From Bacillus solitudinis (GTDB lineage Bacteria; Bacillota; Bacilli; Bacillales; Bacillaceae_D), in contig NZ_KZ454943.1 in the NCBI RefSeq assembly GCF_002797395.1, forward strand, positions 3,571,966-3,635,965: 64,000 bases of DNA. Direction: 5' to 3'. The notes under the pieces are model-generated. The model was not told the DNA's origin, ran no database searches, and saw only the letters and a list, made by a program, of their open reading frames with translations. Positions 1-64,000 of this stretch are shown one piece after another. The position numbers and the translations under genes are program-made. The number at the start of each line of letters is the position of its first letter. Positions within the stretch are counted from its first letter, which is position 1.

Positions 1-279
1 TTTGTATATTCACCGCTTTGTGGGACATGTAGATTAGCTGGAAATATGCTTGAAGTCATCGAAGCGTCCTATCCTTCTTTGCCTATATACAAGCTAAACA
101 TTAATCATGCACCTTCGTTTGCGCAAGACTGGAGAATAAAAAGTGTACCTTGCTTGCTCGTTTTTCAAAAGGGTTTAGGAGTGGAAAGGCGCTATGCATT
201 TCATTCCATTGGTCATCTTCACGAGATGATGAAACCTTATGCTGCACTTGCTAATCTTCACATGAATCGCTCTATTTGA
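1..279 (+). CDS. Thioredoxin-like protein (5' end outside window)
   Basis: The reading frame is open from base 1, so the start lies upstream of the window. The visible part begins with a thioredoxin-type active site, FVYSPLCGTCRLAG, containing CGTC. It continues through a cis-proline region (SVPCLLVFQKG) and ends at a TGA. This is the thioredoxin fold of a small cytosolic disulfide reductase or oxidase; the extra Cys after the cis-Pro is unusual. It lies 16 bases upstream of the bacilliredoxin start and is probably co-transcribed with it. The exact subfamily and substrate cannot be told from the fragment. Confidence 0.8.
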   Translation, partial: FVYSPLCGTCRLAGNMLEVIEASYPSLPIYKLNINHAPSFAQDWRIKSVPCLLVFQKGLGVERRYAFHSIGHLHEMMKPYAALANLHMNRSI

Positions 280-295
280 AAGGGGAATGTATAGT

Positions 296-733
296 ATGTC
301 AATGCATTACGAAGAATACATGCGTCAAGTTGTGTTACCAATGAGATCGGAATTAACAGAGGCCGGATTTCAAGAATTAACGACAGCTGAAGAAGTAGAT
401 CACTATATGGAACAAGCCGAGGGGACTACGCTAGTTATGATTAACTCTGTCTGTGGATGTGCAGCTGGTATTGCCCGTCCTGCTGCAGTGACATCCCTTG
501 TCCATACGAATACACCTGACCATATTGTGACGGTGTTTGCAGGTCAAGATAAAGAAGCAACGGCTCAAATGCGTTCTTATTTTCCTGAGTACCCACCGTC
601 ATCACCATCTATGGTGTTATTTAAAGGAAAAGAGGTTATCCACTTTATTCCTCGTGAACAAATAGAGGGCCAAACACCTGAATCAATTATTCGAAATTTA
701 GCGCATGCTTATAATGAGCATTGTGCAAATTAA
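296..733 (+). CDS. brxA: Bacilliredoxin BrxA (YphP/YqiW family)
   Basis: This 145-residue protein begins MSMHYEEYMRQVVLPMR and carries the bacilliredoxin active site NSVCGCAAGIARPA (CGC). The family removes bacillithiol from S-bacillithiolated proteins in the cytosol during oxidative stress, forming a mixed disulfide on the first Cys. Sequence and length fit the YphP/BrxA branch. A possible start at 287 would put the ATG next to the Shine-Dalgarno sequence, so the ATG at 296, behind GAAAGGGGAA, is preferred. It follows a thioredoxin-like gene and ends in a strong terminator. Presence of the family implies that the organism makes bacillithiol. Confidence 0.92.
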   Translation: MSMHYEEYMRQVVLPMRSELTEAGFQELTTAEEVDHYMEQAEGTTLVMINSVCGCAAGIARPAAVTSLVHTNTPDHIVTVFAGQDKEATAQMRSYFPEYPPSSPSMVLFKGKEVIHFIPREQIEGQTPESIIRNLAHAYNEHCAN

Positions 734-735
734 CA

Positions 736-765
736 AGAAAGGCCCCTCCGAGAGGGGCCTTTCTA
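736..765 (+). terminator. Rho-independent terminator after brxA
   Basis: A GC-rich hairpin (AGAAAGGCCCCT, short loop, AGGGGCCTTTCT) starts two bases after the brxA stop codon. The stem is about 12 bp, and the T-rich 3' side lies inside the stem. Confidence 0.8.
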
Positions 766-786
766 CTTCAGAAAGGAGTGTTTTAA

Positions 787-1200
787 TTGAAGGCACCAAC
801 TTTTACGTTACCCGAACTTCAATCAAATCAACGTTGGTCTTTAGAGAGCTTTGAAAATAAGAAGGTAATGATTACATTTTGGACTTCTTGGTGTCCAGAC
901 TCTCAAAAAGACCTCTTACAAAAACAAGCACTTTTTGAAACGGCTACAACTGACGAAATCAAGATGATTACGATTAATGTCACCGGTCGCGAACGAGATG
1001 GTGACATTAAAGAATTTGTTAGAGAGCATCAGTTCACCTTTCCAATATTATGTGATGAAGGAACGAAAACCTATGATTCTTATCGTTGTATGGGTGTTCC
1101 AACAACAGTTCTTTTGAATGAACACCATGAAATTGTCGCTACATTTCATGATAAATCATCCTTTATGGATATTATGAAGGGTTTGTCCACGATACTTTAA
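787..1200 (+). CDS. TlpA/AhpC-like redoxin domain protein with CxxS site
   Basis: This 137-residue protein has a redoxin/thioredoxin fold: an N-terminal PTFTLPEL segment, the active-site stretch FWTSWCPDSQ, and a cis-Pro loop GVPTTVLL near residues 108-115. The usual second Cys of TlpA-type proteins is replaced, giving CPDS instead of CxxC. Two further Cys (in PILCDEG and YRCMG) could supply a resolving thiol. There is no signal peptide, so it is predicted to be cytosolic. The TTG start at 787 follows GAAAGGAGTG at good spacing. It is the third small redox protein in a row. The stop overlaps the convergent phosphoesterase stop by four bases. The function, perhaps a thiol peroxidase-like role, is inferred only. 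Confidence 0.75.
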   Translation: MKAPTFTLPELQSNQRWSLESFENKKVMITFWTSWCPDSQKDLLQKQALFETATTDEIKMITINVTGRERDGDIKEFVREHQFTFPILCDEGTKTYDSYRCMGVPTTVLLNEHHEIVATFHDKSSFMDIMKGLSTIL

Positions 1201-1919
1201 GGACGTACGCCGTAAAAGACAATGGTTCCCATCATTTCAAAATTAGGATAGCCGCTTTGCTTATAAAGTTCTACTACATGCTCTCGGTTGTATGGCACTC
1301 GGTTAAGGTGCAGACGATGACTACCTTCTTCAATTTCAACGATGAGATAAGACGCTAAAGGATGTCCATCAAACGGTAAACCCACACTGCCTGTGTTTGC
1401 AACATTTTTCCCATGGAGTGAGCGAATAAATGGTAGATGTGTATGACCAGAAATATAAAGATCCGCGTCGTCCTTTTGCATAATAACGTCTTCAATTTTT
1501 TTCGTGTCATCTGGTAAGACAATATCAAAAAGGCTATCTGGTGTGGCGTGGAACGCATGAATGACTAAATCTAAACCGTCTTCAATCACTAGTTCACTTG
1601 GTAGGTTTTCTAAATACTCAATGTCATCTTGTGTGAGACGTTTATATGTCCACTCTCTTTCAAGATTCATCATTTCCAAAGCTTTTTCAGGTACTTCGCC
1701 TGGTTGAATACCGCGAACCACCCATTCATCCGCATTACCTTTAATGACTTTTGCATTAAGATTACGAACTAAATCTAATGTACGTTTAGGCTCTGGACCA
1801 CGGAAACAAAGGTCCCCAAGTACATAAATTTTATCGACTTTTTGCTTGGTAATGTCGTGTAAAACGGCTTCAAGTGCTGTTGCATTTCCATGGATATCAG
1901 ATAAAAAAGCAAATCGCAT
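1197..1919 (-). CDS. Metallophosphoesterase family protein
   Basis: The 240-residue protein shows the calcineurin-like phosphoesterase motifs in order: SDIHGN (residues 7-12), GDLCFRG (about 35-41), GNADE (about 61-65), HAF, and SGHTHLP (about 157-163). These bind a dinuclear metal centre. Its short length suits the YfcE/Metallophos_2 branch, which hydrolyses small phosphodiesters or phosphomonoesters. The substrate is not evident. The ATG at 1919 is preceded on the minus strand by an AAAGGAGG-type site. It is convergent with the redoxin gene and divergent from the HEAT-repeat gene. Confidence 0.85.
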   Translation of the reverse strand: MRFAFLSDIHGNATALEAVLHDITKQKVDKIYVLGDLCFRGPEPKRTLDLVRNLNAKVIKGNADEWVVRGIQPGEVPEKALEMMNLEREWTYKRLTQDDIEYLENLPSELVIEDGLDLVIHAFHATPDSLFDIVLPDDTKKIEDVIMQKDDADLYISGHTHLPFIRSLHGKNVANTGSVGLPFDGHPLASYLIVEIEEGSHRLHLNRVPYNREHVVELYKQSGYPNFEMMGTIVFYGVRP

Positions 1920-2024
1920 GTAGAAATACCTCCTTTTAGGTCTATGTTTATATTATATAGGAAAATCATCAAACAAGAAAACGTGAAGACCGGATTTTTT
2001 TACCTTATCTAAAAATAGCAATGA

Positions 2025-2054
2025 TTGGCACTGCTTTATGACGTATGGTAAGAT
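2025..2054 (+). promoter_or_regulatory. Possible sigma-A promoter for the CvfC-like gene
   Basis: TTGGCA at 2025-2030 and TAAGAT at 2049-2054 are separated by 18 bases, just upstream of the ATG at 2082. This is a motif match by eye. Confidence 0.4.
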
Positions 2055-2081
2055 CATAATGAATACTAAGGGGGACTATAT

Positions 2082-3215
2082 ATGAATATTTTATCAATTG
2101 AACCAACGCCTAGTCCTAATACGATGAAATTAACGTTAAGCGAAAGCTTAGGGCAGAGTACACGCAATAGTTATAATGCTAAGAATAAAGAAGAAGCTCC
2201 TGAATATATTAAGCAATTGTTTGAAATTGAAGGAGTAAGAAGTGTCTATCATGTTGCGGACTTTTTAGCGATTGATCGCCATCCGAAAGTTGACTGGAAG
2301 ATCATTTTACCTAAAGTGCGTGGTGTCTTCGGTGAGAGTGAGGAGGAACAATCGGTCGTAGATAATGCTCCAACTGAGAGCTTTGGTGAGGTGCAAGTTC
2401 AGATCCAGGTATTCAAAGGAATTCCGATGCAGATAAAACTTTCAGATGGTGACGAAGAACGACGCGAAGGACTCCCAGAAAGATTTACTGAGGCGATAGC
2501 TAAGTCTCAAAAGCCGAGTGATAATGTTGTGATGGAACGGAAGTGGGTCGATCATGGGGTAAGATATGGAGAGTTAGATGATGTTGGAAAAGAGGTTGTC
2601 GATGAATTATCTGCTTCGTATTCTGCAGACCGTTTATCAAATCTAGTGGCTGCTGCGAATGGGGTAGAGAAGGTGAAAGAAAACACTGCATCTCAACATT
2701 TTATCAAAGTAACTCTAGACATGCTTGAGAAGGATGATTGGCGCGAGCGTTACGCAGCATTAGATAGAATGGACCCCAAAGAAGAAGACTTGCCGGTTCT
2801 CGAAAAAGCACTAGAAGACGAGAAAGCTTCCATTCGTCGTTTGGCTACGGTCTATTTAGGAATAATTGAGAAGCCTATTGTCCTGCCATTGCTTTACAAA
2901 GCATTAAAAGACTCTTCTGTGACTGTACGGCGAACAGCTGGGGATTGCTTATCGGATATTGGTGATCCTTCAGCTATACCTGCTATGGTTGACGCATTAC
3001 ACGATAAAAATAAGCTAGTTAGATGGAGAGCCGCAATGTTCTTATACGAAGTAGGAGATGAATCCGCTATCCAGGCGCTTCGACAAGCCGAAGCAGACCC
3101 AGAATTTGAAGTGGCGATGCAAGTGAAAATGGCGCTTGAACGAATTGAGGGTGGAGAAGAAGCAAAGGGTTCAGTATGGAAGCAGATGACGGACACAATG
3201 TCTTCAAATGAATAG
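2082..3215 (+). CDS. CvfC/YpgR-type protein: NifU-N-like domain plus HEAT repeats
   Basis: This 377-residue protein opens with a segment typical of the Nfu/NifU N-terminal scaffold domain (IEPTPSPNTMKLTL, then EGVRSVYHVADFLAI). It ends with at least three HEAT-like repeats between about residues 215 and 360, with phrases such as DEKASIRRLATVYLG, DSSVTVRRTAGDCLSDIGD and DKNKLVRWRAAMFLYEVGD. This architecture matches the conserved virulence factor C family of Firmicutes, of which B. subtilis YpgR is a member as far as I recall. The molecular role is unknown; a scaffold for protein contacts is likely. RBS AGGGGGA lies before the ATG. It is followed 12 bases later by a tiny gene on the same strand. 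Confidence 0.85.
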   Translation: MNILSIEPTPSPNTMKLTLSESLGQSTRNSYNAKNKEEAPEYIKQLFEIEGVRSVYHVADFLAIDRHPKVDWKIILPKVRGVFGESEEEQSVVDNAPTESFGEVQVQIQVFKGIPMQIKLSDGDEERREGLPERFTEAIAKSQKPSDNVVMERKWVDHGVRYGELDDVGKEVVDELSASYSADRLSNLVAAANGVEKVKENTASQHFIKVTLDMLEKDDWRERYAALDRMDPKEEDLPVLEKALEDEKASIRRLATVYLGIIEKPIVLPLLYKALKDSSVTVRRTAGDCLSDIGDPSAIPAMVDALHDKNKLVRWRAAMFLYEVGDESAIQALRQAEADPEFEVAMQVKMALERIEGGEEAKGSVWKQMTDTMSSNE

Positions 3216-3227
3216 GGGGAACCTAGG

Positions 3228-3440
3228 GTGACAAAGCAAGATATTTTAGATGAATTAAAAAAACGTGACATGAAGGATATTCTGGAGATAGTTAAAGATG
3301 CTGAGAAGGGTTATTTAGAGGAGTTAGAGCTCGTCGAATCAATTGGTCTAGTCTATGATAAAGAATTAAATGATGACATCCTTTCTTTGTTGAAAGAGTT
3401 TGGTGTTAAAATTGAATATGTGAAAGATGAGGAAGAATAA
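3228..3440 (+). CDS. Small acidic protein resembling sigma-70 region 1.1
   Basis: The 70-residue acidic protein has a GTG start at 3228 behind AGGGGGAACC. I do not recognise it as a named protein. Its layout, a helix with KGYLEELELVESIG, then YDKELNDDILSLLKEFGVK and an acidic tail, resembles region 1.1 of housekeeping sigma factors (helix, GYL segment, D-x-IDDIL-LLEE-GI, acidic tail). That likeness is by eye. It sits between the HEAT-repeat gene and ydbS in the same direction. Confidence 0.7.
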   Translation: MTKQDILDELKKRDMKDILEIVKDAEKGYLEELELVESIGLVYDKELNDDILSLLKEFGVKIEYVKDEEE

Positions 3441-3467
3441 TAGAAGGATCGGTAAGGAGGAAGCGTA

Positions 3468-3944
3468 TTGCGCTCATTACCCTCACAACAAATATCTGTA
3501 AAAGCTCTACCTGCTTGGCGGCTTCAAGCGTTCTTTGAAAGCTTACTTTTTGCACTACTTCCAATAGGATATGGTGTATTGCTTTATTTTTTTTCATTTC
3601 CTTATTGGATTTTATGGACATTAATTGGATTATATCTCTTACTTGTAATCATGACTGTTTTTATTTTACCTAGTCTACGTTGGCGACATTGGCGTTACGA
3701 TGTGTTGGAACAAGAAATAGATTTGCAGCATGGAGTTTTTATTGTTAAACGAACACTAATTCCGATGACGCGCGTGCAACATGTTGATACAGAGCAAGGA
3801 CCACTACTCCGCAGGTATAAACTGGCAGCTGTCTCTATTTCAACGGCTGCCACTGTACATAAAATACCTTCTCTGACTCTTGAAATTGCAGATGAACTCC
3901 GTGATCGAATCGCTGCATTGGCGTCGGTGGCTGAAGATGAATGA
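3468..3944 (+). CDS. ydbS: YdbS-like membrane protein with bacterial PH domain
   Basis: The 158-residue protein has two adjacent transmembrane helices (about residues 22-70) and then a bPH2 domain (about 78-150) with the YdbS/YdbT-type phrase LIPMTRVQHVDTEQGPLLRR. The TTG start at 3468 sits seven bases after AAGGAGG. Its end overlaps the following ydbT-like start (ATGAATGA), indicating translational coupling. In B. subtilis, ydbST is a sigma-W-dependent pair that protects against antimicrobials made by other bacilli. I see no clear sigma-W promoter directly upstream here. Confidence 0.85.
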   Translation: MRSLPSQQISVKALPAWRLQAFFESLLFALLPIGYGVLLYFFSFPYWILWTLIGLYLLLVIMTVFILPSLRWRHWRYDVLEQEIDLQHGVFIVKRTLIPMTRVQHVDTEQGPLLRRYKLAAVSISTAATVHKIPSLTLEIADELRDRIAALASVAEDE

Positions 3945-5400
3945 ATTAAAACGTCTCCATGTTGCTGCAATTTTCGTCACATTTCTAAAGGGGTTACGGG
4001 ATTTGATTTTCCCTATTCTTATTAGTCTTTTTTTGGGAGGAACAAATAACTCAGGTAGTTTTTTCCGTTTTGAATATGTTTGGCTTATTATCTTACTGTT
4101 TACCTTTTTATATGGCATAGCAAATTGGCTGACATTTCGCTACCGAATTAACAATGGCGATTTATATGTACAAAAAGGTGTTTTTATTAAAAAAAAGCGT
4201 TATATTCAACAGCAACGAGTCCAAAGTATCGATATAACAGCGGGATTGTTCCAACGTCTATTTGGTCTAGTTATGGTCAAAATAGAGACTGCTGGTGGCG
4301 GGACAGAACCAGAAATAAATCTAATTGCGGTCTCGCGTCGGGAGGCTGAAATTATACGAGCCACGTTGCTCTTTAAAAAAAACAATGAGGGAAAGTCAGA
4401 TGTTGAAGACTACTTATTTCAAGAAGCCTCTTCTCCTCGGACAGAAGTGAAATGGAAGCTAGGAAATAAACGTCTTTTTATTGCGGCAATGACATCAAGT
4501 GGTATTGGTTTAACTATATCTGCTGTTGCTGCTTTATTTAGTCAAATTGAGCAATTAATACCTGAACGTATTTATGAGCGTACAATTGGATTGGTTACAG
4601 GAAGTGGTTTTTCCTTCCTGCTGGCACTTGTTCTGATGATATTAATTATTGCATGGCTTGTTTCTATGTTGGGAACAATGCTTAAATATGGTTCGTTTGC
4701 GATAGAAAAAAACGGGGAAGAACTTGTCGTCACAAGAGGCCTCATTGAACAGAGGCAATTAACGTTGCAAGAAGGAAAAATTACTGCAGTTCGTCTAGTA
4801 CGTAATATTTTCAGGCAACCCTTTGGGTATACGTCCGTATATGTAGAAAGTGCGGGTGGAGGTTCGAACGAAGAGCAGCTTTCTACCGTTCTTATCCCGT
4901 TAGTTCATGAACGTGAATTACTGCAAATATTTCGAACTTTTTTACCTCATTATCAGCTTGAAGCAACAATGGTAAAGGCTCCGCAACGAGCTTTACTTCG
5001 TTTTCTAATAAGAAATCTTATTGTTCCTGTTCTTGTAACAGGTTTGGCTATTTACTTCTTTTCGTCGTATGGTTTTTTGGGAGTTATTCTTATCGGATTA
5101 ATGGGTGGATTAGCTCTAATGCAATTTCGTGATGCTGGATCGGCCTGGACGGAAGATTTTGTCTGGCTCCGTTACCGAAAACTAAGCCAAGTAACTGTAA
5201 TCGCTCCAAAAAGGAAAATTCAAGCTGCTGAACTACAAGAATCTTTTTTTCAACGAAGGCGGCATCTAGCAAGCTTTCAAATCTCAATACTATCAAGTAT
5301 TGTGGGAAAGTCTTTTCGTGTTAGGGATCTTGATAGTAAACGTGTTGAGGAGCTTTTACAGTGGTATTCATTTAAAAAGAAGCATGACAGAACTTTATGA
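3937..5400 (+). CDS. ydbT: YdbT-like membrane protein with tandem PH domains
   Basis: About 487 residues, with three pairs of membrane helices each followed by a bPH2 domain; phrases such as KRYIQQQRVQSIDITAGLFQRLFGL and ESAGGG recur. It is the YdbT partner of YdbS. The ATG at 3937, overlapping the ydbS stop, is chosen over an in-frame ATG 57 bases upstream because that upstream part lies inside ydbS and codes for an unrelated basic stretch. The pair probably forms a membrane complex that helps the envelope withstand antimicrobial peptides or lipopeptides (inferred from B. subtilis). Confidence 0.85.
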   Translation: MNELKRLHVAAIFVTFLKGLRDLIFPILISLFLGGTNNSGSFFRFEYVWLIILLFTFLYGIANWLTFRYRINNGDLYVQKGVFIKKKRYIQQQRVQSIDITAGLFQRLFGLVMVKIETAGGGTEPEINLIAVSRREAEIIRATLLFKKNNEGKSDVEDYLFQEASSPRTEVKWKLGNKRLFIAAMTSSGIGLTISAVAALFSQIEQLIPERIYERTIGLVTGSGFSFLLALVLMILIIAWLVSMLGTMLKYGSFAIEKNGEELVVTRGLIEQRQLTLQEGKITAVRLVRNIFRQPFGYTSVYVESAGGGSNEEQLSTVLIPLVHERELLQIFRTFLPHYQLEATMVKAPQRALLRFLIRNLIVPVLVTGLAIYFFSSYGFLGVILIGLMGGLALMQFRDAGSAWTEDFVWLRYRKLSQVTVIAPKRKIQAAELQESFFQRRRHLASFQISILSSIVGKSFRVRDLDSKRVEELLQWYSFKKKHDRTL

Positions 5401-5423
5401 GTTCTGTCATGCTTCTTTATTTT
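5379..5423. terminator. Bidirectional terminator between ydbT and the minus-strand operon
   Basis: A perfect 15-bp stem (GAAGCATGACAGAAC and its complement, loop TTTATGA) spans the ydbT stop codon. It is followed by TTTATTTT on the plus strand. It lies between convergent genes and could serve both. Confidence 0.8.
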
Positions 5424-6475
5424 GAAAATTCATTTGTATAGGTTACGATTGAACGCTTACCAAACTCGGTTGTAAATTCAAATCGGTCATAAATTTCATC
5501 ATTTGCTTCCTCGACCAATGTTCTATCATAATGATGCTGGACCATGACCATCCCTTGTTTTCCTTTAAAGGTTAAAAAATTGACTCCTTTAAACGATGAA
5601 CGACCTTCTGAATAAAGAAGTTGGCTAAGCAATGAATTATGACAGTGAGTTAAATCGTCATGAGTCAATTGATGAGTCGTTAAACTTTTTTCTAATGATT
5701 CTAGGGCAGTGGGTTCTAATTCATTACGTAAGATAAAGTAAGGATCAAACTGCTTTTTATCAATAAATAAAACATCATTTTCATTCGGAGAGAAACGTTG
5801 ACCATTCTCTGTCTCAAATGAACCGTCCCCGATATAGTAACCAGTTTGTTTTTCTAAACCAATTTCCCATATGAATTCAAATGGGCATTCTTTTAAATCA
5901 AGCTGCTCTCCGTGCTTATCAACCAAGTAATAGCGACCTTTTTTTCGATGAAATGTATATTCAATGTAGTTGGTATCACTTTCATTTTCGACGATAGGAG
6001 TCTCTTCTCCTAATCCTTTCTTATATAAGAAGGAGTGGAGAGCCTTAATTTCATCATTACCTTTTTTGGTTTGGTCATGCAGTTGCTGAGTCCGTCTGTC
6101 AACAGAAACGAGAAGGGAAGCTGAATACGACGGGCATTCTTCTGATTCATAAGGAGTTAATTTCGATCCAGAGCACTCAACAAGCTGATTTTCTAAGTAA
6201 AGGGGATCACGTATTACAACACGATCCTCTTCGCGCAACGAGTCTGGAAAAGATTGAAGCGCTTTGATTTTCACTTTTCCTCGCCAAGGTTTACGAGGTT
6301 CAGTAACGACCTCAAGAAGTTCTCCTATATATCTACCTTCAGATCCTTCATCAAGAAGGATGAGTTGACCTATTACATTTTGTGCTTGTTTTCGATCCAT
6401 GGAAACCCTCACTTTTTCATTCTCGAATAGTAGGATACGTGCATTCGAGTCATTATTACTTAACATTATAGACAA
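5417..6475 (-). CDS. Uncharacterised protein, third gene of the TelA-type operon
   Basis: A 352-residue soluble protein without signal peptide or membrane helix. I do not recognise the family. Residues about 20-110 look like a small beta-rich domain (VIGQLILLDEGSEGRYIGELLEVV, RGKVKIKALQSFP). The C-terminal half is also beta-rich and charged, with YYIGDGSFETENGQRFSP, FLTFKGKQGMVMVQHHY and a final FGKRSIVTYTNEFSK. It is the last gene of a minus-strand set headed by a TelA-family gene, with 48 bases between it and the middle gene. The context suggests an envelope or toxic-agent stress role. Confidence 0.7.
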   Translation of the reverse strand: MSIMLSNNDSNARILLFENEKVRVSMDRKQAQNVIGQLILLDEGSEGRYIGELLEVVTEPRKPWRGKVKIKALQSFPDSLREEDRVVIRDPLYLENQLVECSGSKLTPYESEECPSYSASLLVSVDRRTQQLHDQTKKGNDEIKALHSFLYKKGLGEETPIVENESDTNYIEYTFHRKKGRYYLVDKHGEQLDLKECPFEFIWEIGLEKQTGYYIGDGSFETENGQRFSPNENDVLFIDKKQFDPYFILRNELEPTALESLEKSLTTHQLTHDDLTHCHNSLLSQLLYSEGRSSFKGVNFLTFKGKQGMVMVQHHYDRTLVEEANDEIYDRFEFTTEFGKRSIVTYTNEFSK

Positions 6476-6523
6476 GTGCTTAAGGATTTAGCAAGTTATC
6501 ATAATAAAAAGACTATAATACGT

Positions 6524-7420
6524 TTAGTTTTTCTCGCGTTCATATCGTATTGCTTGTAGTCTGAGGAGGTGATTTATCCGTTCTATTCTTGACTTTTCAA
6601 GCTGTTCTTGATAGTCAATGAGAGTTAATTCCATCTTTGACAAGGTTACAAAGACTTCTTCTTTTTGTTCTAGTTGATGTTTTAACGATAGGGATAGAAA
6701 TGCATTCATTAAATGAGGGATATCTTCCCTTAGCATCCTCCGAACAGTGTGCTTTTCTTCAAAATCTAATAATTGAAAATCGACCTCAAGTTTACTAGCT
6801 TGGTCTGCTATTCGCTTAAGTCGGCTTTCAATTAAAGGGTCAAGCGAAAAAACATTAATGCTTTCTAGATAACGTTTTGTTTCATCAAGTAATATTCGGA
6901 CATCTTCTGTCAATGTTCCTTGAAATGATGCTGAATAATTCGTGTGTGTTTGAAGGGGAGGTCCCCCGTGAATAAGAGCCTCATCTAAACGATGTATACG
7001 AAAGAAAACCCCATGAAATGTTGTCGACTCTTTAATTGAACGAACATGGGCACGTCCGTCTTTTATATACTGAATCGTTGCTTCTTTACAAAAGCCAACA
7101 CCTTGTTTTGATTTAATGTATTTTCGGTAACACACAATCGTCATTCTTTTATGAATGGGAGCTGTGGAATGTTTCGAATCATTCATGATAACTTTAATAA
7201 ACTTTTGACTAGCTTTTATTTTAAGTCGCCAGTTTTTATGCTTTCGTTTAAAGGTCAGTTTTTTATTCTGACCATTTGCTTTTTCAATCATCACATTTAG
7301 TAATTGTTCTGTATTCGAAATAAGTAATCTTGTTGCTTCATCTCGAAGGAGATGCTCATCAACAGGTCGACGATGAGCAGGTGTAAACATTTCAAGTAAG
7401 GTATTTGCAAGCATATTCAT
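6524..7420 (-). CDS. Uncharacterised protein between telA-like gene and operon end
   Basis: A 298-residue soluble basic protein. The N-terminal half (to about residue 165) is a beta-rich domain with many Lys/Arg (LTFKRKHKNWRLKIKASQKF). The C-terminal half is helical and recalls XpaC-type proteins: ESINVFSLDPLIESRLKRI, EDIPHLMNAFLSL, then a long charged helix ending the protein. In many Firmicutes a XpaC-like gene sits beside a TelA gene, which supports a shared pathway, but the match here is weak and by eye. The start at 7420 has AAGGAGACG upstream and lies 26 bases from the telA-like stop. Confidence 0.65.
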   Translation of the reverse strand: MNMLANTLLEMFTPAHRRPVDEHLLRDEATRLLISNTEQLLNVMIEKANGQNKKLTFKRKHKNWRLKIKASQKFIKVIMNDSKHSTAPIHKRMTIVCYRKYIKSKQGVGFCKEATIQYIKDGRAHVRSIKESTTFHGVFFRIHRLDEALIHGGPPLQTHTNYSASFQGTLTEDVRILLDETKRYLESINVFSLDPLIESRLKRIADQASKLEVDFQLLDFEEKHTVRRMLREDIPHLMNAFLSLSLKHQLEQKEEVFVTLSKMELTLIDYQEQLEKSRIERINHLLRLQAIRYEREKN

Positions 7421-7446
7421 AGAAACGTCTCCTTATTGATGCACGG

Positions 7447-8457
7447 TTACTTTCCAAGTAATTTTGTTTCCATTTCTTGGTTTAGGGTGTTTAATTCTGT
7501 AATAAATTGTTTTCCACTTGTGACGATACGTTCATTCGATTGCTCGGTTAACTCGATAGCGTCGAATACATTCTGATACGCTTGCCGAAACGCTTCAATG
7601 GCAATCGCTGGTTCTTCTAATGTTTTTAGCGTTTGCTCTGTATTTTGCTTTAAAAGTTCTGAGTTTGATAGGAGCATTGATTCAGTTGCTTCATTTACAC
7701 TTCGTACGGCCTTGATAACTTTTTGCTGGTTGTTTAATGCTAATTGGATCGAGGCTGTGACTGTAATAATATTTTTGGTCATTGTGATCGCATTAAAGAT
7801 AGCTTCCTCAAGTTTTTCGTTATTTTCAATAATCAAATCGACCGAAGCTAATGATTGTTGAAGAACCATAACTGCTTGAGACATGTTTTTTACACGAGAT
7901 ATAACTTTTTGTTGACCCTTTTTTAAAGCATTTGGATTGTCGGCCCACCGCTCAGAAGTCATTTCGGACTCCAGCATCTCATGCAGTTCATTCCCGACTT
8001 GAATTTGTTCATTTAGTCTGCTTATTCGTTCTCGAGCAACGCCTTTTAACTGTTGAAGCATTACAGTATCTTCTTGGAGCTTATCCTTACCACTTAGTAG
8101 TCCTTCAATGATTTGATCTACTTGCGCTTCAATCGTCTGATATTTTCTAGCGTATTGTTCTATTGGACTTTTCCGTAATAGTTTATTAACCCATTTCTTT
8201 AATTGACCGTCCTTTAAATAGTCAGGTTCTAGTTCGCTGACCGTTTCTTTTAATTGGTGAAGTTGGTTCGGCAACTTATTCGATTGGTCATTCATCATCT
8301 CTTTTACAGGACGTTTCAATCCTTCTAATGTTTCTCCTGCTTGACGTTGTTCTTCTTCACCAAGTCCGTTTAAAGTTTCTAACAGTGTATCAATATCTTC
8401 ATGTTGTTTAAATTCTTTAATTATTTCGGTTGTCTGAGGTTTTATCTCTTTGTTCAT
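7447..8457 (-). CDS. Toxic anion resistance protein, TelA/YceH family
   Basis: The 336-residue, almost fully helical protein matches the TelA family in length and phrases: RKSPIEQYARKYQTIEAQVDQIIEGLLSGKD, RERISRLNEQIQVGNELHEMLE, and a C-terminal stretch of long heptad-rich helices. Family members were linked to tellurite resistance in proteobacteria. In B. subtilis the relative YceH is part of the sigma-W/M/X/B stress operon yceC-H. The protein is cytosolic and its biochemical action is unknown. It heads a three-gene minus-strand operon. RBS AGGAGGGAT precedes the ATG, and a sigma-W-like promoter lies just upstream. Confidence 0.88.
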   Translation of the reverse strand: MNKEIKPQTTEIIKEFKQHEDIDTLLETLNGLGEEEQRQAGETLEGLKRPVKEMMNDQSNKLPNQLHQLKETVSELEPDYLKDGQLKKWVNKLLRKSPIEQYARKYQTIEAQVDQIIEGLLSGKDKLQEDTVMLQQLKGVARERISRLNEQIQVGNELHEMLESEMTSERWADNPNALKKGQQKVISRVKNMSQAVMVLQQSLASVDLIIENNEKLEEAIFNAITMTKNIITVTASIQLALNNQQKVIKAVRSVNEATESMLLSNSELLKQNTEQTLKTLEEPAIAIEAFRQAYQNVFDAIELTEQSNERIVTSGKQFITELNTLNQEMETKLLGK

Positions 8458-8478
8458 CGTTATCCCTCCTCATTTCTA

Positions 8479-8505
8479 TACGAGAATACAGCTAATTTCG
8501 TTTCA
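8479..8505 (-). promoter_or_regulatory. Sigma-W-like (ECF) promoter of the telA-like operon
   Basis: On the minus strand TGAAAC (8505-8500) and CGTA (8482-8479) are separated by 17 bases, matching the sigma-W type of promoter (TGAAAC, 16-17 bases, CGTA). It is the only such match noted near the operon. It would give a very short leader of about 15 bases carrying the AGGAGGG site at 8464-8470. Confidence 0.6.
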
Positions 8506-9090
8506 AGAGTATTCAATTATTGTAGGATTTTGTCTCTTTTTATTATGACGGATAAGCCGTACTAAAACAATCATTCTCTAGGTTGACTAAAACCATCATA
8601 CGTTCTCCGCCTTAAGACGGAGAACTTGGCCTATATCCTGAGGTGAATCTTCATAAATAATAATGATAGAAGGTGAGAGGATTTACGTATATTTACTACT
8701 GTTTTTATTGAGAGTGATCGTAGTCGATATGCGGTAGAAACAATTGTACGTAATTTTAATGAAGAAACTAGGAGAGAGTTAGCTAAGTTAAATCATTTAG
8801 TAATAAGAATAAAAAATATCGTGAGGTTTATTAATTATAATTAAATTATACAAGGGGATCCTTACTGACAAGAGGTTGCAATGATTAACCTCAGAGCACA
8901 AAACATATAATATAGACAAAACTAGTGGCTATCGTCATGAAGTGTTGGAAAGAAGAGTTTTTTGTCGATTTTTTTAAAGGAACTTTAATCCAATAAACTT
9001 AATGCATTTTTATACGTATACATAAAGAAATTATGCATTATTAGGCCTGAGATATAATTAAGTAAAGTTTGTGAAAATTGTTAAAAGCCA
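8506..9090. other. Non-coding stretch with hairpin and a startless ORF remnant
   Basis: There is no convincing gene between the telA-like operon and gltA. A perfect 8-bp hairpin GTTCTCCG/CGGAGAAC lies near 8602-8625. An open frame at 8677-8844 on the plus strand codes for 55 residues (FTTVFIESDRSRYAVETIVR and a Lys/Arg-rich tail) but has no ATG, GTG or TTG start at its beginning, and a TGA directly precedes it. It may be a decayed gene. The rest is AT-rich. Confidence 0.45.
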
Positions 9091-9094
9091 AGAT

Positions 9095-9108
9095 AGAAAG
9101 CGCTTCCA
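9095..9108. promoter_or_regulatory. Candidate cre (CcpA) site upstream of gltA
   Basis: AGAAAGCGCTTCCA matches 12 of 14 positions of the cre pattern TGWAANCGNTNWCA. It is centred about 67 bases upstream of the predicted transcription start. CcpA sites upstream of the -35 usually activate. This would fit carbon-dependent glutamate synthase expression in Bacillus, but that link is inferred. Confidence 0.45.
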
Positions 9109-9133
9109 TATTTTATTTATGTAAAATTTTTAT

Positions 9134-9162
9134 TTGCCGAAGTGTCAGAAAAATGATATGAT
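9134..9162 (+). promoter_or_regulatory. Sigma-A promoter of gltA
   Basis: TTGCCG at 9134-9139 and TATGAT at 9157-9162 are spaced by exactly 17 bases, leaving a leader of about 58 bases before the chosen gltA ATG. It argues against translation starting at the TTG at 9134, which is part of the -35 element. Confidence 0.65.
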
Positions 9163-9226
9163 CCTGTATATTAGCTCAGAAACTTTTTGGGGAGAGTTGA
9201 TCGAATTTATTTTTGGAGAAAGGTTG

Positions 9227-12200
9227 ATGCCAATGCGGTACGCTGGATACCCGAAGAAACAAGGCCTATACAACCCGCAATTCGAGCATGACAATTGCGG
9301 TATCGGCTTTTTAGCACATATGAAAGGTAAGAAATCGCATCAAGTAGTTGAGGATGCGCTCCATATTTTGAGAAACCTCGAACACCGTGGTGGTCAAGGT
9401 GATGAAGTGAACACTGGGGATGGTGCTGGAATACTTTTGCAAATCCCACATCGTTTCTTTACAAAAGTATGTTTGGCAGATGGTATCACTCTTCCTGAAG
9501 AAGGACAATACGGAGTTGGGATGCTGTTTTTGCCACAGAATGAACAAGTACGAGCAAGCTGTGAACAAAAAGTAGAAGAGATTGCTAAAGAAGAGAACAT
9601 AGAGTTCTTAGGCTGGCGTACAGTTCCAACAGATGACACTATGCTTGGCAATGCGGCAAAAACAGCAATGCCCTTTATTCGACAACTGTTTTTTAAACGT
9701 AGTGAGAATTTTAAAAATGAACTTCAATTTGAACGGAAATTATATGTCGTACGTAAACGTGCAGAAATTGAAACTGCCAAGCTAATCTCTGCAGATGACT
9801 CGTTCTACTTTACAAGCTTGTCAAGCAGAACGATTGTTTACAAAGGGATGTTAACGACTGAGCAAGTACATCAATTCTATCTTGATATATCGGATAAAGA
9901 TTTCGAGACAGCTATTGCTCTTGTTCACTCTCGTTTTAGTACGAATACATTCCCAAGCTGGGAACGAGCTCACCCGAATCGTTATATGATTCATAATGGT
10001 GAAATTAACACGGTTCAAGGAAACGTTAATTGGATGCATGCACGTGAAGCACAATTTGAGTCAGACATGTTTGGTGAGGATTTAGAGAAAATTCATCCTG
10101 TTGTTGACCAATCTGGTAGTGATTCATCGATGTTTGATAACACACTTGAGTTTTTGTCGTTATCAGGTCGAACACTTGCTCACTCTGCAATGATGATGGT
10201 TCCAGAACCTTGGCAAAATGATGATAAAATGAGTCCTGAAAAGAAAGCATTTTATCAATTCCATAGCACATTAATGGAGCCATGGGATGGACCGACGGCG
10301 ATTGCCTTCACAGATGGAAAGCAAATTGGTGCCTGTTTGGATCGTAATGGACTCCGACCGGCTCGTTATTATGTGACAAAAGATGATTATATTTTAATGT
10401 CTTCAGAAGTCGGTGTGCTTGATATCGATCCCGAAAATGTTCTTTATAAAGAGCGTCTTCACCCAGGTCATATGTTGCTCGTTGATACAGTTGAAGGAAG
10501 AATTATTCCTGATGAGGAAATTAAAAACCAAATTGCAAACGAGCATCCATATGAAGAATGGGTAAGTGAGCATCTTACTCAATTAGAAGATGTACTAGAA
10601 ACATCTAAAGTGGAGAATACAGAGTTTTCGAAACTAGAAACTCGTCAATTAGCATTTGGTTATACGTATGAGGAACTTTCAAAAGTTATTCAACCGATGG
10701 TTACTTCAGGGGTCGATCCAATTGGTTCAATGGGATATGACTCGCCATTAGCTGTGCTTTCAAAACGACCACAATTGTTATATAGCTATTTTAAGCAATT
10801 ATTTGCTCAAGTTACGAATCCGCCAATCGATGCGATTCGTGAAGAAGTCGTTACGTCTCTTGGGACAACTGTGGGTGCGGAACGAAATCTGTTAAACCCT
10901 GAACCACTTAGCTGTCGTCATATTCACTTACCGTATCCGATATTGGATAACGAAGAGTTAGCTAAATTACGCCATAACAAAATGGACGGGTTTAGTGCAA
11001 TTACTTTACCTATCTTATTCCCTGCAAAAGGGGAAGATAATCGTCTAGAAACTGCATTAAATACGTTATTTACTCAAGCTGATGAAGCAATTGAATCTGG
11101 TCAGGTATTACTCATTTTAAGTGATCGTGGTGTAGATGCGAATAACGCTGCTATTCCGGCTTTACTAGCGGTTTCTGGTTTGCATCACCACTTGATTCGT
11201 CAGGGCACTCGTACAAAAGTAAGTATTTTACTTGAGTCTGGTGAACCGAGAGAAGTACATCATCATGCGGTATTACTTGGCTATGGTGCGGAGGGAATTA
11301 ACCCTTATCTTGTCTTTGATTCGATCGATGGACTAATTCAAGATGGTCTTTTAGAAGATGTTTCTTATGTAGAAGCTATTAATAAATATATTAAAGCAGC
11401 TTCAAAGGGAATTATGAAGGTTCTATCAAAGATGGGTATTTCAACGATCCAAAGTTACCGTGGTGCTCAAATTTTTGAAGCAGTTGGAATACATGAGTCT
11501 GTTATTGATAAGTACTTTACATGGACGACTTCTCGTATTGGTGGTATTGATTTAGATATCATTATGAAGGAAGTTATGATGAGACACGAGCGAGCATTCT
11601 CTGAATTAGAGGGTGTTGATAAAGCTTTGGATCCTGGGGATGATTTACAATGGCGTCGTAATGGCGATCCACATCAATATAACCCTCATACTATCCATAT
11701 GCTACAAAACGCTTGTCGCGCCAATAAATATGATTTATTTAAGAAATATTCATCTGCGATTGATGAACAAACGAAGGAACAAACCACACTTCGCGGGCTA
11801 TTGAAATTTAAAGATAGTCGAGAAGCTATTTCGATTGATGAAGTAGAGCCTGTTAAGAGCATCGTAAAACGTTTCCGTACAGGAGCAATGTCATTCGGTT
11901 CAATATCTCAGGAAGCTCATGAAACACTTGCTATTGCGATGAACCGCCTTGGTGGTAAAAGTAATACAGGTGAAGGTGGAGAAAATGCAGCACGTTTTAC
12001 ACCAGATGAGAATGGAGATCTTCGCCGTAGTTCAATTAAGCAAGTTGCGTCGGGACGTTTTGGTGTGACAAGTCATTATCTTGTTAATGCTGATGAAATC
12101 CAAATCAAGGTAGCACAAGGGGCGAAGCCAGGAGAAGGTGGACAATTACCTGGAAACAAGGTTTATCCTTGGGTAGCCGAAGTTCGTGGTTCTACACCTG

Positions 12201-13828
12201 GTGTAGGATTAATCTCACCACCACCACATCATGATATTTATTCGATCGAGGATTTAGCTGAGCTAATCCATGATTTGAAGAATGCAAATCCTTCAGCAAA
12301 AGTAAGTGTTAAACTCGTTGCAGGTACTGGTGTTGGGACGATTGCTGCCGGTGTAGCAAAGGGACGTGCTGATGGAATAATTATTAGTGGATATGATGGT
12401 GGAACAGGGGCCGCTGCAAGAACGAGTATTAAGAATACAGGCTTACCTTGGGAAATCGGTCTAGCTGAAACACATCAAACTTTATTAATGAATAATTTAC
12501 GTGACCGTGTCACGCTTGAAACAGACGGTAAGTTGATGACGGGAAGAGATGTTGTTATTGCTGCACTTCTAGGTGCTGAGGAATATGCATTTTCTACGGC
12601 TCCGCTTGTTGTTTTAGGATGTATTATCATGCGTGTTTGTCACTTAGATACATGCCCTGTTGGGATTGCGACACAAAATCCTGAATTACGCAAAAAGTTC
12701 ATGGGTGAAGCGGATCATATTGTGAACTTCATGACATTTATTGCAGAAGAAATTCGTGAACTTATGGCTGAATTAGGATTCCGCACAATGGATGAGCTTA
12801 TTGGTCGTACGGATGTTCTTGAAATGAATGAAGCGATTGATAATGAAAAAGCAAAGCGAGTAGATCTCTCGAGCTTACTTTATCAACCGAATCCTGGCAA
12901 TTATGAGCGGAATTTTTGCACAAAACAGCAGGATCATCAATTAGAGTTATCCTTGGATTCTCGTGTCCTTTTAGGAGCAAGTCAAGAAGCTCTTGAAAAG
13001 GGTGAAAAGGTTCATGTTGTTACTGAAGTAAAGAATATTAACCGAGTTGTAGGAACGATTGTAGGTAGTGAAGTAAGTAAACGCTACGGTGCAGAAGGGC
13101 TTCCTGATGATACGATTACCATTGAGCTCAAAGGTTCAGCGGGACAAAGTTTAGGTGCTTTTGTTCCAAAGGGTATTACCATTCGTCTAGAAGGTGATGC
13201 GAATGATTACACTGGAAAAGGGTTATCTGGTGGTAAAATCATTGTTTATCCTCCTGCAAAATCATCGTTCAAGGCTGAAGAAAACATCATTCTTGGGAAT
13301 ACAACTTTCTATGGCGCAACTAGCGGCGAAGCGTATATTCGTGGAATTGCAGGGGAACGATTTGCTGTTCGTAACTCTGGTGTACGGGTTGTCGTTGAAG
13401 GAGTTGGTGACCATGGACTTGAGTATATGACTGGTGGAGTTGTTGTAAACTTAGGTGCGGTTGGTAAGAACTTTGCTGCCGGTATGTCGGGTGGAGTAGC
13501 TTATGTTTTAGATGTGAATAAAGACTTTGATGCTAAGTGCAACAAAGAAATGGTTCTTCTTGAAAGTGTAACTGAGCAAGATGATGTTCTAGCATTAAAG
13601 AAAATGATTGAAAACCATGCTGATTATTCAGGAAGTGAACTTGCTAAACAAATACTCAGTAATTGGACTGAGATGTTACCTCGTTTTGTGAAAGTCATTC
13701 CTAAGGACTACAAGCGTATGCTTGAAGCAATTGAGCGAGTAAAGCAAGAAGGTCTTTCTGGTGTTGATGCGGTTATGGTTGCTTTCGATGAAAACAAGAA
13801 TGATAAATCACGTGTTAGCGGAAAATAA
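9227..13828 (+). CDS. gltA: Glutamate synthase (NADPH) large subunit
   Basis: This 1533-residue enzyme transfers the amide nitrogen of glutamine to 2-oxoglutarate to give two glutamates. Domains in order: class II glutamine amidotransferase whose nucleophile is Cys24 after a short propeptide (EHDNCGIGF); central domain; FMN-binding synthase domain with [19 protein letters not shown]; the 3Fe-4S cysteines in [16 protein letters not shown]; and a C-terminal glycine-rich GXGXG beta-helix. The frame is open to 9134, but the ATG at 9227, behind TGGAGAAAGG, matches the propeptide length of family members, and the upstream part overlaps a promoter. It is followed by gltB after 71 bases. Confidence 0.96.
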
Positions 13829-13831
13829 TAA

Positions 13832-13870
13832 GAAGGGACGCAAGTTGCGTCCCCTTCCATTTTTTTCGCA
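13832..13870 (+). terminator. Hairpin between gltA and gltB
   Basis: GGGACGCAA and TTGCGTCCC form a compact stem in the 71-base gap, followed by CTTCC and a run of seven T. It is likely a partial terminator or mRNA-stability element that sets the gltA:gltB ratio, because gltB follows directly. Confidence 0.6.
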
Positions 13871-13899
13871 AAAATAGATGGCAGTTTGGAGTGTGTGCG

Positions 13900-15387
13900 A
13901 TGGGGAAACCAACAGGATTTATGGAATATAAACGAGAAAACCCTACAAAGCGCGATCCGTTCGAACGTACAAAGAGCTGGCAAGAATTTACGATTCTCAT
14001 GCCTGAGCCTGCGTTACGTCAACAGGGTGCGCGTTGTATGGATTGTGGTGTGCCGTTTTGTCAAACAGGTACAACAATGGCTGGATCTGGTGAAATTGGA
14101 TGCCCAGTCTATAATTTAATTCCAGAATGGAACGATCTAGTTTATAGAGGTAAATGGAAAGAAGCGTTGGAACGTCTTCATAAGACAAATAATTTCCCGG
14201 AATTTACAGGGCGTGTTTGTCCTGCTCCGTGTGAAGGTTCCTGTACAGTTGCAATTAGTGATAACCCTGTAACTATTAAAAGCTTGGAGTATCACATTGT
14301 GGAACGCGGCTTTCAAGAAGGTTGGATTGTTGCAAATCCTCCTAAGAAAAGAACAGGTAAAAAAGTAGCGGTAGTTGGATCTGGCCCAGCTGGATTAGCT
14401 GCAGCAGCTCAGTTAAACAAGGCAGGACACACGGTCACTGTATTTGAGCGAGAGGACCGAATTGGTGGATTGCTCACATACGGGATTCCTGATGTGAAGT
14501 TAGCAAACCATATTGTTGAACGTCGCTTAACAATTTTAAAAGAAGAAGGCATTCAATTTGTGACAAACACGGAGATTGGTAAAGATTATCCCGTTTCTAA
14601 ATTGAAAAGTGATTTTGATTCTGTTATTTTAGCTACTGGTGCCACGAAGCCTCGTGATGTTCAAGTAGAAGGCAGAGAATTAAAGGGAATTCATTTTGCA
14701 ATGGACTTCTTAACTGCTAATACAAAGAGCTTATTAAACTCTGAGCATGCTGATGGTAATTATATTTCTGCTGAAGGCAAAAATATCATCGTTATTGGTG
14801 GTGGTGATACAGGTGCGGATTGTATTACGACATCTGTCCGTCATGGTGCAAAATCAATCACGCAATTTGATATCAATCGACCGAAATCTGAAGAGCGTTT
14901 AGATACGAATCCATGGCCAATGTTTCCAATTGTTTATCAAATGGAAGACGCTCATAAAGAAGCGAAAGCTGTATATGGTTCTGATCCTCGTGCGTATCAA
15001 CTTAGCACAACAAAGTTTGTTGGTGATGATCATGGTAATGTTAAAGAACTTCATACGATTGATGTTGAAACAACGATTAAGGAAGATGGAACGAAGGTTC
15101 GTACCCCAATTCCTGGAACAGAAAAAGTATGGCCGGCTGAGTTAATTCTTTTAGCGGTTGGTTTCACAGGACCAGAAGAGCGAATTATTGAAGAAATGGC
15201 GCTTGAAACAGACAAGCGTTCAAATATTAAAGCTGAATATGGCAATTATGCAACAAATGTTGAAGGTGTGTTTGCGGCTGGAGATAATCGTCGTGGACAA
15301 AGTCTAGTTGTTTGGGCTATCAATGAGGGACGAGAGGCAGCTAGAGAATGTGACCGCTTCTTAATGGGTGCGTCAAATCTACCATAA
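13900..15387 (+). CDS. gltB: Glutamate synthase small subunit
   Basis: The 495-residue flavoprotein feeds electrons from NADPH to the large subunit. The N-terminal region carries the Cys clusters for two 4Fe-4S centres ([27 protein letters not shown]). An FAD-binding [10 protein letters not shown] lies near residue 155, an NADPH-binding GGGDTGADC near 305, and a C-terminal FAD motif [12 protein letters not shown] follows. The ATG at 13900, eight bases after GGAG, gives the family's usual [15 protein letters not shown] start. An upstream in-frame GTG at 13891 overlaps the RBS. Confidence 0.95.
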
Positions 15388-15486
15388 ATTATTAATATGA
15401 ATGTAAACGTAATGTAATGGTATTTTCATAGGTTTCATGAGAAAATGTAAATATTAGAAATGGACCTATGAAAGGGCGTATGGATT

Positions 15487-16122
15487 ATGATGCCATTGAT
15501 GAAGCGTGGACTTCTCATTTCATCTGCGCTCCTTACACTTAGTTTTTTTGCCTCAAATGAATATATGAAAGATGTTCAGGCACAGGCTCCTGCTAAGCTG
15601 CAAGGTGATAGTAGTGAAAAGCCACTAATTTACAAGGTAAATGAAGATAGCTATGATTTATTTCACGCAGTGTTACCGTCAAGTACGGAACAATATATTC
15701 ACCGTCATGTTTCTTCTGTTGATGTCTATACAGATTATGTGTTGCATTATGCTTTTGAGCAAGGAAAGATAAAATTTGGACCTACGATCTCTTCGAAAAT
15801 TTCGACTTCTTTTGAAGAAGAGATTTTACCTCGTTTAAAGCAAGTTGTCACTGAAACAACGGCTGGATTAACATCTGAAGAGTGGAAGCAAATCAAGCTA
15901 TCTACTCATCCTGCTTCAGGATTAGGGGAAAAGATATTTCACCTTTACAATGAAGAAAGTGGAAATGATTTAATTCGCTTTCATGTGCGAAGAGATCAAC
16001 CACCTAAACAAGGCTATTGGTTTAATTTTCATTATCACACATATGTTGATAATTATGAAAAACATCATAATTTAGGATCGATATATTGGGGTAAAGATAT
16101 GCCGCCACGTTGGATGGCATAA
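15487..16122 (+). CDS. ypjP: YpjP-like secreted or membrane-anchored protein
   Basis: A 211-residue protein with an N-terminal hydrophobic export segment (residues about 6-22). The conserved C-terminal part contains WFNFHYHTYVDNYEKHHNLG and ends GSIYWGKDMPPRWMA, which is the hallmark of the Bacillus YpjP family. The function is unknown; it is probably displayed outside the membrane. The ATG follows AAAGGGCG. It stands alone between gltB and a terminator. Confidence 0.85.
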   Translation: MMPLMKRGLLISSALLTLSFFASNEYMKDVQAQAPAKLQGDSSEKPLIYKVNEDSYDLFHAVLPSSTEQYIHRHVSSVDVYTDYVLHYAFEQGKIKFGPTISSKISTSFEEEILPRLKQVVTETTAGLTSEEWKQIKLSTHPASGLGEKIFHLYNEESGNDLIRFHVRRDQPPKQGYWFNFHYHTYVDNYEKHHNLGSIYWGKDMPPRWMA

Positions 16123-16149
16123 ATCAAATTCTTATTTGAATAGTAGAAG

Positions 16150-16187
16150 AGCGTCTCACAGGTTAATAGCCTTGAGGCGCTTTTTTA
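16150..16187 (+). terminator. Terminator after ypjP
   Basis: A 9-bp stem (AGCGTCTCA with TGAGGCGCT, one G-U pair) is followed by six T. Confidence 0.75.
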
Positions 16188-16235
16188 GGTTGGGAAAATT
16201 ATTTATGATAATAGTCACTTTTTGTCGAAAGGACG

Positions 16236-16264
16236 CTGACAAATAAATTTAATCGTGATAATAT
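16236..16264 (+). promoter_or_regulatory. Sigma-A promoter for the small membrane gene at 16318
   Basis: CTGACA (16236-16241), a 17-base spacer and TAATAT (16259-16264) lie 54 bases before the ATG. Confidence 0.5.
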
Positions 16265-16317
16265 AGTCCTAATAGTCATGTATAAGTATTATAGAGACTA
16301 AATATTGGAGGAGAACC

Positions 16318-16695
16318 ATGGCGAGACAAATTACGCTTGTAAGTTTTGCAGTTTTAATGTTTATTACCGTTTGGGTGGTTGTGATTCTTAAATTAGGACA
16401 ATCTCATTCACAGCCTGAGTTTGCTACAGGAAGTATAACAAACGATGACATACAGGTAATGGAAAGTGAAAGAGCTGTGCCGTTCCCGGAATCGATTAAA
16501 GATGAGCAATATAAAATCGATGAGGTAACACAAATAGCTAATGAACAAATTAAGGAAGAAGCAGCAACTATATTAGAAGAATTTCTTCCGCAGATTTCTT
16601 CAAAGGTAGATTTGAGAAATTATGATTTTAGTGACATTTCCACTGCAGATGGTGTACCTATTGATGGAATTTTAGAAAAAATAAAAATCGAGTAA
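16318..16695 (+). CDS. Small protein with one N-terminal membrane helix
   Basis: A 125-residue protein with a single hydrophobic helix (about residues 5-25) and an acidic, helical outer part rich in Glu and Ile (DEVTQIANEQIKEEAATILEEFLPQI). It is likely anchored with its C-terminus outside. I do not recognise the family. The start is clear: GGAGGAGAACC precedes the ATG. It is the first of three small membrane genes leading to kapB. Confidence 0.7.
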   Translation: MARQITLVSFAVLMFITVWVVVILKLGQSHSQPEFATGSITNDDIQVMESERAVPFPESIKDEQYKIDEVTQIANEQIKEEAATILEEFLPQISSKVDLRNYDFSDISTADGVPIDGILEKIKIE

Positions 16696-16796
16696 GAAAT
16701 TCAACTTTTTATTTGGAATTCCCTCCCATATCTGAACGATTTTTTGGTACGATAGGTGTATGAAGAAATCCATTCAAATGATGGGAGGGTATTTTT

Positions 16797-17048
16797 TTGG
16801 AGGCTGAACAAGTACAAAAGTCACGTCCTGCTTGGTTAAAATGGACAGTGAGAGTAATCTTGAGCTATGTTACTTTACTAGCTATTATTTTAGCAATTAC
16901 AATAATCGTTATCTTAATTACTTTATCATTTACTGTGATTGATGGATTATCTGAATCAAGAACATTAAATCAACTCTCACAAGAGTATCTTATACCGATT
17001 TCAGATTTCTCATGGAAAATTTTCACATGGCTAGTGCCGGGTTTGTAG
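16797..17048 (+). CDS. Small membrane protein (83 aa)
   Basis: A TTG start at 16797 lies about seven bases after GGGAGGG. The protein has a central long hydrophobic helix (residues about 18-46) and a second weak hydrophobic end (SDFSWKIFTWLVPGL). No family is recognised. The next gene starts nine bases after its stop. Confidence 0.6.
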   Translation: MEAEQVQKSRPAWLKWTVRVILSYVTLLAIILAITIIVILITLSFTVIDGLSESRTLNQLSQEYLIPISDFSWKIFTWLVPGL

Positions 17049-17057
17049 GAGGAAATA

Positions 17058-17240
17058 ATGCAGCAAGAAATTATCTTTGTTCTTATTCTTTTTTTCTTTT
17101 TTCTTATTACTGGATTGTTCGGTGGCATTGGTGTGTATAGCTTAATGAAAAACAATAAAACACGGGCAAAATGGAGTTTTACTATCGGCTTCATTTGCAT
17201 TATCATCTACATAATTGGAATGTTTTCGCTTAGTATGTAA
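17058..17240 (+). CDS. Small two-helix membrane protein (60 aa)
   Basis: Two membrane helices are separated by the basic loop KNNKTRAKW. RBS AGGAGG lies six bases before the ATG. The preceding and following genes are within 15 bases, so it belongs to the same transcript as kapB. The function is unknown; such small proteins can act as partners of membrane kinases or transporters. Confidence 0.6.
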   Translation: MQQEIIFVLILFFFFLITGLFGGIGVYSLMKNNKTRAKWSFTIGFICIIIYIIGMFSLSM

Positions 17241-17253
17241 AGGAGGTGTCGAC

Positions 17254-17628
17254 ATGACAGCACAGCTCGTTCGAGCGATGTATAAAACAGGAGTTTATCT
17301 TGCAGAACTAATAGAAAGTCAAGAAGATCAGCAGCGGGCGTTAGTAAAGATTGTAGCAGTTCTTAAACATCCTACACAGGGTGATTTACATCAACCCAAG
17401 ATGACCGATGTTCCTCTATTTCATGAAAGAAAAGCATTAGCACAGTTCGAAAAGGCCTGGGTACCTCTTTCCTCTATGAAAGGATATGAAGGAGAAGTAG
17501 TAGATTACAAACTCTCCCTTGAGCAAGCATGGATGAAACAATATAATGACCTCGCTAAAGAAAATTCAGCTTGGGCTAAATTAAGTATGAAAAAACTAGA
17601 AGAGGTAAGAAAAGAATATAACTTTTAA
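17254..17628 (+). CDS. kapB: Kinase-associated protein B (KapB), sporulation control
   Basis: The 124-residue protein matches KapB of Bacillus across its length: MYKTGVYLAELIE, VKIVAVLKHPTQGDLHQPK, DVPLFHERKALAQFEKAWVP and GYEGEVVDYKLSL are the conserved blocks. In B. subtilis, KapB is needed for the sporulation kinase KinB to feed the Spo0A phosphorelay, and it is encoded next to kinB. Here no kinase gene is adjacent; instead two tiny membrane proteins precede it. The ATG at 17254 follows AAGGAGGTG. Despite its name, no lipobox is visible. Confidence 0.85.
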   Translation: MTAQLVRAMYKTGVYLAELIESQEDQQRALVKIVAVLKHPTQGDLHQPKMTDVPLFHERKALAQFEKAWVPLSSMKGYEGEVVDYKLSLEQAWMKQYNDLAKENSAWAKLSMKKLEEVRKEYNF

Positions 17629-17656
17629 GAGGCTACTCAATAAGTTTGTTTTGCGA

Positions 17657-17827
17657 CGCCACTGAAAAAGTCCCTTTTAGCGGATTCGAGGAAGAAGCAA
17701 TGGAGCCACATGTTGCGCGTTGGTTACGAGAAACCATTCATAGCAAGTTTAAGATAAAGCAACGGTTCCGCTCATTGCTTAAAGGCCATTGAAAAAGGTG
17801 AAAATCTTACCTTTTTCAGTGGCCTTT
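17657..17827 (+). repeat. Dispersed repeat copy 1 (about 170 bp, inverted relative to copy 2)
   Basis: This segment is repeated in opposite orientation at 61242-61415. The two ends are well conserved and the middle is diverged. The outer ends are complementary: GCCACTGAAAAAG on the left and CTTTTTCAGTGGC on the right. The right part (17781-17827) is itself a nearly perfect 19-bp hairpin followed by T-rich sequence, so it can act as a terminator between kapB and the convergent PucR-type gene. It carries no ORF. It looks like a small non-autonomous mobile or palindromic repeat element. Confidence 0.75.
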
Positions 17828-17887
17828 GTTTCTATAAAGAGGTTTCCGATCGCAGGCGCGCCATGCATGGGGTCTTTGCAGCTTTTT

Positions 17888-19564
17888 TTAAATTCGGTAG
17901 GACCAGAGCCTAGCACTTAAGTCCAATAAGAAAACATCATCTGGATTATCAAGATTGCAGCCTGTTAATGTTTCGATTTTACGAAGTCGATAAAGTAATG
18001 ATTGTCGATGTAAATTTAACTCTCTAGCTGTTTGACTAACATTGCTTTTATTTTTGTGATACGTTCTGAAGGTATAGAGCAAGTCAATTTTTCGTTCTTT
18101 TGAGTAATGAAGAAGTGAGACTAATAACGTTTCCGATAGCTCTTTTAGCTCATCGATCTCTGCGATACTTTCTAGGACTCGATCCATTTTTGTATCAGCA
18201 AACAAATAAGGCCCCTCTGCCTCAATTCCAACCCTATTTCTCTTTCGACCGATATCTAAGGCACGTTTGGCTTCCTGATAAGTATCTTGAAATATGTTGT
18301 AACCAAATTGTTTTCCAATCCCCCATGAAATGAGTAATGTAGGGAAGAGAAGGCTAAGCCTTTTTTCTAAAGAGGTTACATAGAATAAGGCGGTTTCCGT
18401 GGACTGATTATGAAGGACCTCAAGAAAAATGATTAGCTCGTTTTGTTGAAAGGTTACCATCGTTTTTAAAGCTAAACCATTTGCTATATTTTCAGCTTCT
18501 TCTTCTAAACAGCGGATTAGATTATTTAACCAATGGTCCTTAGACATCCGATTTTCTTTTTGACTTTCAAATAACTCTGAAAGGTTTTCAGGTGATGCAA
18601 TTAGACCTACATAGGGAAGATTAAGTTGATATCCGAGAGATTTAGATCGCGAAAGAATCGTTTCCCATGAATGAATGTCTCCTTTTGCTAGTGCCCAAAC
18701 AAAGTCATCACGTAAGCGCCATTCCGTTTCGCTTGCAGCATGTTCATGTAAAAAGAAGAGTGCAACTGCTGTTGTAACATGCTCTAGTAACATAATCCAT
18801 TCCACGTATTCTTCTTCATGTAAAGGTTCTTCTCCAAAGCCGCCAACAATTAAATATCCTTGTACTGAACCAGCTGAATGAATAAATAACTGGAGAGCGT
18901 AAGAATTTCCATAACGTACCCACTGTTTTGTTTGGGAGAGATTTCGATAGATTCCGTCCCGCTCAAGTTGAATGTGAAAATATTCAATCCAGCTAGCTTC
19001 CAAAAGTGGAGGGACTTGCTTTGAACTTCCTCGAATAAGTCCTCGTTTATCAGAAATGATGATGGGTCCTCTTACCGATTCAGAAACGTATTGACAAACA
19101 TGTTCTAAAGTTTTCCCCGTTAATATGAAATCTAAAAGAGTTTTTCGAACATTTTCCATTTTTTCAAAGTGTTCTCTTTTTATCTTTTCAATTTTTTCTA
19201 AAACTGTTTGAATTATATCTGAAAAACGAATATGCCAGTCTAATTCGAATAATATAAAGCCCTGTTTTTCTGCAATGTTGATAACTGAGGGGGGGATTGT
19301 TTTGATGAACTTTCCTGTAGCAATTGCAAGTGCAGCTGCACCTGACTCGATAACATCTCTTATAAAGCATTCTAAATCTGTATCCGATGCGCACCCAACA
19401 GCAGTGGAGAGAACTAGTTCATTTTTTCGTACGAATTGTTCGACAGGTGTTTCAATTACCGATACCCATTCAACGGGGCAATGATTCAATTCCAATTGAC
19501 CAGTATGGATCCTGGCATCCTTTAAAATATCGAGATTTTTGATGTCGGCTACAGTTAGAATCAC
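17888..19564 (-). CDS. PucR/CdaR-type transcriptional regulator
   Basis: About 558 residues. The N-terminal PucR-type sensor domain (residues about 1-125) contains VIETPVEQFVRKNELVLST and GFILFELDWHIRFSDIIQTVL. A middle domain with GPIIISDKRGLIRG is followed by a GGDEF-like CdaR segment. The C-terminal helix-turn-helix of the PucR family is clear (NVSQTARELNLHRQSLLYRLRKIE). Such proteins usually activate purine, amino acid or amine catabolic genes in response to the substrate. It is divergent from the five-gene operon starting at 19767, which it probably controls. The GTG at 19564 is seven bases after AGGAGG; the TTG just before it is too close. Confidence 0.88.
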   Translation of the reverse strand: MILTVADIKNLDILKDARIHTGQLELNHCPVEWVSVIETPVEQFVRKNELVLSTAVGCASDTDLECFIRDVIESGAAALAIATGKFIKTIPPSVINIAEKQGFILFELDWHIRFSDIIQTVLEKIEKIKREHFEKMENVRKTLLDFILTGKTLEHVCQYVSESVRGPIIISDKRGLIRGSSKQVPPLLEASWIEYFHIQLERDGIYRNLSQTKQWVRYGNSYALQLFIHSAGSVQGYLIVGGFGEEPLHEEEYVEWIMLLEHVTTAVALFFLHEHAASETEWRLRDDFVWALAKGDIHSWETILSRSKSLGYQLNLPYVGLIASPENLSELFESQKENRMSKDHWLNNLIRCLEEEAENIANGLALKTMVTFQQNELIIFLEVLHNQSTETALFYVTSLEKRLSLLFPTLLISWGIGKQFGYNIFQDTYQEAKRALDIGRKRNRVGIEAEGPYLFADTKMDRVLESIAEIDELKELSETLLVSLLHYSKERKIDLLYTFRTYHKNKSNVSQTARELNLHRQSLLYRLRKIETLTGCNLDNPDDVFLLDLSARLWSYRI

Positions 19565-19766
19565 CAAACCGCCTCCTTTGGAAAGGATTGACTTTTTAGA
19601 TGTCCAGTTACATCTATTTTATAGGTTATCTATTTTTAGAGCAACACTATTCAGAACATTTGTAAAAATTGCACATTAAGCCTTTAAAATTTTCATACAA
19701 AATGGTGAATGAATGTGCAGGATTGTTTGCGTACGATAGAAGTAAGACATAGAAAGGGGTGGCAAC

Positions 19767-20951
19767 ATGACAAACAAGAAGATTGAACAGGCGACAAAGG
19801 CCGTATGGTCAGGAGAAAAAGAGTATTTAGCCCATGGTGCAACTCAAGTACCTGTTGTGCACAGTGTAGCATTTGGGTACGACGATATTGATGAATGGTA
19901 TGAGGTAGCAATAGGTAAACGTAAAGGTCATATATACGGTAGGAATACAAATCCAACAGTTCAAGCATTTGAGGATAAGGTGAGAGAACTTGAAGGGGCT
20001 GAAGCATCGACTAGTTTCTCAACTGGAATGGCTGCTATTTCAAATGCGTTACTAACCGTCTTAAAACCTGGAGATAGAATAGTGTCGATTAAAGATACCT
20101 ATGGCGGAACGAATAAAATATTCTCAGAGTTTCTTCCTAAATTAAATATAGATGTTTCATTAATTGAAACCGGGAACCATGAAGCAATGGAAAGAGAAAT
20201 AAAAAAAGGGTGTAAGCTTGTTTATCTTGAAACACCTACGAATCCAACCGTGAAAATAACGGATATTGCACGAATTGCAAAAGTTGCGAAAGAAGTAAAT
20301 GCTCTTGTTTTCGTTGATAATACGTTTGCTACACCAATTAATCAGAATCCACTTAATCAAGGAGCAGATCTTGTCATTCATAGTGCAACAAAGTTTCTTG
20401 GTGGTCATGCAGATGCCTTAGGTGGCGTTGTCTGTGGTGAAAAGCATCTCGTTAATGCAATGTATCATTACCGAGAAATTAACGGGGCAACACTGGATCC
20501 AATGGCAGCTTATTTGTTACTAAGAGGGATGAAAACATTAAAACTACGGATTGATAAACAACAGGAAAACGCGATGAAGGTTGCTCAATTTCTTGAAAAA
20601 CATGAAAAGGTCGATCGAGTATTTTACCCTGGACTTCCTACACATCACCATCATGATGTGGCGAAGCGACAAATGCGAGGCTTTGGGGGAATGTTAAGTT
20701 TTGCGTTAAAAGGAGAGCTTGATGCCGTGCGTCAATTTTTACCGAAACTTGAGTATGCTCACCGTGCTGCAAACCTGGGATCAGTTGAAACAACAGTTGG
20801 CCCCGCACGAACAACAAGTCATGTCGAGAATACACCAGAAGAGCGAAAAGCATTAGGGATTCCTGAAGGCCTTGTTCGCTACTCTGCTGGAATTGAAGAT
20901 TCAAATGACTTACTTGCTGATTTAGCTCAAGCTTTAGATGCTATTAAGTAG
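19767..20951 (+). CDS. Cystathionine gamma-synthase-like PLP enzyme
   Basis: A 394-residue enzyme of the Cys/Met metabolism PLP family. The PLP Lys lies in HSATKFLGGHADALGG (about residue 211). Other family signatures are YGRNTNPTVQAFEDKV, STGMAAISNALLTVLKPGD, YLETPTNPT and VETTVGPARTTSH. Members perform gamma-replacement or gamma-elimination on O-acyl-homoserine, cystathionine or methionine. The exact reaction cannot be read from sequence. First gene of a compact operon that also encodes homoserine dehydrogenase and a DoeA-like hydrolase, so a four-carbon amino acid (homoserine or diaminobutyrate derivative) is a likely substrate. RBS AAAGGGGTGG precedes the ATG. Confidence 0.88.
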   Translation: MTNKKIEQATKAVWSGEKEYLAHGATQVPVVHSVAFGYDDIDEWYEVAIGKRKGHIYGRNTNPTVQAFEDKVRELEGAEASTSFSTGMAAISNALLTVLKPGDRIVSIKDTYGGTNKIFSEFLPKLNIDVSLIETGNHEAMEREIKKGCKLVYLETPTNPTVKITDIARIAKVAKEVNALVFVDNTFATPINQNPLNQGADLVIHSATKFLGGHADALGGVVCGEKHLVNAMYHYREINGATLDPMAAYLLLRGMKTLKLRIDKQQENAMKVAQFLEKHEKVDRVFYPGLPTHHHHDVAKRQMRGFGGMLSFALKGELDAVRQFLPKLEYAHRAANLGSVETTVGPARTTSHVENTPEERKALGIPEGLVRYSAGIEDSNDLLADLAQALDAIK

Positions 20952-20963
20952 TGGGGTGTTAGC

Positions 20964-22133
20964 ATGATTGGAAGAGAGCTGTCGCGGTGGAGACGTCATC
21001 TACACCATCATCCTGAGTTAAGCTTTCATGAAGTTGAAACGACAAACTATTTGATTGAAGAATTGAAAAAAATGTCTGTTGATATTGTACATGGTCGAAA
21101 TAGGATTGGTTTACCGACAGGAGTGGTAGCTACTGTTGGAGACAAAGTTGGTCCAGTCATTGCTTTAAGAGCAGATATTGATGCGTTACCGATTCAAGAA
21201 CATGCATTACATGATTATAAGTCTTGTTCTCCAAACGTCATGCATGCTTGTGGCCATGACGGTCATGCGGCGATGTTACTCGGGGCCGCAAAGCAGCTTT
21301 CTCTTTTGCATAAGCAAATGCCATTAAAAGGGAAGGTGAAGTTCATTTTTCAACCTGCCGAGGAAACGGAAAACGAGGAAGGAAAAACAGGAGCGCAATA
21401 TTTAATTAATGCAGGTGTTCTTGATGATGTTGACGCTATCTACGCCCTTCACATTGATCCAGAGCAACCAATTGGCACAATCAAATTATGTGAAGGTCTT
21501 GCGATGGCGAATGTCGATACGTTTTCGATCGACATTCGAGGAACAGGTGGGCACGGAGCATACCCGAATCAAACGATTGACCCTATTTGGTTAACGGCAA
21601 TGACTTTGCCCACTCTTTATAGCTTGACGAATAGGCGAGTATCTCCATTAGAGCCTGCGGTGTTAAGTCTTGGGATGATTCAAGGCGGTGCACAAACGAA
21701 TGTGATACCTGATTGTGTAACCATTAAAGGAACGATGCGAACGTATACCGATGAGGCTAGAATCAAGCTTGAAAACGAGTTGCGGACAACGTTACAGATT
21801 GTCACAACATTAGGAGGAGAAGTTGAGTTTACCGTTCATAGAGGTGAGCCTGCCCTATACAACGATATGACAGCAACAACCATTTTACGTGAATCAATTC
21901 AGAAGGCTTATCCAAGTACTATTGTATTAAATGAACGTTATGGTATGGGTGGCGAAGATTTCAGTTACATGACTAGAAAAGTCCCTGGTGCAATGTGTTT
22001 TCTTGGAGCAAAAAAAGAGGGATTAAATGCTTGTCTTCACCAACCAATTTTTGATTTTGATGAGACTATTCTTGAAATCGGGACGGGGATTCTTGTTCAA
22101 GCAGTGTTAACTTCAATTGCTAAAGGAGGGTAA
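20964..22133 (+). CDS. M20D-type amidohydrolase (N-acyl amino acid deacylase)
   Basis: The 389-residue protein has the M20D metal and catalytic motifs in order: ADIDALPIQE, HACGHDGHAAMLLGAA, FQPAEETENEEGKTGA, a dimerisation domain from about residue 175 (GTGGHGAYPNQTIDP), and GMGGEDFSYM near the end. The family removes acyl groups from amino acids (hippurate, N-acetyl-diaminopimelate, N-acetyl-Cys). In this operon a deacetylase for an N-acetyl-diamino acid such as N-acetyl-2,4-diaminobutyrate would make sense, but that is inferred. It starts 12 bases after the PLP enzyme gene. Confidence 0.9.
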   Translation: MIGRELSRWRRHLHHHPELSFHEVETTNYLIEELKKMSVDIVHGRNRIGLPTGVVATVGDKVGPVIALRADIDALPIQEHALHDYKSCSPNVMHACGHDGHAAMLLGAAKQLSLLHKQMPLKGKVKFIFQPAEETENEEGKTGAQYLINAGVLDDVDAIYALHIDPEQPIGTIKLCEGLAMANVDTFSIDIRGTGGHGAYPNQTIDPIWLTAMTLPTLYSLTNRRVSPLEPAVLSLGMIQGGAQTNVIPDCVTIKGTMRTYTDEARIKLENELRTTLQIVTTLGGEVEFTVHRGEPALYNDMTATTILRESIQKAYPSTIVLNERYGMGGEDFSYMTRKVPGAMCFLGAKKEGLNACLHQPIFDFDETILEIGTGILVQAVLTSIAKGG

Positions 22134-22137
22134 TACA

Positions 22138-23181
22138 ATGACTCATAAACTAGCATTACTAGGATTTGGAGGAGTCGGCCAAGGTTTTGTCCAAATATTA
22201 AGAGAGAAACATGAACAATTAAAGGAATTATACGGATGTGATTTTGAAGTCGTATCCATTTCAGATTTGTACAAAGGATCTCTTCATCATTCAGAAGGGT
22301 TAAACCTAGATAAAGTGATGGAGACAATAGATCAAACAGGAAAGCTAGATGATTACCCGGAGGAGCCAGGATTAGTTAGAGGCTGGTCTAGTGAGGAGAC
22401 GATTGGACGGACAAATGCAAAAACTATTGTTGAAATGACGTTCACCGATGTCAAAACAGGACAGCCTGCAATATCGCATTGTCAACTAGCTTTTGATGTA
22501 GGCAAAAATGTGGTCATGACAAACAAAGGGCCAGTTGCGCTCTTGTATAATAATCTAGCAGATCATGCGCGAAGAAAAGGTGTTAGATGGTTGTTTGAAG
22601 GTGCTGTAATGAGCGGAACTCCTGCACTGCGAATGCCTCTCGCTGCGCTCGTAGGGAATGAAATTACATCGATAAAAGGAATTTTAAATGGAACAACGAA
22701 CTATATGCTAACAAAAATGGAAGATGGGGGACTGAGTTATGAAGAGGCACTTAAAGAGGCGCAGGAATTAGGATATGCAGAAGCAGATCCAACGAGCGAT
22801 GTTGAAGGTTATGATGTTATGTATAAAGTGCTCATCTTAGCAGAGGTTGTTTTAGGAATTCCTTTACAACGTGATGAGATTAAAAGGCAAGGAATTTCTG
22901 AAATTACGCTTGAACAAATATCGGAAGCAAAGGCAGAAGGAAAGCGGTGGAAGCTTCTAGGGAAAATTGAACAGAATGGTGGACAGATTCGAGCGTCTGT
23001 TCAACCAGAAAAATTAGATTTATCTGACCCACTTGCGGGTGTAGGCGGTGCAACAAATGCCATCACGTATGAATGTGATTTATCAGGTCCCATTACACTT
23101 GTCGGTGCTGGAGCAGGTATAAAAGAAACAGGGTTTGCTGTACTAATAGACTTAATTCAATTAGAAAGAGGTCAAATTTAG
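22138..23181 (+). CDS. Homoserine dehydrogenase family protein
   Basis: A 347-residue NAD(P)-dependent enzyme interconverting aspartate semialdehyde and homoserine. The Rossmann motif LGFGGVGQGF lies at residues 7-16. The catalytic-domain signature includes ILNGTTNYMLTKMEDGG and EADPTSDVEGYDVMYKVLILA. It lacks the C-terminal ACT domain of biosynthetic feedback-controlled enzymes. The ATG at 22138 follows AAAGGAGGG, four bases after the M20 stop; an upstream ATG at 22117 overlaps that gene. Its place among catabolic-looking genes suggests a role apart from threonine/methionine synthesis. Confidence 0.9.
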   Translation: MTHKLALLGFGGVGQGFVQILREKHEQLKELYGCDFEVVSISDLYKGSLHHSEGLNLDKVMETIDQTGKLDDYPEEPGLVRGWSSEETIGRTNAKTIVEMTFTDVKTGQPAISHCQLAFDVGKNVVMTNKGPVALLYNNLADHARRKGVRWLFEGAVMSGTPALRMPLAALVGNEITSIKGILNGTTNYMLTKMEDGGLSYEEALKEAQELGYAEADPTSDVEGYDVMYKVLILAEVVLGIPLQRDEIKRQGISEITLEQISEAKAEGKRWKLLGKIEQNGGQIRASVQPEKLDLSDPLAGVGGATNAITYECDLSGPITLVGAGAGIKETGFAVLIDLIQLERGQI

Positions 23182-23202
23182 ACGTAAGAGGGGGGAGCGG
23201 TA

Positions 23203-24645
23203 ATGAGCAAGCAAATCGTTAAGGAAAGCATGCTTATTGGTGGAAGTTGGGAAGAAAGAGGAAAAACAATTTCCGTTTATAATCCAGGAACTGGTGAAAT
23301 AATTGCAACCGTTCCTGCTGCTTCAGTAGAGGATGTCTATCTAGCGATTGCAAGAGCAAAAGAAGGAGCAAAAATTTCTGCAAAACTCCCTATACACGAA
23401 CGAATGAGAATTCTTCATAATGCGGCGAACTGGATTGAAGGAAATCATGAACTATATGCGAAGACAATATCACAAGAAGGCAGTAAAACGATTCGAGAAG
23501 CTAGGAAAGAAGTCAATCGGTGTGTTGAAACCTTAAGATTAAGCGCGGAGGAGGCAAGACGTATCGAAGGAGAGACAATACCTTTTTCACAAATGCAAGG
23601 ACATGAACGTAGAATAGGATATGTCTATCGCTTTCCAATTGGTGTCGTTGCAGCGATTACTCCCTTTAATGACCCACTGAATCTTGTTGCTCATAAAATA
23701 GGCCCAGCCATTGCGTCAGGAAATGCGGTTATCGTAAAACCTGCAACGTTGACCCCTTTAAGTGCTATTCGCTTAGCAGAAGCATTTGAACATGCCGGAT
23801 TACCAGACAAAATTCTTTCCGTTATTACTGGATTTGGTCATGAAATATGTGATCCATTAGTAGAGCACAAGGATGTTCGTTTGATTTCCTTTACGGGAGG
23901 CTATGAAACAGGAAAAAGCATCATCAAAAAAGCAGGCGTAAAAAAAGTTGCGATGGAGCTCGGCTCTAACACACCGGCTATCATCCTAAATGATGCAAAT
24001 GTAGAGTTAGCTGTACAATCAACCGTAGCGGGGGCTTTTGGTGTAGCTGGCCAAAATTGTTTAAGTGTTCAACGAATTTATGTACAAGAGCAAATTTATC
24101 CAATGTTTTTAAAGAAGTTTGTTGAACAATCTAGTCACCTTAAGCTTGGCAATAAATCATTAGAAACAACAGATATTGGCCCGATGATTTCGACAAAGGA
24201 AGCAGAACGAGTTGAGCAGTGGATTAAGGAAGCTACTTTAGAAGGGGCAGAAATTTTAACGGGCGGAAATAGGATTGGAACATTCATTGAGCCAACTGTA
24301 CTTATTCGCGTACCTAAAACTTCTAAGATTGCAAATGAGGAAGTGTTTGGTCCAGTTGTAATGATTGAACCAATAAAAACTCTCTCAGAAGGGATTGAAT
24401 CTGCCAATAATGTTCAGTACGGTTTACAAGCGGGAATCTTCACGTCGAATCTTGATAGTGCATTCGAAGCGATTGGGCAGCTTGAAGTCGGTGGAGTCAT
24501 TGTAAATGATTGTGATGTTCGAATTGATGCTATGCCATTTGGTGGAGTGAAGCGTTCCGGTCTAGGTCGTGAAGGAGTTCGTTTTGCAATAGAGGAAATG
24601 ACAGAACAAAAGGTCGTCGCGATTCAATTAAGCAATAATAGCTAG
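23203..24645 (+). CDS. Aldehyde dehydrogenase (possible aspartate-semialdehyde oxidiser)
   Basis: The 480-residue enzyme belongs to the NAD(P)-dependent aldehyde dehydrogenase superfamily. The catalytic Cys is in AGQNCLSVQRI (about residue 286), the general base Glu in MELGSNTPAII, and the cofactor motif is FTGGYETG. The substrate class resembles small-acid semialdehyde dehydrogenases. By analogy with DoeC of ectoine breakdown it could oxidise aspartate semialdehyde to aspartate; lactaldehyde or similar small aldehydes are alternatives. It lies 21 bases after the homoserine dehydrogenase gene, behind AGAGGGGGGAG. Confidence 0.88.
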   Translation: MSKQIVKESMLIGGSWEERGKTISVYNPGTGEIIATVPAASVEDVYLAIARAKEGAKISAKLPIHERMRILHNAANWIEGNHELYAKTISQEGSKTIREARKEVNRCVETLRLSAEEARRIEGETIPFSQMQGHERRIGYVYRFPIGVVAAITPFNDPLNLVAHKIGPAIASGNAVIVKPATLTPLSAIRLAEAFEHAGLPDKILSVITGFGHEICDPLVEHKDVRLISFTGGYETGKSIIKKAGVKKVAMELGSNTPAIILNDANVELAVQSTVAGAFGVAGQNCLSVQRIYVQEQIYPMFLKKFVEQSSHLKLGNKSLETTDIGPMISTKEAERVEQWIKEATLEGAEILTGGNRIGTFIEPTVLIRVPKTSKIANEEVFGPVVMIEPIKTLSEGIESANNVQYGLQAGIFTSNLDSAFEAIGQLEVGGVIVNDCDVRIDAMPFGGVKRSGLGREGVRFAIEEMTEQKVVAIQLSNNS

Positions 24646-24678
24646 AACATTTTATGCTAATAGAAAGAGGGTGAGAAC

Positions 24679-25875
24679 ATGTTTCCGTTAGCTGAATATC
24701 GGACGCGATTACATGAAACAAAAAAAAGAATGGTCGAACTTGGTGTCGATGTGTTATTAATTTCAAATCCATCAAATATGTATTACCTAACAAATTACTC
24801 AGCGTGGAGTTTTTACGTTGTCCAAATGATGGTGGTAACTCTAGAAGATGCACAACCGATATGGATTGGTAGACAAATGGATGCAACAGGAGTGGCCAAA
24901 ACAACATGGCTTGATGAGCAGCATATTATTTCCTACCCTGACTATTATGTCCAATCGAGTGAACGTCATCCAATGGACTTTATTGCGAACATTTTAACTG
25001 AGATTGGTCAAGCACAAAGGCGAATTGGGGTTGAAATGGATGCGCATTATTTTACGGCTAAATGCTATCAGCATCTTTTAATAGGACTTCCAAATGCAAT
25101 TATTAAAGATGCGTCAAGCCTTGTTAATTGGGTACGAATTATTAAATCGGACAACGAAATCGAATATATGAAACGAGCAGGTATTATTGTTGAAAAAGCA
25201 ATGGAGGCCGCTTTTAAAGAAGCAAACGTGGGAATACGTGAAAACGATGTAGCGGCAGCAATATATCATGCGCAAATTAAAGGTACGAAAGAGTATGGTG
25301 GTGATTACACCTCTATTGTTCCAATGATGCCTGCAAATGGTAATACGTCATGTCCCCATTTAACTTGGACTGACGCACCGTATAAAGAAGGAGATTTTTT
25401 AACATTAGAAATTGCTGGAGCCTATAGACGTTATCATACACCGATGGCTCGAACAATGTCGATAGGTAAGGCTCCATATAAAGTCAAGGAGTTAGCCAAA
25501 GTTGTGGAAGAAGGAATTGAAGAAACGTTAGCAATCATCCGTCCAGGAATAGCAGCGGAAGATGTAGAAAGAAAATGGAGTCAAACAATTGCAAAATATG
25601 GACATCATAAAAAGTCTCGACTCGGTTATTCTATTGGACTTAGTTTTCCGCCCGATTGGGGAGAGCATACGGTAAGCTTCCGAGAAGGGAATAAGACAAT
25701 ACTAAGACCAAACATGACGTTTCATTTAATGCCAGGAATTTGGTATGAAGACTATGGGGTTGAGATAACGGAATCTATTCAAGTCACAGAAAAAGGAATA
25801 GAAACATTTACAAACTTTCCAAGAGCATTATTCGAAAAGCCGAGATTTGATGTCATTGATGAACTAAGCTCTTAA
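24679..25875 (+). CDS. Pita-bread hydrolase resembling ectoine hydrolase DoeA/EutD
   Basis: The 398-residue protein has a creatinase N-terminal domain (to about 155) and an M24 pita-bread catalytic domain. Compared from memory with EutD/DoeA, many blocks agree: NYSAWSFYVVQ, IGRQMDATG, YPDYYVQSSERHPMDF, GGDYTSIVPMMP, PHLTWTD, EIAGAYRRYHTPMART and GLSFPPDWGEHTVSF. The paired Asp metal ligands of M24 peptidases are missing (EIAGA and YHTPMART replace the DxG and DxTRT sites). That points to a metal-independent amidine or ring hydrolase like DoeA or creatinase, not an Xaa-Pro peptidase. DoeA opens ectoine to N-acetyl-diaminobutyrate. Last gene of the operon. Confidence 0.75.
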   Translation: MFPLAEYRTRLHETKKRMVELGVDVLLISNPSNMYYLTNYSAWSFYVVQMMVVTLEDAQPIWIGRQMDATGVAKTTWLDEQHIISYPDYYVQSSERHPMDFIANILTEIGQAQRRIGVEMDAHYFTAKCYQHLLIGLPNAIIKDASSLVNWVRIIKSDNEIEYMKRAGIIVEKAMEAAFKEANVGIRENDVAAAIYHAQIKGTKEYGGDYTSIVPMMPANGNTSCPHLTWTDAPYKEGDFLTLEIAGAYRRYHTPMARTMSIGKAPYKVKELAKVVEEGIEETLAIIRPGIAAEDVERKWSQTIAKYGHHKKSRLGYSIGLSFPPDWGEHTVSFREGNKTILRPNMTFHLMPGIWYEDYGVEITESIQVTEKGIETFTNFPRALFEKPRFDVIDELSS

Positions 25876-25940
25876 GAAAGCTATAGAAAAAGTTGAAGCC
25901 CTAAATCAAATGGGGTTTCTGGGGTTAAAAAGGTAATCGT

Positions 25941-25966
25941 AGCCGGGCATTTTTCCCGGCTTTTTG
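25941..25966 (+). terminator. Terminator of the PucR-linked operon
   Basis: AGCCGGG, loop CATTTTT, CCCGGCT, followed by a run of T, 65 bases after the stop of the DoeA-like gene. Confidence 0.8.
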
Positions 25967-26039
25967 TAATGAAGCCGCCCCTGAAATAACGTTTCAATGA
26001 TAAACTAATGAGAGAAGAAAATAGAAAGAAGGAATTAAA

Positions 26040-26963
26040 TTGAAAGAACAATCGCATGTTTGGGTTTATGTTCTTGCTGTTTCGGCGATGGCCATATGGG
26101 GAGTTAACGTCGTGATGTTGAAAGTATTGGTAGAGGCACTACCACCAGCAACAATGACGTCATTTCGAATTATGTTAGCAGGAATAACTATCGTTGTTAT
26201 TGTTCTACTTAATAAGTCATTTACGTCATTAGTCAAGGCAGAATGGATTTATTTACTACTTGGAGCGTTATTTGGTGTAGTTATACATCATTATTTCCTT
26301 GCCCAAGGTTTAACACTTATTAACGCCTCAAATACGGTCTTAATTTTAGCCTTAGTTCCTCTAACAACTTCGATATTAGCAGTACTTTTGTTGGGCGATA
26401 AGCTTACAAAATGGCGTTTATTTGGCGTTGCTTTAGCATTTCTGGGAGTTTTGTTAATACAGGGAGGTTCTGGGTCCTTTTCGATACATAAAGGTGAAAT
26501 ATATATATTTATTGCAATGTTTGCCCAGGCTTTAAGCTTTATTTATATTAAAAAAGCAACGAAGACACTTTCCTCAAAACAAGTAACAGGGATGATGTTA
26601 GTCATTGGCTCATTATCTTTGCTTTTTATCAGTCTCATTCTTGAGCCAAGTGGAATGTCTGAAATGACGTCAGCACCGTTATCGATTTATATCATTTTTT
26701 TTGTTTCATCAATCCTAGCTACTGCAGGAGGTCAATTTGCTCTAAATTATGCAATTGAAAGGATTGGAGCTGGTCAAGCAGCCATTTTCAATAATTTTGT
26801 GCCATTTTTTGGATTGATAAGTGCAGCCATTTTTTTAGGAGAACGCGTTTACTGGTTTCAATTAATTAGTTTCTTTTTTATTGTGGCTGGTGTTTTATTT
26901 GGCACAGGCTTCGTTGAAAGAACCTGGATAAAGCCAGTGTCATTGCAAGGAAAAAGCATGTAG
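26040..26963 (+). CDS. EamA-family transporter
   Basis: The 307-residue protein has ten predicted membrane helices as two EamA (DMT) repeats. Repeat 1 shows WGVNVVMLKVLVEALPPATMTSFR; repeat 2 shows ALSFIYIKKATKTLSSKQVTG and FNNFVPFFGLISAAIFLGE. The family exports amino acids, nucleosides or other metabolites. It follows the PucR-linked operon after a terminator and may export an intermediate of that pathway, or be unrelated. The TTG at 26040 has AAGAAGGA upstream. The stop codon lies inside a terminator stem. Confidence 0.88.
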   Translation: MKEQSHVWVYVLAVSAMAIWGVNVVMLKVLVEALPPATMTSFRIMLAGITIVVIVLLNKSFTSLVKAEWIYLLLGALFGVVIHHYFLAQGLTLINASNTVLILALVPLTTSILAVLLLGDKLTKWRLFGVALAFLGVLLIQGGSGSFSIHKGEIYIFIAMFAQALSFIYIKKATKTLSSKQVTGMMLVIGSLSLLFISLILEPSGMSEMTSAPLSIYIIFFVSSILATAGGQFALNYAIERIGAGQAAIFNNFVPFFGLISAAIFLGERVYWFQLISFFFIVAGVLFGTGFVERTWIKPVSLQGKSM

Positions 26964-26985
26964 CAAAGGCTACATGCTTTTTAGC
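26951..26985. terminator. Bidirectional terminator between eamA-type gene and dapA
   Basis: AAAAAGCATGTAGC, loop, GCTACATGCTTTTT forms a 13-14-bp stem with A and T flanks suitable for both convergent genes. Confidence 0.8.
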
Positions 26986-27868
26986 TTACAAAATAATTAA
27001 CTGAAGGTTGAATGACTGATTGAAGTTGTTGTTGTTGTTCCAATGTTAAGGGCACAAGAGGTAGTCTAACCAAACCAGCTTCAATCCCTTTCATTTCAAG
27101 AGCTGCTTTTACAGGTGTTGGGTTTGGAGCGGTAAATAAGGCTTTCATAATCGGTAACAATTGACGGTGTTGCATTGCTGCTGCTTGAATTTGTCCTCCA
27201 AGGTAATTACGTACCATCTGTTGCATTTCATTTCCAACAACGTGAGAGGCCACAGAAACAACGCCAATTCCACCGATGGATAAAACTGGTAATGCCAAAC
27301 TGTCATCTCCACTGTAAAGTGAAAAGCTCTCTGGAGACTTCTCAATAATGGAAGCCATTGCATCGAGGTCACCACTTGCTTCTTTAATTGCAACAATATT
27401 AGGTATTTCTGTTAAGCGCAAAGTCGTCTCAACACTAAGGTTTACAGAGGAACGGCCAGGAATATTATAAAGCATTACTGGTAACTTTGTAGAGTCTGCA
27501 ATGACCTTGAAATGTTGATACATTCCTTCTTGAGAAGGTTTATTATAATAAGGTGTTACGAGCATAATTCCGTCTACACCAATCTCTTCTGCTTGCTTTG
27601 TAAGCTCAATAGAGGCTTGAGTATTATTTGAACCCGTTCCAGCAATAACAGGAATTTTCCCGTTTGCAGCTTCGACAGTTGTTTTAAATAATAGTAGTTT
27701 CTCTGATGTGGTAAGCGTAGGAGATTCTCCTGTCGTTCCTGCAACGACTAAAGCATCTGTTCCATTTGCGATAAGATGATAAACTAATTTCTTTGTTGCC
27801 TCCACGTCGACTTGTCCATGTTGATCGAAAGGTGTCACCATTGCTGTCACAATTCGTCCGAAATTCAT
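26981..27868 (-). CDS. dapA: 4-Hydroxy-tetrahydrodipicolinate synthase
   Basis: The 295-residue TIM-barrel enzyme condenses pyruvate with aspartate semialdehyde, the first committed step to diaminopimelate, lysine and spore dipicolinate. Signatures are VVAGTTGESPTLT (the active-site Thr pair), LYNIPGRSSVNLS (Tyr) and VAIKEASGDL (Schiff-base Lys about residue 161). Length and motifs are those of true DapA. The gene is preceded by a lysine riboswitch with a terminator, so it is expressed when lysine is low. It is convergent with the EamA gene. Whether it is the only dapA of the genome cannot be seen. Confidence 0.93.
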   Translation of the reverse strand: MNFGRIVTAMVTPFDQHGQVDVEATKKLVYHLIANGTDALVVAGTTGESPTLTTSEKLLLFKTTVEAANGKIPVIAGTGSNNTQASIELTKQAEEIGVDGIMLVTPYYNKPSQEGMYQHFKVIADSTKLPVMLYNIPGRSSVNLSVETTLRLTEIPNIVAIKEASGDLDAMASIIEKSPESFSLYSGDDSLALPVLSIGGIGVVSVASHVVGNEMQQMVRNYLGGQIQAAAMQHRQLLPIMKALFTAPNPTPVKAALEMKGIEAGLVRLPLVPLTLEQQQQLQSVIQPSVNYFVS

Positions 27869-27929
27869 AATTCTTCACCCTCAATTCATCTAATTTTAAT
27901 CTGTAGTGGGCTATTTTCGGGTTAACCAC

Positions 27930-27960
27930 AAAAAAACAACAATGAAGGGACTCATTGTTG
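27930..27960 (-). terminator. Riboswitch-controlled terminator upstream of dapA
   Basis: On the minus strand CAACAATGA, loop GTCCCT, TCATTGTTG, then seven T. It sits between the lysine aptamer and the dapA start and is the expression platform. Confidence 0.85.
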
Positions 27961-27995
27961 CTTGGCAATGTTGTGTACACACAATCATCCCAATG

Positions 27996-28176
27996 CGTAA
28001 GATAGCCCCCCATATAGCTAATGCTATATGACAGTCCTGCACTTATTAAGTCACAGTCCCAACTAAAGGTATATGAGTTAGTCTTTAGTTTCGGCAAATC
28101 CCCCTTTTAGGACGCTTCAAAAGAGCTCATACTCCTCCACGAACTTACTAATGGCATTTGCACCTCTACCCTCACT
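27996..28176 (-). ncRNA. Lysine riboswitch (L-box) aptamer
   Basis: Read on the minus strand, the leader contains the conserved L-box blocks in the right order: GGTAGAGGTGCAAATGCC, AGTAAGTTCGTGGAGGAG, GAAGCGTCC followed by GGGGGATTTGCCGAAAC, TTTAGTTGGGACTGTGAC, GGACTGTCATATAGC and GGGGGGCTATC. The first and last blocks pair to close P1. A perfect terminator follows. Lysine binding stabilises P1, leaving the terminator free to form and stopping dapA transcription. Confidence 0.9.
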
Positions 28177-28194
28177 TCAAGTTTTGAAGTAAAG

Positions 28195-28200
28195 ATTATA
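28195..28200 (-). promoter_or_regulatory. -10 element for the riboswitch-dapA transcript
   Basis: A perfect TATAAT on the minus strand lies just upstream of the aptamer. A TTGTTA about 19 bases further upstream is a weak -35 candidate. Confidence 0.45.
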
Positions 28201-28251
28201 CATTTATGTGTGTCTACCTTAACAAAAGATTGGATTGATTGCAATGGTTTA

Positions 28252-28413
28252 TCAAGAGTTTCTTTTATTTAATTGTGTTTGTTTAATTTGGACGAGATTT
28301 AAGAGCATATCTAGTTCTTGACTACATTGAACCGTTTTTTGTGAAGACATACCATATTTCTTGGCTAAACGTAGCATTTGTATTCGTTTTATTTCAATTT
28401 TTGTAAGTAACAT
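28252..28413 (-). CDS. Spo0E-like aspartyl-phosphate phosphatase (53 aa)
   Basis: A short gene, ATG at 28413, TGA at 28252-28254, with GGAG eight bases before the start. The 53-residue product (MLLTKIEIKRIQMLRLAKKY, then a helix with CSQELDMLLNLVQIKQ) carries the Spo0E family signature SQELD-x-LLN in the second of two helices. Spo0E-type proteins dephosphorylate Spo0A~P and delay sporulation. The usual Tyr after LLN is a Leu here. It reads toward dapA but is separated from it by the riboswitch. Confidence 0.75.
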   Translation of the reverse strand: MLLTKIEIKRIQMLRLAKKYGMSSQKTVQCSQELDMLLNLVQIKQTQLNKRNS

Positions 28414-28719
28414 ATTTTACACTCCAAAGTTCAAGGATATAGAAAGGATAGAGAGGAACAGTTATTTGTGTCGGTTTATGGGGTGTACTTGAAGAATTCA
28501 TCATATCTACTATAGTTATTATAGCCAAAACCGAACAATTGAAAAGACATTCAACTAAATTAGTCAGCAATAGGTAAAAATAGAATAAATACGACAAATA
28601 ATTCAAGTGATATATAGGATTTTAAGAAGGAAAGTGGAATTTTTTTTGAAAACATTACCTTGAAAAAGACTGTTTAGAACAGGTTATCAGACGCACACTA
28701 AAAACAAAGGAGGCTGAAA
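28414..28719. other. AT-rich intergenic region
   Basis: It lies between the divergent spo0E-like gene and the YhcN-type lipoprotein gene. It must hold both promoters, but I can assign neither with confidence. No ORF with a ribosome binding site is seen. Confidence 0.5.
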
Positions 28720-29418
28720 ATGAAAAAGGGAATAGGTTGTATGTTTCTTCTTCTATGTTTAGCTGGTTGTATTGTTGAGCAAAAGCAACCTATGGGTGCT
28801 AATTCAGACCGAACTCAAGGTTTTAGTGGATATGGTGTATTACAGGCAAGAGCTTGGGAAGGCCCACTTACAGATTTAATGGTTCCTGATTCATCACCGA
28901 AAGGACTTACAGATCCCACGCAGTCCTCACTTGGTGAAGGGAATTTCTCGGTAGAGAAAAGGAATCTAAATTTAAATCATCAAGGTATTAACCGACAAGG
29001 ATCACGGATTACTAGTCATAAGCCAGGTATATTAAGGGATAAACAAATACAGAGTGATGAACCATACTTAAAAAGCAATCAAAGCAATAGATTTACTAAT
29101 CAGCCGGTTCAAGATATAGCAACTGAGATAGAGAGAAAATTAAAATTACTCGAGCATGTGCATGACGTCCATGTTGTCTCTGATGGGGAGATTTATGTTA
29201 TTGGAGTTGAATCGAATGAAGGTGACCGAAAGAAGCTTTATCGTTCGGTTAAAAAAGAAGTGAATAATATCGTTCATATTAATCGTGTACGTATTACAAC
29301 AAATCGACGGTTAATTAATCGAATGAAGGCCTTAGAGCACCATGTAGATATCGGACACAATCCATTCGGAGGAACCATCGCTGAAATAGTTGATATATTT
29401 GAAACCAATAGCAAATAA
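28720..29418 (+). CDS. YhcN/YlaJ-family sporulation lipoprotein
   Basis: The 232-residue protein has a lipoprotein signal peptide (MKKGIGCMFLLLCLAGC, lipobox LAGC, lipidated Cys17). A long disordered polar linker follows. The YhcN/YlaJ domain from about residue 125 shows IERKLKLLEHVHDVHVVSDGEIYVIGV and VNNIVHINRVRITTNRRLINR. Family members are membrane or spore-envelope lipoproteins made during sporulation and affecting germination or outgrowth. The ATG follows AAAGGAGG. It is convergent with a second lipoprotein gene. Confidence 0.88.
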   Translation: MKKGIGCMFLLLCLAGCIVEQKQPMGANSDRTQGFSGYGVLQARAWEGPLTDLMVPDSSPKGLTDPTQSSLGEGNFSVEKRNLNLNHQGINRQGSRITSHKPGILRDKQIQSDEPYLKSNQSNRFTNQPVQDIATEIERKLKLLEHVHDVHVVSDGEIYVIGVESNEGDRKKLYRSVKKEVNNIVHINRVRITTNRRLINRMKALEHHVDIGHNPFGGTIAEIVDIFETNSK

Positions 29419-29440
29419 AAGGACTGTTTCAAAACATAAA

Positions 29441-29486
29441 AGAGGGTGTGCCATAAGGTCAAAATCTTATGACAGACCCCCTTTTT
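29441..29486. terminator. Terminator between two convergent lipoprotein genes
   Basis: An imperfect stem of about 16 bp (AGGGTGTGCCATAAG with CTTATGACAGACCCCC) is followed by five T on the plus strand. A-rich sequence on the left suits minus-strand termination as well. Confidence 0.6.
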
Positions 29487-29497
29487 GTATAAAAAAG

Positions 29498-30061
29498 TTA
29501 ATAAAAGCCTAGTTCTTCTGCTAAAGATTGGTATTCCATTTCAAGCTGTTGATGAGAAATAACAGAGTTTTCATAATAGACACGTGCATTTTGAATTTGG
29601 AGAGGGCTTATAGGTGTTTCCATATTATCAAGTACCCTTTCGAGAGCATCAATTTCTGTTAACAGGCTTAGGTTGATATTGTGAAAGCCATCAAACTCCA
29701 TTGGTCTCTCTTGTGCCATAAAATCAACGCTCTTTTCTTTTATATAAATAATAACTCGTTGTATTGCTTTTACTTCATGTTCACCTAATGTGTCGTCCTC
29801 AAACAAAGGTGCAATACTTTCTAAATGATTAATCGTCTGCCGCAGATAATAGCCAGCATTATCTGCATAAACAACCACTGCAGATTGAAGATGAATATCC
29901 ACATCATTCTGGTCGGTGTTACTTGCGACCCCATGATAAGGCTTGGTCGATTGCTGTTCTATTTGTGCGTCCATTACAATTTCGGCTTCCGAATCCGCAC
30001 CACAAGCTGATAGCATAAGTACTGCTGAAAAAGCTAAGAGATTATTCGTTATTTTTTTCAA
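29498..30061 (-). CDS. Lipoprotein of unknown function
   Basis: Starting at the TTG at 30061 (behind AGAGGTGAGG) gives a 187-residue protein with a good lipoprotein signal, MKKITNNLLAFSAVLMLSAC, lipid on Cys20. The mature part is helical and acidic, with NHLESIAPLFEDDTLGEHEVKAI and a C-terminal helix QLEMEYQSLAEELGFY. No family is recognised. The frame extends 10 codons upstream to an ATG at 30091, but that would bury the signal peptide. Confidence 0.7.
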   Translation of the reverse strand: MKKITNNLLAFSAVLMLSACGADSEAEIVMDAQIEQQSTKPYHGVASNTDQNDVDIHLQSAVVVYADNAGYYLRQTINHLESIAPLFEDDTLGEHEVKAIQRVIIYIKEKSVDFMAQERPMEFDGFHNINLSLLTEIDALERVLDNMETPISPLQIQNARVYYENSVISHQQLEMEYQSLAEELGFY

Positions 30062-30190
30062 TTTCCTCACCTCTGACGCTAGTATGAGCAAAGTAAGGAA
30101 AAGCTATACAAACTAGTGAAGGTTGCCCACACCCTTTAATACCCTCACCAATAAGATAAAGAGAATTCAACACTGATAGGAGGCGGAAAT

Positions 30191-31055
30191 GTGCGCCAGT
30201 ATATCATTTTAGGATTCTTTTACCTTATTGCGCTGGCAAGTTTTTTTCTGTTTGTTTTTCAAGATGGGCAATCACTAATAGAAAATGTCCTTAATATTGA
30301 TACAGAGGACGTAATGGAGGAGTACGACGTATCACCAGAAGAAGTTGAAGAGAATGAGGGAGGAACAGAAACTTCAAACGGAAATGAGGATGTTAATCAA
30401 GATATTCTTTGGGGGAGTAGATTCGGCAAGTAGAACAACTAGTGAATTATTATCATGTGTTCAAAAGGAATTTGGAGATCCGGCTGTTTGGGGAAGGTAT
30501 TTAGAAAATAAAGAAGGTGTATCTTTCGGATTAACTCCCGATGAGGTCCAGTTATTGCACGAGAAGGGGATTTCATTTTTAGTTATTTACAATCATTTTA
30601 CAGAAGGAACAACATATGATAAAGGTGTGGCAGAAGCTGAACTCGCACTCCAATATGCCAAAGAAATTAATGTGCCTGAGGGCGTAGCATTATTTGCAAA
30701 TGTTGAACCTGAATATCCTATTGATGCTGAGTTTATTTTAGGGTGGTACGATACTATTTCTCCTTCACAATATAAACCGGCAATATATGGTTATTTTTCG
30801 ATCGAAGGAGACGTTCGGTCTGCCTATGATAGTGCTGTAACTAAAAATCCGGAATTGGGAGAGCAAATGATTGTGTGGACCAATCAGCCTCAAAAGGGGA
30901 TAACGACAGAAGGCAATGCACCTGAATTTAATCCAGATGGACCAAAAGAAAATAAGCAAATTGTGTGGCAGTACGGTATCGATGCGGAGACTTGTAATAT
31001 AGATACGATTCTCTTTGAAGAATCATTTTTAGAGTACGTCTGGAGGCCAGAATAA
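30191..31055 (+). pseudogene. DUF1906-type (glycoside hydrolase-like) protein, frameshifted
   Basis: Two overlapping frames form one gene. The first (GTG 30191, RBS AGGAGG) encodes a membrane anchor (residues 4-24) and an acidic linker, then reads DILWGSRFGK and stops at 30433. The second continues as GVDSASRTTSELLSCVQKEFG, AVWGRYLENKEG and ANVEPEYPIDAEFILGWY to 31055, which is a DUF1906/Rv2525c-like TIM-barrel domain related to GH25 lysozymes. Removing one G from the run GGGGG at 30411-30415 joins them as DILWGVDSAS. The gene is therefore broken by one extra base, or the run is a sequencing error or a phase-variable tract. The intact product would be an anchored surface protein acting on, or binding, cell wall. 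Confidence 0.75.
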
Positions 31056-31075
31056 CTTGATAAAATGACTTTTAA

Positions 31076-31101
31076 AGACTGCTATTTTCACAAAGCAGTC
31101 T
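31076..31101 (+). terminator. Weak hairpin after the DUF1906 gene
   Basis: AGACTGCT and AGCAGTCT form an 8-bp stem, followed by an AT-rich stretch without a clean T-run. Confidence 0.4.
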
Positions 31102-31114
31102 ATTAAACATTTAT

Positions 31115-31143
31115 TTGACAAAACTAATACCATTAGTTAAATT
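31115..31143 (+). promoter_or_regulatory. Promoter of the MBL-TetR operon
   Basis: A perfect TTGACA (31115-31120), a 17-base spacer and TAAATT (31138-31143). The spacer is occupied by the first operator palindrome. Confidence 0.7.
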
Positions 31144-31161
31144 TAAACTAATGGTATTAGT
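31123..31161. promoter_or_regulatory. Twin palindromic operators (probable TetR sites)
   Basis: Two 15-bp sites, ACTAATACCATTAGT (31123-31137) and ACTAATGGTATTAGT (31147-31161), are each palindromes with half-site ACTAAT. Together they form one larger inverted repeat. One lies between -35 and -10, the other just downstream of -10. This is the classic layout for repression by a TetR-family protein, and such a gene is second in the operon. Confidence 0.75.
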
Positions 31162-31186
31162 TTAAATCAAATAGGAGGGTGCATCA

Positions 31187-31900
31187 ATGAAGATAATAAA
31201 GGAAGATTCGATATACCAGTTAGCATTTATGCCCAAAGTATTTCCTGTAAACTGTTATTTAGTTGAAGAGCAGAATGAATTAACATTAGTTGATGCGGCG
31301 CTTCCTTATTGTACAACTGCAATTTTACGAGCAGCCGGATCACTGAAAAAGTCCATTACTCGAATTGTACTAACACATGGTCATGCGGATCATGTAGGCG
31401 CATTGGATGGGTTAAAGAAAGCTTTACCTGAAGCTAAGGTTTATATTTCAAAGAGGGATGCAAAACTATTAAAGGGTGATATTTCATTAGAAGCAAATGA
31501 GAAGAAAAAAATTAGGGGAGGTATAGCGAAGAATATCGTAACTAACCCTGATTACTTTATAAAGGATGGAGACCAAATTGGTTCTCTTTTAGCTATATCA
31601 ACGCCAGGACACACACCAGGTTCAATGTCTTTTCATGATATTAGGCATAGCATTGTGATAGTCGGTGATGCATTTCAGTCAAAGGGAGGGTTTGCTGTAT
31701 CTGGCACAATGCAGCCTTTCTTTCCTTTTCCTGCACTTGCAACGTGGAATAAACAGGATGCGCTTCGTAGTGCGAAAATGATTGAACAATTAAATCCCAA
31801 AGTTATTGCGTGTGGGCATGGGCGCATGGTCAAAGAACCAAAAGGAATTTTGGAAGTAGCAATTAAAAAAGGATATAAAAGTCTGAAAGGTGAGAGCTAA
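31187..31900 (+). CDS. MBL-fold metallo-hydrolase
   Basis: A 237-residue metallo-beta-lactamase-fold hydrolase with the metal motif THGHADHVG (residues about 64-72), further metal ligands in STPGHTPGS (about 145-153) and GDAF, and a late ACGHG. No signal peptide is seen. Substrates of this group range from lactones to glutathione thioesters and cannot be told here. RBS AGGAGGG precedes the ATG. Its stop TAA overlaps the ATG of the tetR-type gene by one base, so the two are coupled and probably autorepressed together. Confidence 0.9.
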   Translation: MKIIKEDSIYQLAFMPKVFPVNCYLVEEQNELTLVDAALPYCTTAILRAAGSLKKSITRIVLTHGHADHVGALDGLKKALPEAKVYISKRDAKLLKGDISLEANEKKKIRGGIAKNIVTNPDYFIKDGDQIGSLLAISTPGHTPGSMSFHDIRHSIVIVGDAFQSKGGFAVSGTMQPFFPFPALATWNKQDALRSAKMIEQLNPKVIACGHGRMVKEPKGILEVAIKKGYKSLKGES

Positions 31901-32472
31901 TGGCATCCAAAAGAAAAGGGTTAGATAAATCACTAATAGTAACAGCTGCTATTGACATAGCGAATTCAGACGGAGTTGAAGCTGTTACCATTGCGAATCT
32001 TGCAAAAAAGCTCGGAGTAAAATCCCCCTCACTCTATAATCATATTGAAGGTCTGGCTGAACTGCGCAATACGATTGCATTATTTGGACTAAATGAATTA
32101 CATCAAAGATTGGAAAAAGCATCTACAAAACGGTGTGGGGAAGAAGCAATTCATTCTGTAGCTAGCGCCTATCTCTTATTTGCGCATCATCATCCAGGAG
32201 TTTATGAATTAACCTTAGCTCCAGATACAAGGGTTAAGGCTATCGAACAAGCAAGCCTTGCACTTATTGAACTAACCATCAGGCTATTTCAACCTTTTGA
32301 ACTAGATGAAGATGAATGTATTCATGCTGTTCGGGGTTTTAGAAGTCTCTTGCATGGATTTGCTTCCCTTGAGAAAAATGGTGGGTTTGGTTTACCTTAT
32401 TCTTTGGAAAAAAGTTTTACAAACTTAGTCAGTGTCTTTATAAACGGTCTAAATTTTTATAAAGGGAATTAG
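31900..32472 (+). CDS. TetR-family repressor with WHG-type C-terminal domain
   Basis: The 190-residue protein has the TetR helix-turn-helix (VTIANLAKKLGVKSPSLYNHIEG, residues about 27-49) and a C-terminal ligand domain of the WHG type (AVRGFRSLLHGFASLEKNGGFG). It is translated directly from the end of the MBL hydrolase gene and most likely binds the twin palindromes upstream of that gene. The inducer may be the substrate of the hydrolase. Confidence 0.9.
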   Translation: MASKRKGLDKSLIVTAAIDIANSDGVEAVTIANLAKKLGVKSPSLYNHIEGLAELRNTIALFGLNELHQRLEKASTKRCGEEAIHSVASAYLLFAHHHPGVYELTLAPDTRVKAIEQASLALIELTIRLFQPFELDEDECIHAVRGFRSLLHGFASLEKNGGFGLPYSLEKSFTNLVSVFINGLNFYKGN

Positions 32473-32561
32473 CTTCTATTCTTAAATTCAACTATAATAA
32501 ATAACTATATGAAAGTTTAAATAGAATGTGCTTAGAGTCATTTTAAAAAAGGGGTGGTTTT

Positions 32562-33374
32562 ATGGGAATAGGATTAACTGGAAAAAGAGTGGTTATTGCA
32601 GGGGCAAGAAAAACGGAGGAAATTAGTAAAATTATCGAAAAGCAAGGTGGAATTCCTGTGCTCAGACCACTTCAAGGTACGGTTTATCTAGCAGATAAAC
32701 AAATTGAACCTGAGTTCAAAACGATAGTTGAAAGTGGAACAGACTGGATAATTTTCACTACCGGCGTTGGACTAGAAACTTTAATAGAGTTGAGTGAAAA
32801 GTTAAATATGAAAGAGCGTTTTATTGAATTGATTCAACATGCGAATGTAGCTTCTAGAGGGTATAAAACGAATGGTGCTTTAAAGAAACTAGGTGTGAGA
32901 CCCAAAGCTGTGGATATAGACGGTACGACACAAGGATTAATTCATACATTGAGAAACTATGATTTTTCGGGGAAACGTGTCGTAGTCCAACTCCATGGTG
33001 TAACGGTGCCCAAGTTAACAATGTTCCTTAAAGAACAAGGAGCAGAAGTGATAGAAATTCTACCTTACCAACACATCGCTCCTGATAAGGAAACGGTAAA
33101 AACATTGTGTCATGAAATACTAAACACAGAAGTTGATACGATTTGTTTCACGACAGCAATACAGGTGCGTTCACTGTTTGAATTTGCGAGAGCGAACAAC
33201 ATGACTGAAAATCTATTAAGGAAATTTCAAGATGAGGTTTTGGCAGTTTCAGTTGGGAAAGTGACGACAGAGGCATTAAAGGAAGAGGGCGTCGATCGTG
33301 TCATTGCACCAGTTATTGAACGGATGGGTGCCATGATTGTCGAAGCAGCGAGATTTTATAGCAAATTTAAATAA
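32562..33374 (+). CDS. Uroporphyrinogen-III synthase-like protein
   Basis: The 270-residue protein has the two-lobed HemD fold: LTGKRVVIAGARKTEEISKIIEKQGG at the start, DWIIFTTGVGLETLIEL, GKRVVVQLHG at the start of lobe 2, then DTICFTTAIQVRSLFEFA and VSVGKVTTEALKEEGVDRVIAP. HemD cyclises hydroxymethylbilane to uroporphyrinogen III. The gene stands alone rather than in a hem operon, so it could be a paralogue with another role, such as supporting sirohaem production. RBS AAAAAAGGGGTGG. Confidence 0.82.
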   Translation: MGIGLTGKRVVIAGARKTEEISKIIEKQGGIPVLRPLQGTVYLADKQIEPEFKTIVESGTDWIIFTTGVGLETLIELSEKLNMKERFIELIQHANVASRGYKTNGALKKLGVRPKAVDIDGTTQGLIHTLRNYDFSGKRVVVQLHGVTVPKLTMFLKEQGAEVIEILPYQHIAPDKETVKTLCHEILNTEVDTICFTTAIQVRSLFEFARANNMTENLLRKFQDEVLAVSVGKVTTEALKEEGVDRVIAPVIERMGAMIVEAARFYSKFK

Positions 33375-33403
33375 CATGTTTAGACTTAATAATTTTAAAA
33401 AAG

Positions 33404-33431
33404 CGGACATAAAAAGCTTACTTTTTATGTC
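33404..33431. repeat. Hairpin downstream of hemD-like gene
   Basis: A perfect 12-bp stem GGACATAAAAAG/CTTTTTATGTCC with a four-base loop. A T-rich tail is present only on the minus-strand side. No gene on the minus strand needs it, so its role is uncertain. Confidence 0.5.
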
Positions 33432-33607
33432 CTGAAAAAGAATATAATAATTTCACGTACTGAAGAAATGGAAATTTACAGAGTATATATCCAAGAGAAA
33501 AACATTGAAACTTTAAATGAGTTTCACGAAATTGTCAATACAGTAACATCTTCCTCTCATGTATAATAAATTGTACTTTTAAATTTTTGAAAGTAGAGGG
33601 TAGGAGC

Positions 33608-34036
33608 ATGAATAATAAAAAAATCGAGAATCTCCTCGTTTTTGCCTGGCTAACATCACTTATAGCAACACTAGGGTCTCTATATTTTTCTCAGATTAGA
33701 ATGTTCGAACCGTGTACGTTATGCTGGTATCAGCGAATCTTAATGTATCCATTGGTGATTGTTATATTAATAGGAATTATCCAAAAAGATGCAAAAGTAG
33801 CACTATATTCGTTGGTTTTTTCTTTAGTAGGTTTTCTTCTATCAACCTATCATTATGCTTTACAAAATCTTTCGTTTTTGTCAGAGACTGCTCCTGCTTG
33901 TGGTAGAGTTCCATGCACAGGACAATACATAAATTGGTTAGGCTTCATCACCATACCGTTTTTAGCAGGAACAGCTTTTCTATTTATATTTATTTGTAGT
34001 CTACTTGTATTTAAGATAAAAAAGGAGGAAGCATGA
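33608..34036 (+). CDS. bdbC: BdbC-type thiol-disulfide oxidoreductase (DsbB family)
   Basis: A 142-residue membrane protein with four helices. The quinone-reactive pair is CTLC (in FEPCTLCWYQRILMYP) and the second pair CGRVPC is in the outer loop (APACGRVPCTGQY), as in BdbC/BdbB. It reoxidises an extracytoplasmic thioredoxin-like partner and passes electrons to quinone. The ATG at 33608 has GAGGGTAGGAG upstream; an earlier in-frame TTG is not used. It overlaps the next gene, its probable partner. Confidence 0.9.
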   Translation: MNNKKIENLLVFAWLTSLIATLGSLYFSQIRMFEPCTLCWYQRILMYPLVIVILIGIIQKDAKVALYSLVFSLVGFLLSTYHYALQNLSFLSETAPACGRVPCTGQYINWLGFITIPFLAGTAFLFIFICSLLVFKIKKEEA

Positions 34037-34500
34037 TGAAAAAATTAATTCTTTACGGATCAATTGTCATTATTCTATTTATTAGTCTGGCTGTTGTAAC
34101 TAATATTTCACAAACCAAAAAGGCTGAAGGTAATCCATTTGGGAAGAAGTCCATTCATCCATCCACTGCTGAATTAATGAATGATGCTAACTATCAAAAT
34201 GTCATTCTACCTGATGAGTTAAGTGAGAGACTAGCAAGTGGGGAAGAGCTTACGGTTTACTTTTATAGCTCGACTTGTCCATTCTGTAAGGAAACTACGC
34301 CAAGGCTAGTCCCAATTGTAGATGAAATAGGAATTGATCTTAAACAGTATAACCTCAAGGAGTTTGAAGAGGGATGGAATGATTACCAAGTGACAAGCAC
34401 ACCGACAGTTATTCACTTTAAGGATGGAAAAGAAGTTGACAGAATTGTTGGCGCTGCAACAGACGAGGAGTTTAAGGAGTTTTTTCAACAATATGAGTAA
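34033..34500 (+). CDS. Membrane-anchored thioredoxin-like partner of BdbC
   Basis: The 155-residue protein has an N-terminal membrane anchor (residues 5-25) and a thioredoxin domain with STCPFCKE (CPFC active site) and cis-Pro in TSTPTVIHFKDGKEVDRIVG. It should fold outside the membrane and oxidise or transfer disulfides with BdbC. The first ATG overlaps the bdbC stop; the adjacent second ATG (34036) is seven bases from GGAGG and may be the true start. A strong terminator follows. Confidence 0.88.
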   Translation: MMKKLILYGSIVIILFISLAVVTNISQTKKAEGNPFGKKSIHPSTAELMNDANYQNVILPDELSERLASGEELTVYFYSSTCPFCKETTPRLVPIVDEIGIDLKQYNLKEFEEGWNDYQVTSTPTVIHFKDGKEVDRIVGAATDEEFKEFFQQYE

Positions 34501-34508
34501 TAACGAAA

Positions 34509-34556
34509 GGGTGTTCCGGAACGAAGGCGATAGACCTTCAGGAACACCCTTTCGCT
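34509..34556 (+). terminator. Terminator after the bdbC pair
   Basis: GGGTGTTCC and GGAACACCC close a long hairpin that also contains an inner GAAGG/CCTTC stem. T-rich sequence follows. Confidence 0.75.
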
Positions 34557-34594
34557 TGTCTTTATAACTATTTTCATGAAATCACGCCAGAATA

Positions 34595-36382
34595 TTAAAG
34601 TTTTTCAAATTCACTAAGTAATTCTCCAAAATAGGACAACGCATGCTCAATTGGGTCAGGATTACTTAAATCAACACCTGCCTTCTTTAGTAATTCAAGT
34701 GGATAGTCTGAACTTCCACTCTTTAAAAAAGTCAGATACGCCTCTGTGCCTTCTTTTTCCCCAGAAAGGAGTTTATCAGCAATTTGGATTGCAGCAGCAA
34801 AGCCAGTAGCATATTTATAAACATAGAAAGGTCTGTAGAAGTGTGGGATTCGAGACCATCCATATTTTACTTCATCATCAAAGGTAACAACATCTCCTTG
34901 ATAGCTTCTAAAAAGCTCCCCATAAAGCTCATTAAACGAAGAAGCATTAAGTGGTTGTTGCTGTTGAGCCATTTCATGTGTCCGTTTTTCAAATTCAGCA
35001 AACATGATTTGAGTAAAAAAAGTACCTCGAAACATATCAATGAAATGGTTGAGTAAATGCTTCTTCTTCTTAGCGTCCGTTTCATTATTTAATAAATAAT
35101 TTATTAGGAGAACTTCGTTAACAGTTGAAGCAACTTCAGCAACAAAAATCGTATAGCCGGCCGTTATTTGTGGTTGATATTTGTTTGAATAGTAGCTATG
35201 CATCGCATGCCCCATCTCATGTACAAGGGTGAACAGACTGTCTAAATCATCTTGATGATTCAGTAACACAAAAGGATGGACCCCATATAAGCCCATATTA
35301 TAAGCCCCAGAACGCTTTCCAGGTGTTTCTCGCACGTCGATATAGCGTTTTTCTTTAAAGGTACGAAGTATGTCGATATAGTCGGTCCCAAGAGGAGATA
35401 ATGCATTTAACATAATGTCGTATGCTTTTTCATAGGGAATTTCTTCTTTACTTTCCTGTACGAGTGGTACATTCAAATCATACTGTCTTAAATCATCTAA
35501 GCCAAGCACATCTTTTCGGATTTCTGAGTAGCGATGAAGGGGAGCGATATGTTTCTTCGTCGTTTCAATCAAATTATCATAGACTTCACCTGGGACAAGA
35601 TCTCCGAACAGTGACTTTTCCAAAGCGGAAGAGTAACCCCGTATCGTTGAAAGTGTAACATTTGTTTTAATCGCTGAAGAGAGGGTCGAAGCGATAGAAT
35701 GGTTTAGTTGAACATAAGGCTTATAATAGGCCTTATAAGCCTCCTGTCTTTTACCTCGGTTTTTATCTTCAATTAGCTTAGAATACATGCCTCTTGTAAG
35801 CTGAACCTTCTCACCTTTATCATTGGTTACCTCACCAAATTGAATATCCGCATTGTTCATCATACCGAACGTTTTACTTGGAGAAGATAACGTCTCGCCT
35901 AGTTCAGATAAGAGCTCTTCTTTTTCCTTACTGAGAATATGAGCTTTGTAACGGTATGTTTCGAACAAGTCATCTTCGAAATAAGCTAGTTCTTTTATTT
36001 CCGCTATGTAGCTCTTTAATGTCTCTTCTTTAAGACTTAAAAGAAACGGTGTGAAGAAGGAGGTACTTGAACTCACCTTTACACTTAGCTGTGTTGCTTT
36101 ATCAACCAATTCTTGTGAGGACGATTCTCGCGTGTCTAAATCAACTTGGAGACGTGCATATACGAATACTTTTGAGAAAATAAACCCAAGTTCTTCTTGT
36201 TTAGTTAAAAAGTCAAGTAATGATTGTGCGTCTGTAATTGCACCATCAAATGTTTTCAAATCTTTTGCAAGGTCTTCAACTTTGAGAAAATCAGCTTTCC
36301 ATAAATCTTCTGAGGAATAAATATCAGTTAAATCCCATTTTTCATAATCAGGTACATCTTTTCGCGAAGTATAGCTTGTCAT
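34595..36382 (-). CDS. pepF: Oligoendopeptidase F (M3B)
   Basis: A 595-residue cytosolic zinc peptidase of the M3 family. The zinc motif is HEMGHAMHSYY (HExxH, about residue 385), with the third ligand Glu in FVAEVASTVNEVLL. The N-terminal oligo_F domain has TQLSVKVSSSTSFFTPFLLSL. It degrades peptides of about 7-17 residues. In Bacillus, PepF can affect sporulation by degrading signalling peptides when overexpressed. The ATG at 36382, eight bases after AAAGGAG, is preferred; a GTG nine bases upstream overlaps the RBS. Confidence 0.93.
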   Translation of the reverse strand: MTSYTSRKDVPDYEKWDLTDIYSSEDLWKADFLKVEDLAKDLKTFDGAITDAQSLLDFLTKQEELGFIFSKVFVYARLQVDLDTRESSSQELVDKATQLSVKVSSSTSFFTPFLLSLKEETLKSYIAEIKELAYFEDDLFETYRYKAHILSKEKEELLSELGETLSSPSKTFGMMNNADIQFGEVTNDKGEKVQLTRGMYSKLIEDKNRGKRQEAYKAYYKPYVQLNHSIASTLSSAIKTNVTLSTIRGYSSALEKSLFGDLVPGEVYDNLIETTKKHIAPLHRYSEIRKDVLGLDDLRQYDLNVPLVQESKEEIPYEKAYDIMLNALSPLGTDYIDILRTFKEKRYIDVRETPGKRSGAYNMGLYGVHPFVLLNHQDDLDSLFTLVHEMGHAMHSYYSNKYQPQITAGYTIFVAEVASTVNEVLLINYLLNNETDAKKKKHLLNHFIDMFRGTFFTQIMFAEFEKRTHEMAQQQQPLNASSFNELYGELFRSYQGDVVTFDDEVKYGWSRIPHFYRPFYVYKYATGFAAAIQIADKLLSGEKEGTEAYLTFLKSGSSDYPLELLKKAGVDLSNPDPIEHALSYFGELLSEFEKL

Positions 36383-36744
36383 TGGAACCACTCCTTTACG
36401 TTTACCATATTCTACTTGTGTGCCATTGTATCACAAGTATCTGAATAAAAAAAAACACAAACACGAAACAATAAGCAAAGCCGGCAAATGTTTTGAAGCT
36501 AGTTTTAGCGATCAGCGAGCAGAGCATCCAGACCGCTTGCGGCAATGCTATCTACGGTAAGGGGCTGCCCCGACGTGATCTCATTCGAGCAATAGTTTTC
36601 ATTCCTTGTTGCATGTAGTACATGGAAGTTTTGAACACGATAATTAGTATCATATCGAAAATTGAAGCAATTATATCTAAATATCTACTTAATGCTATCA
36701 TTAAGTTTTCTTATTTTAAGATTAGAAAAGTTTATAACTTTTCG
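36383..36744. other. Intergenic region with a GC-rich block
   Basis: There is no gene here. Bases about 36480-36600 are clearly richer in GC than their surroundings and contain short inverted motifs (GGGGCTGCCCC at 36550-36560). No ORF or match to the dispersed repeat is seen. The remainder is AT-rich. Confidence 0.4.
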
Positions 36745-36773
36745 TAGACAAAAAGATTGGGATAATCTATACT
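36745..36773 (+). promoter_or_regulatory. Sigma-A promoter of the SLC13 gene
   Basis: TAGACA (36745-36750), a 17-base spacer and TATACT (36768-36773), 59 bases before the ATG. Confidence 0.55.
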
Positions 36774-36832
36774 AATCTAAATTACTACAAAACATATCAA
36801 ATTACTATGAATTAAGAAGTGGGGATAGCAAC

Positions 36833-38608
36833 ATGTCTTTGGATATTATGATTGTGCTAACTGTGGTTGTCGTTATGTTGATTTGTTTAATGAAGGAAGT
36901 TTCACGTCCTGATTTTATCGTTTTTTGTGCATTAGCTTCATTATTACTATTAGGAGTGCTCTCCCCCGCAGATGCAGTCAAAGGTTTCTCAAATGAGGGA
37001 ATGCTTACAGTGGCGCTTCTATTCATTGTTGCAGGTTCTGTTCAACAAAGTGGTCTTCTAACGCAAATCGTTAGAAAAGCATTAGGAACGGGTAAAAACC
37101 CACGAACCACGTTAATGAAAATGATGTTACCGATTTCTGGTTTATCAGCGTTTTTAAATAATACACCAATTGTTGTGATGTTTACGCCTATTGTCCGGGA
37201 CTGGTGTAAGGAAAGAGGGATTGCTCCTTCAAAATTTTTAATCCCTTTATCGTATGCTACTATTTTTGGTGGAACAATTACATTAATTGGAACATCTACA
37301 AACTTATTAATCCATGGCCTAATGATTGATACTGGGATGACGGGGTATTCAATGTTTCAATTAGCTATCGTTGGTGTTCCGGCCGCCCTAATAGGGACTC
37401 TATATATGAGTACAATCGGTTATAAGCTTCTTCCTGACAGGAAATCATCTGATACTATGTTTCAGGAAAATACAAAAGAGTATTTATCCGAATTAGTGGT
37501 TGAAGAGAATTCACCTGTAATCGGAAAGACAATTGAAGTAGCTGGATTAAGAAGCTTAACAGGATTGTATTTAATTAGCATCATTCGTAAAGATGGAGAG
37601 CGAATAGCACCAGTTAACTCTTATCATAAAATTAAAGCAGGAGATCGGTTAGTATTTACTGGTTTAATTTCAACAATTGTTGAGCTTCAAAATATGAAGG
37701 GCTTAAAGGTTGAAACGGGTTCGAGGGTGCAGTTAGATGATTTAAAAAATGGAACACAAGTATTATTAGAAGCCGTTGTCTCTCATCAGTCTAATTTAGT
37801 TAATAAATCAATAAAGCAAAGTGAATTTCGCGTAAAGTACGGTGGTGGAGTCATTGCCGTTCACCGTAACCAACAACGGATTAATAGTAAAGTTGGAGAC
37901 ATTGTTTTAGAGCCGGGAGATACTTTACTAATTCTTGCTGGGAAAGATTTTGAAAGTCGATGGGCAAGTGCAAAAGATTTTTACTTGTTAAATGCTGTTA
38001 AAGATGCTGAGGTTGTCGATTCGAAGAAATCTTTTATAGCGATTGTCACGCTAGTAGCGATGATTCTTCTTGCAACTTTTGAAGTTTTAAGTATGTTCAA
38101 AGCTGCGACATTAGCTGTACTCGTCTTATTTCTGACCAAAACAATTTCGTTTGAGAGCGTCAGAAAATATGTTCAGTTTAATGTTCTCTTGTTAATTGCC
38201 AGTGCAATCGGAATTGGAGTTGCTCTTGATCAAAGTGGCGCTGCTGCTCTTATTGCAGAGAAGCTTGTCAGTGTTACTGGTGGTATAGGAGTAGTTGGGA
38301 TTTTAATTGCTATCTATTTGATAACAACCATTTTCACTGAGATTATTACAAATAATGCAGCGGTTGTACTGATGTTCCCCATTTCACTAGCGGTATCATC
38401 TCAGTTAGGGATTGATCCAATGGCATTTTTCGTTGCAATTACATTAGCTGCCTCTGCAAGTTTTGCAACACCAATAGGGTATCAAACGAACCTAATTGTC
38501 TATGGGCCTGGTGGTTATCGTTTTTCTGACTATATGAAGGTGGGTATACCTCTAAATATTCTCTATTTAATTGTAACTGTCATCATTGCATATTTTGTTT
38601 GGCTTTAA
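36833..38608 (+). CDS. SLC13/DASS-type anion permease with two TrkA-C domains
   Basis: The 591-residue membrane protein has about twelve helices split by two RCK/TrkA-C domains (residues about 215-385; phrases KIKAGDRLVFTGL and VGDIVLEPGDTLLILAGKDFE). The repeated signatures FLNNTPIVVMFTPIV and IITNNAAVVLMFPIS, each followed by a conserved substrate-site stretch (GTITLIGTSTNLLIHG and SFATPIGYQTNLIVYGPG), are typical of the divalent anion:sodium symporter group. Substrate may be sulfate or a dicarboxylate. It stands alone behind its own promoter. Confidence 0.88.
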   Translation: MSLDIMIVLTVVVVMLICLMKEVSRPDFIVFCALASLLLLGVLSPADAVKGFSNEGMLTVALLFIVAGSVQQSGLLTQIVRKALGTGKNPRTTLMKMMLPISGLSAFLNNTPIVVMFTPIVRDWCKERGIAPSKFLIPLSYATIFGGTITLIGTSTNLLIHGLMIDTGMTGYSMFQLAIVGVPAALIGTLYMSTIGYKLLPDRKSSDTMFQENTKEYLSELVVEENSPVIGKTIEVAGLRSLTGLYLISIIRKDGERIAPVNSYHKIKAGDRLVFTGLISTIVELQNMKGLKVETGSRVQLDDLKNGTQVLLEAVVSHQSNLVNKSIKQSEFRVKYGGGVIAVHRNQQRINSKVGDIVLEPGDTLLILAGKDFESRWASAKDFYLLNAVKDAEVVDSKKSFIAIVTLVAMILLATFEVLSMFKAATLAVLVLFLTKTISFESVRKYVQFNVLLLIASAIGIGVALDQSGAAALIAEKLVSVTGGIGVVGILIAIYLITTIFTEIITNNAAVVLMFPISLAVSSQLGIDPMAFFVAITLAASASFATPIGYQTNLIVYGPGGYRFSDYMKVGIPLNILYLIVTVIIAYFVWL

Positions 38609-38743
38609 AAAGATGGGATAGGGTTCAAACCTACGCCATCTTTTTTTTATTCACAAAAACCTTCTTATTTTTCTTAGATATACTAGATAATCATAGTAAA
38701 CATGTTTATGATTTACAGAAGAGTAAAAAATGGAGGAAAGACG

Positions 38744-39610
38744 ATGTCACAAAAAAACATTACACTGTTTGTATATGGAACATTGAGAAGAGGAGAAATA
38801 AATCATTCGTTCTTGAAGCAGGCGAATCAAAAGTTACAGCAATGTTGGGTAAAAGGCGAACTGCATGATACAGGCGCGGGATATCCTATAATAAGGAAAA
38901 AAGAGTCTAGTAGAGTATATGGTGAGATTTATCAAGTTTCTAAGGAGGAACTGTCTCAAATTGACGAGCTTGAAGATTATCACCCTAATCGTCCTGATAA
39001 CTTATATGAACGAGTGGAACAGACAGTATATACGAATCAAGGATCTTTGAAAGCGTTTGTTTATATAGAAGGAAAACAGTGTATATCTCCATCCAATTGT
39101 ATTAAAAGCGGTGACTGGAAAGAATATATCTTAACAAACTCGGAACGTCCCATTTATTATTTTGCGTATGGTTCTAGTATGGATCATACTCGCTTTAAAG
39201 AAGCAAATGTCCACCCATTCTTCCAATTTATTATGGGGAGAGGGACACTTCAAGGTTATACACTGCGATTTACGTTACCGACAAACGAGGGAGGAAAAGC
39301 CGATATCGTTGAAGAAGGCGGTAATGTTGAGGGGAAAGTGTATCTGATTGACAGGCAAACATTAATGTATCTTTACGAGGAAGAAGGAGTTTCAAGAAAT
39401 GTGTATCGCCCTACGTTTGTCTGGCTTGAGTTAAAGAGTAAACAAATGATTGAAGCGGTAACCTTCGTCGTCGTAGATAAGCAAAAGGAGACTGCTCCCT
39501 CTGAAGATTTTAAGAAAGAAATCCTTAGAGGCGGTAAAGAATTCTTAAGCGATAACTATTATGATCTATTAGAAAGACATATTGCTATATTAGAAAAGGG
39601 GGAATATTAA
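38744..39610 (+). CDS. Double gamma-glutamylcyclotransferase-fold protein
   Basis: The 288-residue protein carries two GGCT-fold domains in tandem. Domain 1 begins LFVYGTLRRGEINHSFL and has QIDELEDYHPNRPDNLYER. Domain 2 begins YYFAYGSSMDHTRFKEANVHP. Single-domain relatives cyclise gamma-glutamyl amines or peptides. The fusion may allow internal pairing. The ATG at 38744, behind ATGGAGGAAAG, is preferred over an in-frame ATG 42 bases upstream. The cyclase gene follows immediately after the stop, so the two are an operon. Confidence 0.82.
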   Translation: MSQKNITLFVYGTLRRGEINHSFLKQANQKLQQCWVKGELHDTGAGYPIIRKKESSRVYGEIYQVSKEELSQIDELEDYHPNRPDNLYERVEQTVYTNQGSLKAFVYIEGKQCISPSNCIKSGDWKEYILTNSERPIYYFAYGSSMDHTRFKEANVHPFFQFIMGRGTLQGYTLRFTLPTNEGGKADIVEEGGNVEGKVYLIDRQTLMYLYEEEGVSRNVYRPTFVWLELKSKQMIEAVTFVVVDKQKETAPSEDFKKEILRGGKEFLSDNYYDLLERHIAILEKGEY

Positions 39611-40231
39611 ATGAAAATTATTGATATTAGTGTCACCATTTATGAGGGAATGCCAACATATATGGGGAATGAAGCAAATCAGCCAGTTATTCAAACAAAA
39701 ACAAATGACTATATTACAGATACCAATCTTAAAATGAATATTCATACGTGTACACATATTGATGCACCACTGCATATGCTCAAGCAAGGTAAAACAGTCG
39801 AAACGATTGAATTAGAAAAACTTGTCCGTCCTTGCAAGGTAATCGATGTCACAAAAGCACGTGATCGAATATCTTCTGATGATTTGAGAGGAGCTGAAAT
39901 CGAAAAAGGAGATTTTCTGCTATTAAAAACTCAAAATTCACTGGGGATGACAACCAATGACAATTTCATTTTTTTAGCTGAGGATGGAGCAAAGTATCTA
40001 AGTGAAAAAGGAATAAGCGGCGTAGGTATTGATACATTAGGAATTGAAAGAAGTCAAAATAATCATCCGACCCATAAAACATTATTCACAAAGGATATTA
40101 TTATTCTTGAAGGGTTAGACCTAAAAGAAGTGGAAGCAAAAGAATATCTTTTAGTCTGCGCCCCACTTAAGCTAATTGGAACAGAGGCAGCCCCCGCTCG
40201 TGCTTTTTTAATCGATCAATTTATGCCTTGA
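39611..40231 (+). CDS. Cyclase-family metal hydrolase (KynB-like)
   Basis: A 206-residue protein of the cyclase/arylformamidase family. The metal motif is HTCTHIDAPLHM (HxxTHxDxPxH, residues about 48-59), and the early ISVTIYEGMPTYMGN is typical. Known members hydrolyse N-formylkynurenine or isatin. The true substrate here is unknown. The ATG directly follows the previous stop, and GAAAAGGGG lies upstream. Confidence 0.85.
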   Translation: MKIIDISVTIYEGMPTYMGNEANQPVIQTKTNDYITDTNLKMNIHTCTHIDAPLHMLKQGKTVETIELEKLVRPCKVIDVTKARDRISSDDLRGAEIEKGDFLLLKTQNSLGMTTNDNFIFLAEDGAKYLSEKGISGVGIDTLGIERSQNNHPTHKTLFTKDIIILEGLDLKEVEAKEYLLVCAPLKLIGTEAAPARAFLIDQFMP

Positions 40232-40373
40232 ACCGGCAAAACGCTCCATTTGCTTATAAAAGTGAGAAGGTCTAAGTTTCTCGTGGTAAAATTAATTAGG
40301 AATCAACTATTATTCAGTAATGAAAATATATGCTAAAATAATTAAGTTAACCGTTGGTCATGGAGGTGGTACA

Positions 40374-41342
40374 TTGAGGCAAAATTATATCATTCATATA
40401 CTACTAGTAATCGGAGTCTGTATTTCAATAAGCTTTATGTACCACTTCTTCGTGAAAGCGCTTCAATATGATGTGACGATTGATACGGTTCCTCCTTCTA
40501 AAGAACCATCCTATCACTTTGTATTAATTGTAGAAGAGAAAGAGAACCCATATTTCAAAGACTTGATTAAAGGAGCTCAGGATGCGGCAGCTCCTCATGA
40601 CGTACTCATAGAATATGCAGGACCAAAGCAAACAAATATTGATGAGCATATTAAATTAATTGAAAAAGCAATCGCTTCGAAAGTCGACGGTATAATGACG
40701 CAAGGTTTAACAGATAAGGAATTCAAACCAGTTATTGATAAAGCCTTAAGTAAAGGAATTCCTTTAATAACAGTGGATACAGACTCAGAAAATAGTAATC
40801 GAATGTCATATGTCGGAACGAATAATTATGAAGCAGGATACAAAGTGGGACAAGCTCTGTTGTTGGAGACTACAGGACCTATTAAAGTTGGAATTGTTAC
40901 AGGAAGTACAATCGCTAATCAGCATAAATTAAGAGTGAAGGGCTTCGTCGATGCGGTAGAGCCTATTCCTAGAGTTGAGATTCTCGCAATTGAAAGCTCA
41001 AATCTAAGTAAAATTCAAGGAGCAGAAAAAACATTTCAGATATTACGTGATTTTCCCCAAATTAATGTTCTGTATGGGACAAGTGCATTGGACGGCATAG
41101 GAATTTCTGATACGCTTGAGCGAGTCAAACCAGCTACCCCAATAAAGGTCTATGCTTTTGATGACCTTGAAGAAACAATAAATTATTTACAAAAAGGAAT
41201 TATTCATTCAATACTTCGGCAACAGCCTTATGATATGGGTCATCAGGCCGTTGTACTATTACTTGATATCATTAACGGTAAAGACGTAGAATCAGAATAT
41301 TATACAGATACTGAATTTATTCAAAAAGAGGATATAGAATAG
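40374..41342 (+). CDS. Membrane-anchored sugar-binding sensor protein (XylFII-like)
   Basis: A 322-residue protein with an N-terminal membrane helix (about residues 4-28) followed by a periplasmic-binding-protein type 1 domain: HFVLIVEEKENPYFKDLIKGAQDAA, KVDGIMTQGL, ITVDTDSENSNRMSYVGTNNYEAG. It lacks a lipobox, so it stays anchored by the helix. A kinase and a YesN-type regulator follow. In clostridia a similar anchored binding protein (XylFII) activates a LytS-type kinase on binding D-xylose; the same role is inferred here. The TTG at 40374 is seven bases after GGAGGTGG; an in-frame ATG at 40320 is too far from any RBS. Confidence 0.82.
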   Translation: MRQNYIIHILLVIGVCISISFMYHFFVKALQYDVTIDTVPPSKEPSYHFVLIVEEKENPYFKDLIKGAQDAAAPHDVLIEYAGPKQTNIDEHIKLIEKAIASKVDGIMTQGLTDKEFKPVIDKALSKGIPLITVDTDSENSNRMSYVGTNNYEAGYKVGQALLLETTGPIKVGIVTGSTIANQHKLRVKGFVDAVEPIPRVEILAIESSNLSKIQGAEKTFQILRDFPQINVLYGTSALDGIGISDTLERVKPATPIKVYAFDDLEETINYLQKGIIHSILRQQPYDMGHQAVVLLLDIINGKDVESEYYTDTEFIQKEDIE

Positions 41343-41406
41343 GAAAAATAGCGAGAGAGTTAACAGGAACAATATAATATGAAGAAACAGGTTAGGAAGA
41401 TGTAGA

Positions 41407-42852
41407 ATGTATAAAATAAAAACAAAACTTATGTTGTTTTTCATTGCTTTATTCGTTATTTTGAATAGTTTGTCTATTTTTTTATTTTACAATCATAAAC
41501 AAACGGTCGAACAATATGACCATATTCTAAACCGGTTTTTTCTATTAAATGATGTATCCCAAAAAACAAATGAATCTTATGAGGCGATGAACGTCTATTT
41601 AAATAAAAAAGCGATTGAGGACTTAAAAGAATATAATGTGCGAAGGGATCAACTACTATCGTTACAAAAAAATTTGGAAACGGAGTTGTTGAACCAATCA
41701 AATTCGGTATCGGTTAATAATTATCAAAATATGCTAGAAAGCCTAATTGAGGAAAGCGACCTCGCTATATCAACGTTTTTAAATGATGACATCGAGACAT
41801 ATTCTGTAAAGCAAAGAGAAGCTCTCAAGCTTCATGGCTTTATCCAAGAAGAAACCTTGATGCTTTTAAATAATGAACTTACAGAATTCCAGTCGTTTTA
41901 TGATGCAATGAATAAACGAAACGCGTACATGGAGTCCATGGGAATAGCGATGTTCTCAGGTACCTTTCTAATGGGACTATTATTTGCTTTTATATTTAGT
42001 AATGATATTACCAAACCGATTCACCGCTTAACAGGAGCTGCAAGGGAAATTGCTAGTGGAAATTTAGAAGGTTTAGATATTCATTCTGGAAGGAAGGACG
42101 AGCTTGGGTTTTTAACAAAAACATTTAACCAAATGAGGAAAGACCTTCATTATCTCGTTCGGCAAATTAAAGACAAATCAGAGCAAGAAAAGCTAATTAA
42201 AGAGATGGAGTTAAAAAGTTTACAAAGTCAAATCAACCCTCACTTTTTATTTAATACACTGAACACTATTGCGAAAACGGCTTATATTGAGGGATCAGAA
42301 CGGATTTACATGCTGATTACCTCGATTGCTAAACTCCTACGTTATAATTTAAGTCAAATTGATAAACCCGTTACGCTTGCTGATGAAATTAATATTGTAA
42401 AGGAATATTTTTTTATTCAGAAAGCACGATTTGATAATCGGGTTGATTTTACAATTCAAGTAGATGAAAACTGTTTATTACAAAAAATACCTATTTTAAC
42501 GCTTCAACCACTTGTGGAAAATGCGTTTATTCATGGGATTGAACCATATGAACAAGAAGGTAAAATTGAAATTGAAGGATTTATGAAAGATAATACATTT
42601 TACTTAAGAATTAAAGATAATGGAATTGGCATGGATGAAGCCGTTAGTCGGATCTTAATGGCGAACCCGACAGAACGTCTAGTCAAATCATCAGGGCATT
42701 CAACTGGGATTGGCTTAAATAATGTTATTAGAAGATTGCAGATGTTCTATCAACATGACGATATTCTGAGAATCCACTCAATAAAAGGAGAAGGTACAAT
42801 GATTGAGTTGAAATTACCTATTACGATAGAAGAGGAGGAAGCGAATGTATAA
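41407..42852 (+). CDS. YesM/LytS-type sensor histidine kinase
   Basis: The 481-residue kinase has two membrane helices (about residues 8-25 and 178-200) around an outer helical sensor domain, a HAMP domain (ITKPIHRLTGAAREIASGNLEG), and a His_kinase domain with the phospho-acceptor His in QINPHFLFNTLNTIAK. The ATP-binding part has QPLVENAFIHG, KDNGIGMDE and STGIGLNNVIRRL. It probably senses the sugar through the anchored binding protein encoded just upstream, and phosphorylates the overlapping response regulator. Confidence 0.93.
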   Translation: MYKIKTKLMLFFIALFVILNSLSIFLFYNHKQTVEQYDHILNRFFLLNDVSQKTNESYEAMNVYLNKKAIEDLKEYNVRRDQLLSLQKNLETELLNQSNSVSVNNYQNMLESLIEESDLAISTFLNDDIETYSVKQREALKLHGFIQEETLMLLNNELTEFQSFYDAMNKRNAYMESMGIAMFSGTFLMGLLFAFIFSNDITKPIHRLTGAAREIASGNLEGLDIHSGRKDELGFLTKTFNQMRKDLHYLVRQIKDKSEQEKLIKEMELKSLQSQINPHFLFNTLNTIAKTAYIEGSERIYMLITSIAKLLRYNLSQIDKPVTLADEINIVKEYFFIQKARFDNRVDFTIQVDENCLLQKIPILTLQPLVENAFIHGIEPYEQEGKIEIEGFMKDNTFYLRIKDNGIGMDEAVSRILMANPTERLVKSSGHSTGIGLNNVIRRLQMFYQHDDILRIHSIKGEGTMIELKLPITIEEEEANV

Positions 42853-44419
42853 GATCTTACTAGTCGATGATGAAATGATTGAAAGACATTGGCTTCGAAA
42901 AATCATCAGTGAACATTTCCCTTCAAACGTTGAAATAGAAGAAGCTGAAAATGGTCGTACTGCAATTATTAAAGCAGAGGAATTCAGACCTGATATTGTT
43001 TTTATGGACATAAAAATGCCTGGTATAAATGGAATAGAAGCAACACAGGAAATAAAAAAAAGGAATCAAGCAACTCAGTTTATAATGGTTTCTGCATTCG
43101 ATACATTTGAATATGCTCGACAGGTTATGAAAATCGGTGTGAAAGAATATCTTTTGAAACCTAGTACTAAAGAAGAGGTAATTTCTTCAATTGAACAGGT
43201 TATTCAAGAAATTACTCTTGAGCGAAGTAAACGAAATGAAGAATTATTATTAAAAGACAATTACCGAAGAGCCCTATCGATTGTTCAGTCTAAAGTAATT
43301 ACGTCACTTTTAATGGGCGACATGGATGAAAATGAAATGGCTGAATTTGATGATGATTGGGAAAGTAGGCTCGAGAAAGAGAGCTTTGTTATGGTGTTTG
43401 AATTTCAGAAGGAAGGTCATTCATTTGAGTCTCATGAAATAAATCAATATAGTTCTTTTTTGCAAGCACATTTGAATCACTATTTTTGGAAGAGTTTAAC
43501 GGGACCGAGTCGTATAAATCGCCTCCCAGTACTAATTCAATTGAAAGAAGACGAGCGTGCTGACAAATTTTCTATTCGTAGTCGTGCGGTGTCATGTGGG
43601 AAGGAATTGATCGAGAAGTTTAGTCGCCGTTTTCCAAACGTTTCGATTTCTATTGGAATTGGAACTAATTACAATGAGATTGAAAAGTTCGTCCAATCTT
43701 ACCATGAAGCTTTGCATGCTTTAACAACATCTGCCCGTCCTTTTTCATGTATTTTTTATAGTCAACAAGTACGTGAAGGGAGTGACGCCGCATATCCTTA
43801 TAAACTCGAAAAACAATTGCTAGAGACGATAACAGCAGGGCTAATTGATGATGTTTCAAGGAACTACACTCTATATTTCGAGGCAATTACTACCTTCTGT
43901 GAAGGGTCAGTAGATGAAATGAAAACAAAGTTAGCTGAGTTTTTTATTGTACTAAGTCGACAAACGATTGAAACAGAGCATACATTACAATCGAGCCAAC
44001 ATTATCTGCAAGCAACCTCCTTATTAAAATTACAAGAAGCTACGTACGAAGAGATGCTGAGGTTGACTGCCTATATTCATTCAATGTATTATTCACAAAA
44101 TAAGGACGTAATGGTTATTGCAAAAAACTACATCGCAGAGCATTATGAAAAGCCAATTACGCTTGAGGACGTGGCAGAAGTAATTCAACTTAGTCCACAT
44201 TACTTTAGTAAAGTATTTAAAGTACGCACAGGCCAATCTTTCATTGATTATGTAACAGAGCTTCGCGTTAAACGAGCGAAAGAGTTGATGCGTTTAAAAG
44301 AAAGAAATGTTAAAGAGATTTGTTATGCAGTAGGGTATAAGGACCCGAACTATTTTAGTCGAGTATTCAAAAAGGTAACAGGTGTTTCTCCGAGTGAATA
44401 TCGCCAAGACGTCTTGTGA
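42845..44419 (+). CDS. YesN-type response regulator with AraC DNA-binding domain
   Basis: A 524-residue regulator with an N-terminal receiver domain (LLVDDEMIERHWLR, phospho-acceptor Asp in DIVFMDIKMPGINGIE, Lys in EYLLKPS), a long middle region, and a C-terminal AraC-type double helix-turn-helix (ITLEDVAEVIQLSPHYFSKVFK and VKEICYAVGYKDPNYFSRVFKK). The start overlaps the kinase stop by eight bases. It should activate the ABC importer downstream; direct repeats lie between the two. Confidence 0.93.
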   Translation: MYKILLVDDEMIERHWLRKIISEHFPSNVEIEEAENGRTAIIKAEEFRPDIVFMDIKMPGINGIEATQEIKKRNQATQFIMVSAFDTFEYARQVMKIGVKEYLLKPSTKEEVISSIEQVIQEITLERSKRNEELLLKDNYRRALSIVQSKVITSLLMGDMDENEMAEFDDDWESRLEKESFVMVFEFQKEGHSFESHEINQYSSFLQAHLNHYFWKSLTGPSRINRLPVLIQLKEDERADKFSIRSRAVSCGKELIEKFSRRFPNVSISIGIGTNYNEIEKFVQSYHEALHALTTSARPFSCIFYSQQVREGSDAAYPYKLEKQLLETITAGLIDDVSRNYTLYFEAITTFCEGSVDEMKTKLAEFFIVLSRQTIETEHTLQSSQHYLQATSLLKLQEATYEEMLRLTAYIHSMYYSQNKDVMVIAKNYIAEHYEKPITLEDVAEVIQLSPHYFSKVFKVRTGQSFIDYVTELRVKRAKELMRLKERNVKEICYAVGYKDPNYFSRVFKKVTGVSPSEYRQDVL

Positions 44420-44728
44420 TTTTAATAGGTTGTTTTACCTATTAGAGATATAAAAGTAGTTTTCTGATAGTTTATTGAGTTGAGCGTTATTCGCTCAGCT
44501 TTTATTTTCGCTCAACTTCCTTAATTAAATGAATAAAGTTAAATGATTAAATGCTATAACGATTAAAAAAGTGCTATAAAGATAAAATAATGATATCGTT
44601 TACAAAAAAAAGAACGAAGAAGTGAAGAAAGACGTAATTTCTTATAGAAAGTAGGCTGACTAAATAGGTGAAAAGTAGCCTATACTAATTCTTGTAAGCG
44701 ATACCAACATAAAAAAGGGGGAAGTTAA
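44420..44728 (+). promoter_or_regulatory. Regulatory region of the sugar ABC importer
   Basis: A 309-base gap holding four elements. A terminator-like hairpin (TTGAGCG/CGCTCAG near 44476-44506) closes the regulator operon. Two direct repeats TGCTATAA at 44552 and 44572, 20 bases apart, are plausible sites for the AraC-type regulator. A cre match TGATATCGTTTACA lies at 44591-44604. A possible -10 TATACT lies at 44681-44686. Confidence 0.55.
44591..44604. promoter_or_regulatory. cre (CcpA) site upstream of chvE-type gene
   Basis: TGATATCGTTTACA agrees with the loose cre pattern TGWNANCGNTNWCA at all fixed positions. It would mediate glucose repression of the sugar importer. Confidence 0.6.
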
Positions 44729-45829
44729 GTGAAAAAGATAGCAGGAATTTTACTTTCACTAATGATTTTATTCGTAATGGCTGCTTGTGGCGGCGGAAAT
44801 GAAGGCGGCGAGGACGCAGGTGGAGACACAGGCGGAGATGCAGGAAGCGGAGAAGCTGGCTTTGTCGGAATTGCGATGCCGACACAATCTTCTGAGAGAT
44901 GGGTACATGATGGAAATAACATGGTTAAAGAATTTGAAGAATTAGGCTACAAAACAGTTCTTCAATATGCTGAGGATGTTGTTGAAAACCAAGTGTCCCA
45001 AATTGAGAACATGATTACTCAAGGTGTAGATGTATTAGTAGTTGCTGCAATTGATGGAGAAGCGTTAACAAATGTTCTTGAAAACGCTGCCGCGGCAGAT
45101 GTTCAAGTTATCTCGTATGACCGTTTAATCAAAGGTACTGAAAATATTTCTTACTATGCGACATTTGATAACTTCGAAGTAGGAGTACTTCAAGGTTCAT
45201 ATATTGCTGAATACTTAGATTTAGAAAATGCTGAAGGTCCATTCAATATTGAATTATTTGGTGGCTCACCGGACGATAACAATGCATATTTCTTCTATGA
45301 TGGTGCAATGTCTGTGTTACAACCATTCATTGATGAAGGTAAGCTAGTAGTTAAGAGTGGTCAAGCTGGTATGGATACAGTTTCAACATTACGTTGGGAT
45401 CCGGCACTTGCTCAAGCAAGAATGGATAACCTACTTAGCACATACTATACAGATGATGAAGTTGATGCAATTTTGTCTCCATATGATGGAATCAGTATTG
45501 GTATTATTGCTGCACTTAAAAACATTGGTTACTCAGAACTTCCAGTTGTAACTGGTCAAGATGCTGAATTGGCTTCTGTTAAATCAATTGCTGCTGGTGA
45601 ACAAACAATGACGGTATTTAAAGATACACGTGAATTAGCAAAGAAAGCAGTTGAGATGGCTGACGCAGTACTTAATGGTGAAGAACCAGAAGTGAACGAT
45701 ACTGAAACATACGATAATGGTGTAAAAGTAGTTCCTTCATTCCTTCTTGAACCAGTTCGTGTAGATGCTAGTAACTACGAAGAAGTTATTATTGAAGCTG
45801 GCTACTATACTGCTGAAGAAGTTCAATAA
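44729..45829 (+). CDS. chvE: Multiple-monosaccharide-binding lipoprotein (ChvE-type)
   Basis: The 366-residue lipoprotein has a signal peptide ending in the lipobox MAAC (lipidated Cys20), a Gly/Asp/Glu-rich linker, and a type 1 sugar-binding fold: [57 protein letters not shown] and [21 protein letters not shown]. This is the ChvE-type binding protein of the ChvE-GguAB/MmsAB systems, which take up xylose, arabinose, galactose or glucose. A hairpin separates it from the ATPase gene. Confidence 0.9.
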
Positions 45830-45849
45830 TTAAAACAAATAAGTTAAAT

Positions 45850-45885
45850 AATTTAGTGGCAGAATCCTGCCACTAAATTATTTTA
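45850..45885 (+). terminator. Hairpin between chvE-type and mmsA-type genes
   Basis: AATTTAGTGGCAG, loop AATC, CTGCCACTAAATT, followed by ATTTTATT. This 13-bp stem probably lets only part of the transcription through, so the binding protein is made in excess over the ATPase and permease. Confidence 0.7.
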
Positions 45886-45912
45886 TTAACCTATGAGGGC
45901 GTGGTGAGGTAA

Positions 45913-47430
45913 ATGCAATCAATTATTTTAGAAATGAAAAATATCACCAAGGAATTCCCTGGAGTTAAGGCACTTGATAACGTTAGTTTAAAAGTAATTA
46001 AAGGAGAAATCCATGCGCTCTGCGGGGAAAATGGTGCAGGTAAATCAACATTAATGAAGGTATTAAGTGGTGTTTATCCTTATGGAACATATGAGGGTGA
46101 TATCTTATTTGAAGAAAAGATCTGTGAATTTAAGGATATTAAACAAAGTGAAAATTTAGGGATCGTTATTATTCATCAGGAACTAGCACTCATTCCAGAA
46201 CTTTCCATCGCGGAAAATATTTTTTTAGGAAATGAACAAGCAAAAAAAGGTGTTATCGATTGGAACCAAACGAAAGTTAAAACGAAACAATTATTAGATA
46301 AAGTTGGATTAAGTGAGTCACCAGATACGTTAATTAAAGACATCGGGGTTGGGAAACAGCAATTAGTAGAAATTGCAAAAGCATTGTCTAAAAATGTAAA
46401 ATTACTTATTTTAGATGAGCCAACGGCAGCTCTTAATGAAAATGATAGTGAGAATTTATTGAATCTCCTCATAGAATTAAGAAGCCAAGGGATGTCTGCT
46501 ATCATTATCTCTCATAAATTAAACGAAATTAAAAAAATAGCCAATTCAGTTACGATTATTCGTGATGGGCAATCGATAGAAACATTAGCCGCTTCTGAAA
46601 TAACTGAAGACCGTATTATTAAAGGAATGGTTGGACGTAGTTTGACGAACCGTTACCCCGAGCGCGATCCGAAAATTGGCGAGACATTTTTTGAAGTAAA
46701 AAATTGGAACGTATTTCATCCACTTCAAAGTGATCGGCAAGTTGTAAAAAATGTAAATCTAAATATCCGAAAAGGGGAAATTGTTGGAATTGCAGGTCTA
46801 ATGGGTGCAGGCAGAACAGAACTTGCGATGAGTATTTTCGGGAAATCTTACGGAAAGAAAATAACAGGAGAAGTATTTAAAGATGGAAAACTCTTAAACC
46901 TTTCTGATGTTAATAAAGCAATTAAAGAAGGAATTGCCTATGTAAGTGAGGATAGAAAAGAATATGGTCTAATTTTAATGGATGATATTAAGCAAAACAT
47001 TACCCTTGCAAATCTTGATAGAATTACAAAAACCGCTGTTGTTAACGAGAATGAAGAGTTTGTCCATGCTGAGGATTACCGTAAAAAAATGAACATAAAA
47101 ACGCCAAGTGTGTCACAAACGGTTGGAAATCTAAGTGGGGGAAATCAGCAAAAAGTTGTTTTAAGTAAATGGATGTTTACAGAACCTGATATCTTAATTT
47201 TAGATGAGCCAACTCGTGGTATTGATGTCGGAGCGAAGTTTGAAATTTATACAATTATTAATCAACTTGCAGAGCAAGGTAAGGGAGTTTTAATCATTTC
47301 ATCTGAATTACCTGAGGTTATCGGAATGTGTGACCGAATTTACGTTATGAATGAAGGTGAAATAACAGGAGAAGTTGGCAAGGAAGCTGCAACACAGGAA
47401 GCGTTAATGAAGTTTATGACTAAAAAGTAA
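45913..47430 (+). CDS. mmsA: Monosaccharide ABC importer, double ATPase subunit
   Basis: The 505-residue cytosolic protein has two ABC domains in tandem, as in RbsA/XylG/GguA. Domain 1: Walker [10 protein letters not shown], signature [14 protein letters not shown], Walker [12 protein letters not shown]. Domain 2: degenerate Walker [11 protein letters not shown], signature [14 protein letters not shown], Walker [13 protein letters not shown]. It powers the permease encoded next. The ATG lies behind GTGGTGAGG. Confidence 0.93.
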
Positions 47431-47445
47431 GTGGGAGGTAGAAAG

Positions 47446-48606
47446 ATGAACGCTTTAAAAGATCTTCTAAAAAATAATATGAGACAGTATAGCATGATTA
47501 TTGCATTAGTATTAATCGTTCTATTGTTTCAATTTATTACCGATGGTGTGTTATTAAAACCAATTAATATTACGAACTTAATCCTCCAAAATAGTTATAT
47601 TTTAGTTTTGGCTATTGGTATGGTACTTATAATTATCACAGGACATATTGACTTGTCTGTCGGATCGATTGCAGCCTTTGTCGGTGCCGTATCGGGTATT
47701 CTTATGGTAAATATGCAAATGAATGCATGGCTAGCTGTCATCATTTGTTTACTAATTGGAGCATTAATTGGAGCTTGGCAAGGATATTGGGTGGCGTATT
47801 TTGGAATTCCAGCTTTTATTGTAACATTAGCAGGGATGCTATTATTTAGAGGTTTGACGTTTGTTATATTAAAAGGTCAATCACTTTCTCCATTTCCACA
47901 AGAGTTCCAACGCATTAGTAATGGATTTATTGCAGATCCATTTGGAGGCGAAAATTTACACATTTTAACAATAATTATAGGTATTATCGTTTCTCTGGTG
48001 TTGGTCGTATTAGATTTTAAGAATCGTAATAATCTTTTAAAGTATAATTTTGATGTACTACCAACCGGTTTATTTTACACGAAAATTGTTGGTATTCTTC
48101 TTATCGTTAATTTGTTTACGTATGTTTTAGCAACTTATCGTGGTATTCCGTATATTCTAATTATTTTAGCCGTTTTAATAGCGATTTACGTCTTTGTAAT
48201 GAAGAAGACAATTGTTGGTCGTCACATTTATGCTGTAGGTGGAAACTTAAAAGCAGCAAGTTTATCCGGTGTGAAAACGAAAAAAGTAACATTCGGTGTG
48301 TTTGTTAACATGGGGATGTTATCAGCTCTTTCCGGTTTAATTTTCGCAGCTCGTTTAAACGCGGCTACTCCTCGTGCAGGTACACTATTCGAGCTTGATG
48401 CAATTGCTGCCGTATTTATCGGTGGAGCGTCTGCATACGGTGGTGTTGGTTCTGTTGGTGGTGCGGTTGTCGGGGGACTCGTTATGGGTGTAATGAATAA
48501 CGGGATGTCGATTATGGGTCTAGGTATTGACTGGCAACAAGCGATTAAAGGTTTAGTTCTTCTTGCCGCTGTAGCATTTGATATTATGAACAAAAGGAAA
48601 TCTTAA
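47446..48606 (+). CDS. mmsB: Monosaccharide ABC importer, permease subunit
   Basis: A 386-residue membrane protein of the RbsC/XylH/GguB type with about ten helices. Family signatures are IGMVLIIITGHIDLSVGSIAAFVGAV, GIPAFIVTLAGMLLFRGL and GRHIYAVGGNLKAASLSGVKT, then AIAAVFIGGASAYGGVGSVGGAVVGGL. The ATG at 47446 has GGGAGG at eight bases; a GTG directly after the ATPase stop is not used. It completes the ChvE-MmsA-MmsB importer. A terminator follows. Confidence 0.93.
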   Translation: MNALKDLLKNNMRQYSMIIALVLIVLLFQFITDGVLLKPINITNLILQNSYILVLAIGMVLIIITGHIDLSVGSIAAFVGAVSGILMVNMQMNAWLAVIICLLIGALIGAWQGYWVAYFGIPAFIVTLAGMLLFRGLTFVILKGQSLSPFPQEFQRISNGFIADPFGGENLHILTIIIGIIVSLVLVVLDFKNRNNLLKYNFDVLPTGLFYTKIVGILLIVNLFTYVLATYRGIPYILIILAVLIAIYVFVMKKTIVGRHIYAVGGNLKAASLSGVKTKKVTFGVFVNMGMLSALSGLIFAARLNAATPRAGTLFELDAIAAVFIGGASAYGGVGSVGGAVVGGLVMGVMNNGMSIMGLGIDWQQAIKGLVLLAAVAFDIMNKRKS

Positions 48607-48616
48607 TAGTGGTTTG

Positions 48617-48646
48617 GACCGAGCAAATATTGCTCGGTTTTTTTTA
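48617..48646 (+). terminator. Terminator of the sugar importer operon
   Basis: ACCGAGCA, loop, TGCTCGGT and a run of eight T. Confidence 0.85.
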
Positions 48647-48738
48647 AGGGTTAAAGTTTGAAAATTACTTGACAAGGTCTATGTAGCTACTAAAAAAAGT
48701 ATTTGTTATACTGAGTAAAAGATGAAGGAGGCTAATTC

Positions 48739-49437
48739 ATGAAAAATATGTTAATTGTTTTAGTTGTATCAGGAATCTTCTTATTAGGATGTACGAATTC
48801 ATCTGCCCCCGTCGAACCTGAGCCAGACGTAAGTGAACCAAACATTATAGAACCAAATAATCCAAATGAAGAGGAAACCAAGCTTCCAGAAAAGCCGGAA
48901 CAAGATAATGAAAATGAAGATGAAGAAGCCAATGAGAGGTTAACGATAGAGGAAGCTGCAGACCAAATAGTTAAGTTTCTTCATGACAAGGATATACAGA
49001 GCTTAGCAGAGAAGGTTCATCCAGAAAAAGGTGTTCGCTTTACACCATATGGCTATGTTGACGAAAATTCAGATCAAGTCTTTTTGAAAAATGAAATTGT
49101 CGAGAGATGGGAAGATAATTCGGTGTATAATTGGGGAGCGTTTGATGGTACAGGAGACCCAATTGAACTAACTTTTAAAGAGTATTATGACGAATTTGTC
49201 TATGATGTTGATTATATTGACGCGGAAGAAATAGCAATTAATGAACGTTTAGGACAAGGAAATACTCTCGATAATAGCCAGCAGGTTTATCCTGAAGCCA
49301 TGATCGTGGAATATCATTTTCCAGGTTTCGAGGAACAGTATGAAGGAATGGATTGGAGAAGTCTTCGCGTTGTCATGGAGGAAACTAACGGTCAATGGTA
49401 TCTAGTTGGACTCATTCACGATGAATGGACAATTTAA
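48739..49437 (+). CDS. Lipoprotein of unknown function
   Basis: A 232-residue protein with lipoprotein signal MKNMLIVLVVSGIFLLGC (Cys18), a Pro/Glu/Asn-rich disordered linker to about residue 68, and a folded domain with LTIEEAADQIVKFLHDKDIQSLAEKVHPEKGVRFTPYGYV near its start and WRSLRVVMEETNGQWYLVGLIHDEWTI at its end. The end of the domain resembles NTF2-like or DUF4878-type folds in shape, but I cannot name the family. RBS AAGGAGG. A terminator follows. Confidence 0.75.
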   Translation: MKNMLIVLVVSGIFLLGCTNSSAPVEPEPDVSEPNIIEPNNPNEEETKLPEKPEQDNENEDEEANERLTIEEAADQIVKFLHDKDIQSLAEKVHPEKGVRFTPYGYVDENSDQVFLKNEIVERWEDNSVYNWGAFDGTGDPIELTFKEYYDEFVYDVDYIDAEEIAINERLGQGNTLDNSQQVYPEAMIVEYHFPGFEEQYEGMDWRSLRVVMEETNGQWYLVGLIHDEWTI

Positions 49438-49447
49438 ATCAAAATTT

Positions 49448-49501
49448 TATATTATGAAAAAAAGGAGTCTCAAGTTGAGGCTCCTTCTTTTCATAATATA
49501 A
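49448..49501. terminator. Long terminator hairpin
   Basis: TATATTATGAAAA ... AAGGAGTCTCAA and TTGAGGCTCCTT ... TTTTCATAATATA make an extended, almost perfect stem of about 24 bp. Confidence 0.8.
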
Positions 49502-49647
49502 ATTCACATGCATCTGCTAGCATTCAAGCACATCTTCACTATCCGAATTATTAGTTTAAGTATATGTGAATAAAAAACAATTTTGCAAGAATTGAGAAAT
49601 TCGTATAATGTAAAGGATATAGTAGTTAACTTGAAAGGAAGAATTGG

Positions 49648-51081
49648 ATGAAGAATCGGCTATACTTGATAATCTTTTTAGTTATATATATAGCTTTATT
49701 TGCTTTTTTCGTAACTAAAGACCAAGAATCATCTAGAGATGCTAGCGTTATGACGGATGTTAGTAGACTTATGCCCGTAAAAATAAAAAAACTTATCCAT
49801 TTTAATGAAGAAAGTCTTACTGAAGTCATTCAAGAAGCGCAGGAGAAGAACTTGCCGATTTCAATAGCCGGAACTCGGCATAGTATGGGCGGCCATACGT
49901 ACTATCATGACGCTATCGTATTGGATATGACAACCTACAATAAAATTCTTTCGTTTGATCCTAAACAGCAAACGATAACGGTACAAAGTGGAGCCACTTG
50001 GAACGATATTCAAACACATATTAACCCATATGGACTTGCTATAAAAATTATGCAATCACAAAATATCTTTACAGTAGGTGGATCAATAAGTGCGAATGCT
50101 CATGGAAGAGATATACGCTTTGGATCTCTCATTGATACTGTAAAAGCATTTAAGTTGCTGACTGCTAACGGAATGATTATCGAGGTAAGTAGAGAGGAAA
50201 ACGAGGAACTTTTTTCACTGGTCATTGGCGGTTATGGGTTATTTGGGGTCATTCTTGAAGTGGAACTGGATTTAACAGAGGATGAAGTATATCGCATGGA
50301 CACGAAAGCGCTAAATTATAGTGAGTATACTGATTACTTTAAAGAACAAGTTCTCTTAAATCCAGATGTACATATGCATCTTGCGCGAATATCGACAGCA
50401 TCGAATTATTTTTTAGAAGACATGTATGTGACTAATTATTATCTTACGGATAAGACAGGTTTGGAAGAGATTAACGAACTTAAGAAAGAACAATATACGG
50501 CAGTAACGAAATTTTCTCTTGGGTTAGCCAGAAACTATGAATGGGGGAGAAATTGGTTCTGGGATACACAGAAAACGTATTTTGAAAAACAAGATGGTAC
50601 ATATATGACGAGAAACAACGTCATGCGTTCTGAATCTAAATTCCTTGAGTACGAGAATGATAAAAACACGGATGTTCTTCAAGAATACTTTATACCAATT
50701 AATCATTTTACAGAATATATCGATGATTTAAGAAAGCTTTTAGAGAAGGAAGAATTAAATCTAGTGAATATCACGATTCGCTACGTATCGAAAAATGATG
50801 AAGCGGTTCTGTCTTATGCCAAGGAGGATAGCTTCGCACTTGTTCTTTTAATCAATCAAGGGTTTAGCCAAGAGCAACAAAAAGAGACTGAACGTGTCAT
50901 ACGAAAAATGGTGGATATAACACTTTCCTATGGAGGAAGCTATTACTTACCGTATATGCTCTATCCTACTAAAGAACAAATGCTAGAAGCATATCCACGA
51001 ACGAATGAGTTTTTTAAGCAAAAACATAGATATGATCCGAACGACCAGTTTGTTAATTTCTTTTATGAAAGGTATAAATAG
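49648..51081 (+). CDS. FAD-linked oxidase (aldonolactone oxidase/DprE1-like)
   Basis: The 477-residue protein has an N-terminal membrane helix (residues about 5-22), an FAD_binding_4 domain ([16 protein letters not shown], then [21 protein letters not shown] and [15 protein letters not shown]) and a C-terminal ALO-like domain ending [18 protein letters not shown]. Such enzymes oxidise sugar lactones, alditols or lipid-linked sugars. The anchor suggests work at the membrane. The stop is directly followed by the ATG of a half-sized MFS gene, so they are co-translated. Confidence 0.87.
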
Positions 51082-51642
51082 ATGAAAGCGAAGCATTTTG
51101 TATCGTTAACCGTCACTCAAAGCATAATTTTTTTTGCAAGTAGTTTAATCTTCCCTTTTTACATCTTATTTTTAAATAACGTTGGTTCAAGCTACTCCCA
51201 GTTTGGATTTGCATATGGATTGTTTGCACTTAGTTCTGCTTTGTTCCATCCGATTATAGGTCGTTGGTCAAAGAAATTTGAAGGACAAAGCTTTCTCATT
51301 GCCCATTCCTGGGGGATGGCCCTTGTCCTTTTATTCATACCGAACCTTGTTCTTATTGAACATGTTTATCTCATCCAACTCATTTTAGGGTTGTTGGGTG
51401 CCCTTCAAAAACACGGAGAAAAGACAGTGGTCGCAAATTTAACAGATGGCGGGGATAGAGGCCCGAAAATAGGGAACTATCACTTTTGGACATCCATTTT
51501 TTCAGCGGTTGCAATTATGATTGGAGGATTTCTAGCGGATTTCTTTACAATTGAATTAATCTTTTATTGCAGTTCTGTCCTCTATGTAGGTAGTGGTTGG
51601 GTTTTATTAAAGTGGAGAAATACGGACATTCGAAAGGATTAA
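51082..51642 (+). CDS. Half-length MFS-type membrane protein (six helices)
   Basis: The 186-residue protein has about six membrane helices and looks like one half of a major facilitator protein. ALSSALFHPIIGRWSKKFEGQ stands at the loop 2-3 position of MFS transporters (G-x-x-x-DR-like). The second half is absent: a TAA stop is followed six bases later by an ABC ATPase gene, and no MFS continuation is seen in another frame. It could be a dimeric half transporter or a shortened remnant. ATG starts immediately after the FAD oxidase stop. Confidence 0.72.
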   Translation: MKAKHFVSLTVTQSIIFFASSLIFPFYILFLNNVGSSYSQFGFAYGLFALSSALFHPIIGRWSKKFEGQSFLIAHSWGMALVLLFIPNLVLIEHVYLIQLILGLLGALQKHGEKTVVANLTDGGDRGPKIGNYHFWTSIFSAVAIMIGGFLADFFTIELIFYCSSVLYVGSGWVLLKWRNTDIRKD

Positions 51643-51648
51643 TTAAAA

Positions 51649-52449
51649 ATGAATAAATCGGTTATATCATTAGACAATATCGTCTGGCAACCTGAAGAAA
51701 ATACGATACTTAATCAAGTAACATGGCAAGTAAACAAAGGAGAACATTGGGTGGTCTTAGGATTAAATGGCTCTGGAAAAACTTCATTATTACAAATGGT
51801 AACGGGCTATCTTTGGCCAACAAAAGGCAGGGTTCAAGTACTAGGCGAAATATTTGGCCAAGTTAATATTCATGAGATCCGCAAAAAAATTGGTTGGGTT
51901 AGCGCTTCATTAGATGAACGATTTTTATCGAGAACGTATGATCGAGCACTTGACGTTGTCATGAGCGGGAAGTATGCTTCAGTAGGTCTTTATGAACAAA
52001 CAACAATAGATGATGAAGAAAAAGCGTATAGTCTTCTGAAACAATTAAAAATTAATCACTTGGTACATCAACGATATATTCATTTATCACAAGGGGAAAA
52101 AAGAAGAGTGATCATAGCTCGTGCTTTAATGGCAGAACCCAAACTGCTTATCTTAGATGAACCATGTAACGGCTTAGATGTGTTTGCACGTGAACAATTA
52201 CTTGAGACGATTCAAGAACTAGCTTCAACCAAAGAAGGCCCTACTCTTATCTACGTCACGCATCATATCGAAGAAGTCGTACCTGCGATTTCTCATGCGC
52301 TGTTATTACGTGATGGATTTTTGATAAAAGCTGGATGTAAAAAAGAAACTTTATCAGACATTCTGCTTCAGCAAACCTTTCAAGTTCCATTAACAGTAAA
52401 GTGGGAAGGGGATAGACCGTGGCTCCAGATAAGAAGTGAGAATAGTTAA
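51649..52449 (+). CDS. ylmA: ABC transporter ATP-binding protein, YlmA-like
   Basis: A 266-residue stand-alone ATPase: Walker A LGLNGSGKTSLLQ, Q-loop region IGWVSASLDERFL, signature HLSQGEKRRVIIARALM, Walker [14 protein letters not shown], and switch His in YVTHHIEEV. It resembles B. subtilis YlmA and ModF-type proteins, which have no dedicated permease nearby. The adjacent six-helix membrane protein is a possible partner by position only. The upstream RBS is weak (GGATTAATTAAA), suggesting translational coupling. Confidence 0.82.
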   Translation: MNKSVISLDNIVWQPEENTILNQVTWQVNKGEHWVVLGLNGSGKTSLLQMVTGYLWPTKGRVQVLGEIFGQVNIHEIRKKIGWVSASLDERFLSRTYDRALDVVMSGKYASVGLYEQTTIDDEEKAYSLLKQLKINHLVHQRYIHLSQGEKRRVIIARALMAEPKLLILDEPCNGLDVFAREQLLETIQELASTKEGPTLIYVTHHIEEVVPAISHALLLRDGFLIKAGCKKETLSDILLQQTFQVPLTVKWEGDRPWLQIRSENS

Positions 52450-52513
52450 AACTTATTGTTTATCTTCTAAAGCTGTGATAAATTAATGAAGATTACATAG
52501 GAGAGGACAATGA

Positions 52514-52831
52514 ATGATGTCACAATTTGAGAACGTAACCCTTTTAAAACAAGCAAATATCTACTTTGATGGAAAAGTAACAAGTCGTGCGGTTTTATTT
52601 GAAGATGGAACAAAAAAGACGTTAGGAATCATGCTCCCTGGAGATTATGAATTTTCAACTGATGTAAAAGAAGAAATGGAAATTCTTGCAGGTCACCTTG
52701 AGTATAAATTAGCAGGAAAAGACTGGGAAACAATAAATGGTAAAGGAACTTTTTATGTCCCAGCTGAAGAATCATTTCAATTAAAAGTTCATTCAGTTGT
52801 GGACTATTGTTGTTCGTATCTAACTGAATAA
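52514..52831 (+). CDS. ppnP: Pyrimidine/purine nucleoside phosphorylase PpnP
   Basis: The 105-residue cupin protein matches PpnP (YaiE, DUF1255): [47 protein letters not shown] and the C-terminal [11 protein letters not shown]. PpnP splits diverse nucleosides by phosphorolysis. The first ATG at 52514 is seven bases from GGAGAGG. A strong terminator follows. Confidence 0.92.
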
Positions 52832-52836
52832 GTTCC

Positions 52837-52872
52837 GAGACCTTATGTCTAATGCATAAGGTCTTTTTTTTT
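52837..52872 (+). terminator. Terminator after ppnP
   Basis: AGACCTTATG, loop TCTAATG, CATAAGGTCT, then nine T. Confidence 0.85.
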
Positions 52873-52918
52873 GAGGAGAATATGAATTGTAGTATAATAA
52901 TTGGAAAAGGAGAATTAG

Positions 52919-53161
52919 ATGACAAACGAAGAAATTATTCAAAAGATTAACAATGTAAAAGATGGCACGGCAGACTCTGAAATATTTGATTTGCTTCGTC
53001 CGCCTGAAGAATTTGGTGATGCAGTAGAGCTTAGCTATAATGACAAAGACGAAACATTTAAGGCTGTTGTATTTGATCCGCAAACAAAAACCGTCTATAG
53101 TGAAGAATTCATTAAAGATAAGACAGAGGTTCGTTCATTTATTCATAAAACGGTAAAATGA
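52919..53161 (+). CDS. Small uncharacterised protein (80 aa)
   Basis: The acidic 80-residue protein (MTNEEIIQKINNVKDGTADS start, then VELSYNDKDETFKAVVFDPQT) has no signal or membrane helix and no recognised family. A good site, AAAAGGAGAATT, precedes the ATG, and a terminator follows, which supports a real single gene. Confidence 0.65.
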   Translation: MTNEEIIQKINNVKDGTADSEIFDLLRPPEEFGDAVELSYNDKDETFKAVVFDPQTKTVYSEEFIKDKTEVRSFIHKTVK

Positions 53162-53187
53162 GAGGAGGGCTACCCCTCTTTTTTTAC
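53161..53187 (+). terminator. Terminator after the 80-aa gene
   Basis: GAGGAGGG, loop CTA, CCCCTC, then seven T. Confidence 0.7.
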
Positions 53188-53326
53188 TGTATATAGATAG
53201 ATGTGCCTGCTGATAGTGATCGTAAACAAGAAATTTAATTAACTATTAAAAAGAACTAGCGAGTTTAGTTGTTTAGTGGTAAGTACTAGTAATAGTATCG
53301 ATTATGATGATAAGGAGAAGTGAGCG

Positions 53327-53977
53327 ATGAGTAAATATGTAAACGTTTTTTTAGCAGGTGATTCTACGATGCAAACATACAAGAGTGATGATCCTCAAGC
53401 TGGTTGGGGGCAATTTATCGAAAAATACTTTAGTGAGGATATAAAGTTCTTTAACCATGCCATTGGGGGACGTAGCTCAAAAACGTTTGTTAAAGAAGAC
53501 CGTTTAAATAATCTACTTCAATTACTGAATGAAAACGACTATTTATTGTTGCAGATGGGACATAATGATGCAACGCCCTCTAGACCTGAACGTTACACAG
53601 AACCATTTACAACCTATAAAGAGTATTTAAAGATGTATATTGACGGGGCAAAGCAAAGACAAGCGATTCCCATTCTTATAACACCAGTAGGAAGACTTCA
53701 TTATAAAGATGGTCAATTCGTGAATGATTTTCAGGATTATTGTATGGCTATGAAGGAAGTGGCATTAGAAGAGAGCATTCAATTAATTGATTTGATGGCA
53801 ATGAGTCTTGACTATTATTCTACAATTGGTTATGACCACGCCCTTGAGTTATTTATGATTTCAGTTAAGGGCGAAGATATAACACATTTCACGAAAAAAG
53901 GTGCAGACCATGTTGCTAAACTAGTTTCAAAAGGGATGAAAGAATTAGACAATCGTCTTTCTACGTTTGTTAAATAG
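53327..53977 (+). CDS. GDSL/SGNH esterase, rhamnogalacturonan acetylesterase-like
   Basis: A 216-residue hydrolase with the SGNH blocks: FLAGDSTMQTY (nucleophile Ser in GDS), AIGGRSSKTF (Gly), QMGHNDATPSRP (Asn) and GEDITHFTKKGADHVA (Asp-x-x-His). This order is typical of rhamnogalacturonan acetylesterases such as YesT/RhgT, which remove acetyl groups from pectin fragments. There is no signal peptide, so it acts on imported oligosaccharides. RBS AAGGAGAAG. The YesL and GH127 genes a little downstream fit a plant-polysaccharide theme. Confidence 0.88.
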   Translation: MSKYVNVFLAGDSTMQTYKSDDPQAGWGQFIEKYFSEDIKFFNHAIGGRSSKTFVKEDRLNNLLQLLNENDYLLLQMGHNDATPSRPERYTEPFTTYKEYLKMYIDGAKQRQAIPILITPVGRLHYKDGQFVNDFQDYCMAMKEVALEESIQLIDLMAMSLDYYSTIGYDHALELFMISVKGEDITHFTKKGADHVAKLVSKGMKELDNRLSTFVK

Positions 53978-54100
53978 AAGATAACCAAGTAACCCCAGTG
54001 TTTTATTTATGTTTGGATTGTCGTATCAATCTAGAAGTTGTTTTTATACAACCTCTATAATAAAATTAAAGCAAGCAGAAAGACAAAAGGAGAGCTAGAG

Positions 54101-55171
54101 ATGAGTGAAACGAAACTAAGGATTGTAACCAGTCAAAAGCCAAAAGAGAAACCGAGTGCTGATAACTTACAGTTTGGGAAACAGTTTACAGATCATATGT
54201 TTACCATGAATTATGTAGCAGGAAAAGGGTGGATGGATCCACGAATTACACCATATCAACCGATTACTTTAGATCCTGCGGCGATGATCTTCCATTATGG
54301 ACAAACTGTTTTTGAGGGGTTGAAGGCATATCGTACGCAAGATGGTCGTGTGAAATTATTTAGACCAACCCAAAATCTTCTCCGTTTAAATCAGTCTAGT
54401 CAACGCTTAAGTATCCCCGCAATTGATGAAGAACAAGTACTTTCTTATTTAAAAAAGCTAATTGAATTAGAAAAGGAATGGATCCCACGTAAAGAGGGTA
54501 CCTCTTTATACATACGTCCCTTTATAGTAGCGACAGAACCAAATCTTAGTGTCGCCCCATCAAATCTATACACATTTATGATTATCCTTTCACCTGTTGG
54601 TTCCTATTACGCAGAAGGTATTCATCCAGTAGGAATTTTTGTTGAAGATGAGTATACAAGAGCAGTTAAAGGCGGAACAGGGACGGCTAAAACGGCCGGA
54701 AATTACTCAGCAGCCTATAAAGCTCAAGAACGTGCAACAAGTAAAGGGTATGCTCAAGTACTATGGCTTGATGGGGTAGAGAAGAAATATATCGAAGAAG
54801 TCGGAAGTATGAATGTTTTCTTTAAAATTAATGGGGAAATTGTTACTCCTGAACTTAATGGTAGTATCCTAGAAGGTATTACAAGAAAATCGATAATTGA
54901 GTTATTACGAAAATGGGGTATTCCTTGTATAGAAAGAAAGATTTCAATGGAGGAATTATACAAAGCGTCTCAAGCAGGACAATTGGAAGAGGCATTTGGA
55001 ACAGGAACTGCAGCTGTAATTTCACCGATTGGTGAGATGAATTGGCAACATCATCAGATGATTATTAACGAGAAAAAAACGGGTGATTTATCAAAGAAAT
55101 TGTATGATACGTTAACTGGCATTCAAACGGGTCTCATCCCCGATGATATGAATTGGACCGTTGATATCTAA
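54101..55171 (+). CDS. ilvE: Branched-chain amino acid aminotransferase
   Basis: The 356-residue class IV PLP aminotransferase makes Leu, Ile and Val from their 2-oxo acids with glutamate. Signatures are HYGQTVFEGLKAYR, the PLP Lys in TAGNYSAAYKAQE, and EVGSMNVFFK. The ATG at 54101 follows AAAAGGAGAGC; an ATG 63 bases upstream lacks an RBS. Length and order match B. subtilis YwaA/YbgE. A bidirectional terminator overlaps its end. Confidence 0.93.
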   Translation: MSETKLRIVTSQKPKEKPSADNLQFGKQFTDHMFTMNYVAGKGWMDPRITPYQPITLDPAAMIFHYGQTVFEGLKAYRTQDGRVKLFRPTQNLLRLNQSSQRLSIPAIDEEQVLSYLKKLIELEKEWIPRKEGTSLYIRPFIVATEPNLSVAPSNLYTFMIILSPVGSYYAEGIHPVGIFVEDEYTRAVKGGTGTAKTAGNYSAAYKAQERATSKGYAQVLWLDGVEKKYIEEVGSMNVFFKINGEIVTPELNGSILEGITRKSIIELLRKWGIPCIERKISMEELYKASQAGQLEEAFGTGTAAVISPIGEMNWQHHQMIINEKKTGDLSKKLYDTLTGIQTGLIPDDMNWTVDI

Positions 55172-55212
55172 AAAAGCAAACGCTTCTGAAACATGAAGCG
55201 TTTGCTTTTTTT
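55171..55212. terminator. Bidirectional terminator after ilvE
   Basis: A perfect 16-bp stem, AAAAAGCAAACGCTTC with GAAGCGTTTGCTTTTT, flanked by T on both strands, between convergent genes. Confidence 0.88.
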
Positions 55213-55441
55213 ACGTATTAAGTAATTCATACATTTTTGGATGTCGCTCTTTTCGCTCATCAATGGTAGCCAAATCATACTTTTTTAATAAATGAAAAGC
55301 TATATTCAACTCTGGTTGAGAAGGTGTATTACTCAAGAATGTTCGAAAAGCTTCCTGTATATCCAAAGGTAAATAATCCGATTGTTCGACTAATTTGGCT
55401 GCCACATCATCTTCACTATGATTTAATTTACATTCTGTCAT
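55211..55441 (-). CDS. Small uncharacterised protein (76 aa)
   Basis: The ATG at 55441 has AAGGGAG upstream. The 76-residue helical protein (LVEQSDYLPLDIQEAFRTFL, then ELNIAFHLLKKYDLA) is soluble and of unknown family. The frame runs further upstream, but that part overlaps the YesL gene. It lies 25 bases after yesL on the same strand and is probably co-transcribed. Confidence 0.62.
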   Translation of the reverse strand: MTECKLNHSEDDVAAKLVEQSDYLPLDIQEAFRTFLSNTPSQPELNIAFHLLKKYDLATIDERKERHPKMYELLNT

Positions 55442-55466
55442 AAAACGAGCTCCCTTCAATTTGCTG

Positions 55467-56111
55467 TTACTCTTCCGTCGCTTCTTTTTGTGCTTCACGT
55501 TTTTTCTGAATTTTATTAAAAGCAATTTGTGTAGACCACATAATGACGAAGGCTAGGCTGCTTGCCCCGAAAAAAATAATTAAACCTGGGAAAGAAATCA
55601 TTAAGAAGTAAATCATTAAACAACTAACAATCAACGCGACATTTGCTAACGGATTCATAATCATAATTAAAAAGGAGTTTTTAATAACTTGAAATAGCTT
55701 AATATCATAATGTACATAAACTGGGATAACATAAAGCAGCATTAAATAATAGAAGAAAGTCATAATTAATACAGGTAAATAAAGTGCCCCTATCCAACTA
55801 TCTACTGCGGCCTGTAAAAACTTAATATCAATGTATAAAATATAGCCAATGATAGCAAGTGATAAACCTAGTAGATTTATGCGAATAAAGTCGGATTTAT
55901 AGTATCCCCAAAATGTTTTAAACACGGGAATATCATGCTCCCCCATAATCCATTTTCTAACAATCGCAAACATTGCAGCGGTTGCTGGCCATACGCCAAA
56001 GAGAATAAGACCAAGAAGTGAAAATAAAATCCATAAAATGTTGATATACGCCAATCTCATGATCCATTCGGAGATTTTATAAAATCCTCCCATGAGTCCA
56101 CCCATTTGCAT
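55467..56111 (-). CDS. yesL: YesL-family membrane protein (DUF624)
   Basis: The 214-residue protein has about five membrane helices and the DUF624 phrases LWILFSLLGLILFGVWPATAAMFAIVRKW and VFKTFWGYYKSDF. YesL-type genes accompany carbohydrate uptake and degradation genes in Bacillus (as in the yes pectin cluster); the role is unknown. The ATG at 56111 follows AGGAGG at eight bases. Its neighbour upstream on the same strand is a GH127 enzyme. Confidence 0.9.
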   Translation of the reverse strand: MQMGGLMGGFYKISEWIMRLAYINILWILFSLLGLILFGVWPATAAMFAIVRKWIMGEHDIPVFKTFWGYYKSDFIRINLLGLSLAIIGYILYIDIKFLQAAVDSWIGALYLPVLIMTFFYYLMLLYVIPVYVHYDIKLFQVIKNSFLIMIMNPLANVALIVSCLMIYFLMISFPGLIIFFGASSLAFVIMWSTQIAFNKIQKKREAQKEATEE

Positions 56112-56238
56112 AATTTTGTCCTCCTAATAAACTCCGATGTTAACATTATACTAATAAATAGGATTGTTTGCCATCATTCATCTCATTTTAAGCAGAAGAA
56201 GGTGCCCCAAATTGGACACCTGGATGCTGATATTATAG

Positions 56239-58182
56239 CTACTCCTTTGTCTCATTCAACCAAACTCTCATCTCCCCAGGCTCACGGTTACACCATGCAA
56301 AATAAGGAATCGCTTTAAAGGTGACCTTGGACGAGGAATCTGTCCATGGTCGATACAGTACATCCTTCCAGTTATCCTCATTCATTCGTACAGCTTCTCC
56401 GTTAATGACCGTCACTCCATCTAACAGATTTGGTTCGAATGTTGTTGAGAGAGAGGCATGTGTTGGGATAGAAAGCAACTGAAGATCCTTTCCGTTATCT
56501 ACTTCTTCTAAGCAATAGACGATAGGACCACGCACAAGAGCAATTTTTCCAGCATTCTCTCTTACCTTTGGATTTGTTTGTATTCGTTCAATCGCCATCG
56601 GCAACACGAGTTGAATGGTATCGTTTTTCTGCCAAATGCGTTTTATATATACATATCCATCTTTATTAAGAATATCGATGTTCACTTTCTCCCCATTAAC
56701 AGAAACAAAAGCTTCTCTAGCCCAACCAGGGATGCGAAGGGCAATCGTAAATTCTTTTGATTCATCAGGTGTGACCGTCAAATCAACGGTGCCATCCCAA
56801 GGATAGTTCGTTGTTTGCTGAATGGAAACAGCTTGACCATCGATTGAAAAGGAGCCGTTACTTCCGATATATAAGTGAACATAAAGTTCGTTATTTTCTT
56901 GAGCATAAATATAATGATTTAATGAAGCAACAAGTCGAGCAATATTCGGAGGGCAGCATGCACATTTGAACCATTTTTGTCTTACTGGTTTAACGTGACG
57001 ATAGTCATGACGGCGCTCAGCAACTTCAGGTGTAACCTCTAAGGGGTTAACATAGAAGAATTTCTTTCCATCTAAATCCATCCCACTAATCGTCCCATTA
57101 TACAAGGCACGTTCAATGACATCTGCATACTCAGCCTTCTTTTGGAGTCTTTGCATGCGGTTTGCCCAAAAGACAAGACCGATTGATGCACAAGTCTCTG
57201 TATAAGCTGTATCATTTGGTAAGTCATAATCAAAGGAAAAAGCTTCACCAAATTCACTCGGGCCAATACCTGCTGTAATATACATTTGCTGGCGAGTGAC
57301 GTTGTTCCAAAGTGTTTCACAAGCATCAATGAGTGCTGGATCTCCAGTTTCTGCTGCTAAATCAGCCATTGCAGTATACATATATACGGCGCGAACAGCA
57401 TGGCCAACTGCTTTTGTTTGTTGTCTAACTGGAAGATGAGCTTGATGATAGCCAAGGTCGTCATTCCACCAAAATGGTTCAGTGTCGCCTCGTTTCTCAG
57501 CTTCAACTCGGAAATAATTAGGATCAGTGCCACGTTGGTCAATAAAGTATTGACTAAGTTTTAAATAGTTTTCTTTACCCGTAGTTTGATAGAGCCGTAC
57601 GAGAGCTAATTCTATTTCCTGATGACCAGGATAACCAGGTATTTTACCTTCTTCAGTTCCGAATACACTCCCAATATAGTCAGCATACCGGCTCATGATC
57701 TCTAAAAATTGTCTTTTTCCGGTTGCCTCGTAGTAAGCAACAGCAGCTTCGATTAAATGTCCAGCGCAATACAGTTCATGATTATCACGAAGGTTCGTCC
57801 AGCGCTTATCTGGTTCTTTGATCGTGTAATACGTATTTAAATATCCATCACTTTGCTGCGCGCGTCCTATTAGCTCAATCACGGAATCAGCAAGCTTTTC
57901 TAATTCGGGATTTGCCTTGTTTTCAAGACTATAAGCAACAGCTTCAAGCCATTTAGCAACATCACTATCTTGAAAAACCATCCCGTAGTATTCACCCTTG
58001 GTTTCACCCGAAGCTATTTTAAAGTTTTCAATTGCATGACTTGGATCAGTATTAGGAAGCTCATCATTTAATGCCTTCCATTGGTAAGGAATCACTTCCT
58101 CGTTAATTACTTCAATCCGTTTATTCCAAAACCAATCATTAATTTTAACAGATGGCTTACGTTTCTGTGTATGCGCTTTCAC
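56239..58182 (-). CDS. GH127 beta-L-arabinofuranosidase-like enzyme
   Basis: A 647-residue cytosolic glycoside hydrolase of family GH127. The N-terminal start PSVKINDWFWNKRIEVI, the (alpha/alpha)6 barrel with AYTETCASIGLVFWANRM (catalytic Glu and a zinc-linked Cys) and KWFKCACCPPNIARLVASLN (catalytic Cys) are diagnostic. The C-terminal half has beta-sandwich domains (PWDGTVDLTVTPDE, RIPGWAREAFVSVNGE, RGPIVYCLEE). It releases L-arabinofuranose from short arabino-oligosaccharides. The GTG at 58182 is eight bases from AGGGAGGA. It is divergent from an AraC-type regulator. Confidence 0.92.
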   Translation of the reverse strand: MKAHTQKRKPSVKINDWFWNKRIEVINEEVIPYQWKALNDELPNTDPSHAIENFKIASGETKGEYYGMVFQDSDVAKWLEAVAYSLENKANPELEKLADSVIELIGRAQQSDGYLNTYYTIKEPDKRWTNLRDNHELYCAGHLIEAAVAYYEATGKRQFLEIMSRYADYIGSVFGTEEGKIPGYPGHQEIELALVRLYQTTGKENYLKLSQYFIDQRGTDPNYFRVEAEKRGDTEPFWWNDDLGYHQAHLPVRQQTKAVGHAVRAVYMYTAMADLAAETGDPALIDACETLWNNVTRQQMYITAGIGPSEFGEAFSFDYDLPNDTAYTETCASIGLVFWANRMQRLQKKAEYADVIERALYNGTISGMDLDGKKFFYVNPLEVTPEVAERRHDYRHVKPVRQKWFKCACCPPNIARLVASLNHYIYAQENNELYVHLYIGSNGSFSIDGQAVSIQQTTNYPWDGTVDLTVTPDESKEFTIALRIPGWAREAFVSVNGEKVNIDILNKDGYVYIKRIWQKNDTIQLVLPMAIERIQTNPKVRENAGKIALVRGPIVYCLEEVDNGKDLQLLSIPTHASLSTTFEPNLLDGVTVINGEAVRMNEDNWKDVLYRPWTDSSSKVTFKAIPYFAWCNREPGEMRVWLNETKE

Positions 58183-58325
58183 TATTAGATTCCTCCCTTA
58201 AATTCAAGTTGTAACTACCCGTAAATCATAACATTAAGCGAGGGGTATGTCGGTAGTTGGGTAGATACATTAGGTGGATTTTCTTGACTAATAAATTATA
58301 ATAAATGTAAGAGGAGGATGAGCTT
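58183..58325. promoter_or_regulatory. Divergent control region of GH127 and araC-type genes
   Basis: It contains AACTACC and GGTAGTT as an inverted repeat across about 40 bases, and a TTGACT near the regulator gene. Both promoters must lie here. The repeat is a weak candidate for the regulator's site. Confidence 0.35.
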
Positions 58326-59222
58326 GTGAAATATATAACAACAACAACAACAACACCCGTTCGATATTTATATGGTGGTCAGTTTATTTCAACCTCAATA
58401 TGGACTCATGCAGAACGAGAAATTGACAGTTTCGAACTAATTATCGGAGTGAGTAAGACTTTATATATTTATCAAGAAGGAATTGAGTATGAGGTGAATA
58501 GAGGAGACGTCCTACTCGTTTTACCAGATGTTCGCCATGGTGGATATAAAGAATGTCTGCCTGGAACGTCATTTTACTGGTTTCATTTTAAACTCCAAGA
58601 AGAAACAGAATTTATTAATAACCATACGTTAAACAAAGAGATCCTTCGATTGAAAACGACGCCCTATACAGCAGGACGGGAAAGTAAGATGTATCTTCCC
58701 CTAAGCTCAAAACCAAAGAAAATGGAAAGGTTATCAATTTTGGCGAACCAATTGCTCGATGTCGACAACTCGTTCTTTACGAATAAAAATGGTGTTGACT
58801 ATTTAATGACAACTCTCTTAATTGAATTATCAGAACAAACACTATCAGACCTCTATGTTGATCATGATAAATCAAAAAAAGAAAACGTTATTTCTTCCAT
58901 TTTAGAATGGACGAGAATCAATGCTGCCATGAACGATATTTCTGTGATGACAATCGCCGAACATTTTAAGTATAATCGAGATTATTTATCTAGAATGTTT
59001 AAACAAGGGACTGGAATGAATCTGCAAGAATATATCCATTTAATTAAGATTTCTAAAGCCAAGGATCTTCTAACAAGGACTGAACAATCAGTGAAAGATA
59101 TTTCAAATGCAGTGGGAATCATAGATGAAAAATATTTTATGAGATTATTTAAATCGTATGAAAAGCTGACACCATCAGAGTATCGAAAGGCCTATTTTCG
59201 TACGTATTTAAATAATGATTGA
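58326..59222 (+). CDS. AraC-family transcriptional regulator
   Basis: The 298-residue protein has an N-terminal cupin sugar-sensing domain (YEVNRGDVLLVLPDVRHGGY) and a C-terminal double helix-turn-helix (MTIAEHFKYNRDYLSRMFKQGTG and VKDISNAVGIIDEKYFMRLFK). It likely controls the divergent GH127-yesL genes and perhaps the reductases downstream. A GTG start follows GAGGAGG. Codons 5-10 are an (ACA)n tract giving six Thr. Confidence 0.88.
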   Translation: MKYITTTTTTPVRYLYGGQFISTSIWTHAEREIDSFELIIGVSKTLYIYQEGIEYEVNRGDVLLVLPDVRHGGYKECLPGTSFYWFHFKLQEETEFINNHTLNKEILRLKTTPYTAGRESKMYLPLSSKPKKMERLSILANQLLDVDNSFFTNKNGVDYLMTTLLIELSEQTLSDLYVDHDKSKKENVISSILEWTRINAAMNDISVMTIAEHFKYNRDYLSRMFKQGTGMNLQEYIHLIKISKAKDLLTRTEQSVKDISNAVGIIDEKYFMRLFKSYEKLTPSEYRKAYFRTYLNND

Positions 59223-59370
59223 ACTCATAATCGACTGACTATAGTTACTATAAAAATGAAACTAAGTCACTTTTTTGTAATTTATTTTATAAAAGTTCAC
59301 TACTTTTCATGTATATGATTACCTATTATAATGACAAATGTAAGGTTTTATATTATGAAGGAGGCTTAAT

Positions 59371-60342
59371 ATGAACAAGCGTTCACTTGGGAAAACGAAA
59401 CTAGAGCTTTCTGAAATTGGTTATGGTGCTTGGGGCATCGGAAAATCAAACTGGATTGGAGCTAATGATAAGGAATCATTAACAGCTTTACATACGGCGG
59501 TTGATTTAGGATTGAATTTTATTGATACGGCACTAGCTTATGGGGAGGGACATAGTGAACGACTAATTGGAAGCGTTTTAAAGGAACGTTCGGAGACTAT
59601 TCATGTGGCAACGAAAATTCCTCCTAAAAATCTTCAATGGCCAGCGCGTGAGGGTGTTAAGGTAGAAGATACATACCCTGCTGAACATATTATTTCGTCG
59701 ACTGAATTAAGTCTAAAAAACCTAGGAGTGGATACAATTGACCTTCAGCAATTCCATGTATGGTCAGATGAATGGGTCAATCAAGGGGAATGGCTAGAGG
59801 CTATAGCTTTATTGAAAAGACAGGGGAAGATTAAGTATTTTGGTATTTCGGTAAATGACCATCAACCGGAAAATGCACTTAAATTAATTGAGTCAGGTCT
59901 CGTGGATAGCGTACAAGTGATTTATAATATTTTCGAACAACGTCCTGCAGACAAGCTTTTCCCTTTATGTCAAAAGCATAATGTGGGTGTAATTGTTCGT
60001 GTTGCTTTAGATGAAGGAGGGCTAACCGGTCAAATCACGTCTGAAACAAATTTTGCAGATGGAGATTTTAGAAATAATTATTTTAAAGGTGATCGTAAGC
60101 TTGAATTAGCTAAACGAATCGAAAATATCACCTCAGACTTAAACATTCGTATGGAGGATATGCCAGAAACGGCTTTAAGGTTTGTATTAAGTCACCCCGC
60201 TGTTTCAACTGTCATTCCAGGAATGCGTTCGATTCGAAACGTAAAAAGCAATTGTCAAATTGGTGATGGTAAAGGACTTTCAGCCGAATATGTGGAAAAG
60301 TTAAAAGAGCATCGTTGGATACGTAATTTCTATTTACCTTAA
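59371..60342 (+). CDS. Aldo/keto reductase
   Basis: A 323-residue NADPH-dependent TIM-barrel oxidoreductase. The catalytic tetrad is visible: Asp and Tyr in [14 protein letters not shown], Lys in HVATKIPPK, His in LQQFHVWSD. The coenzyme site near the end reads [16 protein letters not shown]. It belongs to the group acting on sugars and other carbonyl compounds. RBS AAGGAGG. A second reductase gene follows after 25 bases. Confidence 0.9.
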
Positions 60343-60367
60343 ATAAAAAAATTAGGAGTGAGACATA

Positions 60368-61203
60368 ATGGGTGATTTAACAAACTGTGTAACACTAAAC
60401 AATGGAGTGACTATGCCGAGAGTAGGACTTGGGGTATTCCAGGTTGAAGAAGGCGAAGCAGTTGTGGCTTCAGTTAAAGCTGCTCTAGAATTTGGCTATC
60501 GAAGCATTGATACAGCTGCGATATATGGGAATGAAGAAGGAGTAGGTCAAGCAATTGCAGAATCGGGGATTCCACGAGAGGATCTTTTCATAACAACAAA
60601 ACTGTGGAATTCTGAGCAAGGTTATGATACTACATTAGCTGCATTTGAAGAGAGTATGAAGAAATTAGGTTTAGAATATCTTGATTTATATTTGATTCAT
60701 TGGCCAGTCCCTAGTAAAAATGAATATAAGAATACATGGAAGGCATTTGAGAAGCTTTATAATGATGGAAAAATTCGGGCGATTGGGGTAAGTAATTTTA
60801 AAATCCATCACCTTGAGGACCTAATGAGCGATTGTGAAATTAAGCCGATGGTTAATCAAGTTGAGTACCATCCACGTTTAACACAAAAAGAGCTTCATGC
60901 ATTCTGTAAAGAGAATCAAATTCAGTTAGAAGCATGGTCGCCATTAATGCAGGGGGGCTTCTCGAGGATCCGACGCTAGTTGAAATCGCTAAAAAGTACA
61001 ATAAATCAACAGCCCAAGTTATTTTGCGTTGGGATTATCAAAATGAGGTTGTCACGATTCCTAAATCGGTTAAAGCGCATCGTATTGCTGAAAATGCAGA
61101 TATCTTTGACTTCACCTTAACAGAAAATGACATCGAACAAATTGATGCCTTGAATCAAGATAAACGGATTGGTCCAGATCCAGATGAATTTAATCGTGCA
61201 TAA
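60368..61203 (+). pseudogene. Aldo/keto reductase (YtbE/YvgN-like), frameshifted
   Basis: The first frame codes for residues 1-203 with [45 protein letters not shown] and [14 protein letters not shown], and reaches [10 protein letters not shown] before running into SRIRR and a stop at 60979. The next frame continues at once with [30 protein letters not shown] and the normal C-terminus to 61203. Adding one G to the six-G run at 60952-60957 restores MQGGLLEDP and a full-length reductase of about 278 residues. Either the gene is broken or one G was lost in sequencing. Confidence 0.82.
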
Positions 61204-61241
61204 TAGTATGAAAATGGTCAGAAAAAGCCCTGAACATTTTG

Positions 61242-61415
61242 AAGGCCACTGAAAAAGGTATGATTTTCACCTTTTTTCAATGGCCTTTAAGCAATGAGTA
61301 CAGACGTCGCCTTCTTTTAAGTCCGTTATGAGCGGGTTTCTCATAGCGGGCGCGCGACGATCGGAGCCATTGCTGCTTCCTCGAATCTGCTAAAAGGGAC
61401 TTTTTCAGCGGCCTT
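61242..61415 (-). repeat. Dispersed repeat copy 2 (about 174 bp)
   Basis: The inverted copy of the repeat at 17657-17827. Read on the minus strand it runs AAGGCCGCTGAAAAAG, TCCCTTTTAGCAGATTCGAG, a diverged middle, then CTCATTGCTTAAAGGCCATT and a hairpin ending CTTTTTCAGTGGCCTT. The hairpin (61242-61288) follows the reductase gene. No ORF. The middle has more GC than the flanks. Confidence 0.75.
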
Positions 61416-61526
61416 CCATTTTGTTCCTTCTGAATAAGGTAGGGAACGGTTGTACTAATTGGGATAAAGTGGTAAAAATGAAAGAATGGTAAAATTAAAA
61501 TTTAATTTTTAAAAGGATGTGAAAGA

Positions 61527-61922
61527 ATGGCTGTGCAAAAAATTGAACATGTTGGCATTATGGTGGCAGATATTGAAACGTCAATTGCTTTTTACAAAGA
61601 CGTTATTGGATTAGATGTTTTCGATAGACTAGATTTGGAGAACGGGGTTACTCTTGGCTTTTTAGGATTTGCGAACGCACAAGAAACGGTGGTTGAGTTA
61701 GTTGGAATAAAGGATGGATCGTTTGCTGAGGAAGGGCGAGTCCATCATATTGCTTTCACGGTAGAGGACATAGAAACTGAAATTGAACGACTAAAGGAAC
61801 TAAATGTGACGTTTGTTAATGAAAGCATCAGTACTCTTCCGAATGGTTCAAATTATATTTTCTTCTATGGACCTGATCAAGAACGAATTGAGTTCTTTGA
61901 GCCAGGTAAAAAAGATGATTGA
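61527..61922 (+). CDS. VOC-family protein (glyoxalase/epimerase fold)
   Basis: The 131-residue protein has two beta-alpha-beta-beta-beta modules and the four metal ligands of the VOC superfamily: His in IEHVGIMV, Glu in VVELVG, His in VHHIAF and Glu in RIEFFEP. Similar to glyoxalase I and methylmalonyl-CoA epimerase in size; the substrate is not known. RBS AAAGGATGTG. Its end overlaps the start of the Dabb gene. Confidence 0.85.
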   Translation: MAVQKIEHVGIMVADIETSIAFYKDVIGLDVFDRLDLENGVTLGFLGFANAQETVVELVGIKDGSFAEEGRVHHIAFTVEDIETEIERLKELNVTFVNESISTLPNGSNYIFFYGPDQERIEFFEPGKKDD

Positions 61923-62220
61923 ACATATTGTATGCTTTCAATTTAAAGAGGTGGTATCTGAAAAAAGCCAATTTGAAATAGTAGAAACCCTATTAGCTTT
62001 TGAGAATTCAATACCAGGCATTGTTAATTTATCCGCAGGTGTCAATGTGACTGAAGAAGTTAATTTTCATCATGGTTATTCAATCGGATTAAGGGTAACA
62101 TTTGAGAACGAAGATGCACTTCGTGACTACCAAACTCATCCGATCCATCAACAATTTGTTAATCGGATTAAAGAGGATATCCAGAACATAGTCGTTGTTG
62201 ATTATCCAATTCATTCATGA
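61915..62220 (+). CDS. Dabb (stress-responsive A/B barrel) protein
   Basis: The 101-residue protein has the Dabb pattern: MIEHIVCFQFKE at the start, IPGIVNLSAGVNVTEE in the middle, and YQTHPIHQQFVNRIKE near the end. These small dimeric barrels include stress proteins and some enzymes. The ATG at 61915 overlaps the VOC gene by eight bases; longer frames upstream are inside that gene. Confidence 0.87.
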   Translation: MIEHIVCFQFKEVVSEKSQFEIVETLLAFENSIPGIVNLSAGVNVTEEVNFHHGYSIGLRVTFENEDALRDYQTHPIHQQFVNRIKEDIQNIVVVDYPIHS

Positions 62221-62309
62221 ACTTCAGGGAGACCTGAAGTTTTTTTTTGAGTAAAACCGGGTATTCCAGTTAAACTAAGCCTAAATTATTCTTCATGAAA
62301 GGAATAACT

Positions 62310-63101
62310 ATGAATAAATCAAAACCGTTAGAAGGAAAAGTTGCCGTTGTTACAGGGGCTGGTTCTGGAATGGGACAAGCAACTGCCATTCGACTGGCCG
62401 GAGAAGGGGCTAAGATCAGTCTACTTGATGTAAATAAAGACAATATCCAAGAAACAAAGAGAGTGGTTGAAACGAGTGGTGGGGAAGCGTTGGTGCTAGG
62501 ATGTGATATTTCTATAGCAAAACAAGTTCAACTCGCAATAAACGAGACGGTATCGCACTGGGGACAGATAGATATTTTATTCGCTAATGCTGGAATTGCT
62601 GGTGAGATGTCTCCTATTGAATCCTTGAAAGTCGAAGATTGGGACAAAACGCTTTCAATAAACTTAAAAGGTACATTTTTAACTGTAAAATATGTTATCC
62701 CTTATATGAAAAAAGAGGGTGGGAGTATTATTATTACAAGCTCAGTTAGTGGAAATAGAATGTTTTCTCAAGCTGGCTTTACGGCTTATAGCACAACAAA
62801 AGCAGGGCAAATTGCATTTATGAAAATGGCAGCTTTGGAATTAGCACGATACAGCATTCGAGTAAATGCCATCTGTCCAGGGGCAATAGAAACCAATATT
62901 GGAGAATCACTTCATTTTTCTCCAAATGTAAAAGAGGTGGAAATTCCAGTGCGTTTTCCTGAGGGAGAACAGCCTCTAGAACATGGACCTGGAACAAAGC
63001 ATCAAATTGCTGATTTAGTAAGTTTTCTCTCAAGTGATGCTTCGTCACATATAACAGGGACCGAAATTTACATCGACGGAGCAGAATCATTATTACACTA
63101 A
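62310..63101 (+). CDS. Short-chain dehydrogenase/reductase
   Basis: A 263-residue NAD(P)-dependent SDR: cofactor motif TGAGSGMGQA, ANAGIAG, catalytic Ser in IITSSVSG, and the active-site YSTTK (Tyr-x-x-x-Lys), then ICPGAIETNIG. The C-terminal part has ADLVSFLSSDASSHITGTE. It resembles SDRs of sugar or alcohol metabolism. The ATG at 62310 follows GAAAGGAATA; an in-frame ATG 15 bases before overlaps that site. Confidence 0.9.
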   Translation: MNKSKPLEGKVAVVTGAGSGMGQATAIRLAGEGAKISLLDVNKDNIQETKRVVETSGGEALVLGCDISIAKQVQLAINETVSHWGQIDILFANAGIAGEMSPIESLKVEDWDKTLSINLKGTFLTVKYVIPYMKKEGGSIIITSSVSGNRMFSQAGFTAYSTTKAGQIAFMKMAALELARYSIRVNAICPGAIETNIGESLHFSPNVKEVEIPVRFPEGEQPLEHGPGTKHQIADLVSFLSSDASSHITGTEIYIDGAESLLH

Positions 63102-63181
63102 TTCAATTGAAAGTTCACTTTTGCTCTATCAGTGATATACTAGGAAAGTTAGAAAGAACTAGATAATAAAAGGTGAGATAC

Positions 63182-64000
63182 ATGGACTTTTCAATTGAGT
63201 TTTTATCATTTTATGTAGTGTCTGTCGAAGGACAAGGAGAACACACGGATAAACGATTTACGCATTTTCAAACGTTAGACGAACAGACGTATACAGATAG
63301 CGCTTTGAAGTCATTTTTAGATGGCGAATTAATGAAAGTAGCCAAACGTAAGGTAGAACGAAATCCTAAATCTGAGCAAGTTCCAACAAAAATCGGAAGA
63401 TTTATGGTTGAGCCCGGTCAGGAACTTAAGTCAAATCCAAACTATAATCTTTTCGACCGAATCCGTAAAGCGACTGTGACGGAAGAGTTTAGGAAAAGTA
63501 GTGAGGAATTAGTAAGAGCTTATATTGATACAAGTGCTGTTAGGGGAGGGGTGTTACTCGTTGTTCGGGCGAAGTTAACACAATACATGGATGATAAGTT
63601 TGTTTTTGTGTTGAAATGCGATTTCGAACAAAAGGTAGCCTCGATTTCTGATGAAAAAACACTCATTCACAATATTGAAATGGCAATTACGACCCGTAAT
63701 ATGAAATCAATTCAATATCCCTACATGCCGGAAGAAGGCATGGTCGAAGAATGGGAGCTCAAACTCCATCAATCCTCCCATGCTCGCTATTTCGAAGACT
63801 TCCTAAAATTCGTCGAATACCACCAATCGATGCCCGAAATCATGCGAACCCAAGTGGTGCAGTTTGCCCAACAACACATCGCTGAGACGTACCAAGAGGA
63901 GAGTCCCGAGCGAGCGAAGGAAGAAGAGTATATAGAAGCTTGGGCAAATACGCCTAAACGTGAACTGCAGGAGAAATGGACACCAGAGCAGGTGGTCGAA
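63182..64000 (+). CDS. DUF3900-family protein (3' end outside window)
   Basis: The frame is open from the ATG at 63182 to the window edge (273 codons). The product begins MDFSIEFLSFYVVSVEGQGE and contains PTKIGRFMVEPGQELKSNPN, AVRGGVLLVVRAKL, MKSIQYPYMPEEGMVEEWEL and SHARYFEDFLKFVEYHQS. This agrees with the Bacillus DUF3900 family as I recall it. Its function is unknown. It appears soluble. RBS AAAGGTGAG precedes the start. Confidence 0.82.
   Translation, partial: MDFSIEFLSFYVVSVEGQGEHTDKRFTHFQTLDEQTYTDSALKSFLDGELMKVAKRKVERNPKSEQVPTKIGRFMVEPGQELKSNPNYNLFDRIRKATVTEEFRKSSEELVRAYIDTSAVRGGVLLVVRAKLTQYMDDKFVFVLKCDFEQKVASISDEKTLIHNIEMAITTRNMKSIQYPYMPEEGMVEEWELKLHQSSHARYFEDFLKFVEYHQSMPEIMRTQVVQFAQQHIAETYQEESPERAKEEEYIEAWANTPKRELQEKWTPEQVVE

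Follow-up and report, generated by a model that had tools for sequence, protein, structure and literature searches.

The two inverted repeats in the 64,000-nucleotide stretch of Bacillus solitudinis DNA analysed here (the window) are very probably two copies of an insertion sequence-derived MITE of about 172 bp, moved in trans by IS1182-family DDE transposases that prefer hairpins. Many copies of the family have entered pre-existing terminator hairpins at the loop, a point that goes beyond the earlier note on this DNA.

The pair makes up the three longest inverted matches of the window in a repeat search (78 nt, 81%; 66 nt, 74%; 35 nt, 97%), and copy 1 as a BLAST query matches copy 2 at 80% identity (E 1e-36), so the inverted pair that the earlier note described was recovered by both routes. 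It had located both copies and missed their limits by a few bases. The exact limits, set by aligning the family and by the target duplications, are 17655-17826 (+ strand, 172 bp) for copy 1 and 61242-61415 (- strand, 174 bp) for copy 2. Copy 1, recognised by family HMM and BLAST and delimited by its ends GACGCCACTGAAAAA...TTTTTCAGTGGCCTT, is flanked by convergent genes. Its left terminal inverted repeat is GACGCCACTGAAAAAGTC (17655-17672, +), bases 4-19 being those of the right end of an Evansella vedderi IS1182 element. The strong hairpin claimed for one end is present in both copies, at 17782-17826 (+) in copy 1, where it is seen in the RNA fold, is terminator-like in a consensus scan and has pairing conserved with compensatory changes, and at 61242-61289 (-) in copy 2, where the sequence forms helices 1-2 of a 44-copy alignment. 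The flanks of copy 1, TGTTTTGC (17647-17654, +) and TGTTTCTA (17827-17834, +), match at 5/8 positions and are at most a decayed target duplication, not significant by itself. Copy 2 has an aldo/keto reductase gene on one side and a VOC/glyoxalase-type gene on the other; its left terminal inverted repeat is the minus-strand AAGGCCGCTGAAAAAGTC (61398-61415, -), and its central stem-loop, GTCCGTTATGAG...CTCATAGCGGGC (61321-61351, -), is helix 5 of the same alignment. It is bordered by a target duplication of 7/8 identity, ACATTTTG (61234-61241, +) and CCATTTTG (61416-61423, +), and its flanks, once joined, read GAAC-ATTTT-GTTC, which forms a short hairpin whose loop is covered by the duplication. 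Folding stability relative to shuffled sequences gave z values of -5.7 for copy 1 and -4.0 for copy 2. The aldo/keto reductase gene (window 60368-61203) is read as two overlapping frames (203 + 89 aa), a single frame of about 283 aa in relatives, and the split is either a frameshift or an assembly error. The window also holds a very long hairpin unrelated to the MITE family, a 28-bp 93% inverted repeat with arms 1 nt apart (49446-49502).

Two copies only, with none in relatives, was the outcome that the earlier note had named beforehand as counting against a mobile family. The element occupies at least 40, and about 45, places in its own 4.68-Mb genome (56 BLAST pieces), and relatives hold many more, with 43 BLAST matches in the congener Halalkalibacter urbisdiaboli FJAT-45385. 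Exact matches to the end motif GGSCACTGAAAAA number 82 in the own genome and 162 in H. urbisdiaboli, the reversed control giving 1 and 0. The family hosts, a group of alkali-loving bacilli, comprise six named Halalkalibacter species, E. vedderi, Alkalihalobacillus deserti, Bacillus suaedae and Bacillus sp. JCM 19034; the plasmid and phage collections gave no match to the family. A viral match (L164) and several MAG matches were rejected as members, having the hairpin motif alone without a family match. Literature searches found no published account of this MITE family.

The unit, about 172 bp long with ends GAGGCCACTGAAAAA...TTTTTCAGTGGCCTC, is described here with its hairpin last. Behind the left end GAGGCCACTGAAAAA comes sequence that varies between lineages, and then a long stem whose two arms enclose a central stem-loop (CCTGCTATGAG...CTCATAGCAGG); a 45-bp hairpin closes the unit. 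In the element at large, as in copy 1, the right inverted repeat forms the outer arm of this hairpin and a third copy of the end motif its inner arm. The element is short and non-coding with inverted ends (172-174 bp, 15-bp ends, no transposase ORF). Head-to-tail arrays of partial family units were seen at L138 (5567-6031), L119 (5252-5640) and L071 (2565-3025). At L017, in the own genome, the loop resembles the end of the IS3/IS150-type element that is found in the repeat's hairpin in H. urbisdiaboli (below), TGAACTGCACCC, and is possibly a scar.

To call the centre diverged, as had been done, is too simple, since additional stems there are maintained between species, with compensatory changes. 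In the alignment, which covers 44 copies and at least eight species, standard pairs fill 95% of stem cells and 13/37 stem pairs have changed on both sides, against a shuffled mean of 4.2 and with 0/500 shuffles as high. This conservation across species, together with the strong bias towards gene 3' ends, is what favours an immobile origin, as a structured regulatory RNA or terminator family that selection on the RNA has maintained and multiplied. Such an origin is nevertheless highly unlikely in view of the target duplications, nested insertions and empty orthologous sites described below. Subfamilies are moreover species-specific, four E. vedderi copies being 98% alike and only about 64-77% alike to those of other species, and some subfamilies are young. 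In inverted-repeat DNA, pairing can persist through template switching or shared ancestry. The covariation thus shows conserved palindromy and is by itself no proof of RNA function, because the copies are related and one arm can be corrected from the other. A window scan against Rfam placed no family at the gathering threshold on either copy; the window's sole Rfam match is a lysine riboswitch (27995-28176, -, 106 bits).

Mobility is read most directly from the flanks. With element ends placed at GAGG...CCTC, 55 full copies have 16 perfect 8-bp and 8 perfect 9-bp duplications, compared with 0.4 and 0.1 when flanks are shuffled, and none of any other length; once more loci were added, perfect duplications were found at 67 distinct insertions. 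The copy-2 site is present without the element in the syntenic gap of H. urbisdiaboli. At the copy-1 site H. urbisdiaboli has a different, shorter copy, and more distant relatives lack the element, several of them showing an ordinary hairpin between convergent genes. The central stem is in other copies a recurrent insertion site, with nested insertions at L013, L019, L033, L041 and L045. A non-autonomous mobile repeat, as the earlier note proposed, is therefore well founded: the family has many copies with terminal inverted repeats and 8-9 bp target duplications, some insertions are nested, the copy-2 site is filled here and empty in the congener, and there is no coding capacity. Small intergenic palindromes lying 3' of genes in tandem and nested groups also recall REP/BIME elements, which are moved as single strands by a REP-associated HUH tyrosine transposase and leave no target duplication. 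An origin of this type is exceedingly improbable here, being contradicted by the 8-9 bp duplications and by terminal inverted repeats shared with an insertion sequence whose transposase is of the DDE type.

That insertion sequence emerged from a scan of E. vedderi for end motifs: one pair, separated by 1.7 kb, flanks the gene for an IS1182-family transposase of 493 aa (element L225; NF033551, 351 bits against a cut-off of 270; Pfam DUF772 and DDE_Tnp_1_6). The element has ends like those of the MITE with a 9-bp duplication, GAAAAGCAA, outside them, and at its left outer border a partial family hairpin precedes the IS proper. Comparable IS1182 elements are found in H. okhensis (ends GAGACCGGTGAAAAA, duplication GATCCGTCC), at a second E. 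vedderi locus (ends GAGACCACTGAAAAA, 7/9 duplication) and in a related genus (ends GAGGCCACTGAAAAA, duplication CACGCACAT), and in H. wakoensis a decayed IS1182 gene adjoins GAGGCCACTGAAAAAGCCC. Similarity between MITE and IS is confined to the terminal 16-19 bp, and the cores differ. Because they have the same kind of ends and 9-bp duplications, IS1182-family insertion sequences are the likely mobilisers of the MITE, acting in trans. The MITE thus shares its ends with an autonomous element by way of relatives' IS1182 elements and not its own genome, where no intact IS1182 gene with MITE-type ends was found; cross-mobilisation there, perhaps in the past, is for that reason inferred from the relatives. 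Other candidates were set aside. End pairs 1.5 kb apart at two H. urbisdiaboli loci are IS3/IS150-type insertions within the end hairpin, near its loop (L046 578-2096, L047 611-2131). IS256 (PF00872) and ISL3 (PF01610) transposase loci in relatives are without MITE ends, and the other end pairs 0.6-4.5 kb apart that were inspected have ordinary host genes between them or lack a long ORF there.

The choice of target can be examined by rebuilding the empty site, that is, by joining the flanks and keeping one duplication. In many rebuilt sites the duplication forms the loop of a hairpin, for example GGAAAACACCTGG-TATCTTCTA-CCAGGTGTTTTCC at L085, AAAAGAGCTCA-GATTTATC-AGAGCTCTTTT at L066 and, for the H. 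okhensis IS, AGAAGCAAGA-GATCCGTCC-CCTTGCTTCT. A stem of at least 8 bp with the duplication in its loop was found at 12/53 non-nested sites, against 1.1 (maximum 4) with shuffled flanks. When loops of up to 25 nt were allowed, the count was 15; shuffled flanks gave 3.2, and positions moved away by 60-150 bp gave 1.8. By the strict test, more than half of the datable sites have no clear hairpin. Another 14 insertions are nested, having entered hairpins of the family itself or sequence matching its model. A natural comparison is provided by pgi, where all eight relatives with a readable 3' end have a hairpin directly behind the stop codon, in most cases with a T run after it. In H. urbisdiaboli this terminator is split at its loop, ACGGTGACTTATAAAGG-TGAAAAATA preceding the element and GAAAAATA-CCCTTTATGAGTTACCGT following it, with GAAAAATA duplicated. 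Hairpin targeting looks general in the IS1182 family, because in related genera the borders of other IS1182 subgroups both carry a repeat of an entire terminator hairpin of about 20-25 bp, such as AGCAGCTGAATTATTCAGCTGCT (L357, L368, L376, L377, L380 and L383). At L070, L316, L319, L109, L225 and L362 the flanks show that the insertions entered a different repeat of the Bacillaceae, CCTGCGGG...CCCGCAGG, seemingly in the space that separates its inverted arms.

With neighbouring genes called by a crude ORF caller, the claim that the copies sit 3' of genes extends to the whole family, which faces 179 gene 3' ends at a median of 64 bp and 127 5' ends at a median of 173 bp. Copies lie in 44 convergent and 18 divergent gaps, against a background of 101 and 94. 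It is unlikely that insertion occurs anywhere and that survival near gene ends alone produced this distribution, with the terminator association a by-product of selection. Only 1/175 copies lies within an ORF, and selection against gene disruption must also act, but survival alone gives no reason for the duplication to be centred on the loop, where controls give 1-3 sites against the 12-15 observed. Other IS1182 subgroups, moreover, have entire terminator hairpins repeated on either side. In co-directional gaps the hairpin is the last part to be read in 62 cases and the first in 29, a soft figure since a solo hairpin cannot truly be oriented. The element itself may plausibly act as a terminator; the suggestion that the pair may double as terminators suits copy 1, whose end hairpin scores as terminator-like, and not copy 2, whose end hairpin does not.

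Hairpins of about 43 bp, consisting of two ends back to back, are also widespread. Among 42 of these solo hairpins there are 5 perfect 8-bp and 3 perfect 9-bp duplications, compared with about 0.1 each, and they may be either self-moving or remnants of deletion. There is perhaps an even chance that they are remnants of full copies, comparable to solo LTRs and not mobile units, formed by recombination between the left end and the inner arm of the hairpin, which are direct repeats. This route agrees exactly with the geometry and would leave the outer target duplications in place. Against it, L079 in E. vedderi begins with the inner-arm variant GAGACC beside an 8/9 duplication, a single case that favours direct movement. 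The fuller proposal, which combines shape-guided loop insertion and spread of the MITE via intrinsic terminators with a bare 43-bp two-end palindrome as a self-sufficient mobile unit, is accordingly put forward only tentatively and is rather doubtful as a whole.

For the MITE itself, movement in trans by hairpin-preferring IS1182 transposases suggests the following scheme. The DDE transposase would recognise the GAGGCCACTGAAAAA ends and, preferring hairpin-forming DNA, would join the element across the loop with a stagger of 8-9 bp, so that the loop, sometimes with adjacent stem bases, becomes the target duplication. We infer that the extruded hairpin itself may be what is recognised. Many target hairpins being intrinsic terminators, copies would accumulate right behind genes, where they do little harm, and loop targeting would explain the build-up of such repeats 3' of genes. 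The hairpins carried by each copy would offer fresh targets, giving nested copies, and may take over termination. This suggests that terminators are safe landing sites whose function is perhaps replaced by the incoming element. To our knowledge, few DDE elements have been reported to choose their targets by DNA shape.

Several known systems share parts of this behaviour. The prokaryotic MITEs RUP, BOX and SPRITE of Streptococcus pneumoniae, the last resembling a rho-independent terminator, are like the present family short and gene-less, with terminal repeats, high copy number and nested clusters, but IS1182 goes unmentioned in the review of such elements (PMC10969869), and in the parts of it drawn on here none is described as entering terminator loops. 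Nor do those parts, or the IS1182-family papers (PMC5678879, PMC4923244) as far as they are used here, describe an IS1182 MITE. Insertion sequences aimed at REP palindromes (IS3, IS110, IS4, IS256 and IS5; PMC1525189) are likewise mobile DNA directed to extragenic palindromes, but they hit one repeat family, whereas the targets here are hairpins of unrelated sequence. The closest parallel is IS1272/TnSha1, an IS1182-family system of staphylococci in which hairpins are targeted but deleted, with no target duplication (PMC5678879, PMC4923244). Both systems have an IS1182-family transposase and hairpin targets of varied sequence, some of them reused. In contrast to that stem-loop replacement, both hairpin arms are kept here, the loop is duplicated over 8-9 bp and the moved unit is a gene-less MITE; a loop-duplicating outcome appears in PMC5678879 as a drawn alternative only, the hypothetical pathway c. 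Dozens of independent insertions with intact footprints allow this geometry of a duplicated loop between retained arms to be read directly and compared with that of the stem-loop-deleting IS1272.
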